The notes beneath the pieces are model-generated. The model had not been told where the DNA came from. It searched no databases and saw only the letters and a list, made by a program, of their open reading frames with translations. Positions 1 to 64,000 of a stretch of DNA of 64,000 nucleotides are shown one piece after another. A program made the position numbers and the translations under genes. Source of the DNA: Embleya scabrispora DSM 41855 (lineage in GTDB: Bacteria; Actinomycetota; Actinomycetes; Streptomycetales; Streptomycetaceae); assembly GCF_000372745.1 (NCBI RefSeq), contig NZ_KB889693.1, forward strand, positions 1 to 64,000, given 5' to 3'. Numbering within the stretch: position 1 is the first letter of the stretch; the number at the start of each line of letters is the position of its first letter.

Positions 1-159
1 CGCTCACGTGTGTGGTCTCGGGTCGGGCGTGGGGGGTGGGTGTTTTCGCCGTCGAGGTGAGTGCGAGCGACTCGACGGGGGCGAAAGCCACCGCCGCGTT
101 CCGCTGGACCGTGAGCTGGTTCTGACCGCTCGACACGCCGTCCAGGCGCCGGCGGCCGT

Positions 160-193
160 GGGTGTCGAGGGCTCGAACCCGCGCTCGACACCC
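160..193 (+). promoter_or_regulatory. Leader hairpin before the MFS gene
   Basis: Perfect 10-bp inverted repeat GGGTGTCGAG / CTCGACACCC with a 14-nt loop, ending 46 nt before the MFS start codon. It could be the terminator of a gene left of the window or a structure in the MFS leader. No T tract follows. The first 159 bases show nothing else I can support. Confidence 0.35.
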
Positions 194-239
194 GCGACTT
201 CCGACCTTCCCGTGCCCAGCCGCAGCCGGAGGTCCCCGG

Positions 240-1571
240 ATGTATCTGTCGTCCAGCCGTTCCGCCGACCTCGCGTCCGGTACGCGCGCCCCGCGCGCGC
301 AGGCACCGCCGCCGACCGCGCGCGGTGCCCGGCGGGTCGCACCCGTCGTGCTCACCCTGGGCGTGGTCTCCCTGGTGACCGACGTGTCGGCCGAGATGGT
401 CACCGCGGTGCTCCCGGTCTACCTCGTGCTCGGACTCGGGCTCTCTCCCATGGCGTTCGGCATGCTGGACGGTCTGAACAACGGCGCCACCGCCGTGTCC
501 CGGCTGCTCGGCGGGCATGTCGCGGACCGATTCCGCCGGCACCGGACGGTCGCCGCGTTCGGCTACGGGATCTCCGCCGGGTGCAAGCTGCTGCTGCCCG
601 CGGCCGGCGGGGTCTCGGCGATCGGCGGGGTGCTCGCGGCCGATCGTGCGGGCAAGGGGCTGCGTACCGCGCCGCGCGACGCGTTGATCTCGATGGCGGC
701 GCCGGCGGCGGAGCAGGGCCGGGCGTTCGGCGTGCATCGGGCGATGGACACGGCGGGCGCGTTGCTCGGACCGCCGGTCGCACTCGCGGTGTTGTGGGTG
801 ACGGCCGACGCGTACGACGCGGTGTTCGTGATGAGCTTCTGCTTCGCCGCGTTCGGGCTGCTGGTGCTGCTGCTGTTCGTCCGTGACCCGACGCCCGAGG
901 TCGTGGTCGCGGGCGCGGGCCCGCCGACGGTCCGCGCGTCGGTCCGACTGCGCGACGCGGCGGCGGTGTTGCGGGTGCCGGGCTTCGCCCGGGTGTGTCT
1001 GGCCGCGCTGCTGCTGGGCGCGACGACGGTCGGCGACGCGATGCTCTACCTGCTGCTGCAACGGCACACCGCTTTGTCGCCGCACCTGTTCCCCCTGTTG
1101 CCGCTGGGCACCGCGCTGGTCTTCCTGCTGCTCGCGGTCCCGGCCGGCACCGCGGGGGATCGGTACGGGCGCGGCCGGGTCTTCCTGGCCGGCCATGTCG
1201 CCCTGCTCTGCGGCTACCTGGTGCTGCTCGCACCACTGCCCGATCGGGCGATGATCGTCGCGATCCCGGGTCTGCTCGGCTTGTTCTACGCGGGCACCGA
1301 CGGCGTGCTGATGGCGCTCGCGGCCCCGGCCGCACCGCCGGGACTGCGCGGCGGGGCGCTGGCCCTGGTGCAGACGGGGCAGGCCGGCGGGCGGGCCCTG
1401 GGCGCGGCCGGATTCGGCGCGGCCTGGACCCTGTACGGCCCGCACACCGCCGGCGTCCTGGCCGCCGGCGGACTGGCCCTCGCGCTGCTCGCCGCCGCCG
1501 CGCTCCTGGCCGGCGGCACCCTCACACCGGGCACCACCCGCCCGGCCGGCCCGAGAGGGGCATCTGGATGA
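240..1571 (+). CDS. MFS family transporter (putative exporter)
   Basis: A 443-residue major facilitator protein, the usual length for a 12-helix member. Hydrophobic helices cover nearly the whole chain. The loop motif RAGKGLRTAPRDALIS (near residues 136-151) is typical of a bacterial MFS exporter subgroup, and a GDRYGRGR-type signature lies between later helices. I chose ATG 240 because GGAGG lies just before it; an in-frame ATG at 162 would add 26 Arg/Pro-rich residues with no site. The stop overlaps the next start as ATGA, so the two genes are probably translated together. Substrate unknown; export of a small molecule or drug is inferred from family only. Confidence 0.85.
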   Translation: MYLSSSRSADLASGTRAPRAQAPPPTARGARRVAPVVLTLGVVSLVTDVSAEMVTAVLPVYLVLGLGLSPMAFGMLDGLNNGATAVSRLLGGHVADRFRRHRTVAAFGYGISAGCKLLLPAAGGVSAIGGVLAADRAGKGLRTAPRDALISMAAPAAEQGRAFGVHRAMDTAGALLGPPVALAVLWVTADAYDAVFVMSFCFAAFGLLVLLLFVRDPTPEVVVAGAGPPTVRASVRLRDAAAVLRVPGFARVCLAALLLGATTVGDAMLYLLLQRHTALSPHLFPLLPLGTALVFLLLAVPAGTAGDRYGRGRVFLAGHVALLCGYLVLLAPLPDRAMIVAIPGLLGLFYAGTDGVLMALAAPAAPPGLRGGALALVQTGQAGGRALGAAGFGAAWTLYGPHTAGVLAAGGLALALLAAAALLAGGTLTPGTTRPAGPRGASG

Positions 1572-2575
1572 CCCGCGCCACCCGCCTGACCGTGCTGACC
1601 GTGGTCACCGCGCTGCTCGTCGGCCTGGCGGTGGTGTACACGCTGCGCGCGGCGGGCGACGCGGATGCCGGCCGGGGCGGTGACCACACGACGCTGAGCC
1701 TGGATCGCCCGGGCCGAATCCTGTTCCGCAGCACGGCCGCCGACGGCGGCCGGGACCACCTCGCGGCGGTCGACGCGGCGCGGCCCGGCGAGCGGGCGGT
1801 CGCCGGACGCAGATGCCTGGTCTTCCACGCCGCGCACGGCACCGGGGTGTGCCTGCAACCGGCGAGGCTCGCGCTCGGCACCTACGACGCGGTGCTCCTG
1901 GACGCGAACCTGCGCGAGAAGGGCCGGCATCCGCTGGCCGGGACACCCTCGCGGGCCCGGGTATCGCCGAGCGGACGGCTGGTCGCGTGGACGTCGTTCG
2001 TCAACGGCGAGTCGTACGCGGGCCTGAACTTCGCCACCCGGACCGCGATCCTGGACACCCGAACCGGCCGGCTCGACGACAACCTGGAGTCGTACGCGCT
2101 GCACCGCGGCGACGAGTCGATCCACTCTCCCGACGTCAACGTCTGGGGCGTGACCTTCGCGGCCGACGACAACACCTTCTTCGCGACGGTGGCCACCGGC
2201 GGACACACCTGGCTGGCCCGGGGCGAGGTGGCCACCCGCACGCTGCGCACGGTACGCGAGAACGCCGAGTGCCCGTCGTTGTCCCCCGACGGCACGCGCG
2301 TGGCGTACAAGAAGCGGGTCCCGGGCGCGGACGCCGACCGGCCCTGGCACCTGTTCGTCCTGGTCCTGGCCACCGGCACGGAGAGCGCGCTCGCCGAGAC
2401 CCGAACCCTGGACGACCAGGCGGAATGGCTCGACACCGACCGCGTCGTCTACAGCCTCCCCGGCGACCTCCGCGCCGACATCTGGACCACACGCGCCGAC
2501 GGCACCGGCCACCCGACCCTGCTGATCCCCCACGCCCTGTCCCCGGCAGTGCTACGCGGCCCGTCCGGCACGTGA
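1568..2575 (+). CDS. TolB-like beta-propeller protein, membrane-anchored
   Basis: 335 residues. The N-terminus (about residues 6-28) is one hydrophobic segment, either signal anchor or uncleaved signal, so the rest probably lies outside the membrane. The remainder has repeated PD40/WD40-like strands such as VSPSGRLVAWTSF and LSPDGTRVAYKKR, the pattern of TolB-type propeller domains. The start overlaps the MFS stop by four bases (ATGA), so it belongs to that operon. No catalytic residues are visible. A role as an accessory or sensor protein of the exporter is inferred from the coupling alone. Confidence 0.7.
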   Translation: MTRATRLTVLTVVTALLVGLAVVYTLRAAGDADAGRGGDHTTLSLDRPGRILFRSTAADGGRDHLAAVDAARPGERAVAGRRCLVFHAAHGTGVCLQPARLALGTYDAVLLDANLREKGRHPLAGTPSRARVSPSGRLVAWTSFVNGESYAGLNFATRTAILDTRTGRLDDNLESYALHRGDESIHSPDVNVWGVTFAADDNTFFATVATGGHTWLARGEVATRTLRTVRENAECPSLSPDGTRVAYKKRVPGADADRPWHLFVLVLATGTESALAETRTLDDQAEWLDTDRVVYSLPGDLRADIWTTRADGTGHPTLLIPHALSPAVLRGPSGT

Positions 2576-2616
2576 GAACAACCAGCCGCACGCCACCTCA
2601 CCGAACCGGAGCAAAT

Positions 2617-2706
2617 CCCCCAGCCCGTCCGGCGCTTGAGGACGACCCGACCCGAGCCACCCAACCCCAGCCGAGCAAGACCCCCAGCCCGGCCGGCGAT
2701 CGAGGC
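2617..2706. repeat. Two copies of a Streptomyces-type intergenic repeat
   Basis: The convergent gap between the TolB-like gene and the SDR gene contains CAGCCCGTCCGGCGCTTGAG at 2621-2640 and a diverged copy CAGCCCGGCCGGCGATCGAG at 2685-2704. Sequences with this GTCCGGCGNTTGAGGAC core are scattered in many Streptomyces intergenic regions (recalled knowledge). Function not known; possible transcript 3' end element. Confidence 0.55.
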
Positions 2707-2722
2707 CACCTTCGTCCCACCG

Positions 2723-3496
2723 TCAATCCCGGCGAAACACCACACGCGCCGACGTCTGGTCCCGCGCGAGCACCATCATCGAGTCGATGTTCACGTGCGG
2801 CGGCCGAGTAGCCACCCATCCCACACATTCCGCGATGTCCTGACCGACCAGCGGCGTCATTCCCGCGTACACCGCCGACGCGCTCTCCGCATCGCCGCCG
2901 AGCCGGTTGAGGGTGAACTCGGTCTCGACCATGCCCGGGTCGATCTGGCACACCCGCACCGGCTGCCCGCGCAGCTCCAGCCGCAGCACCCGGGTCATCG
3001 CCGTCACCGCGTGCTTGGCCGCGTTGTACCCCGCGCCGCCCTCGTACGGCTCGCGCCCGGCGACCGAGCCGATGGTGATCACCTGACCGTCGCCGGACGC
3101 GATCAGCAGCGGCAAGAACGCCTTGGTCACCCGCAGCGTGCCGAGCACATTGGTCTCGTACATCGCGGTCCACGCCGCTTCGTCCGCCTCGGCGACCGGT
3201 TCGGTGCCCCGCGCGAAGCCCGCGTTGTTGACCAGTACGTCACAGCGGTCCACCGCGGCGGCGAACGCGGCGACCGAGTCCGGATCCGCCACGTCCAGCG
3301 GCAGCGCCCGGCCGCGCCCGGCACAACGCGCGACCACCTCGTCCAGCCGGTCCTTGCGGCGCGCGCCGAGCACGACGTCGTAGCCCAGACCGGCCAGGTG
3401 CACGGCGGTCGCCGCGCCGATCCCACTGCTGGCACCGGTGACCACCGCACAGCCTCGGGACGGGGTCGTGGGATTCGCGGTCTCGCCCTGGGTCAT
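2723..3496 (-). CDS. SDR family NAD(P)-dependent oxidoreductase
   Basis: 257-residue classical short-chain dehydrogenase. Visible motifs are the cofactor loop TGASSGIGAAT, the NNAGFA motif, the catalytic YNAAK (in GAGYNAAKHAVTAM) with an upstream Ser in TIGSVAG, and a PG motif (IDPGMVETEF). The family fold is complete and length is normal. The start at 3496 follows GAGGAA; the longer frame to 3580 has no ribosome-binding site. The gene converges on the TolB-like gene and stands alone. The DVADPDS stretch after the second strand suggests NADP preference only weakly. Substrate unknown. Confidence 0.88.
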   Translation of the reverse strand: MTQGETANPTTPSRGCAVVTGASSGIGAATAVHLAGLGYDVVLGARRKDRLDEVVARCAGRGRALPLDVADPDSVAAFAAAVDRCDVLVNNAGFARGTEPVAEADEAAWTAMYETNVLGTLRVTKAFLPLLIASGDGQVITIGSVAGREPYEGGAGYNAAKHAVTAMTRVLRLELRGQPVRVCQIDPGMVETEFTLNRLGGDAESASAVYAGMTPLVGQDIAECVGWVATRPPHVNIDSMMVLARDQTSARVVFRRD

Positions 3497-3622
3497 CGCG
3501 GGATTCCTCTCATACGTCCGGACACCGGCGCACCACCCGTGCGGGCGGTGTCGGTGACCACATTGCCGACCTTCCCGCACCGTACGACGGATCGACGCGG
3601 ACCCGAATCGCCACCCCCCGTT

Positions 3623-5125
3623 TCACCCCGAGGATCCGCCGTGTCCCGACGCCCAGGGCCACCCCAGTCGCCCCCGCCGCTGCGGCGGCGAAGACGGCGA
3701 CGACGGCGCGGAGGGCGCGGCCGGCGACGTCGGCAACGGCGGCAGCGCCTCGCGATACAGCCACGCGTCGAACAACTCGTCCACCGGCCGGGAGGCGTAC
3801 CGCGCCACGTGTGCGGTGAAGTCGTCCGTGACGACCACGCCGTGCCGGTGCGTCGTGGCCCAGTCCCGCAACATCGTGAAGAACGCCGCGTCGCCCAGCG
3901 CGCACCGCACCGCGTGTACGGTCAACGCTCCGCGAGCGTAGATCCGGTCGTCGAAGATCAGCTTCGGGCGCGGCGACCCGAGCAGCAGGTCCTGCGGCAG
4001 GCCGCCCAGTCGGGTGTGCTCCACGGCCGCCTGCACGGCGGCGGCTCGCCCGCCGGAGCGCTCGGCCCACAACCACTCCGCGTAGCGCGCGAAGCCCTCG
4101 TTGAGCCAGATGTGCCGCCAGTTCGCCAGTCCGACGCTGTTGCCGAACCACTGGTGGGCCAACTCGTGCGCGACCAACCGTTCGAAGCCGCGCTCGCCGT
4201 CGACGTGGTTCGCCCCGAAAGTGGCCAGCCCCTGGGCCTCGATCGGGATGTCGAGTTCGTCGTCGGTGACCACCACGGTGTACTCACCGAACGGGTACGG
4301 CCCGAACAACTCCTCGAAGAGCGTCATCATCTCCGGTTGCCGGGCGAAGTCGACCAGGAAGCGTGGCAGCAGCCGGGCCGGCACGTGCGCGAACTGCGGC
4401 ACGCTCGCGCCCGGTTCCAGCGGTCCGACCGTGTCGTAGCGGCCGATCGAGACGCTGACCAGGTAGCTCGCGGTGGGCGCGGCCTGCTCGTAGACCCACG
4501 TGGAGGTGCTGCCCCGGGTGCTGCGGGTGAGCAGCTCACCGCTGACCACCACGGTGTACGCCGACGGCGCGGTGACCGAGATCTGGTACGCCGCCTTGTC
4601 GTCGGGCCGGTCGTTGCACGGGTACCAGGACGGCGCGCCGATCGGCTGGCCGGCCACCAGCGAGCCGTCGGTCAACTCCTCCCAACCGATCCCGCCCCAT
4701 GGGCTGCGCACCGGTTTGGGATTGCCGACGTAGTGCACCTCGACGGTGAACGCGGCCCGCGCGCCGATGGCCGCGCCCGGCCGCACCCGCAGCTTGCCCG
4801 CGCGGTGCGTGTAGCGCGCCTGGCGGCCGTTCACCAGCACCCGGCCGATCCGGAATTCGCCCAGGTCGAGCACGACTTCGCCGAGCGGCCGATCGCCGGC
4901 CACGGCGCCGATTCGGGCGGTGCCGGCCAGCCGATTGGGGCCTGGGCGGTAGTCCAGGGCCAGCTCGTAGCGATGTACGCGATAGCGCGGATCGCCGTGC
5001 GTGGCGAAGTACGCCTCCCCCGCGGCCGAGCGCGGCCCCTGGTCGACCACCGATTCGTGCTCCGTCCCCGTCGCGCCCACCGTCGCGGGACGGGCCGTGT
5101 CCTGCGACGCCGCCTCGAAACGCAT
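3623..5125 (-). CDS. M1 family zinc metallopeptidase, downstream of the Pls-type synthetase
   Basis: 500 residues counted from the ATG that overlaps the synthetase stop as TAATG; an in-frame ATG at 5137 is possible. Zinc site HELAH at residues 320-324, with the third ligand E343 in NEGFA. The canonical GAMEN exopeptidase motif is replaced by IEAQGLATFG (residues 295-304), which keeps only the Glu; short bacterial M1 enzymes often vary here. A beta-rich N-terminal domain precedes the catalytic domain, and the last 30 residues are Pro/Ser/Arg-rich. No signal peptide is seen. In epsilon-poly-lysine producers an M1-like degrading enzyme (Pld) lies beside pls (recalled knowledge), so trimming or detoxifying the polymer is the likely job here. 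Confidence 0.85.
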   Translation of the reverse strand: MRFEAASQDTARPATVGATGTEHESVVDQGPRSAAGEAYFATHGDPRYRVHRYELALDYRPGPNRLAGTARIGAVAGDRPLGEVVLDLGEFRIGRVLVNGRQARYTHRAGKLRVRPGAAIGARAAFTVEVHYVGNPKPVRSPWGGIGWEELTDGSLVAGQPIGAPSWYPCNDRPDDKAAYQISVTAPSAYTVVVSGELLTRSTRGSTSTWVYEQAAPTASYLVSVSIGRYDTVGPLEPGASVPQFAHVPARLLPRFLVDFARQPEMMTLFEELFGPYPFGEYTVVVTDDELDIPIEAQGLATFGANHVDGERGFERLVAHELAHQWFGNSVGLANWRHIWLNEGFARYAEWLWAERSGGRAAAVQAAVEHTRLGGLPQDLLLGSPRPKLIFDDRIYARGALTVHAVRCALGDAAFFTMLRDWATTHRHGVVVTDDFTAHVARYASRPVDELFDAWLYREALPPLPTSPAAPSAPSSPSSPPQRRGRLGWPWASGHGGSSG

Positions 5126-8100
5126 TACCGTCGCCATGCCTCGATCGGATTGCCCAGCCAACCGGTGTCCTCCGGGACCGTCTCGCCGCGCATCACCAGC
5201 GAGGCGGGACCCAGCGTGCTGCGTGCCCCGATCGTGCTGCCCGGCAGCACGATCCCGCGCGGGCCCAGGGTGGCGCCCTCGCGAAGGATCACAGTATCCA
5301 TCCGCATGATCCGGTCGTGGAAGAGATGTGTCTGGAGCACACAGCCGTGCCCCACGCTCACCGCGTCCTCCAGGGTGACCAGGTCCGCCTCCGGCAGCCA
5401 GTAGCTCTCGCACCACACGCCGCGGCCGATGGACGCCCCGAGCCCGCGCAGCCACACGTTCATCACCGACGTACCGGGCACCCGGCCGATCAGCCACGGC
5501 ACGGCCAACACCTCGACGAAGGTGTCGGCGAGCTCGTTGCGCCACACGAAGCCGCTCCACAGCGGGTGCTCGACCGGCTTGAACCGGCCGACCAGGAGCC
5601 ACTTGGCCGCGATCGACACGACGCACGCGAGCACACCGCAGCCGAGCAGGACCGGGCCGGACAGCAGCGCGGCCAGGATCAGCGAGTGGGTGCCCAGCCA
5701 GGCCAGCGCGGCCAGGGTCAGTACGGCCAGCGCGGCGGAGCACAACACCGGAACCGCTCGGCACAGCTCGACCAGGCCGCGGGCCCAGCGCAGCCGGGCG
5801 GGCGGGTCGTAGGTCAGGCCCTGGTCCGCGACGTCCGCCGAACGCGGCAGCCGCATCGGCGGCATGCCCAGGTACGAGCCGCCCTTCTTGGTCTTCTTCG
5901 GCGTCGCGGACAACACGCCGACCAGGCCGCGGGCGGGCACCGAGCGGCCCGGCGCGGTCATCCCCGAGTTGCCCAGGAAGGCCCGCTCGCCGATCCGCGC
6001 CTCGCCGATCCGGATCCGGCCGCCGCCGAGTTCGTAGGAGGCGATCAGCGTGTCGTCGGCCAGGAACGCGCCGTCGCCGACCGTGGTCAGGCTCGGCAGC
6101 GCCAGCACCGTGGACGCCTCGACGCCCTTGCCCACCTTCATCCCCAGCGCCCGCAGCCACACCGGCGTGAACAGGCTCGCGTACAGCGGGAACAGCTTTT
6201 CCCGGGCCAGGTCCATCAGCTGGGTGACGGTCCACGCCTGCCAGCCGATCCGGCCGTGCAGCGGGTGGTAGCCGGGCCGCAGCCCCAGGCTGAGCAGACG
6301 CACCAGAAGCAGGATCGACAGCGCGTAGACCAGCGCGAACGCGGCCACGGCCGGCACCAGGGCGAGCATGGCCCCGGTGAGCGCCGCGCCGAAACCCTCG
6401 CCCGGCGGCACGAACGCGCCGAGGATCGGCAGTACCGGCAGCACCGCCAGGATCGGCAGCAGCGTCGGCACCAACCCGCTCACGCCGTACAGCACCGCCC
6501 AGCGCGCCTTGCGCGGCGGACGCTCGCCGAACCGGCCCCGGTCGACCTTGCCGAGTCGAACGGCCGGCACCCCGCCCCAGCGACGGCTCGGCGGCACGTT
6601 GCCGGTGACCGCGGAACCGGCCGCCACCTCGGCGGAGCGGCCGATCCGGGCACCGGGGAAGAGGGTGCTGCGGGTGCCCACGATGGCGCCCGCGCCGACC
6701 TTTATCGCGCCGATCTCCAGCCGGTCGCCGTCCAGCCAGTGACCGGACAGGTCCACCTCGGCCTCCACCGCGCAGCCTCGGCCGAGCTTGAGCAGGCCGG
6801 TGACCGGCGGCAGGGTGTGCAGGTCGACGTCCTGGCCGACCTTGGCACCCAGTGCGCGGGCGTAGCGCAGCAACCAGGCCCCGGAGAGCGCGGTCGCACC
6901 ACTGGCGTCGGCCAATTGTTCGGCCGCCCACAGCCGGATGTGCACGCCGCCACCGCGCGGATGGGTGCCCGGGCGCACCCCGCGCAGCAACAACCGGGCG
7001 CCGCCGGCCGCGATCGCCACCCGGGCGGGCGGGCTGAACAGCGCGGCCCAGCCGGCCGCGACCCACCACCACGACGCGGTCGGCGCCCACGGGTAGTCGC
7101 CGAACCAGGCGGCGACGTTGCCCAGCGCGAGCAGGCCGACCGTCCAGCGCAGCCCGATCAGGGTGAACAACGGGATCAACAGGAGCAACTGGGCGACGCG
7201 GGCCCGGGTGGGCGTGGGTGCCACCTTGCGCACCGCGCCCGCGTCCTGGGCCGAGCGCTCCAGGCGGCGGGCCAGCTTGCGCAGCGTGGGCTGCTGATAG
7301 ATGTCGGCGACCGCGGCGGCGGGGTAGCGCTCGCGCAGCAGCGTGGTCAACCGGGCGGCGGCCAGGCTGTTCCCGCCGATCGCGAAGAAGTCGTCCTGCG
7401 CGCTCTCCGGGGCGATGCCGAGCACGTCGGTCCACTGCTCGGCGAGCCACGCCTCGGTGCCGTAGAGCTGCTCGGTGGGACCGGCGTCCTCCGCGTCCGC
7501 GAGCGGCCACGGCAGCGCGTCCCGGTCGACCTTGCCGGAGGTCCGGGTGGGCAGGTCGGCCACCGGGGCGAGCCGGGGCACCAGGGCCGCGGGCAGTTCG
7601 GCCCGCAACCGGCGGACCGCCTCCTCGCGATCCCAGCCCTCGCCGGTCACCAGGTAGCCGACCAGGAGCTGATTGCCGCCCTTGACGGTGCGTACGGCGG
7701 CGGCCGCGCCCACCACGCCGGGCAGGGCCTGTAGGGCCGCGTCGATCTCGCCGAGTTCGATCCGCCGGCCGCCGAGCTTGATCTGCTCGTCGCCGCGACC
7801 GACGAAGACCAGGCCCTCGGGGTCGGCGCGCACCACGTCGCCGCTGCGGTAGGCGCGATCCCAGCCCATCGATTCCAGCGGCGCGTACTTCTCCGCGTCC
7901 TTGACCGGGTCCAGGTAGCGGGCCAGGCCGACGCCGCCGATCACCAGCTCGCCGGTCTCACCCATCGCGACGGGTCGACCACCGGGATCGACCACGGCCA
8001 GTTCCCAGCCGTCCAGGGGCAGCCCGATCCGAACCGGGCCCTCGCCGGTGAGCAGCGATCCACAGGCGACCACGGTCGCCTCGGTCGGGCCGTACGTGTT

Positions 8101-9012
8101 CCACACCTCGCGGCCCTCGGCGACCACGCGCTCCACCAACTCGGGCGGGCATGCCTCGCCGCCGAAGATCAGCAGCCGTACGTCCAGCAGCGCCTCGGTC
8201 GGCCACAGCGCGGCGAGCGTGGGCACCGTGGAGACCACGGTGATCTCCTGCTCGGCCAGCCACGGCCCCAGGTCGGCGCCGGAGCGCACCCGTGAGCGCG
8301 GCACGGTGACCAGGCACGCGCCGTATCGCCAGGCCAGCCACATCTCCTCACAGGACGCGTCGAAGGCGACCGACAGGCCCGCCATCACCCGGTCGCCGGG
8401 GCCGATCGGCTCCTCCTGGAGGAACAGCCCGGCCTCGGCGTCCACGAAGGCCGCCGCGTTGCGGTGGGTGACCGCGACGCCCTTGGGCTTGCCGGTGGAG
8501 CCGGAGGTGAAGATGATCCAGGCATCGTCCCCGGGGCCGGGTCGAGCCGGCGCCACGGGCGTGTTGCCGGCCCGGGTGACACGCAGTTCGCGCTCGGCAC
8601 CGAGCACGGCGCATACGCCGGCCTCGCCGAACACCAGGTCGGCCCGCTCGTCCGGATCCTCGGCGTCCACCGGGACGTAGGCGGCGCCGGCGGCCAGCAC
8701 GGCAAGGATGGCGATGTACAGGTCGTTGCTGCCGGACGGCACCCGGATGCCGACCCGGTCCCCGACGCCGACCCCGGCGTCGGCGAGCCGGCGGCGCAGC
8801 GCCTCCACCTCGGCGGCCAGGGCGCGGTACGTCAGCGTCCGCCGGCCGTCGTCGAGGGCGGGCTCGTTCGGGTGGGCCCGGACGGTGGCGTCCAGGATGT
8901 CCACGAGGGTGCGCGGCGCGGGGGCGGGGCGCCCGGGGTAGCCGGCCGGGGTCGGCGTCGGTGCGGTGCCGGACCGATCGTCCGAGGCACGTACTGGTAG
9001 CGCGATGGCCAT
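5125..9012 (-). CDS. pls: Pls/PosA-type single-module non-ribosomal peptide synthetase (cationic homopolypeptide synthetase)
   Basis: 1295 residues, against about 1319 for epsilon-poly-L-lysine synthetase of Streptomyces albulus. Adenylation domain about 35-500: P-loop IIFTSGSTGKPKG (166-178), FDASCEEMW (217-225), YGPTEATV (307-314), YRSGD (388-392) and the A10 lysine in TSGKVDRDALP (K494). Carrier domain with GGNS, Ser549 taking phosphopantetheine. From about 600 onward there are several membrane helices alternating with hexapeptide-like left-handed helix stretches, e.g. GATLGPRGIVLPGSTIGARS near the end; this matches the tandem C-terminal domains that couple monomers in Pls. There is no classical condensation or thioesterase domain. 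E221, at the position next to the pocket Asp, gives an acidic pocket and suits a basic amino acid (inference). Product is probably poly-lysine, poly-diaminobutyrate, poly-diaminopropionate or similar. Confidence 0.88.
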   Translation of the reverse strand: MAIALPVRASDDRSGTAPTPTPAGYPGRPAPAPRTLVDILDATVRAHPNEPALDDGRRTLTYRALAAEVEALRRRLADAGVGVGDRVGIRVPSGSNDLYIAILAVLAAGAAYVPVDAEDPDERADLVFGEAGVCAVLGAERELRVTRAGNTPVAPARPGPGDDAWIIFTSGSTGKPKGVAVTHRNAAAFVDAEAGLFLQEEPIGPGDRVMAGLSVAFDASCEEMWLAWRYGACLVTVPRSRVRSGADLGPWLAEQEITVVSTVPTLAALWPTEALLDVRLLIFGGEACPPELVERVVAEGREVWNTYGPTEATVVACGSLLTGEGPVRIGLPLDGWELAVVDPGGRPVAMGETGELVIGGVGLARYLDPVKDAEKYAPLESMGWDRAYRSGDVVRADPEGLVFVGRGDEQIKLGGRRIELGEIDAALQALPGVVGAAAAVRTVKGGNQLLVGYLVTGEGWDREEAVRRLRAELPAALVPRLAPVADLPTRTSGKVDRDALPWPLADAEDAGPTEQLYGTEAWLAEQWTDVLGIAPESAQDDFFAIGGNSLAAARLTTLLRERYPAAAVADIYQQPTLRKLARRLERSAQDAGAVRKVAPTPTRARVAQLLLLIPLFTLIGLRWTVGLLALGNVAAWFGDYPWAPTASWWWVAAGWAALFSPPARVAIAAGGARLLLRGVRPGTHPRGGGVHIRLWAAEQLADASGATALSGAWLLRYARALGAKVGQDVDLHTLPPVTGLLKLGRGCAVEAEVDLSGHWLDGDRLEIGAIKVGAGAIVGTRSTLFPGARIGRSAEVAAGSAVTGNVPPSRRWGGVPAVRLGKVDRGRFGERPPRKARWAVLYGVSGLVPTLLPILAVLPVLPILGAFVPPGEGFGAALTGAMLALVPAVAAFALVYALSILLLVRLLSLGLRPGYHPLHGRIGWQAWTVTQLMDLAREKLFPLYASLFTPVWLRALGMKVGKGVEASTVLALPSLTTVGDGAFLADDTLIASYELGGGRIRIGEARIGERAFLGNSGMTAPGRSVPARGLVGVLSATPKKTKKGGSYLGMPPMRLPRSADVADQGLTYDPPARLRWARGLVELCRAVPVLCSAALAVLTLAALAWLGTHSLILAALLSGPVLLGCGVLACVVSIAAKWLLVGRFKPVEHPLWSGFVWRNELADTFVEVLAVPWLIGRVPGTSVMNVWLRGLGASIGRGVWCESYWLPEADLVTLEDAVSVGHGCVLQTHLFHDRIMRMDTVILREGATLGPRGIVLPGSTIGARSTLGPASLVMRGETVPEDTGWLGNPIEAWRR

Positions 9013-9188
9013 GAGGTCCTCATCATCCCTGGTCCCCGCTACGGCCCACTTGAAGGCTCCCGGGGAGGCGTCGCGTCCCCGGTCCCTGGCCGGCCGGGTC
9101 GCTTCTCGAGCGTGGCAACCCGACCGACACTAGCTCTGTTCGCCGCACAACGACGACCCTCGATGCGATCAACTGCCTTTGGGGCAAA

Positions 9189-9272
9189 GGGATCTGACGT
9201 ATCGTCATATATGAATTGACGGATCGTCAGATCCCATCACCCCCTGGAAGCGCGCCTTTTGACGCTCCGTCA
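9189..9272. promoter_or_regulatory. Triple TGACGNNNCGTCA operator upstream of pls
   Basis: Three 13-bp palindromes: TGACGTATCGTCA at 9195-9207, TGACGGATCGTCA at 9217-9229 and TGACGCTCCGTCA at 9260-9272. Centre spacings are 22 and 43 bp, close to two and four helical turns, so all three face the same side of DNA. The first two also form a larger dyad with 11-bp arms GGGATCTGACG (9189-9199) and CGTCAGATCCC (9225-9235). They lie 180-260 bp before the pls start. An AT-rich CATATA on the minus strand sits between sites 1 and 2 and may be a -10 element. A dimeric regulator such as a TetR-type protein is the likely binder; no obvious gene for it adjoins. Confidence 0.7.
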
Positions 9273-10167
9273 GCCAAGAACTCGACTTGAACCCCACCGC
9301 TCGCTCCTGTGACCCACACAACACCGTAGGCCCGCCCGGATCACCTCGCCTGCCCGACTCCGCCGGACGGATGACGTGTTGACGGGAGGGTCCGGAGGGG
9401 CTGGAGGTGAGGCTGATGCGGCCTCGTGCGGGGGCCTTGTCCGGGTTCGATGCCGGGTTCGTGACGGTCCGTGACGCCTGTCCGGGCCCGGCGGTGGATT
9501 CGGCGCCGGGTCCGTGCCGAGTCTGGTGACGCCTGATGGCCGTCCGGGCGGGGTGTGCGGGGTACGGGCGTCCGCCGGCCGCCGCGGCGGGTGCGGGTGT
9601 CGCGGCGGGCGGGGTGGTGCGCCCTGCTGGGCGCGCGTTGGGTGGCGGGCTCGGCAGCGGGACCGGTGGTGGCCTCGGGCCGGTGGATGGGCCCGGTGCG
9701 GCGCGGCCACGGGGTCGGGAGCAGGCCCGGGTGCCGGAGCGCCGGCACGGTGCCGTGGGTGACCGTCTCCTTCGGGTGCGCCGAGGAACGGCCGGTGGAC
9801 ACGGCGTCGAGTACGCCCGGCACCGTGTCGTCGGCCCGGACGGCCTGGGTCACGCCGTCGCGTCGACCCTCGGCCCCGCCTAGGCGGTTTCGCACGGCCA
9901 TCACACCGGTCCCGACTCAGACCCGCCCCACCGCCGGCGATCTTCCGTCCCCGCCACACCGGCCCCGGCCCGGACCGCTCGACCGCCGGCGATCCCACAC
10001 GCCTGCCCTACCCAGCCCGAACCGGACCCGCCCCACCGCCCGCAATCCCGCAGCGCCCACCCCGACCCGGGCGACCCGCGCCCACGCGACCCGCGTCGAC
10101 CGGCCCCGCCCCGGCCCGGGCCCGGCTCGGTCCCGTCCCGACGACGGCGACCTTCCGCGCGCCCGCC
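9273..10167. other. Gene-poor, low-complexity stretch of about 0.9 kb
   Basis: No convincing gene. Open frames here translate to Arg/Pro/Gly/His-rich strings without domains and without good start sites. The plus strand is G-rich at about 9380-9760 and C-rich at about 9890-10160, where short CCGCCGGCGATC units recur. It may be the 3' region of the sigma-factor gene plus an extended pls upstream region, or a decayed gene. Confidence 0.45.
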
Positions 10168-11049
10168 TCAGGGCCGGCCCGCCGCCAGTGGGAGTTCGGC
10201 CAGGTGGGTCGGGTCTGCGATCACCTCGATGCGGGTGATTCGGCCGGTCTCGACGGTCAGCCGTAGGACCGCGAACAGGCGTCCGCTCGGGGCGATCACG
10301 ATGCCTGGCCTGCCGTCCACGAGGGCCACCTCGCCCATCCGGGCCCGGTGCGCGAAGACCGGGGTCTCCTCGGCCACCGCCCGCGCGCCCCGCACGTCGC
10401 GGGCGGCCCCGTCCGGCACCGCGAATCGGTCGGCTTGCCGGACCACGTCCGGAGCCAGTACCCGGACCAGGGTGTCCAGGTCGCCACCGCGCGCGGCGGC
10501 CAGGAACGCGTCGACCACGCCGTAGTGTTCGGCGAGATCGGCCTCGTCGACGGCGGCCACCCCGCGTACCCGGTCCCGGGCTCGGCTGGCCAACTTCTTG
10601 CTCGCCACCGACGACCGCCCCACCACCGGCGCGATCTCGGCGAACGGAACGGCGAACAGGTCGTGCAGTACGAAGGCGACCCGCTCGGCGGGGGTGAGCC
10701 GGTCCAGCACCACCAGCAGGGCCCGGCCCACCGACTCGGCCAACACCGCCTCCTGCTCGGGTTCGATTCCGCCCGGCCGCTCCAGCACCGCTTCCGGGAT
10801 CGACGTCAGGGACTCCTCGCCCCGGGTCCGCCGGATCCGCAACACGTCCAGGCACACCCGCGCGACCACGGTGGTCAACCACCCGGCCAGGTTCTCCACC
10901 CCGTCCACGCCCGCCCGGTCGACCCGCAACCAGGCGGCCTGTACCGCGTCGTCGGCGTCGTCCAGCGAGCCGAGCATCCGGTAGGCGACCCCGCGCAGGT
11001 GGTCACGGTGCGCCTCGAAACGTGCCGCCAAGCTCTCGTGTCCGTTCAT
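10168..11049 (-). CDS. ECF sigma factor with C-terminal SnoaL-like domain (ECF41/SigJ type)
   Basis: 293 residues. Sigma region 2 lies at about 5-75 (AYRMLGSLDDADDAVQAAWL), region 4 at about 110-165 (LTPAERVAFVLHDLFAVPF with a helix-turn-helix AEIAPVVGRSSVASKKL). The last 110 residues form an NTF2/SnoaL-like domain ending in IADPTHLAEL, which matches the C-terminal extension of ECF41 factors, where it controls activity in place of a separate anti-sigma factor. The start follows AAGGTGA. It is divergent from the FMN reductase at 11382, a likely target. The 332-bp gap between them must hold both promoters. ECF41 genes usually sit beside a carboxymuconolactone decarboxylase, oxidoreductase or epimerase gene, so an oxidoreductase neighbour fits. 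Confidence 0.85.
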   Translation of the reverse strand: MNGHESLAARFEAHRDHLRGVAYRMLGSLDDADDAVQAAWLRVDRAGVDGVENLAGWLTTVVARVCLDVLRIRRTRGEESLTSIPEAVLERPGGIEPEQEAVLAESVGRALLVVLDRLTPAERVAFVLHDLFAVPFAEIAPVVGRSSVASKKLASRARDRVRGVAAVDEADLAEHYGVVDAFLAAARGGDLDTLVRVLAPDVVRQADRFAVPDGAARDVRGARAVAEETPVFAHRARMGEVALVDGRPGIVIAPSGRLFAVLRLTVETGRITRIEVIADPTHLAELPLAAGRP

Positions 11050-11381
11050 GGTCACCTTTTCCGTCGGGCGTAAGTCAAAGGGGAGACGAACCACTCCGCA
11101 CGACGCCGACAGCAAGGGGACAACGAAGAACAAGGGAACGGCAAAGGAGACGACAGGCGAGTTTACCGTCGCCGCACCGCACCCGCCCGGGGCCACATCG
11201 CCCCGGCCCGCACCCGCGTCACACCCACCCGGCACCCGCCTCGTCAGCCCGCCGAATCAACACCAGCGGCACCGACCCGGTTCGCGCGGCGCTCCGTGCT
11301 GCCCGATCGGTGGCCCCTTTCATCCGATCCATACCGATTCGCACCCTCGGTCCGCATCAACCCATGCCAAGGAGAAACCCC

Positions 11382-12086
11382 ATGAAGTTCTTCCGACTCG
11401 ACTCCAGCATCCGGACCGAGGACTCGGTCAGCCGCGCCCTCGCCGACCTCGTCGAGGCCGAATGGGTCCGCGCCCACCCCGACGCCGAGTTCATCCGCCG
11501 CGACCTGGGCCGCCGACCGCTGCCCGCCATCTGGCCCGTCGCCGAGGCGAGCCGAACCACCGAGGAACATGCCCGGACCGACGAACAGCGCGCCGCGACC
11601 GCGTTCGCCGCGGAACTCGCCGACGAGCTGCTCGCCTGCGACGCGTACCTGCTCGCCATACCGATGTACAACTTCGGCGTCCCGCAGCAGGTCAAGCACT
11701 GGTTCGATGTGATCATCACCGACCCGCGGGCCGCCGACGTCAGCCGGCAGATCCTGCCGGGTCGCCCGGCGGTGCTGGTCGAGGCCCGGGGCGGCGGCTA
11801 CACCCCCGGGACTCCGCGCGCCGGCTGGGACCATGCCACGCCGTACGTGCAGCGCATGCTCGCCGACGTCTGGGGCCTGGACGTGCTCACCGCCCGGGCC
11901 GAACTCACCGCGGCGGACGTCAACCCGGCGATGGCGGAACTCAGGCCGCTCGCCCACCGCCTCCTTGCCGAGGCCCGGGTCGAGGCGACCGAACACGCCC
12001 GCACCATCGCCGAACGACTCCGCACCGCCCCGAACACCCGGACGGGCGCAGCGCTCGACGAAGTACGGCCATCCGGTAGTCGATGA
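11382..12086 (+). CDS. azoR: FMN-dependent NADH:quinone oxidoreductase / azoreductase
   Basis: 234 residues, flavodoxin-like fold of the AzoR family (about 200 residues in E. coli). It opens directly with the first beta strand and phosphate loop (FFRLDSSIRTEDSVSR), where the FMN phosphate is bound. PMYNFGVPQQVKHWFD (about 95-110) is the hallmark FMN-binding/dimer motif, and EARGGGYTPG follows later. AAGGAG precedes the ATG. Expected role: two-electron reduction of quinones, nitro or azo compounds under thiol or electrophile stress. Divergent position next to an ECF41-type sigma factor suggests stress-induced expression (inference). Confidence 0.87.
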   Translation: MKFFRLDSSIRTEDSVSRALADLVEAEWVRAHPDAEFIRRDLGRRPLPAIWPVAEASRTTEEHARTDEQRAATAFAAELADELLACDAYLLAIPMYNFGVPQQVKHWFDVIITDPRAADVSRQILPGRPAVLVEARGGGYTPGTPRAGWDHATPYVQRMLADVWGLDVLTARAELTAADVNPAMAELRPLAHRLLAEARVEATEHARTIAERLRTAPNTRTGAALDEVRPSGSR

Positions 12087-12270
12087 CCCTGGTGGCGATT
12101 CGGGCGTCGGCGCGGGCAGTTCGCACTGTGGGCGAGGGCGGGCCCGCCCCCTGGGTCGGGGCGGCGGACCCGGGACGGGCGATGGACGGCGGGCGTGTCA
12201 CGGGCCGATGGCCGTGAGCCGGGTCGCCCACCATCGGCGGGAGGCGCCTGCCTCGGGCAGGATCGCGGGC

Positions 12271-13140
12271 ATGTGGACACGGGTCGCGAGCGGCCGAGGG
12301 GTTGGGGCGGGGCGGATGTGCGCGGGGTTGCTCGCGATGGCGTTGCTCGGAGGGTGTGGTGGCGCGTCGGACAACGACCGGAAGGACCGGGAAGCGCGGC
12401 CGACCCCGACCGGGGCGCCGGGGGGCGCCGGCTTCGAGGTGAGCTACGAGCGCCCCGCCGACGCGGATCGCGGCGAAGCCGGTTTCCTGCGCGAGCGGAA
12501 GGCGTTGGAGTCGGTCGCCGACTCACTCAACCGGTTCGTCCGGCTCACTCACCGGGTACCGGTCGTCGCCCGCTCGTGCGGCGGTGAAGGATCCGGGTAC
12601 GACCCGAACTCCCGTCGTGTGGAGATCTGTTACGACCAGGCCGCCGAGGAGCGCCGGCTCTTCGAACGCGCCGGACACCACCCGGCGGATGCCGAAGTCG
12701 CCGCGGTCATCGCCGAAACCCTCTACCACGAGGCCGGCCACGTCCTGATCGACGACCTGACCCTGCAACTGACGGACCGCGCCGAGGAGGACGCCGCAGA
12801 CCGCTTCGCCGCGCTGCTGATGCTCCGCCAGGGCCCCGAGGGCGAGCGCCAGTTACGCGCCGCGGTCGAGGAGTACGAGCTGTCGGCCGCCGACGGGGAC
12901 GCCGGGAGCGGGGGCGGCGACGCCGGCGGGAGCAGCGGCGCCAAGGACGAGCACGCCCCGGATCGCCTGCGCGCCGCGAACCACCTCTGTTATCTGTACG
13001 GTTCCGCTCCGCAACGCAACCCGGAAGCGGCGAACTCGCCACTGCTCACCCCGACCCGCGCAGCCGGCTGCGCCACGGAGTGGGCACACGTACGCACCGC
13101 CTGGATGACCGACCTCGCTCCGCTGCTTCGGGAGCGATAG
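12271..13140 (+). CDS. DUF4344 family putative metallopeptidase lipoprotein
   Basis: 289 residues. The N-terminus is Arg-containing, then hydrophobic, ending in the lipobox LLGGC (Cys at about residue 29), so it should be an exported lipoprotein. YHEAGHVLIDD (about residue 152) carries an HExxH-type zinc motif, and the downstream EEDAADRFAALLML resembles the third-ligand helix of this family. A Gly/Ser/Asp-rich linker lies at about 210-228. Four C-terminal cysteines or fewer could form disulfides (LCYLYG, GCATEW). The start codon lacks a strong ribosome-binding site (GGGC only), so the exact start is moderately sure. Substrate unknown. Confidence 0.75.
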   Translation: MWTRVASGRGVGAGRMCAGLLAMALLGGCGGASDNDRKDREARPTPTGAPGGAGFEVSYERPADADRGEAGFLRERKALESVADSLNRFVRLTHRVPVVARSCGGEGSGYDPNSRRVEICYDQAAEERRLFERAGHHPADAEVAAVIAETLYHEAGHVLIDDLTLQLTDRAEEDAADRFAALLMLRQGPEGERQLRAAVEEYELSAADGDAGSGGGDAGGSSGAKDEHAPDRLRAANHLCYLYGSAPQRNPEAANSPLLTPTRAAGCATEWAHVRTAWMTDLAPLLRER

Positions 13141-13280
13141 GGCCACGACCCGCCGGGCGTCGACTCGGTTCGCCTGCCGCGCGCCCCGCTGCGTCGGCCC
13201 TCGCCGGGGGTGATCGGCGCGCCTGAGGGTAGGCGCCCCGGCGCGAGGCAACGGGACGAAGGGGTAACGAAGGGATTTCC

Positions 13281-13703
13281 ATGGCCGACATGCGAGCGGT
13301 GGGGTGGGCGCGGGCCTTTCCCATCAGTGGCGGGGTCGAGGCCGGAAGGCACTGGGCCCGGAGACATCTCACGTCCCTGGAATGGACCAAGAACGCGAGC
13401 GAGACCGTGGACGACGTCATCCTGACCGTCTCGGAGTTGATCACCAACGCCCACATACATGCGCACAGCACGGCCCAAGTGGTGCCGGCATGGGACAACC
13501 GGTGTCTGAACGTCTACGTCAGCGACAACGGCCCGGGCGTCCCCACGCCGCAGGCCACGGATACGACGACACCGTCCGGTCGCGGATTGTCCATCGTCGA
13601 CGCGGTCGCCGACGAGTTGCACATGCACCCGAGCAGGCACGGCAAAGCCGTCAGCGCCTGCTTCCACCCGCCCGGCCGACCGAATCCCCACGACACCCAC
13701 TGA
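13281..13703 (+). CDS. ATP-binding anti-sigma-type regulator (RsbW/SpoIIAB-like HATPase)
   Basis: 140 residues, the normal length of the stand-alone HATPase_c regulators common in Streptomyces. N box VSELITNAHIHA (about 50-61), G1 box VSDNGPGVP (about 80-88), G2 box GRGLSIVDAVADEL (about 99-112). It lacks a histidine-phosphotransfer domain, so it is not a complete sensor kinase. Such proteins bind and phosphorylate anti-anti-sigma factors, or sequester SigB/SigF-type sigma factors. GAAGGG precedes ATG 13281. Its neighbours are small stress-type proteins, consistent with a general-stress sigma circuit. Confidence 0.85.
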   Translation: MADMRAVGWARAFPISGGVEAGRHWARRHLTSLEWTKNASETVDDVILTVSELITNAHIHAHSTAQVVPAWDNRCLNVYVSDNGPGVPTPQATDTTTPSGRGLSIVDAVADELHMHPSRHGKAVSACFHPPGRPNPHDTH

Positions 13704-13925
13704 CGAGCGACAAGCACCGATCGCCATGGCTCACACCGGAGTTCGGGGCCGATCCGAACCACGACTCCGCTCGGTGAACGCGACCTGCAGGATTCCGGCG
13801 GCCTCGGCCGTGATTCGATACCGTCCGCCCTCGAAATTCGAAGGCACTTTCCGGAAAAGATTTTCTTCCCGTTCCCGGCCCGACACTCACCGAATGCCTC
13901 ACCGAATCCCTCGGGAATGCGAAAC

Positions 13926-13967
13926 GGGCCGTGGCCCCACCCGGTTGTCCGGGTGGGGCCACGGCCC
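13926..13967. terminator. Bidirectional terminator
   Basis: 19-bp perfect inverted repeat GGGCCGTGGCCCCACCCGG / CCGGGTGGGGCCACGGCCC with a TTGT loop, between convergent genes ending at 13703 and 14002. There is no T tract, as is common in high-GC actinobacteria. Confidence 0.85.
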
Positions 13968-14001
13968 GCATCAGGTGAGGTACCACTTTGGGGCGACGCT
14001 T

Positions 14002-14172
14002 CTACCACCGGTACCAACGACCGCGGCCGCCGCCGCTGCCGGCCGAGCGGAAGACGAAGCCGAGTGCCCAGACGATCAGGACGATGACGGCGATCCACCA
14101 CAGGGCTTTCAGCGCGAAACCGGCGCCAAAAAGGATCAGGGCAAGAAGCAGGACAACCAGCAGGGGAATCAT
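14002..14172 (-). CDS. Small hydrophobic stress protein, copy A (Lmo0937/DUF5670 type)
   Basis: 56 residues beginning MIPLLVVLLLALILFGAG and ending RGRWYRW. Two closely spaced transmembrane helices with a Gly/Arg-rich tail. GGAGG lies 9 nt before the ATG at 14172. It is nearly identical in protein sequence to the copy at 15273-15443, and part of the upstream DNA is also shared. Small proteins of this type are known as general-stress or osmotic-stress induced membrane proteins; no precise function is established. Shared terminator with the HATPase gene. Confidence 0.82.
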   Translation of the reverse strand: MIPLLVVLLLALILFGAGFALKALWWIAVIVLIVWALGFVFRSAGSGGGRGRWYRW

Positions 14173-14189
14173 TGTTTTTACCTCCGCCC

Positions 14190-14241
14190 CACGTGTGCCC
14201 CACACATTCGAGTGCATGCCTCGAAAGAGAGACGTTTGCCG
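14190..14241 (-). promoter_or_regulatory. Upstream element of copy A, shared with copy B
   Basis: Read on the minus strand: CGGCAAACG (14241-14233), then TTTCGAGGCAT, CGAA and GGGGCACA blocks in the same order as in front of the second copy (15182-15230). Conserved blocks with slightly different spacing suggest a duplicated promoter and 5' leader. No standard -10/-35 hexamers are clear, so a stress sigma factor may read it. Confidence 0.5.
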
Positions 14242-14497
14242 GCAAGATCCGCGGAAAGGAATCGCGCGTTTCGCGGGAGTGGTCGGCGCACATCCGCCGC
14301 CGATCGGCACGGAAACGGGGTCCTGACCGCCTCGTCCGCCACAACCGACTCGCGGGCGGGAGCGTCACCGTCGCCGAGGGGCACCCATGGACGAGGCGGT
14401 GTGGCCGGCGGTACTCGGCCCGAGCCATCCGGAGTCGAAGCTGCCACGACACCCGGCGGACCGGCCCCGTCGGCCGTTCGCCCAGAGCCCCTCCACC

Positions 14498-14560
14498 GAC
14501 GACAACGCGCAGGGCGCCCCGCCGGTGTGAAGCCGGCCGAGCGCCCCGCGCGTTGTCGTC
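14498..14560. terminator. Terminator of the PRC-barrel gene
   Basis: Perfect 13-bp arms GACGACAACGCGC (14498-14510) and GCGCGTTGTCGTC (14548-14560), extended inward by GGGCGC/GCGCCC. It begins 11 nt after the stop codon on the minus strand. Confidence 0.85.
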
Positions 14561-14570
14561 GCCGTACGGA

Positions 14571-14969
14571 CTACAGGATGCCCGCCGGGCCGGTCCCCGG
14601 GGCGCCGGGAGAGCCGGGGGCCGTGTTGCCGTAGTAGTCGCCGGTACGGGTGCGGTGATCGGGGTCGCCGAGGTGCTTGTCCTTGTCGAACTCCGGCGAG
14701 TTCTTGATCTCCTCCTTGGTGCAGGAAACGTGGACCACCTCGGCCTGTACGTCGACGCGCGAAATCGTGCCCGCAGGCAACAGGACGTGCTTGCCGAAGA
14801 TCCACACGCCGGTGTCGACCACCAGGTAGGACGCGTCGACCTCGTCGTTGTGCTTGTCCACCTTGCCGATGTGGCCATCGGTGGCCTCGACCTTGTAGCC
14901 GGCCAGGCTGGTTCCCGCGGTGTAGCCGGACTCGGGGCGGTGGCCCCACACGTTGTCGCCGGTGCTCAC
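14571..14969 (-). CDS. PRC-barrel domain protein
   Basis: 132 residues. The PRC-barrel signature runs over about residues 20-75: LAGYKVEATDGHIGKVDK then SYLVVDTGVWIFGKHVLLPA. The C-terminal half is hydrophilic with a Gly/Pro/Thr-rich tail. The start is GTG 14969 after AGAGGAG. No membrane segment or signal peptide. PRC barrels bind partner proteins, RNA or small ligands; in streptomycetes stand-alone copies often accompany stress genes. It sits between the two hydrophobic-protein copies, which suggests membership of the same stress regulon, although the shared upstream element was not found before it. Confidence 0.83.
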   Translation of the reverse strand: MSTGDNVWGHRPESGYTAGTSLAGYKVEATDGHIGKVDKHNDEVDASYLVVDTGVWIFGKHVLLPAGTISRVDVQAEVVHVSCTKEEIKNSPEFDKDKHLGDPDHRTRTGDYYGNTAPGSPGAPGTGPAGIL

Positions 14970-15181
14970 TGGGGACTCCTCTACTCATGACGAACTCCAC
15001 TGCCAGGCAGGCCGATTCGCCGCCCCGGGAGCCGTCGTCTCGAATGGATTCGACCCACGCCTGCCCGATCACCTCCGTCGCACACCCGCTCCGACGAATC
15101 GGCTCGACAGCCCGATGCCACGACGGAACACCGCCGGGGATCGCTTGTGGGACAAGCGCCGATCCTGTCCCCGTACGGCCC

Positions 15182-15230
15182 CGGCAAACGGCCCTTTTCG
15201 CAGGCATACGCCCGAACAGGCGGGGCACAA
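15182..15230 (+). promoter_or_regulatory. Upstream element of copy B, shared with copy A
   Basis: CGGCAAACG at 15182-15190 followed by TTTTCGCAGGCAT, CGAA and GGGGCACA, the same order of blocks as before copy A. The start codon is 91 nt after the element starts (69 nt in copy A). Confidence 0.5.
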
Positions 15231-15272
15231 GCGGATCCGTGATGGACACGACGGGTCGGAGGTAAGGAAACA

Positions 15273-15443
15273 ATGATCCCCCTGCTGCTGGTTCTGCTTC
15301 TTGCTCTCGTCCTCTTCGGCGCCGGTTTCGCATTGAAGGCCCTGTGGTGGTTGGCCGTGATCGTCCTGGTCGCGTGGGCCCTGGGCTTCGTCTTCCGCTC
15401 GGCCGGCGCCGGGGGCGGACGCGGTCGCTGGTACCGCTGGTAG
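15273..15443 (+). CDS. Small hydrophobic stress protein, copy B (Lmo0937/DUF5670 type)
   Basis: 56 residues, the same length as copy A, starting [18 protein letters not shown] and ending GRGRWYRW. Differences from copy A are only a few conservative changes (for example I to L/V in the helices, S to A in the tail). GGAGG then AAGGAAACA precede ATG 15273. Two membrane helices are predicted by hydrophobicity. The two copies point away from each other across the PRC-barrel gene, so the pair arose by an inverted duplication that included the promoter region. Confidence 0.85.
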
Positions 15444-15467
15444 CAGCGGCGCCGCCGGCTACCACGA

Positions 15468-15523
15468 CGCGCGACGGGGCGGGCTCGACTCGATTCTCGG
15501 AGTCGGGCCCGCCCCGTCGCGCG
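15468..15523 (+). terminator. Terminator of hydrophobic-protein copy B
   Basis: 17-bp perfect arms CGCGCGACGGGGCGGGC (15468-15484) and GCCCGCCCCGTCGCGCG (15507-15523), with a further GACTC/GAGTC pairing inside the loop. It starts 24 nt after the stop codon. Confidence 0.85.
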
Positions 15524-15703
15524 TTCCGTGTCGACTCGGCGCGAGCGGGGAAGGCCCCGGCCGGGCAACGGGGGATTCCGGCCGCGTCGCCGTCCCCCGA
15601 AATCCTCGATCATCCGAGCCCGTTGATCGTCGGAGTCCGCGAAGCCGTCAACATTCGTGCTACGTTGGTGTCAGTTGCAGTTGTGGTACCCATGAACTTT
15701 GTG

Positions 15704-15741
15704 TGCACCTGACGGGCTTGATCCGTGGGTGCATTTTTGTT
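15704..15741 (+). promoter_or_regulatory. Terminator-like hairpin in the cold-shock gene leader
   Basis: TGCACC (15704-15709) pairs with GGTGCA (15728-15733), with ACGG/CCGT pairing inside, followed at once by TTTTTGTTT. This is intrinsic-terminator architecture 90 nt before the cold-shock start codon. It may end an upstream transcript, or act as an attenuator in the leader, which would suit a protein family known to melt RNA hairpins. Confidence 0.55.
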
Positions 15742-15831
15742 TGTCCGGTCATCTCCGGGTGGGCTCCTTGCGGCGACGCGGAATCGCACTGTGTGGATTC
15801 CGGTACTGCTTCCCCAACGAAGGAGAACGAC

Positions 15832-16038
15832 ATGGCGACCACGGGCACCGTGAAGTGGTTCAACGCGGAAAAGGGCTTCGGCTTCATCGAGCAGGACGGC
15901 GGCGGCCCCGACGTCTTCGCCCACTACTCGAACATCGCCGCCCAGGGCTTCCGTGAGCTCCAGGAGGGCCAGAAGGTCTCCTTCGACGTGACCCAGGGCC
16001 AGAAGGGCCCGCAGGCGGAGAACATCGTTCCCGCCTGA
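15832..16038 (+). CDS. cspA: Cold-shock domain protein (CspA family)
   Basis: 68 residues, one cold-shock (OB-fold) domain. RNA-binding motifs RNP1 KGFGFIE (about 15-21) and RNP2 VFAHYS (about 28-33; VFVH in most members). The start [12 protein letters not shown] is diagnostic. Tyr follows the RNP2 His where many homologs have Phe. AAGGAGAAC precedes the ATG. It binds single-stranded RNA or DNA and prevents secondary structure. It has its own strong terminator, and a DEAD-box helicase follows, a natural partner in RNA remodelling at low temperature. Confidence 0.95.
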
Positions 16039-16051
16039 CGCCTTTCGGCGC

Positions 16052-16097
16052 CCCCGTACCGGGCCCGCCACCGTGAGGTGGCGGGCCCGGTACGGGG
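16052..16097 (+). terminator. Terminator of the cold-shock gene
   Basis: 21-bp perfect arms CCCCGTACCGGGCCCGCCACC and GGTGGCGGGCCCGGTACGGGG around a GTGA loop, followed by TTCGTGTTTTT. It begins 14 nt after the stop codon. Confidence 0.92.
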
Positions 16098-16409
16098 TTC
16101 GTGTTTTTGCCGCAGCCCGCTCGTCCCCACTTCCCGAGGTCGCGACGACGGCACGCGATGCAGTACCCCCCGCCCGGTAGGCGGCAGCCGACGGCTTACG
16201 ACCGCGCGCCGCCCACCGCCCCCGGACTTTGCAGTCCGCTCGTGCCGGCCGCCTGTTTCCGACGGCGCCGCGCCTTTCGAAGTGTGTGTGCGCGAATTCC
16301 TTCGCCCCACTTCGATTCTGCTTTTCATTTCGGCTCGTTTTCGTGATAGCTTGCGCGGCTTTCGGCTGCCGGGTCTCCGCGGTACGTGCCGTGTCGAGGA
16401 AGGTTCCCC

Positions 16410-17960
16410 GTGAACCCGAACGCCCGCTCCACCAGTTCTTCGTACAGTTCCTCCTCCCGCGGCCGCAGCGGCGGCACCGGCGGCTACGCCCGCTCGGCCG
16501 CCGGCGGCAGCGGCTACGGCCGTTCCGGCGCCTCGGGCCGCTCCGGCGGCTACGGCCGTTCGAGTGCGTCCGGCGGCTACGGCCGTCGCTCCTCGGGCGC
16601 GCAGGGGGAGTTCGCGCTTCCGGTGACCGTCACCCCGGCGCTGCCTGCGGTGGCCTCCTTCGCCGAGTTGGACATGCCGTCCGAGCTGCTGGCGACGTTG
16701 ACCGGTCTGGGCATGACCGAGCCGTTCCCGATCCAGGCGGCGACGCTGCCGAACTCGCTGGTCGGCCGCAACGTGCTGGGCCGAGGCCGGACCGGGTCGG
16801 GCAAGACGCTGGCCTTCGGCCTGGCGGTGCTCGCCCGTACCGCCGGTCGGCGCGCCGAGCCCAAGCACCCGCTCGCGCTGGTGCTGGTGCCCACCCGTGA
16901 GCTGGCCCAGCAGGTCACCGACGCCCTCACCCCGTACGCCCGTTCGCTGCGACTGCGGATGGCCACGGTGACCGGCGGCATGCCGATCGGCCGTCAGATC
17001 ACCGCGCTGCGGGCCGGCGCCGAGGTGGTCGTGGCCACGCCCGGCCGGCTCAAGGACCTCCTCGACCGCGGCGCCTGCGTGCTGGCCGACGTCGGTGTCA
17101 CGGTCCTGGACGAGGCCGACCAGATGGCCGACATGGGCTTCATGCCCCAGGTCACCGAGCTCCTGGACCAGGTACGCCCCGAGGGGCAGCGGATGTTGTT
17201 CTCCGCCACCTTGGACCGCAACGTCGACCTGCTGGTGCGCAAGTACCTGCACGACCCGGTCGTGCACTCGGTCGACCCCTCGGCCGGCGCGGTCACCACG
17301 ATGGAGCACCACGTGCTGCACGTGCAGGGATCGGACAAGAACGCCGCCACCACGCACATCGCCGCCCGCGAAGGCCGGGTGATCATGTTCCTCGACACCA
17401 AGCACGCGGTCGACCGACTCACCGCGCACCTGCTCGACAGCGGAGTTCGTGCCGCCGCGCTGCACGGCGGCAAGTCCCAGCCCGAGCGCACCCGCACCCT
17501 GTCCCAGTTCAAGTCCGGCCACGTCACCGTCCTGGTCGCCACCAACGTCGCCGCGCGCGGCATCCACGTGGACAACCTCGACCTCGTCGTCAACGTCGAC
17601 CCGCCCAGCGACCACAAGGACTACCTGCACCGCGGCGGTCGTACCGCCCGCGCCGGCGAGTCCGGCAGCGTGGTCACCCTGGTGCTGCCCGGCGAGCGTC
17701 GCCGAATGGTCCGGCTTATGTCCGACGCGGGGATCACACCGCAGACCACCCAGGTCCGCTCCGGCGAGGCCGAACTGACCCGGATCACCGGTGCCCAGGC
17801 GCCCTCCGGAATCCCGGTCGTCATCACCGCGCCGGTGGTGGAACGCCCCCGCCGTACCGGCAGCGGTTCCTCCTCACGCGGACGCCGCAGCGGCTCCGCC
17901 CAGGCCCGCCGCTCCGGCCCCGCCACCCGCCCCACGCCCCGCGTGGGCACCGCCGCCTGA
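16410..17960 (+). CDS. DEAD-box ATP-dependent RNA helicase with low-complexity N-terminus
   Basis: 516 residues from GTG 16410, which follows GAGGAAGG. Motifs in order: Q-motif region (GMTEPFPIQAATLP), I GRTGSGKT, Ia PTRELAQQ, Ib TPGRL, II DEAD (in VLDEADQMADMGF), III SATL, V ATNVAARGIH, VI HRGGRTARAG. So both RecA-like domains are complete. The first 70 residues are almost only Ser, Gly, Arg and Tyr with repeated SGGYGRS units, and the last 40 are Arg/Ser/Gly-rich. The 312-bp upstream gap holds the cold-shock terminator and a presumed leader, with no other gene. Likely role: unwinding structured RNA in cold or stress, with the flanking tails binding RNA. Confidence 0.93.
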   Translation: MNPNARSTSSSYSSSSRGRSGGTGGYARSAAGGSGYGRSGASGRSGGYGRSSASGGYGRRSSGAQGEFALPVTVTPALPAVASFAELDMPSELLATLTGLGMTEPFPIQAATLPNSLVGRNVLGRGRTGSGKTLAFGLAVLARTAGRRAEPKHPLALVLVPTRELAQQVTDALTPYARSLRLRMATVTGGMPIGRQITALRAGAEVVVATPGRLKDLLDRGACVLADVGVTVLDEADQMADMGFMPQVTELLDQVRPEGQRMLFSATLDRNVDLLVRKYLHDPVVHSVDPSAGAVTTMEHHVLHVQGSDKNAATTHIAAREGRVIMFLDTKHAVDRLTAHLLDSGVRAAALHGGKSQPERTRTLSQFKSGHVTVLVATNVAARGIHVDNLDLVVNVDPPSDHKDYLHRGGRTARAGESGSVVTLVLPGERRRMVRLMSDAGITPQTTQVRSGEAELTRITGAQAPSGIPVVITAPVVERPRRTGSGSSSRGRRSGSAQARRSGPATRPTPRVGTAA

Positions 17961-17978
17961 CCCGCGCCCCGCGACATC

Positions 17979-18040
17979 CGGCCCCGAAGCGCCGGCCACA
18001 CCCGCCCACCGGGCGAGCATGGCCCGACGCTTCGGGGCCG
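17979..18040. terminator. Terminator of the helicase gene
   Basis: 13-bp arms CGGCCCCGAAGCG (17979-17991) and CGCTTCGGGGCCG (18028-18040) with a 36-nt loop that can itself pair. It lies between convergent genes. Confidence 0.75.
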
Positions 18041-18139
18041 TTCGCCGTCCCGAGCCCATCGACGGCGCAAGGGTGACTGGCTGCCCGGGAACACCATCGA
18101 CGGGCCTCGACGGTCGGGCGGATGGGAACTCGCGGCGGG

Positions 18140-18784
18140 TCAGCGGATTCGCACTCGGCCCTCGGTGAACCGAGCGAACGCCTGGTCGATGTCCGAGATC
18201 GGCGAACGGAGCGCCTCCTCCGGAATCCCCAGCATGCCCTCGGCGCGGAACATCCTGGCTTTGGCGCGGCGCCCACGTGCGTCGGTGGGAAGTTCCACGA
18301 CGACTCCCGGCGAGGTCGCGGTGACCCCGGCGGCGAGATCCAGAACAAGCCCCGTCCGACCGAATCGACGCAGCAGGCGAACTCCCGCGAGCGCCAGCCA
18401 CGGCACCAGAAACGGCCCGAGTAGCGAGTTGGTCGCGCACCACACACCGTCGGCGGACATGCGGATCGCCACCGGAGGCAGCCCGTTCGCGTCCCACGTC
18501 GCGCGTCGACGCCGCACCTCGAGGAGTTGTCGTCGCCCGGCGACGATCAGCAACAGCCCGGAGACCAAGGACAGCAGCAACGGCCACGTGGCCGCGAACG
18601 GGAGCCCGAGGCCGAAAACGGCCCCGCAGGACACCACGACGATGACCACCCCGCCGGACACCGTCCCCCAAGAGCCGACGCGATGGGCGCGCAGGATTTT
18701 GGCCCGTGAACGCGCCAGCCAGGCGTGGTCGATCTCGGCCGCGTACTCCGGGTACTTCGGCGCGACTTCCGGCTCGGACAACAT
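18140..18784 (-). CDS. Hypothetical two-helix membrane protein
   Basis: 214 residues from ATG 18784. A hydrophilic start (YPEYAAEIDHAWLARSRAKI) precedes two adjacent hydrophobic segments (about 38-60 and 65-83), then a soluble C-terminal domain of about 120 residues with alternating hydrophobic strands (LPPVAIRMSADGVWC, GLVLDLAAGVTATSPG). The layout resembles small PH-like-domain membrane proteins, but I cannot assign a family. The start is uncertain: GGGGGA abuts the ATG, and an in-frame start at 18901 would add 39 residues. It does not overlap its neighbours. Confidence 0.65.
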   Translation of the reverse strand: MLSEPEVAPKYPEYAAEIDHAWLARSRAKILRAHRVGSWGTVSGGVVIVVVSCGAVFGLGLPFAATWPLLLSLVSGLLLIVAGRRQLLEVRRRRATWDANGLPPVAIRMSADGVWCATNSLLGPFLVPWLALAGVRLLRRFGRTGLVLDLAAGVTATSPGVVVELPTDARGRRAKARMFRAEGMLGIPEEALRSPISDIDQAFARFTEGRVRIR

Positions 18785-19072
18785 TCCCCCAGTGTCGCCT
18801 GCGCGTTCGATCGAACCAAGTTCCGCCACCGCCGTGCCGGCGCCGGCACGCCGTACCGGTTGTACAGCTTCCACGTCTGCCGGTCGCCGTTCCGGTTCCA
18901 CGAGGTCGTGGGCATCGCATTGGCGTTGGAGTATGTGTAGGTCTTGGAGCCGGGCAGCCCGCCGTCGGGTGGGCGCGGTGGCGTCGTTCGGCGACCGCGC
19001 GTTGCTCGGCGCCGGGTTCGGAACGCACTCCTGCCGGCGGCCGGTGCGCGCGCGGTAGGCCGCCCCGGCGGG

Positions 19073-19582
19073 TCAGCCCATCGTCTTCGCGCCGTCCAGT
19101 GATTCGCGGAGGATGTCCGCGTGTCCGGCGTGCTGCGAAGTCTCGGCAATGACATGGAGGATGGTGCGGCGCACGGACCACCGGGCGCCCGGCTCGAACC
19201 ACGGGGCCTCGGGAAGGGGGTGGGACGCGTCCAGATCGGGCAGCGTGGCCACCAGGTCGTCGGTCTCGCGTGCCACGTTTTCGTACGCGTCGAGCACTCC
19301 GACAAGCGTTTCGCCCTCGGTCATGCGGAACTGGCTTTCCCAGTCGATCGGTTCGCTCATCATGGCCTCCGCGCCACCGACCGCGAACCGCATCCAGGAC
19401 GCCTCGGTGCCGGCCACGTGTTTGATCAGGCCGCCGAGGCAGAGCTCGCTCACGGTGGTACGCGTCGCCGCCTGTTCGTCGGTGAGCCCGTGAACCGTTT
19501 GGCGCAGGAACCCGCGATGCCTCGCCAGCGATTCCATCAGGTCGGCGCGCTCACGCGTGGTCGCCATCCGGTCGCCGCTCAT
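19073..19582 (-). CDS. DinB / DUF664 family protein
   Basis: 169 residues, a four-helix-bundle DinB-like protein. The expected metal-binding histidines are present: LIKHVAGTEASW (His about 54) and HVIAETSQHAGHADIL (two His about 147-151), the signature of the DUF664 group. GAAGGG stands 8 nt before the first ATG; a second ATG five codons on is possible. Relatives include mycothiol- or bacillithiol-dependent enzymes and DNA-damage-induced proteins, so thiol-dependent detoxification is a reasonable but unproven role. No operon partner. Confidence 0.85.
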   Translation of the reverse strand: MSGDRMATTRERADLMESLARHRGFLRQTVHGLTDEQAATRTTVSELCLGGLIKHVAGTEASWMRFAVGGAEAMMSEPIDWESQFRMTEGETLVGVLDAYENVARETDDLVATLPDLDASHPLPEAPWFEPGARWSVRRTILHVIAETSQHAGHADILRESLDGAKTMG

Positions 19583-20057
19583 GGTGCCTGCCCTTCGATG
19601 TCGCCCGCCACCTCACCCCCGCGCCGCCCGACTATGCCACAACATGGATGATTCACCGCAGATAAACACGAAGAGGTTCAATTCAGCCGTATCGCGTCGA
19701 GGTCGACTCCGCCGGATCGGGGTGCGGCCCGCGCGGTCGACCCGGGCACCGGCACCGCCGCCGGCGAGCCGATGCCTGCGCGGGGCTGATACCCGTACAG
19801 CCCGACTGGTTGCGGGGACTGTCCGCATGCCTGCGGACCGGAAAGTCATCTCCTGCGCTCTGTGCCGCCTCGCAGGACCATGGAAGGACGGGGGCGCGGG
19901 AGGTGGCGACCATGCCCAAGGCCTCGAAGGCGACCGCACACCACAACGACTTCGGCCCGGTCGAGGAGTGTGGGCTCGTGGCGGCCCCGGGAGGTTGCGA
20001 AAGCCGGGGATCGAGGGGCACGGAGCGTATCCGCCGTCCCGCCGTCGAGGAGGTCAC
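19583..20057. other. Intergenic region without a supportable gene
   Basis: 475 bp between divergent DinB and DUF4389 genes. Both promoters must lie here. Open frames are Arg/Pro-rich and have no recognisable domains. An AT-richer stretch at about 19633-19690 (ATAAACACGAAGAGG) is the best place for a promoter. Confidence 0.4.
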
Positions 20058-20714
20058 ATGTACGCCGCAACGACCCAGCCCGTTCGGCTGGAAGCCAGGC
20101 TCGAAGCGGAACCGTCCCGCTGGTTGTGGGTGGTGAAGTGGTTCCTGCTGATCCCGCACGCGATCGTGCTGGTCTTCCTGTGGATCGCCTTTTTCGTGGT
20201 CAGTATCGTGGCGTTCTTCGCGATCCTGTTCACCACGCGATATCCGCGCCCGCTGTTCGACTTCAACGTCGGTGTCCTGCGTTGGACCTGGCGCGTTTGG
20301 TACTACGGGTACGGCGGGCTGGGCACCGATCGCTATCCGCCTTTCGCCCTCGCCGAACACCCGGAGTACCCGGCGCGATTCGACATCGTCTACCCCGAAC
20401 ACCTGTCGCGTGGCCTGGTGTTGGTCAAGTGGTGGCTGCTGGTCCTTCCGCAGCTCGTCCTGGTCGGGATCTTCACCGCCGGTGCGTGGCGTTGGGGCGG
20501 GCTCATTCCCGCGCTGGTTCTGTTCGCGGGCATCGCGTTGCTCTTCACCGGTCGCTATCCCAGGGGCATCTACGCGTTGGTGATCGGCCTCGACCGGTGG
20601 GTGCTTCGCGTGGTCGCCTACGAGGCCCTCATGACCGACGTGTACCCGCCGTTCCGCCTCGATCCGGGCGGAGCGGAACCGCGACCCGAACCGGATCCTC
20701 TCCACCACGGGTGA
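20058..20714 (+). CDS. DUF4389 domain membrane protein
   Basis: 218 residues. Two similar halves: KWFLLIPHAIVLVFLWIAFF then FTTRYPRPLFDFNVGVLRW, and KWWLLVLPQLVLVGIFTAGA then FTGRYPRGIYALVIGLDRW. Each half has a Lys-Trp followed by membrane helices and a RYP loop; this duplicated pattern is the DUF4389 signature. About four membrane helices. GAGGAGGT precedes the ATG. The tail is Pro/Glu-rich. Biochemical function unknown for the family. Confidence 0.85.
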   Translation: MYAATTQPVRLEARLEAEPSRWLWVVKWFLLIPHAIVLVFLWIAFFVVSIVAFFAILFTTRYPRPLFDFNVGVLRWTWRVWYYGYGGLGTDRYPPFALAEHPEYPARFDIVYPEHLSRGLVLVKWWLLVLPQLVLVGIFTAGAWRWGGLIPALVLFAGIALLFTGRYPRGIYALVIGLDRWVLRVVAYEALMTDVYPPFRLDPGGAEPRPEPDPLHHG

Positions 20715-21429
20715 GACGGCGACGCGGTTCGCACTCGGTGCCCGGCGCATCGCGACGCGCACCGGACCGCGGCCGGGTCCTCGGCCCTGCCGACGCTCCG
20801 GACCGCACCCGGCGGAGCGGTCGGCGAGGTCGTGATCTCCGCGCCCCGTGCCGGCCGCGTCAATCGATCCGAGGCCACTCCGGAAACCACTCGATGCATA
20901 TCACGTGTCACTTTGCGTGCCCGCTCGGAGTTTCGGAGTCCCCGGCCCGGGGGACGATGGCGCTCGGAGCAGTGGCGATGACCGCTACCCATGTCCCCGG
21001 GAAGGCGCGTGATGGGCGAGACCTCGAGTGCGAGCCGCCCGTTCGTCCTGCCGCGCCGGCAACGCATATCCCACTGAACGCGAGCGCGGGCACGTAGGCG
21101 TCGAAGGTCCGCCGACCATCCGCGCGAAGTCGTGACCATCCGGTTGCACGGGGCCATTCGTGATCCGCCGACGCCGGCAGCACACGTCCCCTGCGGCGCG
21201 CGATCCGCCGCGTTCCGCGCATGCGCCCCCACCGAGGCAACCCGACAGCCACGACCTCCGTGCGGACACCACCGGCCCGGTCCATGCGTTCACGCGCTCC
21301 GTCGACGGCACCCTGCGCCTGCCGGCCGCGAACGAGCCGCGGCCCGCCCGGTAGCAACCCGGCCGGTCCGCCCTCGGGCACTCAACCGACCCCCGTCCGA
21401 AGACCCTCGTCCCCACCTCAGGAAGTGCG
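20715..21429. other. Intergenic region without a supportable gene
   Basis: 715 bp upstream of the glutamate oxidase operon. Open frames on both strands are Arg-rich and lack domains and ribosome-binding sites. No tRNA or strong hairpin was seen. It should contain the operon promoter; AGGAAG at about 21420 is the ribosome-binding site of the oxidase gene. Confidence 0.4.
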
Positions 21430-23553
21430 ATGAACCACTCCAACGGCCACGGCGACAGCACCGGTCGTGCCGACCAACAGACCTACCGGCAGCTGGCCCG
21501 CGAATTGTTGCTGATCGGCCCCGAGCCCACCAACGAAGACCTCAAGCTGCGCTACCTCGACACCCTCATCGACAACGGGCTACAGCCGCCGCCGCAACGC
21601 AAACGTGTACTGATCGTCGGTGCCGGCATCGCCGGCCTCGTCGCCGGCTCGCTGCTGACCAAGGCCGGGCACGACGTGACGATCCTGGAGGCCAACGCCA
21701 ACCGGGTCGGCGGTCGGATCAAGACCTTCCACACCAGGAAGGGCGAGCCGTCCCCCTTCGCCGACCCCGCGCAGTACGCCGAGGCCGGGGCCATGCGCGT
21801 ACCCAGCTTCCACCCGCTCACCCTCGCGTTGATCGACAAACTCGGCCTGAAGCGGCGGCTGTTCTACAACGTCGACATCGACCCGACGACCGGCAACGAA
21901 GGCGTGCCGGTACCACCTGTGACCTACCGCTCCTTCACCGGCGAGGAGTGGACGAACGGCCCGGCCGGCACCGAGTTCCGCGAGCCGGACAAGCGCAACC
22001 ACACCTGGATCCGCACCAACCGCGAACAGGCTCGCCGCACCCGTTACGCCGAGCAGCCCTGTGTGCTCAACGAGGGCTTCCACCTGAGCGGCTACGAATC
22101 ACGGGTGACCGTGGCGCAACTGGTCCATGACGCGCTGGAGCCGGTCCGGAACTACTACTCCGACCTGATCGACGGCCAACGGATCAACAAGCCCTTCGAC
22201 AAGTGGCTCGACGGCTGGGCCGCTGTCGTCCGCGACTTCGACGGTTTCTCGATGGGCCGCTTCCTGCGCGAGTACGCGGGTTTCAGTGACGAGGCCGTCG
22301 AGGCGATCGGCACCATCGAGAACATGACCTCGCGGCTGCACCTGGCCTTCTTCCACACCTTCCTGGGCCGCAGCGACATCGACCCGAAGGCCACCTACTG
22401 GGAGATCGACGGCGGCAGCCGGCTGCTCCCGGAGGCACTCGCGAAGGATCTGCGCGACCAGATCGTCATGGGCCATCGCATGGTCCGCCTCGAGTACCGC
22501 GACCCCGACCGGGACGGCTCCGGTGGCCCGACGGGCTCGGGCGGCGACGCGGTCGTCATCCAGACGGTGCCCGAGCACACCCCGTACGCCGAACCCCAGA
22601 CCTGGACCGGCGACGTCGCGATCGTCACCATCCCCTTCTCCAGCCTGCGCTTCACCCGGGTGTCCCCGCCGTTCTCGTACAAGAAGCGCCGCGCCGTCAT
22701 CGAGACGCACTACGACCAGGCCACCAAGGTGCTCCTCGAATTCTCGCGCCGCTGGTGGGAGTTCACCGAGGACGACTGGAAACGCGAACTCGACGCCATC
22801 GACCCCGACCTCTACGACTACTACCAAAACCTGGGCGAGGACCCCGCCGAAGCCGCCGTGTCCACCCCCTCCGCCGTGCGCGACCTGCCCACCGGACTGC
22901 TCGGCGCCCATCCCAGCGTCGACGAATCCCGGATCGACGCCGACCAGGTCGCCTACCTGCGCAACTCGCCGCTCTACGAGGCCGGCGTGCGGCCCGCCAC
23001 CAACGCCTACGGTGGCGGCTCCACCACCGACAATCCCAACCGCTTCATGTACTACCCTTCCCACCCCATCGCCGACAGCCCCGGCGGGGTCGTCCTGGCG
23101 AGCTACTCGTGGTCGGACGACGCGGTGCGCTGGGACTCGCTGGAGGACGGCGAACGCTACGGCTACGCGCTGCGCAACCTCCAGTCCGTGCACGGGCTCC
23201 GCATCGAGGTGTTCTTCACCGGCGAGGGCCAGACCCAGAGCTGGCTGCGCGACCCGTACGCGTTCGGTGAAGCCGCCGTGTACACGCCGCATCAGATGAC
23301 CAGCTTCCACCTGGACGTGGTCCGTCCCGAAGGCCCCGTGCATTTCGCGGGTGAACACGTCTCCCTCAAGCACGCCTGGATCGAGGGCGCCGTCGAAACG
23401 GCCGTACGCGCCGCCATCGCCGTCAACGGCGCGCCCGTCCACGCCCGGCCCGTCGTCGCGGCCGAACCCACCGACCCGGCACGCCACGAACCGGCGAGCG
23501 TGGGCGAATCCGCGCAGCCCCACCGAATTCCCGAGGAGATGCCCGCGTCATGA
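21430..23553 (+). CDS. L-glutamate oxidase (FAD-dependent)
   Basis: 707 residues, against about 701 for the L-glutamate oxidase precursor of Streptomyces sp. X-119-6, whose sequence as I recall it is very similar throughout (for example [18 protein letters not shown] at 33-50 and [20 protein letters not shown] at 298-317). FAD-binding [10 protein letters not shown] at about 64-73, then [16 protein letters not shown]302 and H309 align with Arg305 and His312, which set glutamate specificity in the known enzyme. C-terminal FAD contact region YFAGEH-like [17 protein letters not shown]. Reaction: L-Glu + O2 + H2O to 2-oxoglutarate + NH3 + H2O2. No signal peptide is seen; the characterised enzyme is extracellular after processing. 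The stop overlaps the decarboxylase start (ATGA). Confidence 0.9.
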
Positions 23554-25394
23554 CCACGACCCAGGACTGCACGGTCGCCGAGTACCTCGCCCTCAGGCTC
23601 GAACAACTCGGTATCAAACACCTGTTCGGCGTCCCGGGCGACCTCCTCGGCCCGTTCCTGACCACGATGCACGCCAAGTCCACGGTGCGCTGGGTGGGCA
23701 CCCCCACCGAGGTCGGCGCCGGATACGCCGCAGACGCGTACGCCCGGGTCACCTCGGCCGACGCCGACCTCGCGCTCGGCGAGCAGGGCGTCGCCGCGTG
23801 TGCCGTCACCTACGGCGTGGGCGCGTTCAACCTGCTCAACCCGATCGGCGGCGCCTATGCCGAATTCGTGCCGGTGATCGCGATCAACGCCGCTCCCAGC
23901 CACGAACAGTGGCTCAACCAGCAGGCGATCGGCCTGCTCACCACCCACATGATCCAGCGCCCCGAAAGCAACCTCGAGGTCTACCGGCAGGTCACCGTCG
24001 ACGCCCAGGCGATCTCCAACCCCGGCCTGGCCCCCATCCAGATCGACAGCGCGATCACCGCCTGTCTGACCCATCGCCGGCCGGTCTACCTGGAGGTCAT
24101 GGCGGACGTGTGGTCGGCCCGGTGCCCCGCGCCGCAGGGGCGCCTGACCGGACGCGAACGGCCGTTCACCGAGGCGAACCGACGCATGCTCGGCAAGGCC
24201 GTGGCGGCGACCCTCGACCTGATCCGCACCGCGGGCAACCCGATCATCTGGGCCGGCGAGGAGATCGACCGGTTCCGGCTCTCCGACGAACTCATCGCGC
24301 TGGTGCGCGATACCCGCATCCCGTTCTGCACCACCATCGGCGCCAAGGCCGTCGTCTCCGAGGAGACCCCCGGCTACTCGGGCGTCTACAACGGCAAGGC
24401 CAGCGACCCCGACGTGTACAAGATGTTCCACGCTGCCGGCTGCCGGATCGGCCTCGGCTCGTGGGCGACCTCGAAGAACCTCGGCGGCGAACAGTCGATC
24501 GGCGCGGACTGGGCCGTCGCCGCCCACGAGGGGGTCAACGTGGGCGCCTCCTACTTCCCCGACGTGCAACTCGAACGGTTCATCCCGGCCCTGCGCGAGG
24601 CGCTGACCGCGGAGTTCGGCGCGGGCGTCTTCGCCGCCGACTACTTCGCCCAGGCACACGCGGCGGGCCTGGATGTCCCCGCCACCACCGCCGCCTACCT
24701 GGCGGGTCTGGTGGGTGGCGACTACCCGAAGGACCTGACCTACGACAGCTTCTTCCGCCACGTCAACGCTTTCCTCCAGGACCAGGACAGCGGCCCGCCC
24801 GGGGCACGCGTCAACCCGTTCACCGTGGTCTCCGACGCGGCGTTCGCGCTGATCGGCTCGATGAACCTGCACATGGCCGAGCGCGCCTCCTTCGTGGCCC
24901 AGAACAGCTGGCTGTCCATCGGCTACTCGGTCGGGGCCGCCTCCGGTGTGGCCCTGGCCCGGCAGGAACCCGAGAAGCGCCCCCTGGTGTTCGTCGGTGA
25001 CGGCTCCTTCCAGGAGACCTGCCAGGAACTGTCCACCCAGGTCCGGCACGAACTGCGCCCCGTTGTGTTCGTGCTGGACAACGACGGGTTCTACGGCATC
25101 GAACAGATGCTGGTGCACCCCTGCTACTACGCGGAGAACCCGTCCGAGGGAGCCGAGTTCTACAACGACCTGCATGTGTGGCAATACGAGCGACTCGCCG
25201 ACGTCTTCGGCTCCGCCAAGCACCCGATGACCGGGGTGAGCGCTCGCACCCACACCGAACTGGCCGACATCCTGGGCCGAATCGCCGACCCGGACCACCC
25301 GATCAACCAAGGGCCGACCCTGGTCCGAGTCCTGCTCGACCGGCGCGACTACCCGAGGGCGATGCAATACAAGATCGACGAGAACTGCCGGTAG
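23550..25394 (+). CDS. Thiamine diphosphate-dependent 2-oxoacid decarboxylase (pyruvate/indolepyruvate decarboxylase-like)
   Basis: 614 residues. N-terminal PYR domain with the activating glutamate E54 in [17 protein letters not shown]; central domain; C-terminal PP domain with the cofactor motif GDGS followed about 30 residues later by [10 protein letters not shown]. The paired catalytic histidines of pyruvate decarboxylases (LHH) seem replaced by LTTHMIQ, leaving one His, so substrate or reaction may differ. Acetolactate synthase-type FAD features are not evident. It is coupled by ATGA overlap to the glutamate oxidase, so its substrate may be 2-oxoglutarate, giving succinate semialdehyde and CO2, or another oxo acid made by the oxidase (inference). 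A strong terminator closes the operon. Confidence 0.85.
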
Positions 25395-25449
25395 CCGACC
25401 GGCAAGCAGGCGATCCGGCCTGAGGTCGTGGCCGGGGAATCGTCCACCA

Positions 25450-25485
25450 CGAAAACGGTGCCGCACGAACGCGGCACCGTTTTCG
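25450..25485 (+). terminator. Terminator of the oxidase/decarboxylase operon
   Basis: 15-bp perfect arms CGAAAACGGTGCCGC and GCGGCACCGTTTTCG with a 6-nt loop, 56 nt after the decarboxylase stop. The remaining 25395-25734 gap holds no gene I can support. Confidence 0.88.
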
Positions 25486-25734
25486 CGCGTGTTCGTTATG
25501 GTCGCCGAGGTGCGCGGCGTGGCTGTGGCCACGTCCGCGCGGCCGGAGCCGAGCCGAGATCACGACTTCGACGTCCTGGCTCCCGGCGGCACGGACTGCC
25601 TGGAACGCCTGGGCATGCCGATGCCGCTGTGCCCGGTCCCGACGAGGAGCTCTTCGGCTGATGGACCCGCCGGGACCGTGCCGCAAGCACCTCGCAGGGC
25701 CGCAGATGGTGGACCGCGTGGGCGGCTTCCCGCG

Positions 25735-27792
25735 TCATTTGAGGGTCCAGAGTTTGACGGCATCACCGCCCGCACCGACGAGTGTTCTGCCGTCGGGGCT
25801 GAAGGCGACGGCGTACACGGGGCCGGTGTGGCCGGTGAGGACCGCGTTGGCCGTGGTTCGTTCGCTGTCGGCGCGGCCGTCCCACAAGCGGACGGTGCCG
25901 TCGTTGCTCGCGCTGGCGATGGTCCTGCCGTCGAGGCTGTAGGCCACCGAGTGGATCTTGCCGGTGTGCCCGGTGAGAGTGGCCAAGGGCGCGTCGGGGC
26001 GCCCGAGCACCCACCGCTTGATCGTGTGGTCGCTGCTGCCGGTAACCAGATGGACGGGAACGTCGGGCATGAAGGCGAGGCAGGTGACCTCATCGATGTG
26101 GCCTGTATAGGTCTGCGGCGGGCGGCCGAGGTCGCTCAGGACCCACACACGCAGGTTGCGGTCCGCGCAGGCGGCAGCCGCGACCCCACCGGCGGGGCTG
26201 AACGACAGCGCGTTCACCACGATCGGCCCCCGGCCGGGGGTGGTACCCATGCTGGACAGGGTCTTGCCGGGGCGGGGCGGGGTAGCGCCCCACACGGTGA
26301 CGACTCCGTCATCGCTACCGCAGATCAGCACTGAGCTGTCGGGAGCGAACGCCGCCGCGTTCACGTGCTTGGTGTCGGGCAGGGTGCCGATATGGGTGTG
26401 GGCGACGGGGTCCCACAGCACGACGCCCTCGTTGGCGACACAGAGCAGGATTTTGCCGTCCGGGCTGAACCGGACGGGACCTGCGCCGGTCACGCCGGTG
26501 AAGGGGAAGAGCACTCGGCGTGCGGCGAGATCCCACAACGTGACGGTGTTGCCGCCGGCGACGGCCAGCGTCGAGCCGTCCGGGCTGAACGCCGCGCCCC
26601 GCACGGTGTCGTTGCCGACGACGAGGTCCACCGGCGGGGCGATCCCACCGGCGGCGTTCGTGGGGGAGGTCGTGGCGGATGGGGTGCCGCCCTTGTTGCC
26701 GCCCTTGTTGCCGCGGGGCGAGTCCGCCGATGACGAGGTCGCCAGTTCGATCGCCGTCGGGACGGCCGCGGCGGCCAAGACACCGACGCCGGCGGTCAGG
26801 AGGGCACGGCGACTCGGACGCCACCCTCGGTTGCGCCCGGAGCCCGCCGGCGGCGTGGAACTCTGCCCGCCGGGCCGGTCGCCCGGGTCGAACGGCGAGC
26901 CGGGGTACCTCGCGGTGGCGGCCGTGGTCGGCGCACCGCCCCCGGTGATCACGGTCGATTCCTGTGCCGTCTCGCGGAGGCGGTTGCGGAGTTCGCGGAG
27001 CCGGTGGTGGACCTCGGCCGCGGACGCGGGGCGGTTTTCGGGGTCCTTGGCGAGCAGGGCCAGGACGAGGTCGTCCAGAGCGGCGGGAACACCAGGGCGG
27101 GTGTCGCCCGGTGGCGCCGGGGTGGCGTGCAGGTGGGCGGCCATCGTCGCGAACAGGTCGCCGGCCTGGAAGGGGGTTCGTCCGGTGAGGAGTTCGTGGA
27201 GCACGCAGCCCAGGGAGTACAGGTCGGAGCGGGCGTCACCGGGGAGATCGCGGAACCGCTCGGGGGGCATGTAGGCCAGGGTGCCGACCACATTGCTCGA
27301 CGTGTGCGTGGAGGCCAGGTACCGGGCTACCCCGAAGTCGAGGATCTTCACCCGACCATCCGGGCCGAGCATGAGGTTCGCCGGTTTCAGGTCCCGATGC
27401 ACAACCCCGGCCGTGTGGGCGGCGTGCAGCGCCGCGGCGGTCTGCGCCGCCCAGTCCACTGCCGTCGACACCTCGGGCGGGCCGTCCTTGCGGAGCACGG
27501 TGTCCAGATCCCGCCCGGCGAGGAACTCCATCACCAGATAGAGAGTGCCGTCGTCGGGGTCCTGGCCCAGGTCGAACACCGTCACCACGCCCGGGTCGTT
27601 GAGGCCACCGGCGGTCTTGGCCTCGCGGAGGAACAGCTGCGCGCCCGAGGTGTCCCGCCGATCGTGCGGCAGCAGCTTGACCGCCACCCGGCGCTCGATC
27701 ACCCGGTCGCGCCCCTCCCAGACCGTCCCCATACCGCCCCGGCCGATGAACGCGACGAGCTCGTAACGACCACCCACAACCCGTACAGCCAC
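25735..27792 (-). CDS. Transmembrane Ser/Thr protein kinase with WD40 repeats
   Basis: 685 residues from GTG 27792, which follows GGGGGAG; a GTG at 27825 lacks a site. PknB-type kinase domain at about 8-275: Gly loop GRGGMGTVW, K39, HRDLKPAN (132-139), DFGVAR (152-157), APE region YMPPERF. A Pro/Gly-rich linker leads to one hydrophobic segment at about 335 (RRALLTAGVGVLAAAAVP). From about 400 to the end are WD40 repeats such as FSPDGSTLAVAGGNTVTLWD, SSDHTIKRWV and ASASNDGTVRLWD. All catalytic residues are present, so it is active. The propeller probably senses or docks a partner outside the membrane. A second kinase follows the same direction upstream. Confidence 0.92.
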   Translation of the reverse strand: MAVRVVGGRYELVAFIGRGGMGTVWEGRDRVIERRVAVKLLPHDRRDTSGAQLFLREAKTAGGLNDPGVVTVFDLGQDPDDGTLYLVMEFLAGRDLDTVLRKDGPPEVSTAVDWAAQTAAALHAAHTAGVVHRDLKPANLMLGPDGRVKILDFGVARYLASTHTSSNVVGTLAYMPPERFRDLPGDARSDLYSLGCVLHELLTGRTPFQAGDLFATMAAHLHATPAPPGDTRPGVPAALDDLVLALLAKDPENRPASAAEVHHRLRELRNRLRETAQESTVITGGGAPTTAATARYPGSPFDPGDRPGGQSSTPPAGSGRNRGWRPSRRALLTAGVGVLAAAAVPTAIELATSSSADSPRGNKGGNKGGTPSATTSPTNAAGGIAPPVDLVVGNDTVRGAAFSPDGSTLAVAGGNTVTLWDLAARRVLFPFTGVTGAGPVRFSPDGKILLCVANEGVVLWDPVAHTHIGTLPDTKHVNAAAFAPDSSVLICGSDDGVVTVWGATPPRPGKTLSSMGTTPGRGPIVVNALSFSPAGGVAAAACADRNLRVWVLSDLGRPPQTYTGHIDEVTCLAFMPDVPVHLVTGSSDHTIKRWVLGRPDAPLATLTGHTGKIHSVAYSLDGRTIASASNDGTVRLWDGRADSERTTANAVLTGHTGPVYAVAFSPDGRTLVGAGGDAVKLWTLK

Positions 27793-28154
27793 AAACAACT
27801 CCCCCGATGGCCCATCATGCTGCACTCATCGACCCGGACCCGCTCTCGCGGAACCACATCGAAGATCCCACACCCGCCGCCGGCCCATCCACCCACCGGG
27901 AACGGGACCGAATCGACAGTGGTTTCCGAAGAGTTCGTGCCGTGGGCGGGCACGCGACCCGAGAAGCCGGACGACATCGCGGTCGACGAGACGATCATCC
28001 GCGTGAAGGGTGAAGGTCTCGCGCCCCACGTCGGCCGGGAGATCGCCGGCCCCGACACGCCACGGTGTGGTCCGCCCGGAGCGGCCAAGCGTCCGCGTAG
28101 CGGAGGGGGTGCTCGGCCGGGTGCTCCGGTCCGGCCGCGGCGTCGGGGGCGGTC
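27793..28154. other. Gap between the two kinase genes
   Basis: 362 bp, promoter region for the WD40 kinase on the minus strand. Open frames on either strand show no domain. No clear terminator hairpin for the upstream kinase gene was found. Confidence 0.4.
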
Positions 28155-29582
28155 TCACCGCGGCATGAGGCAGATCGGTCCGCGTCCCGCGTACGTGGTG
28201 TCCTCCACAAACCTGCCGCCCGCGTCGGCGGCCCAGCCGGGAACGTCCGCGCACTTCTCGCCCGGGCCGGACGGGATGATCCGGACGACCTTGTACTGGG
28301 CTCCGTAGGCGCAGGGCGAGCCCATCGCGCTTTTGCTGAAGTCGAATTGGCTGTCGTCGCCCCCGAGTACATCGATGCAGTCGCCCGGCTGGGTCGCCCA
28401 AGGGTCGCGGATCGCCGTGGCCCACGGGTCCGGCGTCCCCGACGGGGATGATTCCGGCGTCGAGGACGCATCCGGTGCCGGGGACGATCCGAATGTCGGG
28501 GACGATCCGGAGCGCGAGGAGGCGCCCGACGACTCGGAGGAGAACCATTGATCCTTGATCACGAACGCGGCGGCGGCAACGAGTACCGCCACTGCCGCGG
28601 CGGCGACCGGCACCCGGGCGGACAGGGGCAACCGCCACGGTCGCCGGGGCCGCGGCGGGGGACCGTCTCGCGCCGGCGCCGGAGGCATCGGTGCCGGTCC
28701 CGGTGGTGGCGTGGCCGCAATCGGTATGGGGCGCACGGCGGTTGGTTCCTGTCCCCGCCGCTGGGAGGTCTGGAGCAGGGAGCGCGCCTGCGGGATCGTG
28801 AGGCGCTCGGCCGGATCCTTCGCCATGAGTCCGGCCAGGAGTGGCGCAAGGGGGCCGGCGTGCCGGGGCGGCGGTGCCTCTTCCAGCAGGACCGCCGCGA
28901 GGGTCCCGGCCGGGGTGGACCGGCGGAACGGCGAACTGCCCTCGACGGCCTGATACAGCGTCACCCCCAGCGAGAACAGGTCACCGGCCGCCCGCCCCTC
29001 CAGGCCACGGGCGCGCTCGGGCGCAACGTACTCCACCGAGCCGACGAACGCGCCCGTCGCCGTCAGAGCGCCGTCCGCCTGATGCACCGCGATCCCGAAA
29101 TCCGTCAACAGCACCGTGCCGTCCACGGCGAGCATGACGTTCGCGGGTTTCACGTCCCGGTGCACCACACCCGCCTCGTGCGCCGCGCCCAACGCCCCCA
29201 GCAGGTCGGATGCCACGGCCGCCGTCTCCGCCATCGACAACGGCCCGTGCTCGCGCACGCGCTCCTCCAGGGACAGTCCGTCCACCAACCGCATCACGAT
29301 CCACGGGGCATCACCGTCCACGACCACGTCGTGCACGGCGACGATGTTCGGATGGTCCCGCAGTCGCGCGGCGTTGCGGGCCTCACGCTGGGCCCGAAGC
29401 AACCGCTGCGCCTGCTCCTGCGGGGACATCGCCTGGGGCAACCACACCTCCTTGACCGCCACTTCGACGTCCAATGCCTCGTCGCGCGCGCGCCACACCC
29501 GTCCGAAACCCCCGCCGCCCAGCGGGTCGAGCAGCCGGTAGCGCCCATGGACCAGTCGGCCGGATTGCGTCTCGTGCGGCAC
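28155..29582 (-). CDS. Transmembrane Ser/Thr protein kinase with Cys-containing extracellular domain
   Basis: 475 residues from GTG 29582, preceded by GGGGGAAAC. Kinase domain about 10-270: LGGGGFGRVW, K44 in VAVKEVW, HRDVKPANVML, DFGIAV, VAPERARG. A Pro-rich juxtamembrane part then one membrane helix (ARVPVAAAAVAVLVAAAAFVI, about 345-365). A Ser/Pro linker is followed by an outer domain of about 90 residues with four Cys (GDCIDV, SPCAYG, EKCADV, PICLMPR), probably two disulfides, similar to LppU/SCO3897-type domains. The outer domain is probably the sensor. Upstream in-frame starts at 29732 and 29618 lack ribosome-binding sites. Confidence 0.9.
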   Translation of the reverse strand: MPHETQSGRLVHGRYRLLDPLGGGGFGRVWRARDEALDVEVAVKEVWLPQAMSPQEQAQRLLRAQREARNAARLRDHPNIVAVHDVVVDGDAPWIVMRLVDGLSLEERVREHGPLSMAETAAVASDLLGALGAAHEAGVVHRDVKPANVMLAVDGTVLLTDFGIAVHQADGALTATGAFVGSVEYVAPERARGLEGRAAGDLFSLGVTLYQAVEGSSPFRRSTPAGTLAAVLLEEAPPPRHAGPLAPLLAGLMAKDPAERLTIPQARSLLQTSQRRGQEPTAVRPIPIAATPPPGPAPMPPAPARDGPPPRPRRPWRLPLSARVPVAAAAVAVLVAAAAFVIKDQWFSSESSGASSRSGSSPTFGSSPAPDASSTPESSPSGTPDPWATAIRDPWATQPGDCIDVLGGDDSQFDFSKSAMGSPCAYGAQYKVVRIIPSGPGEKCADVPGWAADAGGRFVEDTTYAGRGPICLMPR

Positions 29583-30139
29583 GTTTCCCCCGTTCCGTCG
29601 CCTCGCGGCACCGGTCATCGTAGGTTGCATGCGCTCGTCGACACGACCGAGCTTCGCCACGAATCTCACACAGCCGCGTCCAGGTCGCGTGGCCGAGGGC
29701 GCGGCGGTACAACTCGTCCGCCTCCTCGACACGACCCGGCTTCGCTACCTCGGTAGGTACTGAGGCCGGGAGCAATATGTGGACAGTCGGCGACGCTCAT
29801 CGCTTCCCGCCTGCCAAGGCCTCGGTCAGGTCGGTCCGGCGAACGGCCAGTCGGGATCACCTGGGGTGGTACCGATGCCACTACGGCTCGGAGCGGCCTC
29901 CTCGAAGAGGGCGAGGCACGCACATGCGGTGGATGGCTGACACTTCACGCGCCCGGGCAGACACGCATCAGGCGCTCCTGGAGCACCACCAAATTCGCGC
30001 CGCCACACACCTTCATCTCAGCTATGGAGACGATTCGCTGCCGCCGGGGACAGAAAGTGCTCGGATCCCAGTATTCGCAAGGATTCGACGACGGCGCGAA
30101 CTGGCCCCACCCGGCGGCCGGATGAGTGTACGCGCCGTG
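29583..30139. other. Intergenic region between kinase and padR remnant
   Basis: About 560 bp with no supportable gene. It holds an imperfect direct repeat: TCGACACGACCGAGCTTCGC near 29638 and TCGACACGACCCGGCTTCGC near 29734. This is the left boundary of the accessory region. Confidence 0.4.
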
Positions 30140-30158
30140 TATACATGGCTTGTATAGT
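30140..30158 (+). promoter_or_regulatory. Promoter with palindromic operator for the PadR operon
   Basis: TATACA (30140-30145) and TGTATA (30151-30156) form a dyad around TGGCT, a PadR-type operator shape. TATAGT (30153-30158) is a good -10 element and ends 6 nt before the GTG start at 30165. With no ribosome-binding site present, the message is probably leaderless. Operator over the -10 fits autorepression. Confidence 0.55.
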
Positions 30159-30164
30159 CACGTC

Positions 30165-30689
30165 GTGTCCATAGGCCATACCTTTCTGGGGCTGCTCGAA
30201 CTGGGGCCCTCCCATGGCTACGACCTCAAGCGCACGTTTCGACAAGCGTTTTGGGAGCAATCGCTCTATTCCGTACGGGCAGGTCTACGCGACGCTGTCC
30301 CGCCTGCTGCGCGACGGCCTCGTCGAGGTGGACTCCCTGGAGCCCGGCGCCGGCCCCGAGCGCAAGCGGTACGCGATCACCGGCGCGGGTCCGACCGACA
30401 TTGAGGAGTGGCTCGCCCGGCCTGAGAAGCCCGAGCCGTACCTCCAGAACACCCTGTACGCCAAGGTCCTCCTGGCCCTGCTCTCCGGTCGCGCCGCAGC
30501 CGACCTGCCGGACACCCAGCGCGCCGAGCACCTGCGGCTGATGCGCGATCCGACCACGCGCAAGCACGCGGCCACATCGCCGACCAGCTCATCCATGACC
30601 ACGCACTGTTGCACTTGGAGGCTGACATCCGTTGGCTCGAATTGACCCAGGCCAGGCTCGACCGCCTCGCCGCAGAGGTGCCGGCGTGA
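30165..30689 (+). pseudogene. PadR family transcriptional regulator, two compensating frameshifts
   Basis: Reading GTG 30165 gives SIGHTFLGLLELGPSHGYDL, the standard PadR winged-helix start. Near 30237 the frame must shift: an extra T in ACGTTTCGAC moves the continuation (FDKRFGSNRSIPYGQVYATL) to another frame. That frame runs through RLLRDGLVEVD and GAGPERKRYAITG to LRLMRD. Near 30570 a second shift returns to the first frame, giving ADQLIHDHALLHLEADIRWL and ending at TGA 30687-30689, which overlaps the ABC gene as GTGA. The coupling shows the intended end. Either the gene is dead, or two sequencing errors are present. An intact form would be about 174 residues and would repress the exporter genes. 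Confidence 0.8.
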
Positions 30690-31387
30690 ACCGCACGGAG
30701 CTCGGGGCCCTGTTGGTCGCGGCGGATCTGCGCAAGACGTACGGCGCCACACCCGCGCTGGACGGCGCCTCGATCGAGATCAACACCGGCGAGGTCGTCG
30801 CCGTGATGGGCCCCTCCGGATCGGGCAAGTCGACGCTACTGCACTGCCTGGCGGCGATCGTCACCCCCGACGGCGGATCGGTTCGGTACGCCGGGCAGGA
30901 GTTATCCACGATGTCCGATCGGGGCCGCAGCGCCCAGCGCCAGTCGGACTTCGGATTCGTGTTCCAGTTCGGGCAGCTCGTGCCCGAACCGACCTGCGGG
31001 GAGAACGTCGCGCTGCCGCTGCGCCTGAACGGCGTGCGCCGCCAGGCGAGCGCGCGCGGCCGGGAGTGGCTGGAGCGGTTGGAGGTGGCCGAACTCGCCG
31101 ACAGGCACCCCGGGAAGGTGTCCGGCGGCCAGGCGCAGCGGGTCGCGGTGGCCCGCGCGCCGGCCCCCGGGCCACGTGTCGTGTTCGCGGACGAGCCGAC
31201 CGGCGCGCTCGACTCGCTCACCGGGGAACGTGTGATGCATCTGCTGACCTCGGCCGCCCGGGAGAGCGGCGCGGCGGTGGTGCTGGTCACCCACGAGACC
31301 CGGGTGGCCGCATACTCCGACCGTGAGGTGGTCGTGCGCGACGGGCGCACGCCCACCGCGCACCGTGTCCCGGCGGCGCGTCCGTGA
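30686..31387 (+). CDS. ABC transporter ATP-binding protein (MacB/LolD-type)
   Basis: 233 residues. Walker A GPSGSGKST (about 45-53), Q loop FVFQFGQLVPE, signature VSGGQAQRVAVARA, Walker B VVFADEP, D loop GALDS, H loop VTHE. All sites needed for ATPase activity are there. It starts with GTG overlapping the PadR stop and its stop overlaps the permease start (GTGA both times). It should drive the FtsX-like permease that follows, whose reading frame is broken, so the exporter may not work. The normal VARAL motif reads VARAPAPGPR. Confidence 0.9.
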   Translation: MNRTELGALLVAADLRKTYGATPALDGASIEINTGEVVAVMGPSGSGKSTLLHCLAAIVTPDGGSVRYAGQELSTMSDRGRSAQRQSDFGFVFQFGQLVPEPTCGENVALPLRLNGVRRQASARGREWLERLEVAELADRHPGKVSGGQAQRVAVARAPAPGPRVVFADEPTGALDSLTGERVMHLLTSAARESGAAVVLVTHETRVAAYSDREVVVRDGRTPTAHRVPAARP

Positions 31388-33692
31388 GCCACCGGATCTC
31401 CCCCACCGCCCACCGGGGCGCGGCCTTCGGGCGGGTTCGCGCGGCCGTGATGGGCGCGCGTTTCGCCGTCAGCCGCGCGTCGTGGCCGCGGACGCTGCTG
31501 ATGGTTGTCGGCATCGGACTCGGGACCGCGTTGCTCCTGCTGGCGTCGGCACTGCCCGGCATGCTGGACGCTCGCGAGCGGCGTGGCGCGGCGATCGTGG
31601 AAACCGCGAGCGACCGGCTCGCCGTCCCGGGCGAGAACACCCTCGTGATCGTCTACGCCAACACCGAATACGGCGACCGGGACGTACGCGGCCGGCTGGT
31701 GCGGGCCGAAGGGGCGCGGCCACCGGTGCCACCGGGGCTGCGGGCGCTGCCCGGACCGGGTGAGATGGCCATCTCCCCCGCGCTGGCTCGGCTGCTGGAA
31801 CCGCCCGCCGGCGCGCTGCTGCGCGAGCGCCTGCCGTACCGCGTGGTGGCGACCATCGGCGACGACGGGCTGACCGGCCCGGCCGATCTCTCCTACTACG
31901 CGGGCAGCGCCACGCTCACCGCCGCCGACGGCTCGCGCGTCGACCGCTTCGGCACCCCACAGGCGTCCGCGAGGCTCGGCCCGCTGCTGACGCTGCTCGC
32001 GGTCACCGCCCTGGTGGTGGTGCTGACACCGGTGGCCGTGTTCGTGGCGGTCGCGTCGCGGTTCGGCGCGGACGCGCGCGAGCGGCGGCTCGCGGCCCTG
32101 CGCCTGATCGGCGCCGACCTGTCCACCACCGGGTGGATCGCGGCCGGGGAAGCCCTCGCCGCAGCGGCGGGCGGCCTGACCGCGGGCCTGGCGCTGTTCT
32201 TGCTGGGCCGCAGCGTGATCGGCTCGGTGGAGCTGTGGCAACTGAGCGTGTTCCCCGCCGACGTGCGGCCCGCCCCCGTGCTCGCAGCACTGGTCGTGAC
32301 GGCGATGCCGCTCATTGCGGTGGCGGCGACCTGGGCGGGTTTGCGCGGGGTGGTGATCGAGCCCTTGGAGGTGGTGCGCCGGGCCCCGCGCCCGCCGCGG
32401 CGCGGGTGGCGGATCGTGCCCGGCCTCACCGGCGCCGTGCTGCTGCTCACCCTGACGAACGGCGGCGGCACGCGCGGCGGGGGCTGGGCGCCGTGGCTCG
32501 CCGCCGCCGGGATCGTGCTCGTGCTCGTCGGCCTCACCGCACTGCTCCCCGGGGGCGTGAGTGCGGTCGCGGCCCGGAGCGGTCGCGGCCCGCTGCCCTG
32601 GCTGCTGGCCCGACGCCGACTGGCCGCCGACGCGGCGGGCTCGACACGACTGGTCGCCGGCGTGACCGTCGCGGTCGCCGGCGCCATCGCGGTACAGATG
32701 CTGCTCGCCGGCCTCGCCGGTAGCTTCACCACGCAAACCGGCCAGGACCCGAACCGCGCCGACCTGAACGTGAGCACGACGAGCGATCCGACCGGCGCAA
32801 CCGCGCTCGCCACGACCGTCGGCGTACGCTCCGCGTTCACATTCACCGCAACGTCCGCGCGCGTACGCGGGGCGGCCGGGGACAACGAGATACCCCTGGT
32901 CGTCGGCACATGCACGGCACTTCGTGAAATCGCCGCCGTGCGCGCATGCACGCCGGGTGACGTGTTCACCGTGACACCGCCGCAGGGGGGACCGCGGGTC
33001 GGGCCGGGCAGCGTGGTGGAACTCGCCATGACCGGACGCGACCGCCCGATGGCGTGGACCGTGCCGCGATCGACCACCGAGGTCGCCGCCGCCGCCGATC
33101 CGGTGCGCCAGTCCCGATACGGGCTGTTCCTGACACCGGAGGCGCTGGGGACCGACGGCCGGTCGGCGGCGGGACGGCAGATCACCTTCCTGCGCCTGGA
33201 CCCGAACCGCCACGACGCCGCCGACCGGGTACGCAACGCGGCGACCCGGATCGACCCGTCGGCCTCGATCCTCACCCTGACCACAACGAGGACCGCATGT
33301 TCGCGAACATCCGCCGCGGCCTCCTCGCCGGCGCGACCCTGACACTGGGCCTGGTCGCCGCGGGCATGCTCGTGTCCTCGCTGGAGCAGATGCGCGAACG
33401 ACGACGCCCACTCGCCGCGCTGGCCGCACTCGGCACCCCGCGCCGCACCATGGCACTGTCACTGCTGGCCCAGGCCACGGTGCCGATGGCACTGGGACTG
33501 GCCCTCGCGGCGGCCGGCGGCATCGGACTCGGGTGGATGCTGCTGGCCGTATTCGGCGAACACCCGCGCCTGGACCCGAGGTTCATCGCATCGGTAACCG
33601 CCGTGGGCGGCGCCGCAGTCATGGCGGTGGCGCTGCTGAGCCTGCCCGCCCTGTGGCGGCTGATGCGACCCGAAGGACTGCGCATGGAGTGA
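31384..33692 (+). pseudogene. FtsX-like ABC permease, frameshifted
   Basis: The first frame runs 31384-33342 with an N-terminal membrane helix (LLMVVGIGLGTALLLLAS), an outer domain and three or more helices from about residue 200. The last residues before the stop are out of character. From about 33288 the next frame continues the family pattern (EDRMFANIRRGLL, then AALAALGTPRRTMALSLL and two helices) to 33692. So one base is lost or two gained at about 33285-33297. A separate start at ATG 33297 would give a 131-residue piece, but no ribosome-binding site supports it. Intact length would be about 770 residues, normal for this family. Confidence 0.8.
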
Positions 33693-34001
33693 GCGCCCGA
33701 AGGCGGGGCCGAGCGCCGACGCCCCACCGAGTCGGATGAACCGCCGATCTTTCGTCGGGGCCACGTGTCCCATGGGACTGCTCGCCGGAGTACGGTCCGC
33801 CTGGGAGGACATCGCGTGCTCGACATCCCCCGTCGTCAGCAGTTGCTCCTCGCATCGGACCATGCCCTGGGTGGGGTCGAACTCCCAAAGGACGGTGCGA
33901 TCGGTGTCGTCCCAGGCACGCCGAGCCACGTTGTACGGCACGTGAAACACATCTACAAGGTGGCGGATTTCACGACTTCTCTTGCTGGTCATGCTGCTCA
34001 T
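33459..34001 (-). CDS. Hypothetical protein, 3' part antisense to the permease gene
   Basis: A frame of about 180 residues from ATG 34001 (or 33992). The first 90 residues look protein-like (HLVDVFHVPYNVARRAWDDT, TVLWEFDPTQGMVRCEEQLL) and use AT-richer codons than the neighbours. The rest lies antisense to the FtsX-like gene and is probably read-through, so the true gene may have lost its end when the two segments joined. No family recognised, weak ribosome-binding site. Confidence 0.35.
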   Translation of the reverse strand: MSSMTSKRSREIRHLVDVFHVPYNVARRAWDDTDRTVLWEFDPTQGMVRCEEQLLTTGDVEHAMSSQADRTPASSPMGHVAPTKDRRFIRLGGASALGPAFGRSLHAQSFGSHQPPQGGQAQQRHRHDCGAAHGGYRCDEPRVQARVFAEYGQQHPPESDAAGRREGQSQCHRHRGLGQQ

Positions 34002-34134
34002 TCCGCAGGTCGCCCTCAAGCGACCGCGCGTCGTTCCGCCGGCCCTTCGCTGCGTGGGCTTTGACTGCGGCGTCGGCCGCGTCCCAGCGGGCTTGGGCGG
34101 CGTCGAGCGTGGGGTTGTCGTGCGTGTCGTGCAT
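33970..34134 (-). CDS. Small hypothetical protein
   Basis: 54 residues from ATG 34134, Ala/Asp/Gln-rich, helical and charged (LDAAQARWDAADAAVKAHAA). It overlaps the start of the preceding hypothetical by about 30 bases. GAGG touches the ATG, so translation initiation is doubtful. It lies just after the toxin gene on the same strand. No family recognised. Confidence 0.35.
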   Translation of the reverse strand: MHDTHDNPTLDAAQARWDAADAAVKAHAAKGRRNDARSLEGDLRNEQHDQQEKS

Positions 34135-34201
34135 CCTCGCGACGCTACCTGCCGGGTCCGACACCGGGCTGGTGCGCGCGGCCGGGCAATCGGGTGGGCG
34201 G

Positions 34202-34450
34202 CTACCAGGTCTGGGCGTGGATCACGGTCACCGTGAGGACGCTCGCGGACACCTCGTACTCGATGATCACCGTGGACACCGATGCCGACCGCCGGTCCTT
34301 GTCGCCGCGGATCGGGGAGGATCCACATCCGTAGGCATCGTTGCCGATGCTGTTCTCGATCTCGCGTTTCACGACGGCCCGGTTGGCGGAGGGCAGGCCG
34401 GAGAGGTCGTTCTCGGCACGGTTGGTGTAGGCGACGTAGTAGCGGCTCAC
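34202..34450 (-). CDS. RelE/ParE-superfamily toxin
   Basis: 82 residues. YYVAYTNRAENDLSGLPSAN at the N-terminus is the typical beta strand plus helix of the RelE/ParE fold, and the end (STVIIEYEVSASVLTVTVIHA) gives the closing strands with a final His. The GTG start overlaps the stop of the gene before it (GTGA), as in type II toxin-antitoxin operons. ParE poisons gyrase and RelE cleaves mRNA on the ribosome; the sequence alone does not decide which. Confidence is moderate because the protein is short and divergent. Confidence 0.65.
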   Translation of the reverse strand: MSRYYVAYTNRAENDLSGLPSANRAVVKREIENSIGNDAYGCGSSPIRGDKDRRSASVSTVIIEYEVSASVLTVTVIHAQTW

Positions 34451-34725
34451 TCCGGTGCCTCCGGGGGTACAAAAGGCGTCCCGTCGGCGTTGTGGAGGCC
34501 GGAGAAATCACCGGCTCGGAGTCGGGCGATCTGCTCCAGGCTCTCCTCGTGGGCCTCCTCCGGGAGCGCGAACTCCATGAGAGCAACCTGGGCGATCTGC
34601 CTGAGCGGCGTGGACCCGATGACGCGGTCGAACTCGGCGCGCCGCTCCTCGGGGAGCGCTTCGCGGATTCCGTCGAGGGTGTCAGGAAGGACGACGGCCT
34701 TGCCGCGGACGTGTGTGATGGGCAT
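34447..34725 (-). CDS. Putative antitoxin of the RelE/ParE-type pair
   Basis: 92 residues, acidic, with a C-terminal half rich in Glu and Pro (DGTPFVPPEAPE). The N-terminus (ITHVRGKAVVLPDTL) could form a DNA-binding or dimer strand; the middle is helical. It precedes and overlaps the toxin gene, the usual order for type II systems. No antitoxin family motif is certain, so the call depends on position. No strong ribosome-binding site is visible before ATG 34725. Confidence 0.55.
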   Translation of the reverse strand: MPITHVRGKAVVLPDTLDGIREALPEERRAEFDRVIGSTPLRQIAQVALMEFALPEEAHEESLEQIARLRAGDFSGLHNADGTPFVPPEAPE

Positions 34726-34843
34726 GCGGACAGCGTGGCACCGCGGCGGGGGTGATCGGTAGCCGGCTCACTCGGGTGGTGTACGCGACCGGGCGCGCGC
34801 CCCGCGGCTCCGGCCTGGCCCGGCAGCCGCAGGTGCGTCGATG

Positions 34844-35419
34844 CTACGACTCGCCCATGGCCTCGCGGAGCCAGGTGAGCGAGCCGGTCTCCAGTAGCGC
34901 GGACGCGATGCGCTTCGCTGACTCGGTCCGGATCCGCCGCTGGGAGTTGGTGATCCACCGGTCGACGTTCACGTGCCCTTGGTCGCGGTACTCCAGCGCC
35001 TGGACGAGGCACTCCAGCTTGTCGGCGTCGCCCGCGCAGATCGCTTCGGGCGTCTCGCGGGCCTCGTACTCGCCGATGATCGACCGCATCAGCGCACCCA
35101 GGCCGGAGGGCAGGCCCTTCGACTGGTCTGCGGCGATGGCCACGGCGTCGCCCTTACCGACGTACTTCTGGCTGATGTGCGCAAGGTCGCCCGTGCGGGT
35201 CTCCCCGGTGTCGTGCCACACGCTCAGCAGCGCGGCCTTCGCCGGGTCGGCGCCCTCCAGCTCGGCGATGATCGAAGCCAGGAGGGCGGCCCGCCAGGAG
35301 TGCTCAGCCACGGACTCCGGGTCCTTGATCCCGGCGATCCACCAGCCGGTCCGCTTGTGATTCTTGAGCGTGCCCGCCTCGAAGAGGAAGTTCGCCACCG
35401 CGCGGTCTTCGTCAGCCAC
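34844..35419 (-). CDS. HD-domain phosphohydrolase (YfbR/HDDC2-like)
   Basis: 191 residues from GTG 35419, with AAGGGG before it. Metal-binding HD motifs: SVAEHSWRAALLASII (first His), SVWHDTGETRTGDL (His-Asp pair), then AGDADKLECLVQALEY (second Asp helix). The length and motif spacing match 5'-deoxynucleotidases of the HD_3 group, which remove phosphate from dNMPs. The gene begins 21 bases after the XRE regulator gene, so they form an operon. In mobile regions such enzymes can serve in nucleotide depletion, but here it may be a house-cleaning enzyme. Confidence 0.82.
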   Translation of the reverse strand: MADEDRAVANFLFEAGTLKNHKRTGWWIAGIKDPESVAEHSWRAALLASIIAELEGADPAKAALLSVWHDTGETRTGDLAHISQKYVGKGDAVAIAADQSKGLPSGLGALMRSIIGEYEARETPEAICAGDADKLECLVQALEYRDQGHVNVDRWITNSQRRIRTESAKRIASALLETGSLTWLREAMGES

Positions 35420-35440
35420 CCCATGCCCCTTGCCTGTGGT

Positions 35441-36556
35441 CTACGTCCGCGACAGGCGGATCGCGTAGCGGACACCGTCCAGCTCGCGCCGCGCCTGCGC
35501 GGACAACGTCCCGCCATCCAACAGGAGATCGACCCGTTCCCGCAGCGTGTCCGTGTCGACCCCCGCCGCCTGGAGCAGATGCGGGCGGATCGCGAGCAGC
35601 GACCACAGGGTGTGGATGTACAGCTCCGAGAACCCCAACCCCGGCGTGAGGTGGTCGACGAGGTGCGCAAGCAGCCGCTGCCCGCCCCAGGCTCCGGGGG
35701 TGACGGGCGCGGCCATGAACGCGTCGTCGCCGTGCAGTCGAGGCAACTCGCCGACCCAGTAGGCCCAGTAGTTCAGGTTCGCGGTCTCGCCAGGATCGCT
35801 GTCCACGAGGGTGCGTTCGATGAAGCGGGTCATGCGCTCGCGGTCGCCCTGGCGCACTGCGACGGACGCCACCGAACGGGCGTCGAGCCAATCCGCCAGC
35901 CAGCCCTGGCTGCGTCGGCCGCGCTGCTGGTGCTGTATCCACGGCGTCGTGTCCGGGGCCGGGTCGTAGCTGACGAGGTAGAGCGCCTGGCGGCGGGTCA
36001 GGATGTCGGCCGGCCTCGTCGCGGTCTCGGCTGTTCGGCGGACTGCGGTGAAGAAGTTCCGGCATCCGGCGGCCGGAAGCTCGGGGCTGGTGGCGACCGG
36101 GCCTCGGCGCTTCGGCGTGGGGAGCGCGTCGATGGTGGCGGGGGCGCGGCCGGTGAGTGGCCAGGTGAGCATCTCGACGACGTTGCGCTGGAGCACGGTG
36201 GAGCCGAGGGGGTGATGCGGCCCGGCGGACCCGCCTTCGAGGACGCCGGCCAGGAGGACGTCCGCCTCCATGGCCCGGTCGAGCGCGGTGAGGAGGTCGG
36301 GCGAAGCGCCCGCCTGTAGCAGCCGGTTGCGGTAGACGAGCATGTGGCCGACGGGTACGGCGGTGATCGGCCGGCGCCCGGTCTCCCACGCGGCGACGGT
36401 GTCGAGGGAGACGCCGAACTGCTCGGCGAGGCCCTCCTGGGTGAGCCCGGTTTGCTCGCGGATACACCGCATCACGTACCCGGAAACGACGCCGCTGCGG
36501 GTCCGGCCGGCGGAACCCTGCGTGTCGGTCAGGGTTTCGGTGGGTGCGGGGGTCAT
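35441..36556 (-). CDS. XRE-type helix-turn-helix transcriptional regulator
   Basis: 371 residues. The N-terminal HTH (IREQTGLTQEGLAEQFGVSL, then TVAAWETGRRPI) lies at about 32-65. The remaining 300 residues are helical with no named domain, similar in size to large Streptomyces XRE regulators that pair with a small downstream or divergent gene. GGAGG precedes ATG 36556. It is divergent from the 68-residue gene at 36663, and co-directional with the HD gene. A role controlling one or both is inferred. Confidence 0.85.
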   Translation of the reverse strand: MTPAPTETLTDTQGSAGRTRSGVVSGYVMRCIREQTGLTQEGLAEQFGVSLDTVAAWETGRRPITAVPVGHMLVYRNRLLQAGASPDLLTALDRAMEADVLLAGVLEGGSAGPHHPLGSTVLQRNVVEMLTWPLTGRAPATIDALPTPKRRGPVATSPELPAAGCRNFFTAVRRTAETATRPADILTRRQALYLVSYDPAPDTTPWIQHQQRGRRSQGWLADWLDARSVASVAVRQGDRERMTRFIERTLVDSDPGETANLNYWAYWVGELPRLHGDDAFMAAPVTPGAWGGQRLLAHLVDHLTPGLGFSELYIHTLWSLLAIRPHLLQAAGVDTDTLRERVDLLLDGGTLSAQARRELDGVRYAIRLSRT

Positions 36557-36662
36557 GGGCCCTCCGGATGGCTCGACAACCCGTACTGGCGGTCACTGCC
36601 GCGCCGTTCGGGCTGCTCGTAGCGTTGCGGTATCAGTTCACCCAGCGTAGAGGCGAGCGATC

Positions 36663-36869
36663 ATGATCGTCACCGAACAGCAGGATGATCGGGTGTGTGT
36701 CACGGAGTCCGGTGACCCGCGCCGTCCGATCCGGGTCAAGGCGCCGGACCGCGCGCCGCTGGACATGACGCATGACGAACTGGTCGCGCTTCAGCACGAG
36801 ATCCGGGCGTACCTGCTGTATCCGGTGCCCGGTCCGCCGCTGCGGCGGATGTCGAACTCGGGCGGCTGA
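36663..36869 (+). CDS. Small hypothetical protein divergent from the XRE regulator
   Basis: 68 residues. It has a strand-rich start (VTEQQDDRVCVTESGDP) and RPIRVKAPDRAPLDMTHDEL, reminiscent in layout (not clearly in sequence) of the DUF397 partners of Streptomyces XRE regulators. GAGGCGAGCG lies before ATG 36663. The 106-bp gap to the regulator must contain both promoters. No family assigned. Confidence 0.6.
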   Translation: MIVTEQQDDRVCVTESGDPRRPIRVKAPDRAPLDMTHDELVALQHEIRAYLLYPVPGPPLRRMSNSGG

Positions 36870-37052
36870 CCTCCGCTCGTCACCGCCCGCTCCCCTTCCC
36901 TGCGGGCGGCTCCGGCCCGGTGGCGAATCTGTGCGCCGCCGGGCCACCACGCCCTCGCCCGGCCGTCGATTGGGCTCCCCCCGACCGGCCGGGCGGGGCT
37001 CCACGACGCGGGGCCGTGTCGCACAGGGACGCGACCGGCCTCGCCCACCATC

Positions 37053-37100
37053 CTCGCCCGGCCTGGTGCCTGAAGACCCCCGCACACCAGGCCGGGCGAG
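37053..37100 (+). promoter_or_regulatory. Long inverted repeat just before a small gene
   Basis: 16-bp perfect arms CTCGCCCGGCCTGGTG (37053-37068) and CACCAGGCCGGGCGAG (37085-37100) with a 16-nt loop. The ribosome-binding site AGGAG of the next gene starts about 17 bases later. It may be a terminator for the gene at 36663 or a leader structure for the gene at 37128. Confidence 0.6.
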
Positions 37101-37127
37101 ACCACCGCCCACACCCAGGAGAACACC

Positions 37128-37322
37128 GTGACCGACGACCTGCGCAGGGGCGACCGCGTGGAGCACAACCCGCCGCCCGGCGAGCACCGCTACCCCGACG
37201 GCCGCCTGATGACCGACGACCCCCTCGCGGACACCGTCGACGTTTTCGCGGCGGCCAGTCGGAACCCCGACGAGCTGCGGTGGACGGCACCGCGCTGGCA
37301 GGTCCGCCGCGTCAAGGACTGA
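37128..37322 (+). CDS. Small hypothetical protein
   Basis: 64 residues from GTG 37128, with AGGAGAAC before it. Hydrophilic and acidic, Asp/Arg-rich (DDLRRGDRVEHNPPPGEHRY, then LADTVDVFAAASRNPDELRW). No membrane segment and no family recognised. It stops one base before the end of the convergent GntR-type gene. Confidence 0.55.
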   Translation: MTDDLRRGDRVEHNPPPGEHRYPDGRLMTDDPLADTVDVFAAASRNPDELRWTAPRWQVRRVKD

Positions 37323-37323
37323 C

Positions 37324-37918
37324 CTACCCGAGCCGCACCCGCCACCGGTCCGCCGGCAGCAGCAGTTCGTCGACCGCTGCGGGGCGTCCGTCCCGCGAGT
37401 ACCTGACCACCGGCACGATCAGGAGAATCGCCCCGATGGCAACCCCGAGCATGCCCGCCTCGCCGGCCACAGCCGCGCGCCCGGATGGGTCGCTGATCGA
37501 ATGGGCGCCGGGCGCCGGACGAAGGTGGCTGGTCCGGCCGTCGGGATCGAGCAACTCGACGCGTTCGCACTGGAGTCGGACGCCGACCCGGAGGCCGAGC
37601 ATGTCCGCCACCACAGGCGGCGCCTCGGTGCGGGACAGGTGCCGTTCACCGGTGCCGTGCGGCCAGGGGGCGGCGGGTTCGGTCAGGGTCCTCACGGGGG
37701 AGAGGGTGCTTCACCGTGGGCTGGTGTCGCTGCGAACCCTCGATGAGGCCTTCGCTGCGGAGGAGTTCCAGCGCCCGCTGCACGGTGGTGGGCGCGACGC
37801 CGAGTTCGCGGCTGATCTGGTGGCGGCTCGGGACGCGGTCGCCGGGCGCGAGGTCGCCCGACTGGATACATCGGCGAAGGTTCGCCGCGACGCGTCGGTA
37901 GGTCGCCTCGGCCGGCAC
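37324..37918 (-). pseudogene. GntR/UTRA-type regulator split by a frameshift
   Basis: From GTG 37918 a GntR winged helix is clear: YRRVAANLRRCIQSGDLAPG, PSRHQISRELGVAPTTVQRA and LRSEGLIEGSQ, then TVKHPLP. That frame then degenerates. In the next frame, from about 37695, a UTRA-like ligand domain follows: RTLTEPAAPWPHGTGERH, LQCERVELLDPDGR and VVRYSRDGRPAAVDELLLP, ending WRVRLG. Together they make one normal GntR/UTRA regulator of about 195-240 residues, so one indel near 37690-37710 splits it. Two overlapping proteins are possible but less likely. GntR regulators of this size are common in actinomycete integrative elements. Confidence 0.7.
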
Positions 37919-37939
37919 GGGTGCAGTCTCGTGCGCCTG

Positions 37940-37962
37940 CCAGATCTTGACCGGTCCAGATC
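37940..37962. promoter_or_regulatory. Possible GntR operator
   Basis: Direct repeats CCAGATC at 37940-37946 and 37956-37962 enclose the perfect palindrome GACCGGTC (37949-37956), about 22-45 bases upstream of the GntR start. The position suits autoregulation; the assignment is tentative. Confidence 0.3.
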
Positions 37963-38257
37963 ATTCGGAAGACATTTTCGAACAAACGTCCGGTAACCCC
38001 TTGGTCCTATCGGGTGAAGTGGCGAAGCGATCTTCCAATCACACGATCCGCAGGCCAGGACGGACGGAACACCCCCAAAGACGCGCCTGGGCCCGGTTCA
38101 TCGGTGGCGCCGGTGTCGGACCCTCGGCGCTCCCCTCCCTCCTGGCTGCTCCCAACTGCTGCTGACTGCAAGCGGGAGAATTTCAGGAGATGATCATGTG
38201 CAACCCACGGCAGTCCACAGCACAAAGCAGCGCTTGAGAGCAGTCATCAGGTGCAGC

Positions 38258-38304
38258 AAAGAGGCGGCCGGCCTGCGGAAATCCGCAGGTCAGCCGCCTC
38301 TTTT
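38258..38304. terminator. Terminator downstream of tRNA-Val
   Basis: AAAGAGGCGGC (38258-38268) pairs with GCCGCCTCTTT (38293-38303), and CCTGCGGA/TCCGCAGG pairs inside. T runs follow on both strands. It lies 28 bases beyond the tRNA 3' end on the minus strand. Confidence 0.85.
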
Positions 38305-38331
38305 ATGCTCTGAGCTGTGCTGTCTAACCGG

Positions 38332-38405
38332 TGGGCACAGACAGACTCGAACTGTCGACCCCTGCTTTGTAAGAGCAGTGCTCTAACCAACTGAGCTATG
38401 CGCCC
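38332..38405 (-). tRNA. tRNA-Val (anticodon UAC)
   Basis: Read on the minus strand: acceptor GGGCGCA pairs with TGTGCCC (one G-U), D arm AGCTCAGTTGGTTAGAGC, anticodon stem CTGCT/AGCAG with loop CTTACAA (anticodon TAC), T arm GACAG-TTCGAGT-CTGTC. Discriminator A; a full CCA is not encoded (ACCGG). It reads GUA valine codons. It marks the right border of the accessory region; I found no second copy of its 3' end that would mark an attachment site. Confidence 0.95.
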
Positions 38406-38469
38406 GGATGCGAGAGGACAGCCTATCGAATCCGTGGGGGTGGTTCGTGCCGTTGGGCCGTGGGGACGA

Positions 38470-40197
38470 TCACGTCTTCGGGGGGCGGTGGGCGGCGGGG
38501 GTGGTGGAAGGCGTGCGGCGGAGCCAGGGGAGGCGGGTCAGGGGGGTGTCGACGGTGATCTCGGTGGGGCCGTGGTGGGTGGTGCCGTCGTCGGCCTGCC
38601 AGGTACCCGGGGGGATGGTGACCTTGCGGGAGCGGGTGCCCTTGGTGGTCACGGGGGCGACCAGGATCGTGTCGCCGAGGAGGAATTGGTCGGTCACGGC
38701 GGCGTAGCCCCGGCCGGGGAAGACGTAGTCGAGGGGGAGCTGGATCGGCTCGCCGGTGTGCGCCGCGGCGCGGGCCAGGGCCAGGATCTCCGGGCCCAGG
38801 TCGGTGTGCAGGCGGGCGGCGGCTCGGCACATGTCGAGGTGTTCCGGGTCCAGCACCCGCCACGGCGCCGCGGAGAATTGCATCATCGGGAACAGTGCGG
38901 CGGTCTGCGCGTACCGGACGAACAGCTCGGGGTCGAAGCCTTCGCCGTTCGGGCCCGGGACGAAGCGGAACTCGCCGCCGCCGATCATGTCCGGGCAGGT
39001 GAAGGGATGGCCCGTGATCGACTGCGCAAGCGCGTTCGGGATCAGGCTGTTCAGGCCGAACCGGCCCTCCCACAGGTGGTACTTGTCCTGTTGGCGCTGG
39101 GCCAGCGGCAGCCCGGCCGCCCGCCACGAGTCGCGGAACTCGTTCAACGGCCATTGGGCACCGAACCGGTTCCACGCGTGCGTGTACGCCTCCGGGTCGG
39201 CCACGCCGAGCGCACGCCAGAACGGCGCGTCGCCGCCGTCGAACTTGAACCCGTCGATGCCGATCGACTCCTGAAGCTCCGTCAACTGCGCACGCAACCA
39301 CGCCGTCGCGTTCGGATCGAGCAGGTCCAGTCCGGCGCTGTAGCCGTTCCACCACGCATGCACGCCGAAGTAGCCGTCCGGGCGCCGGATCAGCAGCCCC
39401 CGGTCGTTGAGTTGCCGGCAGGTCGGCGAGTCCGGGGTGACGTACGGCACCAGCCACAACATCACCCGGAAGCCGAGTTCGTGCAGCCGGGCGACCATGC
39501 CGGCCGGGTCGGGGAAGCGCCCCGGGTGGAACGTCCAGGTCCCGTAGTCTTCGCTCCACCGGTCGTCGATCATCAGGACGCCGGGCGGAAATCCGTTGCG
39601 CAGCAGGTCTTCCGCATAGCCGAGCACCTTGTCCTGGGTGGGCTCGAAGACCGTCTCGATCCACAGGTTGTACTGCGGCGCGGTGAACAACAACGGATCG
39701 GGCAGCGCACCCGCGGCCGGGTAGTAACGCTGCATCACCTCCAGGTATGCGTCCCGCAACGTGCCGCCCGCGGCCACACCCGTATCGAGGATCACATCCG
39801 CCTCAGGGCTGCCGGTGTTCTCGAACTCCTCGGAGCCGTCGGACGCCTCGGGCACCTCGGGCACGGCCGACACCCCGCGCACCTCGCCCGACCCACCCGC
39901 GCCGTGTGCCTCATGCGCCTCGCACACCTCAAGCGCGCCGCGCACCCCGGGCACCTCGATCACCGGCCGCCCGTCCTGCATCCGAAACGCGAACGGCCGC
40001 GTGCAGTGCACCCATCGGCCGTGGTCGGAGAGCAGCACCGGCATGCCCTGATTGGCCTTCACGTCCCGCAGGTCGATCTCGTACCCGTCGGCGAACGGCA
40101 TATGCCGGCCGTCGGCGGCCGCTCCGCCCCACCAGTGTTCGCCGGGGCGCGGATCCAGCGCGAGTACACCACCGTCGACCGATCCGCGATTCGTCAT
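38470..40197 (-). CDS. Glycoside hydrolase family 31 enzyme
   Basis: 575 residues from ATG 40197. Beta-rich N-terminal domain (HWWGGAAADGRHMPFADGYE), then a TIM barrel with LMIDDRWSEDYGTWTF, the nucleophile Asp in GIDGFKFDGGDAPF and the acid/base Asp in CPDMIGGGEF. The C-terminal beta domain includes LLGDTILVAPV, a strong GH31 sign. Unusual is a low-complexity Glu/Val/Pro insert (AVPEVPEASDGSEEFENTG) in the N-terminal domain. No signal peptide, so it is cytoplasmic and acts on imported sugar. It follows the ABC transporter genes. The exact alpha-linkage cut (glucose, galactose or xylose) cannot be read from the sequence. Confidence 0.88.
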   Translation of the reverse strand: MTNRGSVDGGVLALDPRPGEHWWGGAAADGRHMPFADGYEIDLRDVKANQGMPVLLSDHGRWVHCTRPFAFRMQDGRPVIEVPGVRGALEVCEAHEAHGAGGSGEVRGVSAVPEVPEASDGSEEFENTGSPEADVILDTGVAAGGTLRDAYLEVMQRYYPAAGALPDPLLFTAPQYNLWIETVFEPTQDKVLGYAEDLLRNGFPPGVLMIDDRWSEDYGTWTFHPGRFPDPAGMVARLHELGFRVMLWLVPYVTPDSPTCRQLNDRGLLIRRPDGYFGVHAWWNGYSAGLDLLDPNATAWLRAQLTELQESIGIDGFKFDGGDAPFWRALGVADPEAYTHAWNRFGAQWPLNEFRDSWRAAGLPLAQRQQDKYHLWEGRFGLNSLIPNALAQSITGHPFTCPDMIGGGEFRFVPGPNGEGFDPELFVRYAQTAALFPMMQFSAAPWRVLDPEHLDMCRAAARLHTDLGPEILALARAAAHTGEPIQLPLDYVFPGRGYAAVTDQFLLGDTILVAPVTTKGTRSRKVTIPPGTWQADDGTTHHGPTEITVDTPLTRLPWLRRTPSTTPAAHRPPKT

Positions 40198-40417
40198 GCC
40201 GCCCAGCTCTCCCACGTGCTCGGTCCCTTCGCGCCCACCCACCGGTGGCGGCGAGCCCCCCGTTGAGCCCGCCGCCACCACCCGACCCACCGCCCGACCG
40301 GCCTCGACTCACCGGCCGATCGGGCGGGGAACTTCACCCGGTCGAGCCTCGATCCGTCGCCCGACCAGGTAGTACAAACCATCGCCGACCAGGCGTCATC
40401 CATCACCTGATCACGCG

Positions 40418-41803
40418 TCACTTCATGGTGAAGCCCTGCTCCTTGCCGAACGTGGTGATCCGCTCCTGCCAGGTGGACAGCGCACCCGGCAGGTCGCCAC
40501 CGGGCTTGTAGACCTGGCCGATGGTGTCCTTGAAGATGCTGTTCGCGTACACCTGGAACGGCAGGTACTGCCACTCCGGTCGCACCGCGCCGGACATCTG
40601 CGCGAACACCTCGTTCGGCTTCGTGCCCGGGAAGTACGGGAGGTCGGCGCCGCGGAAGGTCGGGTCGTCGAGCAACAGCCGGGTCGCCGGGAACAGGCCC
40701 ACGTCGGAGTTCAGCGACTTGACCGCCTCGGGGTCGGAGTTCAACCAGGTGGCGAAGGCGACCGAAGCCGCCTTGTTCTTGGCCTGCTTCGTCACCGCGA
40801 CCGACGAACCGCCGTTCTCGGCACTCCCCGGCGCGCCGTCACCGGTCGGCATCGGCGCGACGGCCCACTGACCCGCACCCTGCGGCAGGTTCTTCTGCAT
40901 CACCGCGGGCGCCCACGCACCGGCCAACCACAGCGCGTACTTGCCGGCCCCCATCGACTTCCACCACTCCTCGTTCCAACTCGGCGTGGACTCCACCGTC
41001 TTGTCCGCCAGCATCGGACCCCACGTGGCCGCCCACTTCGCCGCGCCCGGGTCGTCCTTGAGCTTCACCGCGGCCGAGGACTCGCCGGAGACCTGGTACG
41101 GCTTGCCACCCTGCTGCCAGATCAGGCTGTTCGCCTGTCCCGCGTCGCCCGGGTCGAGGTAGGTGACGAAGTTCGCCGGGTCGGCCGCCTTGATCTTCTT
41201 GCCCAACTCGGCCACCTCGGCCCAGGTCTTGGGCGGCGTCGCGCCGAGCTTGTCCAGGACGTCCTTGCGGTAGAACATCGCCATCGGTCCGGTGTCCTGC
41301 GGTACGCCGTAGATCCCGCCGGCCACGTTGACCTGCGACCAGGCGGACGAGGCGAACTTGTCCCGGAGCGAGGCGGCGCCGAAGTCGGCGAGGTTGACCA
41401 GTTGCTTGGTGATCGCGAACTGTGGCAGTGCGTAGTACTCGATCTGCGCCACGTCCGGGGCGCCGCTGCCGGCCTTGAGCGCGGCCTGCAACTTCGTGTA
41501 CTCGTCCTTCGATTGGCCCACGTTGACCAACTTGACGTGCACCTTCGGGTACTTCTTCTCGAAGAGCGCCACCGTCCTGTCGATGTTGGGCACCCAGCTC
41601 CAGAAGGTGATCTCGGCGGGCTGGTCGAGAGCCCCCGCGACCGCCGACGGGTCGGCCTGCTTGCCGCCCTTGTCGTCGTCGGACTTGGAGTCCGACCCGC
41701 ACGCGGCGAGCGACAGGGCGAGCGCCGCGACGGTGACCGCGGCGGTCATCGAGGTCGACCGACGCGAGCCGAGACGACCCGCGATCGACGATTTTGCGTT
41801 CAT
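40418..41803 (-). CDS. ABC transporter sugar-binding lipoprotein
   Basis: 461 residues from ATG 41803. Arg-rich start, hydrophobic core and lipobox LSLAAC (Cys about 35), so it is a membrane-tethered extracytoplasmic lipoprotein. Family 1 solute-binding pattern: ITFWSWVPNIDRTVALFEKK, then APDVAQIEYYALPQF, GIYGVPQDTGPMAMFYRKD and WLAGAWAPAVMQ. The length is typical for oligosaccharide-binding proteins. It lies downstream of the two permease genes with a 181-bp gap. GGAG lies 9 bases before ATG. No ATPase gene is in the cluster; Streptomyces sugar ABC systems share MsiK. Confidence 0.93.
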   Translation of the reverse strand: MNAKSSIAGRLGSRRSTSMTAAVTVAALALSLAACGSDSKSDDDKGGKQADPSAVAGALDQPAEITFWSWVPNIDRTVALFEKKYPKVHVKLVNVGQSKDEYTKLQAALKAGSGAPDVAQIEYYALPQFAITKQLVNLADFGAASLRDKFASSAWSQVNVAGGIYGVPQDTGPMAMFYRKDVLDKLGATPPKTWAEVAELGKKIKAADPANFVTYLDPGDAGQANSLIWQQGGKPYQVSGESSAAVKLKDDPGAAKWAATWGPMLADKTVESTPSWNEEWWKSMGAGKYALWLAGAWAPAVMQKNLPQGAGQWAVAPMPTGDGAPGSAENGGSSVAVTKQAKNKAASVAFATWLNSDPEAVKSLNSDVGLFPATRLLLDDPTFRGADLPYFPGTKPNEVFAQMSGAVRPEWQYLPFQVYANSIFKDTIGQVYKPGGDLPGALSTWQERITTFGKEQGFTMK

Positions 41804-41984
41804 GTGTAGCCACTCCAAAGGGGTTTCGCGAACACGGGGACGTGCGAAAGAGGCATGCGAGATACGAAGGAGAGACAAAGGCCCGATTGCGGATCGAGGA
41901 GGCATCACTGCGGGCTGAGGAAGCACCGGCCCGTCGGCCCCGGCCCGGGGACCCCACCGGCGACATCCGCCCCGCCGACAAGCC

Positions 41985-42977
41985 CTACTGCTTGACCCCG
42001 CCCGCCGAAAGGCCGGACTGCCAGAACCGCTGCAGGAACAAGAACGCCACGATCAGCGGCACGATCGCCAGCAGGCTGCCGGTCAGCAGGATCGGATAGA
42101 TCGCTGTACTGCCCGCCACACTGCCGCCGTTGGCCTGCCCGTTCCACCTGTTGAGTCCGACGGTCAGCGGGAACCAGTTCGGGTCGTTGAGCACGATCAA
42201 CGGCAGGAAGTAGTTGTTCCAGGTCGCCACCAGCGCGAACAGCAGCACCGTGACGAAGCCGGGCGCGAGCAACCGCAGCGAGATGGTGAAGAAGATCCGC
42301 AACTCGCCCGCGCCGTCCATCCGAGCCGCCTCCAACATCGCGTCCGGCACCGCGTCCGCCGCGTACACCCGCATCAGGTACAGCCCGAACGGGCTGGCCA
42401 GGGAAGGCAGGATGACGGCCCACGGGGTGTTCACGATGCCCACGTCGCTGAACAGCAAGTACGTCGGTACCGCCAACGCCGTACCCGGAATCGAGATCGC
42501 GCCCAGCACCAGCGCGAACATCAGCCTGCGCCCGGCGAATTCGAACTTGGCCAGCGCATAGCCACCGAGCGTGGCGATCATCGCGGCACCGCCCGCGCCG
42601 ACCACCGAGTACAGCAGGTTGTTCGCGAACCAGCGGAGATAGATGCCGTCTTCGTAGGTGAAGACGTCGTGGATGTTGTCGAAGAGGTTGAAGTCGTCGG
42701 CGAACCACAATCCGCGCGACGAGAGCAGACCCTCGTTGGACTTGGTCACGCCGAACATCAGCCAGACCAGGGGCAGCAGCGTATAGCCGAGCATCAGCGC
42801 CATCGCGACGGTCAGCGCCGTGCTCTTGCGATCGCGACGATCGCGACGATCGCGACGGCCGCCGCTCTTGCCGCTCCCGCCACGCCCACGGTGCGGCCGT
42901 CGACCACGCGGGCGGAAGAACCGGCTGGACGCGTCGCCGGCCGCGCTCGGGCGATCCGGCAGGGTGGAGGTGCTCAC
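41985..42977 (-). CDS. ABC sugar transporter permease (MalG type)
   Basis: 330 residues from GTG 42977, which overlaps the first permease stop (GTGA). Six membrane helices follow a 55-residue Arg/Gly-rich cytoplasmic tail containing RRDRRDRRDRK, encoded by a 9-bp tandem repeat. The EAA loop LEAARMDGAGELRIFFTISL (with G spaced as expected) contacts the ATPase. It pairs with the permease at 42974-43879 to form the membrane channel. Confidence 0.93.
   Translation of the reverse strand: MSTSTLPDRPSAAGDASSRFFRPRGRRPHRGRGGSGKSGGRRDRRDRRDRKSTALTVAMALMLGYTLLPLVWLMFGVTKSNEGLLSSRGLWFADDFNLFDNIHDVFTYEDGIYLRWFANNLLYSVVGAGGAAMIATLGGYALAKFEFAGRRLMFALVLGAISIPGTALAVPTYLLFSDVGIVNTPWAVILPSLASPFGLYLMRVYAADAVPDAMLEAARMDGAGELRIFFTISLRLLAPGFVTVLLFALVATWNNYFLPLIVLNDPNWFPLTVGLNRWNGQANGGSVAGSTAIYPILLTGSLLAIVPLIVAFLFLQRFWQSGLSAGGVKQ
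42829..42855. repeat. 9-bp tandem repeat, three units
   Basis: Three perfect copies of CGATCGCGA inside the MalG-type permease gene, coding the RRD-repeat in its N-terminal tail. Unit length is a multiple of three, so changes in copy number would keep the frame. Confidence 0.85.
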
Positions 42978-43879
42978 TGCATGCGCTCCCGTCGGGCGGT
43001 GGCCAGCTGGACCAGGTACGCGACGAACACGGTCACCACACCGAGAACCACCGCGATGGCGGCCGAGTAGTTGAACTGACGTCCGTTGAAGGCGAGGTTG
43101 TAGGCGTACAGGTTCGGGGTGTAGTTGGTCGGCACCGACGCCGGGGCGAGCGCGGACAGGATGCTCGGCTCGTTGAACAGTTGGAAGCTGCCGATCACCG
43201 AGAACGTGGTGGCGAGCAGCAACGCCGGCTTCAGCGCCGGGAGTTTGATGCTCCAGGCGGTGCGGAACGCACCCGCGCCGTCCATCTCGGCCGCCTCGTA
43301 CAGCTCTTCGGGAATCGCCCGCAGTGCCGCGTACAGGATCATCATGTTGTAGCCCACGTAGGACCAGGTCACCACGTTGCCGATGGACGCGAGCATCCAG
43401 TCCGGGCCCAGCAGATCGGGCAGTTCGGTGCCGAGCAGGTCACTCAACTCGGCGGACAAACCGAACCGCTTCCCGTACATGTAGCCCCACATCAGCGCCG
43501 CGACCACGCCTGGTACCGCGTAGGGAACGAAGATGCCGACCCGGAACAGACCCGCGCCGCGCAACCGGCCGCTGTCGATGGCCAGCGCGGCCAGCAGCGA
43601 CAAGGTGAGCATCAGCGGTACCTGGATCGCGAAGAACAGCGCGACCCGGACCAGTCCGGCGGAGAACAGCTGGTCGCTCAGCGCCTTCGAGTAGTTGTCG
43701 AACCCGACGAAGACCGTGCCCCCGATCATCCGGTCCTCGTACAGGCTGAGCCGGAACGCGTAGGCGAGCGGTGCGGCGACGCCGATGACGAAGACCACCA
43801 GGAACGGGAAGAAGAAGGCGTGGCCGGTGAGGTTGCGCCGCAGGGCGCCGCGCTTCACCGCGTGCCCCGGCGGCGGCAC
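42974..43879 (-). CDS. ABC sugar transporter permease (MalF type)
   Basis: 301 residues from GTG 43879. Six membrane helices, the first HAFFFPFLVVFVIGVAAPLA. The outer loop after helix 1 (LYEDRMIGGTVFVGFDNYSK) is typical of sugar permeases. EAA loop YEAAEMDGAGAFRTAWSIKL. First gene of the minus-strand operon and closest to the operators, so its promoter lies in the divergent region. GAGAG upstream is only a weak ribosome-binding site; a GTG seven codons later is an alternative. Confidence 0.92.
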   Translation of the reverse strand: MPPPGHAVKRGALRRNLTGHAFFFPFLVVFVIGVAAPLAYAFRLSLYEDRMIGGTVFVGFDNYSKALSDQLFSAGLVRVALFFAIQVPLMLTLSLLAALAIDSGRLRGAGLFRVGIFVPYAVPGVVAALMWGYMYGKRFGLSAELSDLLGTELPDLLGPDWMLASIGNVVTWSYVGYNMMILYAALRAIPEELYEAAEMDGAGAFRTAWSIKLPALKPALLLATTFSVIGSFQLFNEPSILSALAPASVPTNYTPNLYAYNLAFNGRQFNYSAAIAVVLGVVTVFVAYLVQLATARRERMQ

Positions 43880-43964
43880 GGGACCGGGTCGACTCTCACG
43901 GAAGGTCCTCCGGGACGCTCGGGGGATTTCGGGGACAGCGGTCGCAGGGTCGCCGCCGCAACGA

Positions 43965-43980
43965 ATGTTTGCGCCAACAT
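43965..43980. promoter_or_regulatory. LacI-type operator 1
   Basis: ATGTTTGCGCCAACAT, a 16-bp palindrome with central GCGC, as expected for a LacI-family site. It is 86 bases before the permease start. It matches operator 2 at 15 of 16 positions. Confidence 0.75.
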
Positions 43981-44112
43981 CGCGGCGCGTTTCGAGAGTG
44001 TTCCGTCACGCTGACGACCTGTCAATAGTCATCTCTGCGGGAAGTTTCCCGCATGAATGTGGCTTTTGGCAGTTCTTCGGAGTCGATCGCGACGCACTGT
44101 TGACCCCGAATC

Positions 44113-44128
44113 ATGTTTGCGCGAACAT
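44113..44128. promoter_or_regulatory. LacI-type operator 2
   Basis: ATGTTTGCGCGAACAT, flanked by C and G which extend the dyad to 18 bp (44112-44129). It is 50 bases before the LacI gene start and 148 bp from operator 1, about 14 helical turns, so looping by a tetramer or two dimers is possible. Confidence 0.8.
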
Positions 44129-44177
44129 GAGCGCATCCGCCGCCCGGCGCGGATGCCGTGAGTGAAAGGATCGGGGC

Positions 44178-45239
44178 ATGGCGAAGGACGGAGAGGTGGC
44201 GAAGCCGGGATCGGGCGGGCCGTTCGAAGCGCGTACCCGGCCTCCGTCCATGGCCGACGTCGCCGAGATGGCGGGCGTCTCCAGCCAGACCGTCTCGCGA
44301 GTCGCCAACAACCGCAGCAACGTGGACGAGGCGACCCGCGAGCGTGTGCTCGCCGCGATGCAGGTGCTCGGCTACCGGCCGAACACGGCGGCGCGGGCCC
44401 TGGCCACCGGCAAGTTCCGGATGCTCGGTGTGATCAGCTTCGGCCTGAACGCGTACGGCAACGCCCGCACCCTGGAGGCGATCGTCGCCGCCGCACAGGA
44501 CGCGGACTACTCGGTGAACGTGGTGAGTGTGCGGGCGCAGACCGAAAGTGCCGTGCGCGACGCCTTCGATCGACTCACCATGCAGGCCGTGGACGGAATC
44601 ATCCTGATCGAGGCGCAGATCCTGGACACCCCCGCGCTACGGCTGCCCTCCGGTCTGCCGGTGGTGGTGGTCGACGGCGAGGAGAGCCGCCGGCACCCCG
44701 GCGTGGACACCAATCAGGCCGAAGGTGCCCGGCTGGCCACCGCACACCTGCTCGACCTGGGCCACCGCACCGTGTGGCACGTCTGTGGCCCACAGGACTC
44801 CTATGCCGCCCGGCGGCGCGCCGAGTCCTGGCATCGCACGCTCAAGGCGGCCGGGGCACCCGTCCCGCCGCTGCTGTACGGCGACTGGAGCGCCGCCAGC
44901 GGCTACGCGGCCGGCCTCGAACTGGCCGCGAATCCGGAGGTCTCCGCGATCTTCGCGGGCAACGACCAGATGGCGCTGGGCGTGGTGCGCGCGTTGCACG
45001 AGGCCGGCCGCTCGATCCCGGACGAGGTGAGCGTGGTGGGCTTCGACGACCTCGCCGAATCGGCGTGGTTCCTGCCCTCGCTCACCACGATCCACCAGGA
45101 CTTCGAGGAGGTCGGCCGGCAGTGCGTGGCGCTGCTGTTCGACCAGTTCCGCTCCGGTCACGCCACCGTGCACGGCGCCACGCCGGTCGCCCCGACCCTG
45201 ATCGTCCGGGACAGCACCTCGGCGCCGCCGACCTCCTGA
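44178..45239 (+). CDS. LacI family transcriptional regulator
   Basis: 353 residues. HTH at about 24-45 (SMADVAEMAGVSSQTVSRVA) with hinge helix RPNTAARALATG, then a periplasmic-binding-type ligand domain ending VGFDDLAESAWFLPSLTTIH. HTH residues Ser-Gln-Thr at recognition-helix positions agree with a TGTT-type half-site. GAAAGGA lies before ATG. It is divergent from the transporter operon and upstream of GH42 and GH5 genes. The two operators in the gap indicate autoregulation and repression of the transporter; inducer presumably the imported sugar. Confidence 0.93.
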   Translation: MAKDGEVAKPGSGGPFEARTRPPSMADVAEMAGVSSQTVSRVANNRSNVDEATRERVLAAMQVLGYRPNTAARALATGKFRMLGVISFGLNAYGNARTLEAIVAAAQDADYSVNVVSVRAQTESAVRDAFDRLTMQAVDGIILIEAQILDTPALRLPSGLPVVVVDGEESRRHPGVDTNQAEGARLATAHLLDLGHRTVWHVCGPQDSYAARRRAESWHRTLKAAGAPVPPLLYGDWSAASGYAAGLELAANPEVSAIFAGNDQMALGVVRALHEAGRSIPDEVSVVGFDDLAESAWFLPSLTTIHQDFEEVGRQCVALLFDQFRSGHATVHGATPVAPTLIVRDSTSAPPTS

Positions 45240-45505
45240 CGAACCGTCACCACGGCGTCCGGCCGACCCGTTCCTCTCGCCTGCCCGCACCCACCGAAGT
45301 CGGGCGCCCCTGCCTCGGATTCACCCCGAATCACCCGGATTCGTGCCCCGCGCAGTCCGCATTCATCCCCCATCACCCCGGATCAGCCCCCGTACCACCC
45401 TGTTCGCCCGCGCACCCACTCGTCCGCAGCGGCCCCGAAGTGATCCCGAAGGAGAAGTGGCGCCCGGCCGGACGACTTTCGGCCCCGGCGTGCCACAACG
45501 CACCG

Positions 45506-47599
45506 ATGAACGACACCACACACAACCCCGCCGGCCGGATGGCCGCCCTGCGCGCTCGTCTCGGCGGCATCGGCTTCGGCGCCGACTACAACCCGGACCA
45601 GTGGCCCGACGCCACGCGCGCCGAGGACCTGGCGCTGATGGCCCGGGCCGGGGTCACCGTGGTCAACCTCGCGATCTTCGCCTGGGCCCGGGTCGAACCG
45701 GCCCGCGACGCCTACGACTTCGGCTACTTCGACCGGGTGATGGACGACCTGGCCGCGCACGGGATCACCGCCGACCTCGCCACGATGACCGCCGCACCGC
45801 CGCCGTGGCTGGTCACCGAGCATCCCGAGGTGTTGCCGGTGACCGCCGACGGCACGGTCCTGTCCCCCGGCGGCCGGCAACACTTCTGCCCGTCCTCGCC
45901 GATCTTCCGCGACCGCGCCGCCCGCCTGGTCGAGGCGGTCGCGACGCACTACCGGGATCATCCGGCGCTCGGGCTGTGGCACGTCGGCAACGAATACGGC
46001 TGCCACGTCGCGGAATGCTTCTGCGACGCGTCGGCCGCCGACTTCCGGCGCTGGCTGAGCGAGCGCTACAAGAGCGTGGACGCGCTCAACGAGGCATGGT
46101 CCACCGACTTCTGGTCACAGCGCTACACGTCCTTCGACCAAGTGCTGCCACCGCGTACGGCGCCGACCTATCCGAACCCCTCCCAGCAGCTCGACTTCAA
46201 GCGGTTCGGCAACGACGCGCTGCTCGCGTGCTTCGCCGCGGAGACCGCGATCCTGCGCCGGATCACCCCCGACGTGCCGGTCACCACGAACTTCCTGGCC
46301 GGGCTCAAGAGCGTGGACATGTACGACTGGGCGCCGGCCATGGACGTCCTGTCCCTGGACAGCTACCCCGACCCGAACTGGGAGCAGGCGCACATCGGCG
46401 CGGCGATGAGCTACGACGTGATCCGCTGCGCGGGCGGCGGCGAACCGTGGCTGCTCACCGAACAGGCGCCGTCCGCGGTCAACTGGCGGGCCCGCAATGC
46501 CGCCAAGTCGCCGGGTCGGATGCGGCTGTGGAGCTGGCAGGCGGTCGCCCAGGGGGCGGACGCGATCATGTACTTCCAGTGGCGGCAATCCCGCGGTGGT
46601 GCCGAGAAGTTCCACTCCGGCATGGTGCCGCACGCCGGTCCGGAGACCCGGGTGTTCCGGGAAGTGGCGGATCTGGGGGCCGAGTTGGCCCGCGTGCCGG
46701 AGCTGGTCGGCACCCGGATCCGCAATCGGGTCGCGCTGCTCACCGACTGGCACAGCTGGTGGGCCCTCGAACTCGACTCGCATCCCTCCGACGCCGTCCG
46801 CCACCTGGACCGCGCGCTCGACCATTACGCGCCGCTGTTCGACCTGGGTGTCGGTGTGGACGTGGTGCATCCGGGAGCCGACCTGTCCGACTACCGCCTG
46901 GTGATCGTGCCGAGCCTGTACCTGCTGTCCGCCGAACACGGCGACAAACTCTCCCGCTTCGTCGCGGACGGCGGATCGCTCGTCGTTTCCTTCTTCAGCG
47001 GAATCGTCGACGACTGCGACCGGGTGCATCTGGGCGGCTACCCGGGTCCCCTGCGTGAGGCGTTGGGTGTGTCGGTGGAGGAGTTCTGGCCGGCGGACGC
47101 CGGCGCGGTGTTCCCGGTACGGGGGCCGGCCGAGCCGGGCGACGTGCCGCCGACGGGCACCGGCGACCTGTGGCGTGAGGACGTCACGCTCAAGGGCGCA
47201 CGGGTCGAGCTGGAATTCGCCGGCGCCGAGTGGGCCGGCCGGCCGGCCGCGACCGTACACACCCACGGCGCGGGCATCGCGCGCTACATCGCGACCCGCC
47301 CGGACGCGGCGACCATGCGCGGCCTGATCGGTCGAGCCTGCGCGGACGCGGGCGTCGAGCCGGTGCTGCCGGTGCTGCCGCGCGGCGTCCAGGCATCCAT
47401 CCGAGCCGGTGACGGGTACGACGTACTCGTCGTGCTCAACCACACGGACGCGACCCACGAGATCGACCTCCCGGACGATCGCCGGGACTTGCTCACCCAG
47501 GACCGAGCGATCACCCGCCGGATCACCCTGGCCCCGCGCGACGTGGCAGTCCTCGGCTCCCTGCCGACCGAGCCCGACACCACCCCGGCACCCGAATAG
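45506..47599 (+). CDS. Beta-galactosidase, glycoside hydrolase family 42
   Basis: 697 residues from ATG 45506, which matches the family length of about 680-700. Barrel start GFGADYNPDQWP; acid/base E163 in LWHVGNEYGCH; nucleophile E319 in WLLTEQAPSAVNW. Zinc-cluster cysteines of the family are kept (HFCPS, YGCH, ECFCD). A trimerisation domain (about 400-610) and a C-terminal beta domain follow. No signal peptide, so it is cytoplasmic. No strong ribosome-binding site stands before ATG 45506; AAGGAG lies about 50 bases upstream, so an upstream GTG (45440) is a possible start. The gene follows lacI on the same strand. Confidence 0.92.
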   Translation: MNDTTHNPAGRMAALRARLGGIGFGADYNPDQWPDATRAEDLALMARAGVTVVNLAIFAWARVEPARDAYDFGYFDRVMDDLAAHGITADLATMTAAPPPWLVTEHPEVLPVTADGTVLSPGGRQHFCPSSPIFRDRAARLVEAVATHYRDHPALGLWHVGNEYGCHVAECFCDASAADFRRWLSERYKSVDALNEAWSTDFWSQRYTSFDQVLPPRTAPTYPNPSQQLDFKRFGNDALLACFAAETAILRRITPDVPVTTNFLAGLKSVDMYDWAPAMDVLSLDSYPDPNWEQAHIGAAMSYDVIRCAGGGEPWLLTEQAPSAVNWRARNAAKSPGRMRLWSWQAVAQGADAIMYFQWRQSRGGAEKFHSGMVPHAGPETRVFREVADLGAELARVPELVGTRIRNRVALLTDWHSWWALELDSHPSDAVRHLDRALDHYAPLFDLGVGVDVVHPGADLSDYRLVIVPSLYLLSAEHGDKLSRFVADGGSLVVSFFSGIVDDCDRVHLGGYPGPLREALGVSVEEFWPADAGAVFPVRGPAEPGDVPPTGTGDLWREDVTLKGARVELEFAGAEWAGRPAATVHTHGAGIARYIATRPDAATMRGLIGRACADAGVEPVLPVLPRGVQASIRAGDGYDVLVVLNHTDATHEIDLPDDRRDLLTQDRAITRRITLAPRDVAVLGSLPTEPDTTPAPE

Positions 47600-47734
47600 G
47601 CGCCGCCCCCAAACCCCCCGGCAGCACCACAGCACCACAGCACCGAAGACAAAAACGCACCACTCGCCCCAGTCGCACCGCTGCACCGCTGCACCGCATG
47701 CAGTTCCCTCAACCCTCAACCGAGGCAGGTACCG

Positions 47735-49717
47735 ATGCAACGCACCAGGCACCGACGCACTCCGAACCCCGAGGCCCCCGGCCTCCCCCGCACCAGGCAC
47801 CGGCTTCTCGCCCGTTCCGCCCTCGCCCTCACCGCGGTCGCCGCCGGCCTCCTGATCGGCCCGCAGGCCGGCGCCACCACCCCCGCCGCACCGGCAACCC
47901 CGCCGACGACCCCGCAGGCGTCCGCCCTCGCCGCGTCCTGGACAGCCCCCCTGTCCGCGAGCGGCCGCTGGATCGTCGACGCGAACGGTGAGCGGTTCAA
48001 GCTGCGTTCGGCCAACTGGGCCGGAGCACAGGGCACCTGGAACGGTTCCGGCGACATCGGCAACACCGCCAACCACCACAGCGGAGAGAATTCGAACGGC
48101 ATGCCGCTGGGCCTCGATCGGGCAAGCCTGCCGTCGATCCTGGCAGGCTTCCACGCGGTCGGGATCAACAGCATCCGGCTGCCCTTCTCGAACGAGATGG
48201 TGCACACGACCACGACCGTCCCCGACGCGTCCGTGGCCGCCAATCCGCAGCTGCGCGGCAAGACCCCGCTCCAGGTGTTCGACGCGGTGGTCGCCGCTTT
48301 GACCGCCGACGGCTTCGCGGTGGTGCTGAACAACCACACCGGCACCACCCGTTGGTGCTGCGGCGTGGACGGCAACGAACGCTGGAACACCTCGCGCAGC
48401 ACCGCCGACTGGGTGGCCGACTGGATCACCATGGCCAACCGCTACAAGACCAACAAGCGCGTGGTCGGCGCCGATCTGTACAACGAGGTCCGTCGCAACA
48501 TCACCGACGACCCCAACTGGGGCTGGGGCAACGACAAGGACTGGCAGGCCGCGTCGCTGGAAGCGGGCAACCGCATCCTGACCGAGGCCAACCCGGACCT
48601 GCTGATCATCGTCGAGGGCATCAACTGGACCGGCGTCCCGGTCGACGGCCTGCCGCACGGCCGCCCCACGCTGACCCCGGTGCGCACCCTGTCGCACACG
48701 CTGGTCGACCCGAAGAAGCTGGTCTACTCGGCACACTTCTACGGGTACACCGGTCCCAACCACAGCGGCGCGTACGGCCTGGGCGAAACCCACGACGCCC
48801 GCTACCAGGACCTGACGCGTGATCAACTGTTCGCCGAGATCGACCGATCGGCGCAGTTCGTGACCGCCGACGGGCAACACCACACCGCTCCGGTGTGGAT
48901 CAGCGAGTTCGGCACCGGTGCGGAGGAGGCCGACCCGGTCGCCCGCGCCTGGTTCACCAACTTCACCGACTACCTGGTCGCCCGCGACCTCGACTTCGCC
49001 TACTGGCCGCTGGTCGGCTGGAAGGGCAACGGCCAGGGCGACTCGTGGGCCCTGCTCCGCTTCGACCCGACCGGCACCCGCAGCGGCATCGCGGACGACC
49101 CGACCGACTGGCGCGCCGCCGCCTGGACCAAGCTGACCGGCGCTGCCGGCCGTACCGGTCCCATCCCCGCGTCGGCACGCTGGAACATGCTGAACCTGGA
49201 CAGCGCCGATGCCCAACCGTCGCTGCGGATGCGGGCCCAATCGGACTGGGACTCCGGCGCCCGAAAGGGCGTCTGCCCCGACGGCGAGCGCATCGTCGGC
49301 CTGTCGCACACCGGCAACCGCGGACTGTGCACCACCGCCGGCGGCCCGGACCTGTCTGCGATCGGCGCCGGCTACACGGTGGTTCGCGACCAGTCGTACG
49401 TGCAGAACGACTGGGCCACGGGTTACACCAAGCTCGAATGCCCCACCGGCCGGATGATCACCGGCTACAGCGTGCGCGGCGCGGCCGTCTCCGCGATCCT
49501 GTGCACCCAGCCCACCACGGCACTCGGCACCCAGGCCCGCACCCTGTGGTTCGACCGAGGCGACAACCGCCCGACCGGCAACCCCGGCGGCGAGTTCGCC
49601 TCCGGCGCGTACAAGGGCCAATGCAACACCGACGAATACGCGGCCGGCGTCGCCTACACCGGCCGGGTCGGCTCGGCCAAGACCCCCGACGCCCTCCTCT
49701 GCAAGCGCTTGACCTGA
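47735..49717 (+). CDS. Secreted glycoside hydrolase family 5 enzyme with a C-terminal Cys-repeat module
   Basis: 660 residues. The N-terminus has several Arg then a hydrophobic core (ARSALALTAVAAGLLIG), with likely cleavage near AGATTPAA, so it is exported. GH5 barrel at about 70-470: acid/base E251 in DLYNEVRRN, nucleophile E391 in VWISEFGTG, plus conserved RLPFSNEM and LNNHTG. After it come three related segments with a Cys pair each (C514/C532, C569/C590, C630/C656), pattern W-x-x-G-x-x-x-K-x-x-C then G-x-x-x-x-G and a terminal L-C. GAGGCAGG precedes the ATG. It may release oligosaccharides for the ABC system; substrate class (beta-glucan, mannan or galactan) is unknown. Confidence 0.9.
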   Translation: MQRTRHRRTPNPEAPGLPRTRHRLLARSALALTAVAAGLLIGPQAGATTPAAPATPPTTPQASALAASWTAPLSASGRWIVDANGERFKLRSANWAGAQGTWNGSGDIGNTANHHSGENSNGMPLGLDRASLPSILAGFHAVGINSIRLPFSNEMVHTTTTVPDASVAANPQLRGKTPLQVFDAVVAALTADGFAVVLNNHTGTTRWCCGVDGNERWNTSRSTADWVADWITMANRYKTNKRVVGADLYNEVRRNITDDPNWGWGNDKDWQAASLEAGNRILTEANPDLLIIVEGINWTGVPVDGLPHGRPTLTPVRTLSHTLVDPKKLVYSAHFYGYTGPNHSGAYGLGETHDARYQDLTRDQLFAEIDRSAQFVTADGQHHTAPVWISEFGTGAEEADPVARAWFTNFTDYLVARDLDFAYWPLVGWKGNGQGDSWALLRFDPTGTRSGIADDPTDWRAAAWTKLTGAAGRTGPIPASARWNMLNLDSADAQPSLRMRAQSDWDSGARKGVCPDGERIVGLSHTGNRGLCTTAGGPDLSAIGAGYTVVRDQSYVQNDWATGYTKLECPTGRMITGYSVRGAAVSAILCTQPTTALGTQARTLWFDRGDNRPTGNPGGEFASGAYKGQCNTDEYAAGVAYTGRVGSAKTPDALLCKRLT

Positions 49718-49834
49718 CCGACCCACGGCGAGCGCTCACCCCGAGCAGCCCATCGGCAGCACTCGGTCCGAGCACCGACGAACAGCGCTCGGCCCGAAAT
49801 CAACCGTAAGGCGCTCGCCCCAACCGACCCACTC

Positions 49835-49869
49835 GGCTGCGCCGCTCCCTCCCCGGGGGCGGCGCAGCC
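49835..49869. terminator. Terminator after the GH5 gene
   Basis: 11-bp arms GGCTGCGCCGC and GCGGCGCAGCC around a GC-rich loop, between the GH5 gene and the convergent gene ending at 49914. Confidence 0.75.
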
Positions 49870-49913
49870 ACGTCACCGGTCCGACGCGTCGCCAATCTCA
49901 CGGGTGAATACAG

Positions 49914-50900
49914 CTAGGGCGCCTGCACCGGAGGGCTCGGCGTGTGTACCGGCGGAAAAGTGGTCGACGGCGTTCCGGATCCCGACGTGTAAGGGTTCGG
50001 TTTGGCGGCCTGATCCTCGAACCCGGCCACCTTCTCCCGCGCGGCCCGGTTGACCTCGGGGCTCACCCACAGCTGCCATACGGATGACAGGGCGGCTGCC
50101 TTGAGCCGATCCAAGGCAAGCGGCACCGCGGCCCCCACCACACCCCCTGCCGCGCGCTCTGTCGTCGCCGTCAGCGAGATCTCCACTCCGTCCGGGCGGG
50201 TCAGCCACACGGACCGGGACAACGCACCCGGGCCCGTCGACGGCTGCCCGCTCCCACCGACCGTCGAGCCGCGGAACGACATGTACTCCGCGACGTATCC
50301 ACGCGTGCCGTCCGGCCCGGCGAACGGCCGACAGATGCCGCCGAGCTTGGTGGCCTCCGAGCAGGCGGATCCGGAAGACTCCGGGGTACTCGACCGCACC
50401 TGCGCCGACAGGCGAGTGAATCCGTCGGTGTTGTCGAGCAGGATGGAGGCGAAAGCGCCCACCCGGTTCGTGGAATCGTCCGTTTTCGGGGGGAGCGTGG
50501 CTCCCTTGGGCTCCACCTGCCTGCCCTCCATCCACTGGGTCTGCAGCAGTATCCGGGCGATCTCCTGGGCCGAGACCGGTTCCCTCCCGACCGGCACGTG
50601 GGACTCGGCTTCCGGCCCGGGACCGGCACTCGGCGAGGTCGAGTCGCCGGCCACCGCCGCCGCCCCCGAGGCATCCCGGGTCCCCGGCGTTCCCTGTGTC
50701 CCGTTCGACACCACCAGACCGGTGCCCGCCACGGCCAGCACCGCCACGACGGAGGCGCCCATGCGAATCCGACGGGCCCGCCGCATCCGCCGGCCCCGGG
50801 TGATTCCCCCCGCGACCAACCCGGCCGGCAGCACCAACTCCGACGCCGCCGTCCGCATCGCGGTCGCCAGTTCCTGCTCCTCAGATCGCGGGGATCCCAT
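49914..50900 (-). CDS. Hypothetical single-pass membrane protein
   Basis: 328 residues from ATG 50900 with AGGAGA upstream. Cytoplasmic 45-residue start (ELATAMRTAASELVLPAGLV), Arg-rich stretch RGRRMRRARRIRM, one helix (about 48-64, GASVVAVLAVAGTGLVVS), then a Thr/Ser/Gly-rich outer region and a domain of about 170 residues. A Cys pair (SACSEA, GICRPF) may form a disulfide. It ends in a Pro/Thr-rich tail. The organisation resembles proteins encoded beside ECF sigma factors, but no sigma gene adjoins. Family unknown. Confidence 0.7.
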   Translation of the reverse strand: MGSPRSEEQELATAMRTAASELVLPAGLVAGGITRGRRMRRARRIRMGASVVAVLAVAGTGLVVSNGTQGTPGTRDASGAAAVAGDSTSPSAGPGPEAESHVPVGREPVSAQEIARILLQTQWMEGRQVEPKGATLPPKTDDSTNRVGAFASILLDNTDGFTRLSAQVRSSTPESSGSACSEATKLGGICRPFAGPDGTRGYVAEYMSFRGSTVGGSGQPSTGPGALSRSVWLTRPDGVEISLTATTERAAGGVVGAAVPLALDRLKAAALSSVWQLWVSPEVNRAAREKVAGFEDQAAKPNPYTSGSGTPSTTFPPVHTPSPPVQAP

Positions 50901-51214
50901 CGGCCTGCTGTCTCCTAGACGTCCGTTCGACCACGTGTCGTACTCCCCACCCGGAGGCCGTGCCGGCGGGCGCCCCGAGGAACACTCACACATCGACCGG
51001 CCGGGCCGTTCCCACCGGGCACGATGCCCGACCGGACCGGCGTCCCCCGACCCCGACCAGCGTCGCGCGTGTGCCCACTAGATAGAACGCCTTGAACCCC
51101 CCGGGCCGTCACGCGAATGCGCCCGGAACATCAAGTGCGGCTCATATTCTGGCGTTCGCACGAGAAAACCGTGCCAGGCAGGCCCGGACCGATGATGTCG
51201 CGGCACGTGGGGTG

Positions 51215-51994
51215 TCTCCCTTCCGGACCCTCGACCGCACGTACGCACGAGAAGGTGGCCCGACGACCGACCGGGCAAGCAACCTGCACGAGCTCCTGAG
51301 GTCCCACGTCGAGATCGGACCGGTACCGGGAGCGGTGGCCCTGGTCGCGCGCCACGACCGGGTCGCGGTACAGGCGGTCGGCTCGCCGGACGCCGCCGGC
51401 ACCGTCCCGATGGCCCGGGACACCATCTTTCGCATCGCGTCGCTCACCAAGCCCATCGTCGCCGCGGCGGTGATGCTGCCGGCCGAGGACGTCGGCCTCG
51501 ACCTGGTCGACGCGCCCACCGGCCAGTGGAGCAGCCCGCCCGCGTTCCCTTCCGGTGCCGGCGGCCCGGTGTCCACCGTCGACGACTGCCACGCCTTCGC
51601 CCGACTGCTGCTCGGCGAGGGCACCGCGGACGGCCGGCAGGTGTCGACCCTCGCGTCGGTGCGCCGGATGACCACCGACCACCTGACCGCACCCCAGCGG
51701 AGCACGGCCCACCTCTTCCTTCAGGGCCAGGGCTGGGGCTTCGGCGGCTCGGTCGACGTCGCGGCGGTCGACCCGTGGAACGTCCCCGGCCGCTACGGCT
51801 GGGTGGGCGGCACCGGCACGGCGGCGCACATCGTCCCGTCCACCGGCACCGCCACCGTCCTGCTCACCCAGCTGGAACTGTCCGGCCCCACCCCGCCCGC
51901 CCTGATGCGCGACTTCCGGCGCCTGGCGGCCGGCATCCGAGCCCGGACCGCCCAGGAATCCCCCGCCGCCGAAACGCGTTGCGCCCCGACATGA
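51215..51994 (+). pseudogene. Beta-lactamase-type serine hydrolase with an internal deletion
   Basis: About 259 residues from a GTG at 51215; the true start is uncertain, and the frame is open from 51092. The serine nucleophile motif SLTK is present in FRIASLTKPIVAAAVM. Directly after EDVGLDLVDAP the chain jumps to TGQWSSPPAFPSGAGGPVST, which in full-length relatives (about 390-400 residues) lies some 140-150 residues later. The segment with the YxN catalytic tyrosine is therefore missing, in frame. Later family motifs (GQGWGFGGSV, WVGGTGTAAHI) remain. It is probably inactive, yet is still coupled by ATGA to phzF-like translation. Confidence 0.65.
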
Positions 51995-52896
51995 CGACAT
52001 CACTGGATCCCGGTGCACCGGACGCCGGAACGCCGCTGCGTTACACCGCCTTCTCCGCCGACCCCACCGGCGGCAACCCCGCCGGCGTCGTCCTGGCCGC
52101 CGACGGGCTCGACGATCCGGCGATGCTCGCGATCGCCGCCGAACTCGGCTACTCCGAGACCGCGTTCCTCACCCGATCCGGTGCCGGCGACGACACCGCG
52201 GCAGCTCGCGCCTTCGACGTGCGCTACTTCAGCCCGTTGGCCGAGGTCTCCTTCTGCGGCCATGCCACCGTGGCGGCGGCGGTCGCGGTCGCCGAGCGGA
52301 TCGGCCCGGGCGAACTCGTCTTCGCCACCCGTGCCGGCACCGTCCCGGTCGACGTGGTCGCCGCCGCCGACGGCAGTCTGCGCGCCACGCTGACCAGCGT
52401 CGAACCCCACCACCGCGAGGTCCCGTCCGCCGATGTCGCCCGGGCGCTGGCCCTGCTCGGTTGGGCCGCCGGCGACCTGGACCCGGCCATCCCGCCGAGC
52501 TACGCCTACGCGGGCGCCCACCACCTGATCCTGGCCGCCGGCACCCGGGCCCGACTGGCCGAGCTGCGCTACGACTTCGACGGTCTGGCCGAGTTCATGC
52601 GGGCCCGCGATCTGACCACCCTGCAACTGCTGTGGCGCGAGTCGGCGGACACCTTCCACGTGCGCGACCCGTTCCCGATCGGCGGCGTCGTCGAGGACCC
52701 GGCCACCGGCGCCGCGGCCGCCGCCCTCGGCCACTACCTGAGGGCCCGGGGCCTGGTCCGCCCGCCCGCCACGCTCACGCTGCACCAGGGCGAGGACCTG
52801 GGCCGCCCCGGCGTGCTGACCGTCGACCTGCGCGCCGACGACACGCGCGTACGGGTCTCCGGTGTGGCCGTGCCGATCCCGGATCCGCTCGGCTGA
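51991..52896 (+). CDS. PhzF family epimerase/isomerase-like protein
   Basis: 301 residues. PhzF pattern: TAFSADPTGGNPAGVVL at the N-terminus, the catalytic Glu in YSETAFLT, FSPLAEVSFCGHATVAAA, and EDPATGAAAAALGHYL near the C-terminus. The two mirrored half-domains are complete. ATG overlaps the hydrolase stop. PhzF enzymes isomerise small hydroxylated acids; the substrate here is unknown and no phenazine genes are nearby. Confidence 0.92.
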   Translation: MTTSLDPGAPDAGTPLRYTAFSADPTGGNPAGVVLAADGLDDPAMLAIAAELGYSETAFLTRSGAGDDTAAARAFDVRYFSPLAEVSFCGHATVAAAVAVAERIGPGELVFATRAGTVPVDVVAAADGSLRATLTSVEPHHREVPSADVARALALLGWAAGDLDPAIPPSYAYAGAHHLILAAGTRARLAELRYDFDGLAEFMRARDLTTLQLLWRESADTFHVRDPFPIGGVVEDPATGAAAAALGHYLRARGLVRPPATLTLHQGEDLGRPGVLTVDLRADDTRVRVSGVAVPIPDPLG

Positions 52897-53021
52897 GGAC
52901 GCCGGTCGGGCCCCCGCCGGCCGGGACGCCGTCCTCGGGCCGCCGAACCGCGACCCGAGCCGGTCGACCCGAGCCGGGCAACGCGCTTCGCCCCACCTCG
53001 CGTTCGCCAATTTGTGACAGC

Positions 53022-53037
53022 ACTGGTCCAGACCATT
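53022..53037 (+). promoter_or_regulatory. DasR-type operator (dre) before the LPMO gene
   Basis: ACTGGTCCAGACCATT matches the Streptomyces dre consensus (ACTGGTCTAGACCACT-like) at nearly every position. It lies 238 bases before the LPMO start, in the 378-bp gap after phzF. DasR represses chitin and N-acetylglucosamine genes and is released by glucosamine-6-phosphate. Confidence 0.85.
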
Positions 53038-53274
53038 GACCGCCTCGAAGCGGCCCTCCTAACGTGAAAGAGCGCTCCCGGTAACGAAGGCACGCGACTC
53101 GCGCAGGTCGCATCGACACGGTCCGCGTCCGGACCGTGTGGCTTCACGTTCGGATGCGGATTCGACGTCCCATCGACTCGACGGTGCCGCCCGCGGCATG
53201 CGGACGGCGGTTCGAGACCGCGCCCGAACGGGTCGTCCAGTCCCGGCACGACTTCGTTCACGAGGAGAAGTTCC

Positions 53275-53868
53275 ATGCGCAAGAGGACCATCCTGGCCAC
53301 GCTGAGCGCCGCGGCGGTCGCCCTGCCCTTCATGATGCTGCCGTCCTCCGCCTCCGCCCACGGGTTCATCTCCAGCCCGAAGAGCCGCTCCGCGCTGTGC
53401 GGCGAGGGCAAGGTCAAGAGGTGCGGCCAGATCCAGTGGGAGCCGCAGAGCGTCGAGGGCCCCAAGGGCTACCCGGCGGGCGGTCCCGCCGACGGCAGGT
53501 TGTGCGCCGGCGCGGACGGCCGGTGGGCCCCGCTCGACGACCCGCGCAACGGCACCTGGCCGGCCACCGCACTCACCTCGGGCGCCTCGTTCAGCTTCAC
53601 CTGGGAAATCGAGGCCCGGCACTCGACAAGCACGTTCCGCTACTACATCACCAAGCCGAGCTGGAATCCCACCCAGCCGATCAGCCGCGCCCAGATCGAG
53701 AGCACGCCGTTCCTGACCGTGCCCTACGGCGGCGCCCTGCCCGCCGCGCACACGGTGCACACCGGCACCCTCCCGGCCGGCCGCACCGGCCAGGCGCTGA
53801 TCTTCGCGGTCTGGGACGTCGCGGACACCGACAACGCGTTCTACTCGTGCTCCGACGTGAAGTTCTGA
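53275..53868 (+). CDS. Lytic polysaccharide monooxygenase, AA10 family (chitin/cellulose active)
   Basis: 197 residues. Signal peptide of 28 residues ends SASA, giving mature N-terminal His29 (HGFISSPKSR), which binds copper together with H116 in EARHSTSTFRYYITK. The axial Phe lies near the C-terminus in NAFYSCSDVKF. Single domain, no carbohydrate-binding module, and four to five Cys for disulfides. GAGGAGAAG precedes ATG. It cleaves crystalline polysaccharide oxidatively outside the cell. The DasR-type site upstream points to chitin as substrate. Confidence 0.95.
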   Translation: MRKRTILATLSAAAVALPFMMLPSSASAHGFISSPKSRSALCGEGKVKRCGQIQWEPQSVEGPKGYPAGGPADGRLCAGADGRWAPLDDPRNGTWPATALTSGASFSFTWEIEARHSTSTFRYYITKPSWNPTQPISRAQIESTPFLTVPYGGALPAAHTVHTGTLPAGRTGQALIFAVWDVADTDNAFYSCSDVKF

Positions 53869-54449
53869 CCGAACACCGTGCGCCCGGCGGCCGGACGCGG
53901 CACACCGCGCCGCCGGGTCCGGCCGCGACACGCGCTCCGCACCGAGGCCGGCGCGCCCGGGTCCGGCCCGGATGCCCCACCGCCCGATCGTGACGGACCG
54001 CACGTCGTGACCGACCGCACCACCCGATCGTGGCCGACCGCCGACCACCCCGCACCCGTCACCTGCTCCTCGGCGCGTGCCTCGATCAGCGACCGGCGGA
54101 TGTACGGCACGAGCCACGGCAGTTGCGACATCGCCGACACCGCCGGCCGAGAGGCACCACCCGCCCCGCGCGTGCGACCGTCGCCGCCGCGTCCGGGTCC
54201 GGGTACAGGCACGGGAACGGAAACGGGTACGGGTCCCCCGCAGCCAACCGGCGTAGCGCCCGGCCCTCCCCGATCGTTGCCGGCGGATCCGGGTGATCAC
54301 CCACCGCCCCCACTCGCGGAGATATCGCCACAGGCGAACCCGACGCAGGCCCATCCGCCCGTTCGGACACGCCCCGTGCGGACAGTTGGTGGACCTCCAT
54401 CGGACTGCACCTGGAAGGATGGGCAGGATGGAGGGGCACGGTTCGCACG
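53869..54449 (+). other. Gene-free stretch with a G-run tract
   Basis: 581 bp without a supportable gene. At 54191-54236 there is a tract of GGG runs separated by short spacers (GGGTCCGGGTAC, ACGGGAACGGAAACGGGTAC), which could form a G-quadruplex on the plus strand. A promoter for the following gene should lie near its end. Confidence 0.4.
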
Positions 54450-55808
54450 GTGACGGGAGCAGGCGTGGTGGTCGGATCCGCACGACGGTCCCTCGGGGTC
54501 GGCCTTCCGCTGTCGATCACGCTCGCGCCGCTGCTCCTGGCCATGCTCCCGACCGCGTTCGCCGGCGGCGAGACACGCCCGTGGCGTCGGCGCAAGGACG
54601 CCGCCCGCTCGGCGGCGCTGGCCGCACGCGAGGCGGCGGGTGAGGCGTTCCTCCAGCTCGACACCGCGCAGCGGGACATGATGCTCTCGCTGGAGACGGT
54701 CCGGGCCGTCCGCGGCGCGCGCGGCACCGAGGACGCACTGCGCGGCTTCGCGGCGGTCAGCCTGCGGATCGACGAGGCGAGCGCGGCATACATCGCACTG
54801 ATGGACCGGTATCCGCTGGACGCCGAACTGGAGACCGACGAGTACGAGGCGGCCCGTCGGGAGTTGACCGAAACCGCGCGCAAGCTGGACGCGGTCCGCC
54901 AGGACCTGGACCGGTTCGGCACCTCGCTCGGCCCGCTGCTCGCCGATGCCGAGCACGCGCTCGGGCAGTTGCCGCCGGCCGTGGATCGGGCCCGCCGGGC
55001 CGCCGCCGAGGCCGCCGAGGCGGTCGCCGACACCGAGCGGGCCGGCCTGGGCACGAGCGGCCTCACCGCCCGCCTGACCGCGATCCGGAGCGATCTGGCC
55101 GAGCTGGACCGCGGCCCGGCCGCGCTCGGCATCCCGGGCACGCTGGAGATCGCGCGCCGGATCGAGACCTCGGCCGGTGAATTGCGCGCCGAGGCCGAAC
55201 GACTGCCCCGGCAGCGCGAGGAGGTGACCAATCGGCTTTCCTCGCTGCGCACCCGCGCCCAGGCCCTGGAGTCCCGGCTGACCGGCGTCGAACCCGCCCT
55301 GCACCGCCTGCGCCGCGACTACGTCCAGTCCTGCTGGACCGACCTGGAGCAGGTCCCGGCCAAGGCCCGCCAGTCGCTGGGCGTCGCGCACGCCCGCCTG
55401 GAGGAGGCCGGCGCCGCGGCCGGACGCGGTGAGTACGCCGACGCGGTCAGCCGCCTGGCCACCGCGCGAGCCACCCTCAAGGACGCCGACGAGGCGATGG
55501 CCTCGGTCAACGACCGCCTGCGTGCGCTGGAGGAGGTGGCCCGCGACCCGGAGGCCGAGCTGGAGCGCACCCGATTCGCGCTGCGCGACGCCCAGCGGCT
55601 CGCGCTCGGCGGCCGCGCCAACGCCGAGGAGCGCTACGCCCGCCGGCTGGACGCGCTGGTCTTTCGCCTGGAGGCGATCGCCGCCGAACCGGAGAACCCG
55701 CGCCCGGACTGGTGGCGCTTCCTCAGCGAGACCCGCGGCATTCGGGCCGAGGTCGCGGCCACCGTGCAGGTCATCCGCGAGGACCGGGCCGGCCCCGGAC
55801 CACGCTGA
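54450..55808 (+). CDS. Membrane-anchored coiled-coil protein
   Basis: 452 residues from GTG 54450. One hydrophobic segment (about 19-38, LPLSITLAPLLLAMLPTAFA), then nearly 400 residues of charged, Ala/Leu/Arg/Glu-rich sequence in heptads (AARRELTETARKLDAVRQDL, LESRLTGVEPALHRLRRDYV), that is, long coiled coils. No enzymatic motif. The start is uncertain: GGAGGGG lies 14 bases upstream. A structural or envelope-related role is inferred from the layout. A TPM-type domain, seen in similar longer proteins, is absent. Confidence 0.75.
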   Translation: MTGAGVVVGSARRSLGVGLPLSITLAPLLLAMLPTAFAGGETRPWRRRKDAARSAALAAREAAGEAFLQLDTAQRDMMLSLETVRAVRGARGTEDALRGFAAVSLRIDEASAAYIALMDRYPLDAELETDEYEAARRELTETARKLDAVRQDLDRFGTSLGPLLADAEHALGQLPPAVDRARRAAAEAAEAVADTERAGLGTSGLTARLTAIRSDLAELDRGPAALGIPGTLEIARRIETSAGELRAEAERLPRQREEVTNRLSSLRTRAQALESRLTGVEPALHRLRRDYVQSCWTDLEQVPAKARQSLGVAHARLEEAGAAAGRGEYADAVSRLATARATLKDADEAMASVNDRLRALEEVARDPEAELERTRFALRDAQRLALGGRANAEERYARRLDALVFRLEAIAAEPENPRPDWWRFLSETRGIRAEVAATVQVIREDRAGPGPR

Positions 55809-56062
55809 TGTCACGGTGCGTCAATCCCCTGGGTCAAAAACGCGACATTTTGCGCTTTCGATACACATTACGCCACTCAGCGTAGTGAAACCGTCGCCAT
55901 GTTCGACCAGTCGGGTAAAGAATCGGCACCTTCGGCCACCTTCCCGAAATTCAAGGTTTAAAGTCGTCGGACCGGCCGACTTCGGGACCTTGGTCCCGAT
56001 TCACGGGTCCGAAACCCCGAGCGCCGCGCCGTCGACCACCTGCCGACACCGGGAAGTCGCAC

Positions 56063-56542
56063 ATGCCCGTGCTCTTGATGCTCCTGTTCGCCCTTCTCCT
56101 CGTGCTCGCGCTGCCGAGTCTGCGCGCGTCGCGCCGTGCTCCGCGGACCGCCGCCGCGCTGCCGCTGCACACGAACGACATGACCGACATGCATCGCATG
56201 ATGGTTCTCGCGTACCAGGAGGAGCGGGCGGTGCTGCATCGCCAGGCGGTCACCTGGCTGCACTCGCTCGGCCGCGGCCCGCTGCGGGTGACCGACGCGC
56301 AGGCGGCGACCGGTAACCGCGGTTGCGACCTGGTTACCCTGGGCGACGGCACCGTGCTCGGCCTGTCCTCGACCGGGCTGGTCATGCACGAGTTGTGCGG
56401 TGCGCTCGACCGATTCACCGAGGTGGCACTGACCCGGGTGCGGGCGGCGCGCGACGGCTTCGAGCTGACCTTCGACATGGAGTGCGGGCGGCAGTTGCAC
56501 GCCCGGGCCGAACTGCTGACCGTCCGCGGCGCCTGCGTCTGA
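56063..56542 (+). CDS. Hypothetical membrane-anchored protein
   Basis: 159 residues. N-terminal membrane helix (VLLMLLFALLLVLALPSL) then Arg-rich link and a soluble part. The C-terminal half has strands around GNRGCDLVTLGDGTVLGLSS and a Cys in MHELCG and in MECGRQ. GGGAAG precedes the ATG. No family recognised. It lies between the coiled-coil gene and the convergent Ter genes. Confidence 0.65.
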   Translation: MPVLLMLLFALLLVLALPSLRASRRAPRTAAALPLHTNDMTDMHRMMVLAYQEERAVLHRQAVTWLHSLGRGPLRVTDAQAATGNRGCDLVTLGDGTVLGLSSTGLVMHELCGALDRFTEVALTRVRAARDGFELTFDMECGRQLHARAELLTVRGACV

Positions 56543-56601
56543 GCCGCCCCCGGATCCCGCGCCCCGGACCCGGCTCCGCCCACCGCTCCACCCCCGACAT
56601 G

Positions 56602-56629
56602 GACGCCCTCGGCCGCGGCCGAGGGCGTC
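56602..56629. terminator. Palindromic terminator between convergent genes
   Basis: GACGCCCTCGGCC (56602-56614) and GGCCGAGGGCGTC (56617-56629) form a perfect palindrome with only GC between. It serves the gene ending at 56542 and the HAD gene ending at 56676. Confidence 0.75.
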
Positions 56630-56675
56630 GGTGCATTGTCCGGCGGGTCCGCGCCCGCCCGGATGTCGCGGCGAG

Positions 56676-57494
56676 TCACTCGACCGGCAGGCGACTCCGC
56701 TCCAGCAGCCAGGCCGCGATCCGCTCGCCCGCCGTCACACCCTGTGCGGTCAGCGCCTCGACGTGCGGCGCCGACCAGTTCGTCTCGGCCAGTTCGCCGT
56801 GCCCCGGCCGTACCCCGGCGTCCGCCGCACGCAGCAGCTCGATGTCCAGCAGCGAGTCGCCCGCGGCGAACACCGCCTCGGCGCCGGCCCGCCGGGCCAC
56901 CTCGCGCACCGCGTCGCCCTTGGTCAGCGCCTCCGGGACGAGGTAGAGCTTGCGGCCCTGGAGCGAGACGCCGTAGCCGCGCTCGGCCGCCCACGCGGTC
57001 GTCTCGGGCACGAACTCCGGCGGCAGTTCCGCCCGTTCCACCACCAAGTAGGTGAACAGGTCCTCCGCCACCCGGAGTTTGTGGGTCCACTCGGGGCGGG
57101 TGACCCGTTCCAGATGGGCCACCACCTCCGGCAGCGGAGCGGCGTTCTCGGCCAGGCCCTTGCGCACTCCCGCGTGCCAGTCCGGGTCGCTCTCACCGTG
57201 CACGAGCAGGTGGCCGCCGTTCGCGCAGATCGCGAACTCCGGGGCCCGGCCGGGCAGTACGATCCGCCCGTACTGCTCGCGGGTGCGCGTGGTGGTGGGC
57301 ACGAAGGTGGTCCGCTCGGCCAGTTCGGCGAGCAGCGCGACGGCGTCCCGGGTGACGAACGACATCGGCGCGCCGTCGTACTCCTCCACACACACCAGCT
57401 CGGGTGTCGGGTCCGTCGCCGCCAGGCCCAGTCGGGCGGCGGCCCCGGAGTAGACGAGGGTGCGGTCCAGATCGCTGGCCACCACGACACTCAC
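56676..57494 (-). CDS. HAD family hydrolase of the Ter cluster
   Basis: 272 residues from GTG 57494, which overlaps the previous stop (GTGA). HAD motif I SDLDRTLVYS (nucleophile Asp about 8), motif II TTTRT, motif III Lys in TKGDAVRE and motif IV FAAGDSLLDIELL. The cap is of the Cof/sucrose-phosphatase kind. Such a phosphatase is a regular member of Ter operons and is thought to act on a phosphorylated nucleoside-like intermediate (published comparative genomics, recalled). Confidence 0.87.
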   Translation of the reverse strand: MSVVVASDLDRTLVYSGAAARLGLAATDPTPELVCVEEYDGAPMSFVTRDAVALLAELAERTTFVPTTTRTREQYGRIVLPGRAPEFAICANGGHLLVHGESDPDWHAGVRKGLAENAAPLPEVVAHLERVTRPEWTHKLRVAEDLFTYLVVERAELPPEFVPETTAWAAERGYGVSLQGRKLYLVPEALTKGDAVREVARRAGAEAVFAAGDSLLDIELLRAADAGVRPGHGELAETNWSAPHVEALTAQGVTAGERIAAWLLERSRLPVE

Positions 57495-58663
57495 GCGTTG
57501 CTCCCTTCCCGGCGAAAGCCGGGTTTGACCAAACCGACGCACGAGTACGGCAGGTCGTCCACGTCGACGACCGGAACCCCGCGCTGCGCGGCGAGCATCC
57601 GCACGTGGTCCAACTCCGCGCCGACGCCCTTGCGGGCCAGGATCTGCCACGGGACCCGGCGCAGCAGCACCCGGGTGGTCTCGCCGACACCGGGCTTGAT
57701 CAGGTTGATGTTGTCGATCTCGTACTCGACGCCGATCCGCTCGACCGCACGCCACCCCTCCCAGGTCGGCGATCGATCGCTCGCGGCCAGTACCGGTCGA
57801 TCGCGCGCGACGTCCTCGCTCACCGCGGCGAACCGCGCGGCGACGGTGTCCAGGAACAGGCCGGAGACGTCGGCCTCGGCCAACTCGGCGTAGAACTTCG
57901 CGCCGTGGAACTCGTCCGGGCCGATCAGGTCGTCCCGCAGCACGGTGCGCGAAACCAGCCCGGAGACCGTCGAGTTCAGGCACGCGGACGGGACCAGGAA
58001 GTCGTCGCGGGTGCCGTAGGTGCGCACGCACGAGCCCGGGTCGGCGAGCACGGCCAGTTCCGGGTCGAAGCGCATGCCGGTGGTCTCGGCGGTCAGCTCC
58101 AGCGCGTCGGACAACTCCCGGGTGATCGCGCCCTTGCCGGTCCAGCCGTCCACGAAGACGATCCGCGAGGGGTCGAACTCGCGGCCCAGCCAGCGCAGTG
58201 CGGTGGTGTCGATGCCGCGTCCGCGCACGATCGACACGGCGAAGTGCGGCAGGGTCAGGCCGTGCGCGCGCCGGGCCCAGCGGCGCATCAGCACGCCCAC
58301 CGGGGTGCCGGCGCGGGCGAGCGAGACCAGCACCGCATCGTGGCCGCGTTCGGCCAGGATGGTCTCGGTGACCACGCCGACGGCGTGCGCGATCCGGTCC
58401 GCGGATGCGTCCAACGCGGCGTGGAACAGCGCCTGGTACTCGGGCGAGGGCTGGTACTCGATCGGCAGCGACTCGGCGTAGTGCGCGCCCGCGTGCTGGA
58501 TCGCCTCCTCGCGCTCCTCGAGCGGTGCCTCCAACTCCACCGCGGACAGGTCCTTGAGCAGCCAGGCGACCTCGTCGGCGGCGTAGGAGGAGAACGCGGG
58601 CCCGTACAGCGGGTCCGGCAGTTTGCCGGTGTCGTGCCCGTGCGGGCTCGGCTGGTGGTTCAT
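57491..58663 (-). CDS. StiP family protein with C-terminal PELOTA-type RNA-binding domain
   Basis: 390 residues. The N-terminal part (about 15-300) follows the StiP/cysteine-protease-like family of Ter operons: YGPAFSSYAADEVAWLLKDL, LVSLARAGTPVGVLMRRW and RIVFVDGWTGKGAITREL, which also look like a phosphoribosyltransferase-type loop. The C-terminal 85 residues (INLIKPGVGETTRVLLRR, GAELDHVRMLAAQRGVPV) form a PELOTA-like RNA-binding fold, as in ribosomal L7Ae relatives. Overlaps both neighbours by four bases. Likely part of a biosynthetic set making a nucleoside-like stress metabolite. Confidence 0.82.
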   Translation of the reverse strand: MNHQPSPHGHDTGKLPDPLYGPAFSSYAADEVAWLLKDLSAVELEAPLEEREEAIQHAGAHYAESLPIEYQPSPEYQALFHAALDASADRIAHAVGVVTETILAERGHDAVLVSLARAGTPVGVLMRRWARRAHGLTLPHFAVSIVRGRGIDTTALRWLGREFDPSRIVFVDGWTGKGAITRELSDALELTAETTGMRFDPELAVLADPGSCVRTYGTRDDFLVPSACLNSTVSGLVSRTVLRDDLIGPDEFHGAKFYAELAEADVSGLFLDTVAARFAAVSEDVARDRPVLAASDRSPTWEGWRAVERIGVEYEIDNINLIKPGVGETTRVLLRRVPWQILARKGVGAELDHVRMLAAQRGVPVVDVDDLPYSCVGLVKPGFRREGSNA

Positions 58664-59925
58664 GACCTGCGCACCTCGGGGGTGAAGGAGGGGACAACGA
58701 GCAGACCGACGTGGTCGGTGATCCGGGACAGCACGTCCGGCAGCCCACCGGGCGCGTGCAGTTCGGGAGTGTCGGCGACCGAGTCGACGACGACCAGCAC
58801 CTCGTCGAACCGTCGCGCGGGATCGGTGCCGGCCGCGACGTTGTACGCGTAGCGGACGCCGGGACCGTCCGACGGGTCGTCGTGGGCCGGGAATTGCAAC
58901 CTGGTGCGGATCGCGTAGCCGGGATCGTCGACCGCGAGCACCGGCGAGCGGGTCGTGGTCGAGTAGCGCACCTCGACGTCCGCCGCGACGTGTTCGGCCA
59001 GCGCCCGGGCCAGCCGCAGCGGCGTGTACATCAGTTCCTCGAAGCCGAGCACCAGGATCCGCCGGCCGACCACCTGTTCGGCCAGTGCGGCGCCCAGCGT
59101 GGGCAACGCCCGCTCCAATGCGTCCTGATCGGCCTGGGTGAACCCGTGCCGGCCGCCGTCGGGCAACCCGGCGGGCCAGTCCAGGTCGAGGGTGCGCACC
59201 TTGCCGGGCCCGTCGTCGTCGGCCGGTTGGCCGCCGTCGTGCTCGGCCACCAGCGCGGTGCCGCGCACGAGCACGTCCTCGGGCAGTTCGACGGTGCCCG
59301 CGGCCAGGCTGACCAGGTCCACCCGGGCGCCGAGTTCGGCCGCGAGCACCGCCAAGCCGGCCCGATCGGCGGGGCCGCGCACATCGATCAGCGCCGCGAT
59401 CACGTAGTGCGCGCGCGGCGCCACCGTGTGCAGCTCGCGAATGGTGTTGGCGACCGTGAGTCCGGTCGACAGTTCGTCGTCCACCAGGACCAAGGGCTCG
59501 GTTCCGGCCAGGAGTTGCGGATCACGCGGCAGGATCAGATGCGAGGTGGCGTGCGAGTGCTCCTCCTCGAACGCGCCGAACTGGGCGACCCCGGCCACCG
59601 GGCGACGGGTCGAGTGCAGGTAGGTCGCCCCGGGCAGGACCTCGGCCACACAGTGCCCCAGGCCGGTCGCGGTCTCCGCGTAGCCGAGCACCACCGGCGT
59701 CGGCTCGCCGGCCAGGACGCTCGCCACCCGCGCGCCCAATGCACGGCCCGCGTCGTGAACCACCGCGGGCAGTTGCGGAATGTGCTTGCCGAGCACGGTG
59801 GACACCAGCAGGTGGGCCCGGCGCGGGTTGCGGCGCAGCGCGAGCCCGACCAGCGCGTCGAGTCCGTCCCCCGCGAGCGCCACGTCGAGTCGCTCGGCGA
59901 CCCAACTCCCCGACCAGGTTTCCAT
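58660..59925 (-). CDS. Phosphoribosyltransferase of the Ter cluster (TRSP domain type)
   Basis: 421 residues from ATG 59925. PRTase loop LVLVDDELSTGLTVANTIRE (about 135-154) with the acidic pair followed by small residues that bind the ribose-5-phosphate. Earlier, VVLGYAETATGLGHCVAEVL looks like a second PRTase-type loop. The C-terminal part is the TRSP domain (ILVLGFEELMYTPLRLARAL). The start is not sure: no good ribosome-binding site precedes ATG 59925, and a TTG at 59940 is possible. ATGA overlap with the next gene makes one operon. Confidence 0.82.
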   Translation of the reverse strand: METWSGSWVAERLDVALAGDGLDALVGLALRRNPRRAHLLVSTVLGKHIPQLPAVVHDAGRALGARVASVLAGEPTPVVLGYAETATGLGHCVAEVLPGATYLHSTRRPVAGVAQFGAFEEEHSHATSHLILPRDPQLLAGTEPLVLVDDELSTGLTVANTIRELHTVAPRAHYVIAALIDVRGPADRAGLAVLAAELGARVDLVSLAAGTVELPEDVLVRGTALVAEHDGGQPADDDGPGKVRTLDLDWPAGLPDGGRHGFTQADQDALERALPTLGAALAEQVVGRRILVLGFEELMYTPLRLARALAEHVAADVEVRYSTTTRSPVLAVDDPGYAIRTRLQFPAHDDPSDGPGVRYAYNVAAGTDPARRFDEVLVVVDSVADTPELHAPGGLPDVLSRITDHVGLLVVPSFTPEVRRS

Positions 59926-60024
59926 CCGATGTTCACTCAACGCACGAACTCGCTTCCCTCGACACCGATCGCATCCCACCGCCGCGGGGCCACCCGGCCC
60001 GTCGGCTCCTTCACCGCATGCCCG

Positions 60025-61197
60025 TCACTCCATGCCGGCCGCGAGCAGGTCGACGAAGGTGACCTCCTCGCCCGCGACGCCGAACGCCTGCGCCCGCCGC
60101 AATATCGCCTGGGCCCAGGCCCGGTGCGGCTTCACCTCGTTCATCTTGTTCGTGTACGCCGAGCGCAGCACCCCGCCGCCGGCCGCGCTCTCGGCCAGGA
60201 TGTCGGTGGCGTCGCAGTACTCCTCGTGGGTGACCACCGACATCGCGTGGATCACCGCCACGTGGCTGGGGTGGATCGCGGTCTTGCCGAGCAGACCGTT
60301 GGCCTTGTCCAGTTCCAGCTCGCGGATCAGCCCGTCCAGGTCCGCCGAGATCAGCCGGGTACGCAGTTCGACCGCCTCGTCCGGGTCCTCGGCCTCGGCG
60401 AACGGGGTGCGGCGCAGCTGCGGCTTGAACAGTCGCTCGCCCTGCGGGAAGTACTCCCACACCGGTCCGCTGATCACGTGTCCGGTGCCGTCCGCGCGGC
60501 CGAACACGTTGACTATGTCCCCGATCAGGCCCGCCACCAGGTGCACGTCGTACGCGGTCAGGTCGCGCGAGCGGCGCAGCGCGTACGCGGACTGGAAGTC
60601 GGTGGCCCCGATCCGCACCGCGAGGATCTTGTCCCGGTGCGCGGCGACCAGCTCGGCGAGCTCGGCGAGCACCGCGCGCCGGTGTTCGAGGTAGGCGATC
60701 GAGGGCGACTCCAGCACCGGCATCGCGTACAGCCGACGTCCGCTGAGTGCGATCGCCTCGTCCAGCGCCTTGAGGTAGCGCGCGCCGCTGTCCGGCTCGA
60801 ACTTGGGCAGCACGAATCCGGACAGCACTTTCAGGGTGTCGCCGAGCCGCTCGGTCAGGTCGGTGATCTGCTCGGGGTGGCGGACCCGGATGAACAGCAG
60901 CGGGCCCTCGACCTTGGAGCGGGCGAACTCGGCCAGTTGCTCGACCAGGTTCTGCTCGGCGCCGACCACCTCGCGGTCGTCGATCGAGTCCTCCAGGCAC
61001 AACACCATCGAGGTCACGCCGCGGGCGGCCTGTTTGACGATGTCCGCCGCGAGCGTGACGCGCGTCGCGGGGCTGTACAGCGTCGCACCGAGGGCCGCGG
61101 CCAGGACGGCGGAGTCGCTGTCCCGGTCGAAGGTCTCCGGCGGGCGGTGGAACAGATGATCGCGGACCGCATCGTCCAGGTAGCCGAAATGCCGCAT
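60025..61197 (-). CDS. HpcH/HpaI aldolase / citrate lyase-like enzyme of the Ter cluster
   Basis: 390 residues from ATG 61197 (GAGGGGG upstream). TIM-barrel C-C lyase: SMVLCLEDSIDDREVVGAEQ carries the metal-binding Glu/Asp region, LLFIRVRHPEQ follows, and FVLPKFEPDSG is the next strand. LYAMPVLESPSIAYLEHR and AVRIGATDFQSAYALRR provide acidic active-site residues. It heads the four-gene operon with PRTase, StiP and HAD genes, at a gap of 99 bp. In Ter systems this lyase is predicted to supply a building block. Confidence 0.85.
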   Translation of the reverse strand: MRHFGYLDDAVRDHLFHRPPETFDRDSDSAVLAAALGATLYSPATRVTLAADIVKQAARGVTSMVLCLEDSIDDREVVGAEQNLVEQLAEFARSKVEGPLLFIRVRHPEQITDLTERLGDTLKVLSGFVLPKFEPDSGARYLKALDEAIALSGRRLYAMPVLESPSIAYLEHRRAVLAELAELVAAHRDKILAVRIGATDFQSAYALRRSRDLTAYDVHLVAGLIGDIVNVFGRADGTGHVISGPVWEYFPQGERLFKPQLRRTPFAEAEDPDEAVELRTRLISADLDGLIRELELDKANGLLGKTAIHPSHVAVIHAMSVVTHEEYCDATDILAESAAGGGVLRSAYTNKMNEVKPHRAWAQAILRRAQAFGVAGEEVTFVDLLAAGME

Positions 61198-61448
61198 CGT
61201 GATCTGATCCCCCTCGACTGACGGTGGTGGTGGCAAAGGCGCGTCGGGGCGGGAAACCCGTACGCGCCCTGGTGCTTCGGAAATGGCGCATTCGCGCCTT
61301 GCCGGTGAGCCGCCGGCAGGCGCTGCCTACGGTAACCGAAAAGCAAAATCGAAGGCGTACGATCCGGTTATAGGACCATGTGTTCACACAATCGTCACGA
61401 GCCTGACCCACGTTGAGCGCAGCTCCTTCGGGACGGCAGGATGGGCGC

Positions 61449-62750
61449 ATGACCCAGGTGATGTCCAAGGGAGCGAACACGACCCTCCCTGCCCGGTCCG
61501 TGCGCGTGGTCCTCGAATGGCGGCCGGGAGCCGGTGTTCCGGACATGGACGCCTCGGCCCTGCTGCTCGGTGCGAACAACAAGGTGCGCGACGACAACGA
61601 CTTCGTCTTCTACAACCAGCCCCGGCATCCGTCCGGCACGGTGGTCCACGAGGGCAAGAACACCGCCCCGAACGGCTGCACCGACGGCGTCCGGGTGGAT
61701 GTCGCCGCGCTCGGCAACGATGTGCGGCACGTGATCGTGGCCGCGTCCGCGGACGGCGGCACGATCGGCTCGGTGCCCGGCCTCGTCCTTCGACTGTACG
61801 ACGCCGACGGCGGCGGCGAGCTGCTCAACTTCCCCATCGCCGGAGCCACCACCGAGACGGCGTTCGTCTTCGGCGAGATCTACCGGCGGGCCGACCAGTG
61901 GAAGTTCCGTGCGGTCGGGCAGGGCTACGCGAGCGGTCTCGCGGGCCTGGCCACCGATTACGGCATCAGCGTCGACGACGAACCGGGCGCACCGGCGCCC
62001 GCGCCCGCCCCGATGCCGCTCCCGCCGGTGCACCAGTCCCCGCCGACCGCGCCGGCCCCGCCTCCGGTGTTCCGCGACGGTCCGCCCGCGCCGCCCGCGT
62101 TTCAGGAAGCGGCTCCCACCGCCGTCCTGCCGCAGTACGGCCAGGGCACGCTGCCCGCACCGCCCGCGCCGCAGCCGCCCGCGCAGCCGCAGGGTGTGCT
62201 GCCGATCTCCGGCAACACACCGTACGGCGGCGCCCCGCTGCCGCCGCCTCCGCCGCGCCACGACGGCCCGATGATCCCGCCGCCGCCGGCCCCGCACACG
62301 ATCGGCGGCCCGCCGCCCGGCTACCCGCAGACTCCCTCCGCCGGCGCACCGGTCCCACCGCCGCCCCCGATGGGCGGTACCCCGCCGCAAGGCTTCCCGC
62401 CGCCCGGCACGCCCGTCCACGGAATGGCCTTCCAGACCCCGCCGGGCGTGATGCACATGCCGCCGGGCGGCCCGCAGCTGCCCGCGCCGGGCCAGTACTC
62501 GCCGGCCCACGGCATCCCGCAGCCGCCCGGGCCGTACACGCCCTCGCACGGCGCTCCCATGCCGCCCGGGGGCACCCCGGCGCAGGGCATGGGCATGCCG
62601 CCCCAGCAGCAGTACCAGGGCACTCCGCCGCAGGGCATGGGCATGCCACCTCAGCAGCAGTACCAGGGCACCCCGCCGCAGGGTCAGGGCGGCCCGCCGC
62701 AGCTGCGCCGGCTGGACTCACCACCGCAGGGCCCGCAGTTCCAGGGCTGA
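61449..62750 (+). CDS. terD: TerD domain protein with long Pro/Gly/Gln-rich tail
   Basis: 433 residues from ATG 61449 (AGGA 7 bases before). TerD domain at about 1-180: [20 protein letters not shown], the Ca2+-binding acidic loop [19 protein letters not shown], and [20 protein letters not shown]. From about 185 the chain is Pro/Gly/Ala/Gln-rich with repeats of [16 protein letters not shown]; usual TerD proteins stop at about 190 residues. The tail is probably disordered and may bind partners or cluster at the membrane. Divergent from the lyase operon; the 251-bp gap holds both promoters. Ter proteins bind calcium and support resistance to tellurite, phage and stress. Confidence 0.9.
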
Positions 62751-62829
62751 GCCGGCCGCCCTCCCCGGCCGCCGCCGCGCGTGGCGTCGGCCGGGGACGG
62801 CCCGGCCGGGCGGGCTCGGCGGTGCGTGC

Positions 62830-63522
62830 TCACTTGTAGCCGCGCGCCCACAGCAGCCCCCACCCGTACTCCCGGTCCAGCTCGGCCTGATAGCCGTGCA
62901 CGTAGCGCACCTCGCGCCGGACCACGATCTCGTCGCCGTGGTTCTCCACCACCGCGACCGCGCACGTGTGCGCCTCGCGGGCGTGCTCGTCCAGCCGCAC
63001 CTCGATCGGCAGCCCCGCGTTCGGAAACAGCGTGACCACTCCGTTGACCTGGTCGAACGCCGGGATGCCCTCGTAGATGTAGACGAAGATCAACAACCGG
63101 CGCACATTGCGCGCCTGGTCGATGTTGATGAACAGCGTCTCACCCGAGGCCGATCCGGACCGGTCGTCGGTGTCCAGCCGGACGTACGGCGGCTGGCTGA
63201 AGGCCCCGTACAGGTTGCCCAGCGCCTGGACCACGCCCTTGGAGCCGTCGCTCATCTCCCACAGGCAGCCCAGGTCGAGGTCGATCTTCTGCGGCAACGG
63301 CGGCGCCTGCACCGCGAGCGGCCGGAACAGGCCGCCGCTGCGCTGTCTCGGCGGTGCCTCCTCGACCTGCGGGTTCCAGTGCAGATTGACCCGCAGCGTC
63401 CCGGTCGCGGACCCGGCCTGGGTCAGTGAGACCTCGGGCGTCGAGCGGGTCAGCGCGACCTTGTGCCCGCCGTGCTCGGGCTCGCGCTCCAGCAATCCCC
63501 GACGCCAGTCGAAAAGCGGCAT
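62830..63522 (-). CDS. Ter-related stress protein (TerD/TerA-like)
   Basis: 230 residues from ATG 63522, with GGGAGGG in front. VALTRSTPEVSLTQAG and LRVNLHWNPQVEE resemble the first strands of TerD-type beta sandwiches, and IDLDLGCLWEMSDGSKGVVQ the acidic calcium loop. The ending (HTCAVAVVENHGDEIVVRRE, then YQAELDREYGWGLLW) matches the C-terminal region of tellurium-resistance proteins found beside terD. Convergent with the terD gene. It is separated from the DUF475 gene by a terminator, so it has its own promoter in the 150-bp gap. Confidence 0.82.
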   Translation of the reverse strand: MPLFDWRRGLLEREPEHGGHKVALTRSTPEVSLTQAGSATGTLRVNLHWNPQVEEAPPRQRSGGLFRPLAVQAPPLPQKIDLDLGCLWEMSDGSKGVVQALGNLYGAFSQPPYVRLDTDDRSGSASGETLFINIDQARNVRRLLIFVYIYEGIPAFDQVNGVVTLFPNAGLPIEVRLDEHAREAHTCAVAVVENHGDEIVVRREVRYVHGYQAELDREYGWGLLWARGYK

Positions 63523-63601
63523 CAAGCCCTCCCTGATCCCCCGGCCGGCACGCGTACGCGTAGTGGCGGCTTCAGTACACAACATAACCGGGCGCGAAAA
63601 A

Positions 63602-63642
63602 ACCGGTACCGCGCCCGAATCGTGCTCGGGCGCGGTACCGGT
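63602..63642 (-). terminator. Terminator of the DUF475 gene
   Basis: 17-bp perfect arms ACCGGTACCGCGCCCGA and TCGGGCGCGGTACCGGT with a 7-nt loop; six T follow on the minus strand. Confidence 0.93.
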
Positions 63643-63672
63643 CGCGGGTCGGCGCGTCATCTGCGCCGGCGG

Positions 63673-64000
63673 CTATGCCTCGGCCTTCGCCGCCCCGCCG
63701 TTCTGTCCCGGAACATGTCCGATCCGCTTGTTGCGCATGATCGACGAGATCAGCGCGATGCCGATGAAGCCGACCCCGACCACTCCGGTGATCACCTCGT
63801 GGATCTCCCACTTGATGGACACCAGCAGAATCGTCGCCAGGGCGCCGATCGCGTACATCGCGCCGTGCTCCAGGTAGACGTAGTCGTCCAGGGTGCCCTG
63901 CCGCACCAGGTAGACCGTGAGCGACCGGATGTACATCGCGCCGATGCCCAGACCCAGCGTGATCATCAGCAGGTCCTGGGTGATGGCGAACGCGCCGACC
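63673..64000 (-). CDS. DUF475 (TerC-like) integral membrane protein, partial
   Basis: The last 108 residues of a gene that continues beyond the right edge. Membrane helices such as GLGIGAMYIRSLTVYLV, HGAMYAIGALATILLVSI and ITGVVGVGFIGIALISSIM, with the charged loop RQGTLDDYVYLEHG typical of DUF475. The frame is open to the window end (VGAFAITQDLL before MITLG). DUF475 proteins are TerC-like membrane members of Ter clusters and may handle metal ions. Ends with GQNGGAAKAEA and its own terminator. Confidence 0.88.
   Translation of the reverse strand, partial: VGAFAITQDLLMITLGLGIGAMYIRSLTVYLVRQGTLDDYVYLEHGAMYAIGALATILLVSIKWEIHEVITGVVGVGFIGIALISSIMRNKRIGHVPGQNGGAAKAEA

Follow-up and report, generated by a model that had tools for sequence, protein, structure and literature searches.

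A lysine-code Pls synthetase and an adjoining M1 peptidase without a recognised export signal in Embleya scabrispora

Introduction

Does a peptidase encoded directly beside a poly-amino-acid synthetase trim the secreted polymer, or does it act inside the cell? This question is raised by a gene pair in the 64,000-nucleotide stretch of the E. scabrispora DSM 41855 genome that was analysed here (hereafter the window). Epsilon-poly-lysine is used industrially to preserve food, and the self-protection of producing bacteria has been studied via an operon with an extracellular peptidase. In excerpts of two reports on Streptomyces albulus, the synthetase gene pls and the peptidase gene pldII overlap by 4 nt in a single operon (PMC4361855) and pldII is translationally coupled to pls (PMC9223678), while a passage of a review places PldII activity outside the membrane or on the cell surface (PMC9205021), which fits an exported enzyme. 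Outside Streptomyces, PMC8117764 describes a pls-peptidase operon for Corynebacterium variabile, the Pls of which yielded epsilon-poly-lysine when expressed in S. coelicolor; according to the same paper, S. coelicolor M145 lacks pls. Since the S. albulus and C. variabile operons are already described, the pls-M1 arrangement is known, and the window pair is a further member of it. The synthetase architecture and the operon are likewise familiar; what goes further here is a split in peptidase export between clades, and a second lysine-code synthetase in the same genome with no peptidase beside it.

Results

The larger gene of the pair encodes an enzyme with the defining features of the Pls/PosA family, i.e., an adenylation (A) and a carrier domain followed by membrane segments arranged as three pairs and accompanied by acyltransferase-like regions (Table 1), and the family score confirms the layout of A, carrier, membrane and hexapeptide-like C-terminal parts that the original prediction had read from this 1295-residue protein. 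Domain matches were found for PF00501 (residues 41–365), PF00550 (522–584) and TIGR02353 (606–1290), with the Pfam hexapeptide match falling slightly under its cut-off. The C-terminal hydrophobic peaks lie near residues 609, 651, 850, 886, 1086 and 1111, the second segment (residue 651) being weak, with a mean of 1.27. PosA, the delta-poly-L-ornithine synthetase of Acinetobacter baumannii, shares this architecture and the conserved pocket residues D217 and E221, but differs in its code (DMEHNGTVSK) and its ornithine substrate, as given in excerpts of PMC10522769.

Table 1 Features of the synthetase-peptidase locus in window coordinates.
Feature	Position	Strand	Score
Pls/PosA-family homopolymer synthetase, 1295 aa	5125..9012	(-)	TIGR02353 771.6 bits, cut-off 423.1
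Adenylation domain, ~residues 41-506, code DAESIGTVVK	7495..8892	(-)	7WEW: 666 bits
Carrier (thiolation) domain, residues 522-584, GGNS phosphopantetheine site residues 546-549	7261..7449	(-)	
Pls/PosA C-terminal polymerisation domain, three hydrophobic segment pairs	5143..7197	(-)	
M1 zinc peptidase (PldII-related), 500 aa from ATG 5125, 504 aa from ATG 5137	3623..5125	(-)	
pls/M1 gene overlap: ATG 5137-5135 and ATG 5125-5123	5123..5137	(-)	

The pocket of the window A domain (D218, A219, E222, S261, I282, G284, T306, V314, V315 and K494) reads DAESIGTVVK. The classical code positions were assigned to motifs via GrsA numbering, an assignment that is consistent with the published PosA code. 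All ten residues equal those of 7WEW, the S. albulus Pls A domain, which is described in PMC11253843 as bound to Lys-AMP, with E217 forming a salt bridge to the lysine epsilon-amino group, aided by T301 and S256; these three contacts map to E222, T306 and S261 in the window. The acidic pocket residue originally noted as E221 is thus a glutamate as claimed, but its number belongs to PosA and the window residue is E222. The same code occurs in all of the best 80 of at least 591 relatives, in the other Pls that this genome encodes and in 40/40 loci sampled across the class (L148, a contig fragment lacking the A domain, stands outside this statement). According to excerpts of PMC10522769, the second code position varies with the substrate: Ala is found in lysine enzymes, Met in ornithine enzymes, and Phe in those for diaminopropionate or diaminobutyrate. 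Two distant outgroup Pls/PosA synthetases (L150 in genome G002 and L165 in G027) carry the Phe-type code DFECLSAVTK, and in L165 a homologue of M1 (44% identical) lies ~3 kb from the synthetase. Because the ten-residue code of the window enzyme is identical to that of 7WEW, L-lysine is its predicted monomer and epsilon-poly-L-lysine would be the product, which supports the assignment to a basic monomer and suggests that calling the exact product unreadable had been too cautious.

The two genes overlap, although the extent depends on which start codon the peptidase uses. The pls stop codon (TAA 5127–5125) overlaps the ATG at 5125–5123 as TAATG, the junction on which translational coupling had been proposed, and a second in-frame ATG lies 12 nt farther upstream at 5137, within pls. 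Since the latter matches the commonest M1 start site among Streptomyces relatives, TAATG may not be the true start; ATG 5137 is no less likely, and the overlap is either 1 nt or 13 nt, as compared with 4 nt in S. albulus. The end of pls itself points to this upstream site. An (E/Q)AW motif stands within the last ten Pls residues in 41 of the best 80 (of at least 591) relatives, and 21/41 of these loci encode its alanine by the rare codon GCA (a test counted on 41 of the 80 loci only, and one that ignores relatedness), as compared with 3.3% of the 15,156 alanine codons of the same genes and 11/441 alanine codons before tryptophan elsewhere. GCA-TGG generates an ATG near the pls end, and the window has the same GCA-TGG. 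The alanine codon is at position −12 in 37/41 motif loci, placing the derived ATG at −10, which is the first listed M1-frame start in 25/85 window-clade loci; of the 15 S. albulus-type loci, 13 have that start at −1, corresponding to the published 4-nt overlap. The overlap as such therefore stands, the status of TAATG as the real start is uncertain, and translation of the window M1 is probably coupled to that of pls.

The association of the two genes reaches far beyond the window. In 80/80 relatives (the best 80 of at least 591, from named genomes), the gene immediately downstream of pls encodes the M1 peptidase, which excludes a chance pairing, although this set is skewed toward window-like sequences and 34 of 70 is the less biased count. 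The latter comes from 61 related genomes, in which 34 of the 70 synthetases scoring over the cut-off have an M1 gene within 500 bp downstream and 36 have none adjacent, so the peptidase is not a general requirement of the Pls family. Counted from the peptidase side in the same genomes, 34 of the 36 M1 matches with at least 47% identity adjoin an over-cut-off synthetase, and of the other two one lies beside a Pls fragment at a contig end and one does not. In a class-wide scan, 56/246 genomes matched the window C-terminal domain, and M1 was adjacent in 38 of 40 loci sampled out of 57 places (L175 and L203 have no M1 in their stretch). Pls and M1 distances are correlated at r = 0.97 over 81 pairs, a value that 0/999 permutations reached. 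Together with the published pls-pldII precedent, the 80/80 linkage among the best-matching relatives supports the claim that the synthetase shares an operon with an M1 peptidase of its own.

Phylogenetically, the window pair belongs to a pan-actinobacterial clade that spans many families (SH-aLRT 100), whereas all members of the S. albulus-type clade (SH-aLRT 97) recovered here come from the family to which the window belongs; these values come from quick tree searches with SH-aLRT support only and no mixture model. Of the 80 loci, 22 entered one Pls tree and 17 a later one, the latter also without L127, L136, L140, L147 and L148; the fragment L148 is outside the Pls trees, and L149, L151 and L159 were dropped as they had no Pls match above 400 bits. 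The S. albulus-type clade comprises the S. albulus-type group proper, with A domains 75–92% identical to 7WEW and M1 in 15/15 loci; a smaller group with M1 in 3/4 loci, plus three more M1-bearing loci from a later check; and a third group of 11 synthetases with no adjacent M1. The window synthetase shares ~55–60% identity with S. albulus-type synthetases across the aligned parts. In a plasmid collection, its best named relative was Embleya sp. NBC_00896 (91.1% over 97%). Plasmids of Mycobacterium avium and M. intracellulare (H14–H18) carry genes annotated as Pls/PosA with 61% identity to residues 36–818 of the window synthetase.

The peptidase has an intact HExxH-18-E zinc site, with HELAH at residue 320, and a Peptidase_M1 match; its IEAQG segment is presumably the equivalent of the GAMEN motif of M1 enzymes. 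The zinc site is present in 81/81 pls-linked M1 proteins. Using a motif and hydropathy scan with set thresholds, as opposed to a trained predictor, we found no Tat-like motif, no hydrophobic N-terminus and no strongly hydrophobic segment in the window M1. Across the window clade (85 peptidases: the window, the 80 loci, L146, L147, L158 and L162), 84/85 have neither a Tat-like motif nor a hydrophobic N-terminus, the sole flagged member (L046) having a poor hydrophobic segment, and 2/81 pls-linked M1 proteins of the clade (L042 and L071) show a 19-residue hydropathy peak above 1.6 within the chain. The motif is likewise missing from all 38 class-wide peptidases (0/38). By comparison, a Tat-like signal was recognised in 18/18 pls-linked peptidases of the S. 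albulus-type clade, i.e., 15/15 of the group at 75–92% identity to 7WEW, standing in here for PldII itself, and 3/3 of the smaller group. A later check on 20 stretches, of which 19 fresh loci were analysed (L225 repeats L178), gave the same picture, with the motif in 3/3 peptidases of the S. albulus-type clade and 0/16 of the window clade. The three signal counts are kept separate and are not summed, because the genome sets may share species. On the trees the trait requires a single change. The split in peptidase export between the clade of the classical producers and the window clade is consistent, and apparently undescribed: in the literature that we searched on PldII export, twin-arginine signals and poly-lysine self-protection, no discussion of a signal-less PldII was found.

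Since no export signal was recognised, the window peptidase is predicted to be cytoplasmic, unlike PldII. A leaderless route or attachment through Pls may still carry it out, and it could then, like PldII, act extracellularly to trim or degrade epsilon-poly-lysine that has been secreted. This would agree with its operon position and M1 subfamily, both the same as for PldII, with the surface location of the latter in S. albulus (excerpt of PMC9205021), and with the longer chains that followed repression of pldII by CRISPRi, as reported in an excerpt of PMC9223678. However, the motif is absent in the window enzyme and throughout nearly all of its clade (84/85, 38/38 and 16/16 in the respective sets) while being present in those peptidases (18/18 and 3/3) that share a clade with the S. 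albulus system, and a review passage (PMC8506220) reports no change in the degree of polymerisation upon inactivation of Pld and PldII. We therefore consider external trimming through an unrecognised route to be unlikely. The original prediction of co-regulated making and trimming accordingly divides: making within a shared operon holds, whereas trimming finds little support, since the window peptidase has no export signal with which to reach secreted polymer, and it is weakened further by the unchanged polymer length in that review passage.

Two further explanations concern the substrates. The synthetase might use another lysine-like monomer, such as beta-lysine or a hydroxylysine, and so make a different cationic polymer; its A domain is only 66% identical to 7WEW (over 489 residues), codes are imperfect predictors, and beta-lysine polymer synthetases are described in the excerpted literature. 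Yet ten out of ten code positions are as in 7WEW, in the same excerpts the beta-lysine synthetases are set apart, grouped together with Dap/Dab enzymes, and no lysine-modifying gene was recognised among the scanned neighbours (an amine oxidase lies ~12 kb away), which makes a non-lysine monomer very unlikely.

M1 enzymes are broad aminopeptidases, and the best solved relatives of the window M1 (6A8Z and 6IFF) are named zinc metalloprotease, but the idea that it acts on ordinary peptides and is linked to pls for another reason has little chance of being right given the near-exclusive linkage (34/36), the co-divergence with Pls, and an M1 tree in which it groups with PldII-position enzymes, apart from four paralogs of its own genome (whose branches are long). 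The window M1 is thus best regarded as a PldII relative that would be expected to hydrolyse epsilon-poly-lysine.

The same genome encodes a second Pls (L086:6081-9974, on G000:C125) with the lysine code DAESIGTVVK, an A domain 74.5% identical to 7WEW and a position in the trees as sister to the S. albulus-type group. No M1 match was found in the surrounding 18 kb, and HAD and MFS genes lie upstream. The strain thus has two lysine-code synthetases with a peptidase beside one only, and the second, being nearer to S. albulus, may be its main producer. A transporter swap, with an MFS gene replacing M1 at loci without M1, was considered and rejected, as the MFS of L086 was present in 0/12 others.

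The genes around the window pair do not appear to belong to the system. Homologues of the MFS, PD40, ECF sigma, flavodoxin and DUF4344 neighbours were found in none of the 80 loci (the best 80 of at least 591), and the SDR neighbour gave weak matches (~34–36% identity) in 3/80; conserved neighbours as part of the system were therefore rejected, and the conserved unit is pls and M1 only. Within the genus, homologues of the SDR, sigma factor and flavodoxin genes are present in both loci (L146 and L147), and the sigma factor also matches L144 and L163, loci that hold other Pls types. The DUF4344 gene (12316–13140), a putative metallopeptidase near the operon, had no match in the two same-genus stretches. 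Elsewhere in the window, 21430–25394 carries two overlapping genes, for a 707-aa flavin amine oxidase and a 614-aa thiamine-diphosphate decarboxylase-like enzyme, the latter with indolepyruvate decarboxylase as its best NCBIfam match, under the cut-off, and 57491–62750 holds StiP, PRTase_2/TRSP, C-C bond lyase and TerD genes that resemble a tellurite-type stress cluster.

Discussion

Our results argue for a lysine Pls whose partner peptidase probably works on the inner side of the membrane. The A domain would activate L-lysine, the carrier would hold it as a thioester, and the membrane-embedded C-terminal domain would link the lysines via their epsilon-amino groups into a cationic polymer, a route that is established for S. 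albulus Pls and is predicted here from code and architecture. The M1 enzyme, produced alongside Pls, would stay in the cytoplasm and destroy polymer that is released or left at the inner side of the membrane, and this breakdown would return lysine and protect the producer rather than trim secreted polymer. We consider this mechanism, in which a cytoplasmic PldII-like enzyme recycles lysine and protects the cell, to be probable, and intracellular protection and recycling fits better than trimming. The window pair thereby resembles S. albulus pls-pldII in its identical A-domain code, the peptidase directly downstream and the overlapping genes, and differs from it in its clade, its overlap and its missing Tat-like signal.

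Should the peptidase be intracellular in most Actinomycetes, the usual model of protection and trimming would not apply to them. A wider generalisation, which we regard as doubtful, is that in most sampled Actinomycetes the pls operon serves to make and break the polymer within the cell, and that S. albulus, where the system is an extracellular antibiotic one and the peptidase is exported by Tat, represents a specialisation of the Streptomycetaceae. If this were true, synthesis at the membrane would be followed by turnover through a cytoplasmic peptidase, and epsilon-poly-lysine would have a physiological role, as a lysine store or as an envelope or polyanion partner, in many bacteria for which production is not known. 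The location of the peptidase is a simple, testable prediction, and it bears on why many bacteria without known secretion retain the pair.
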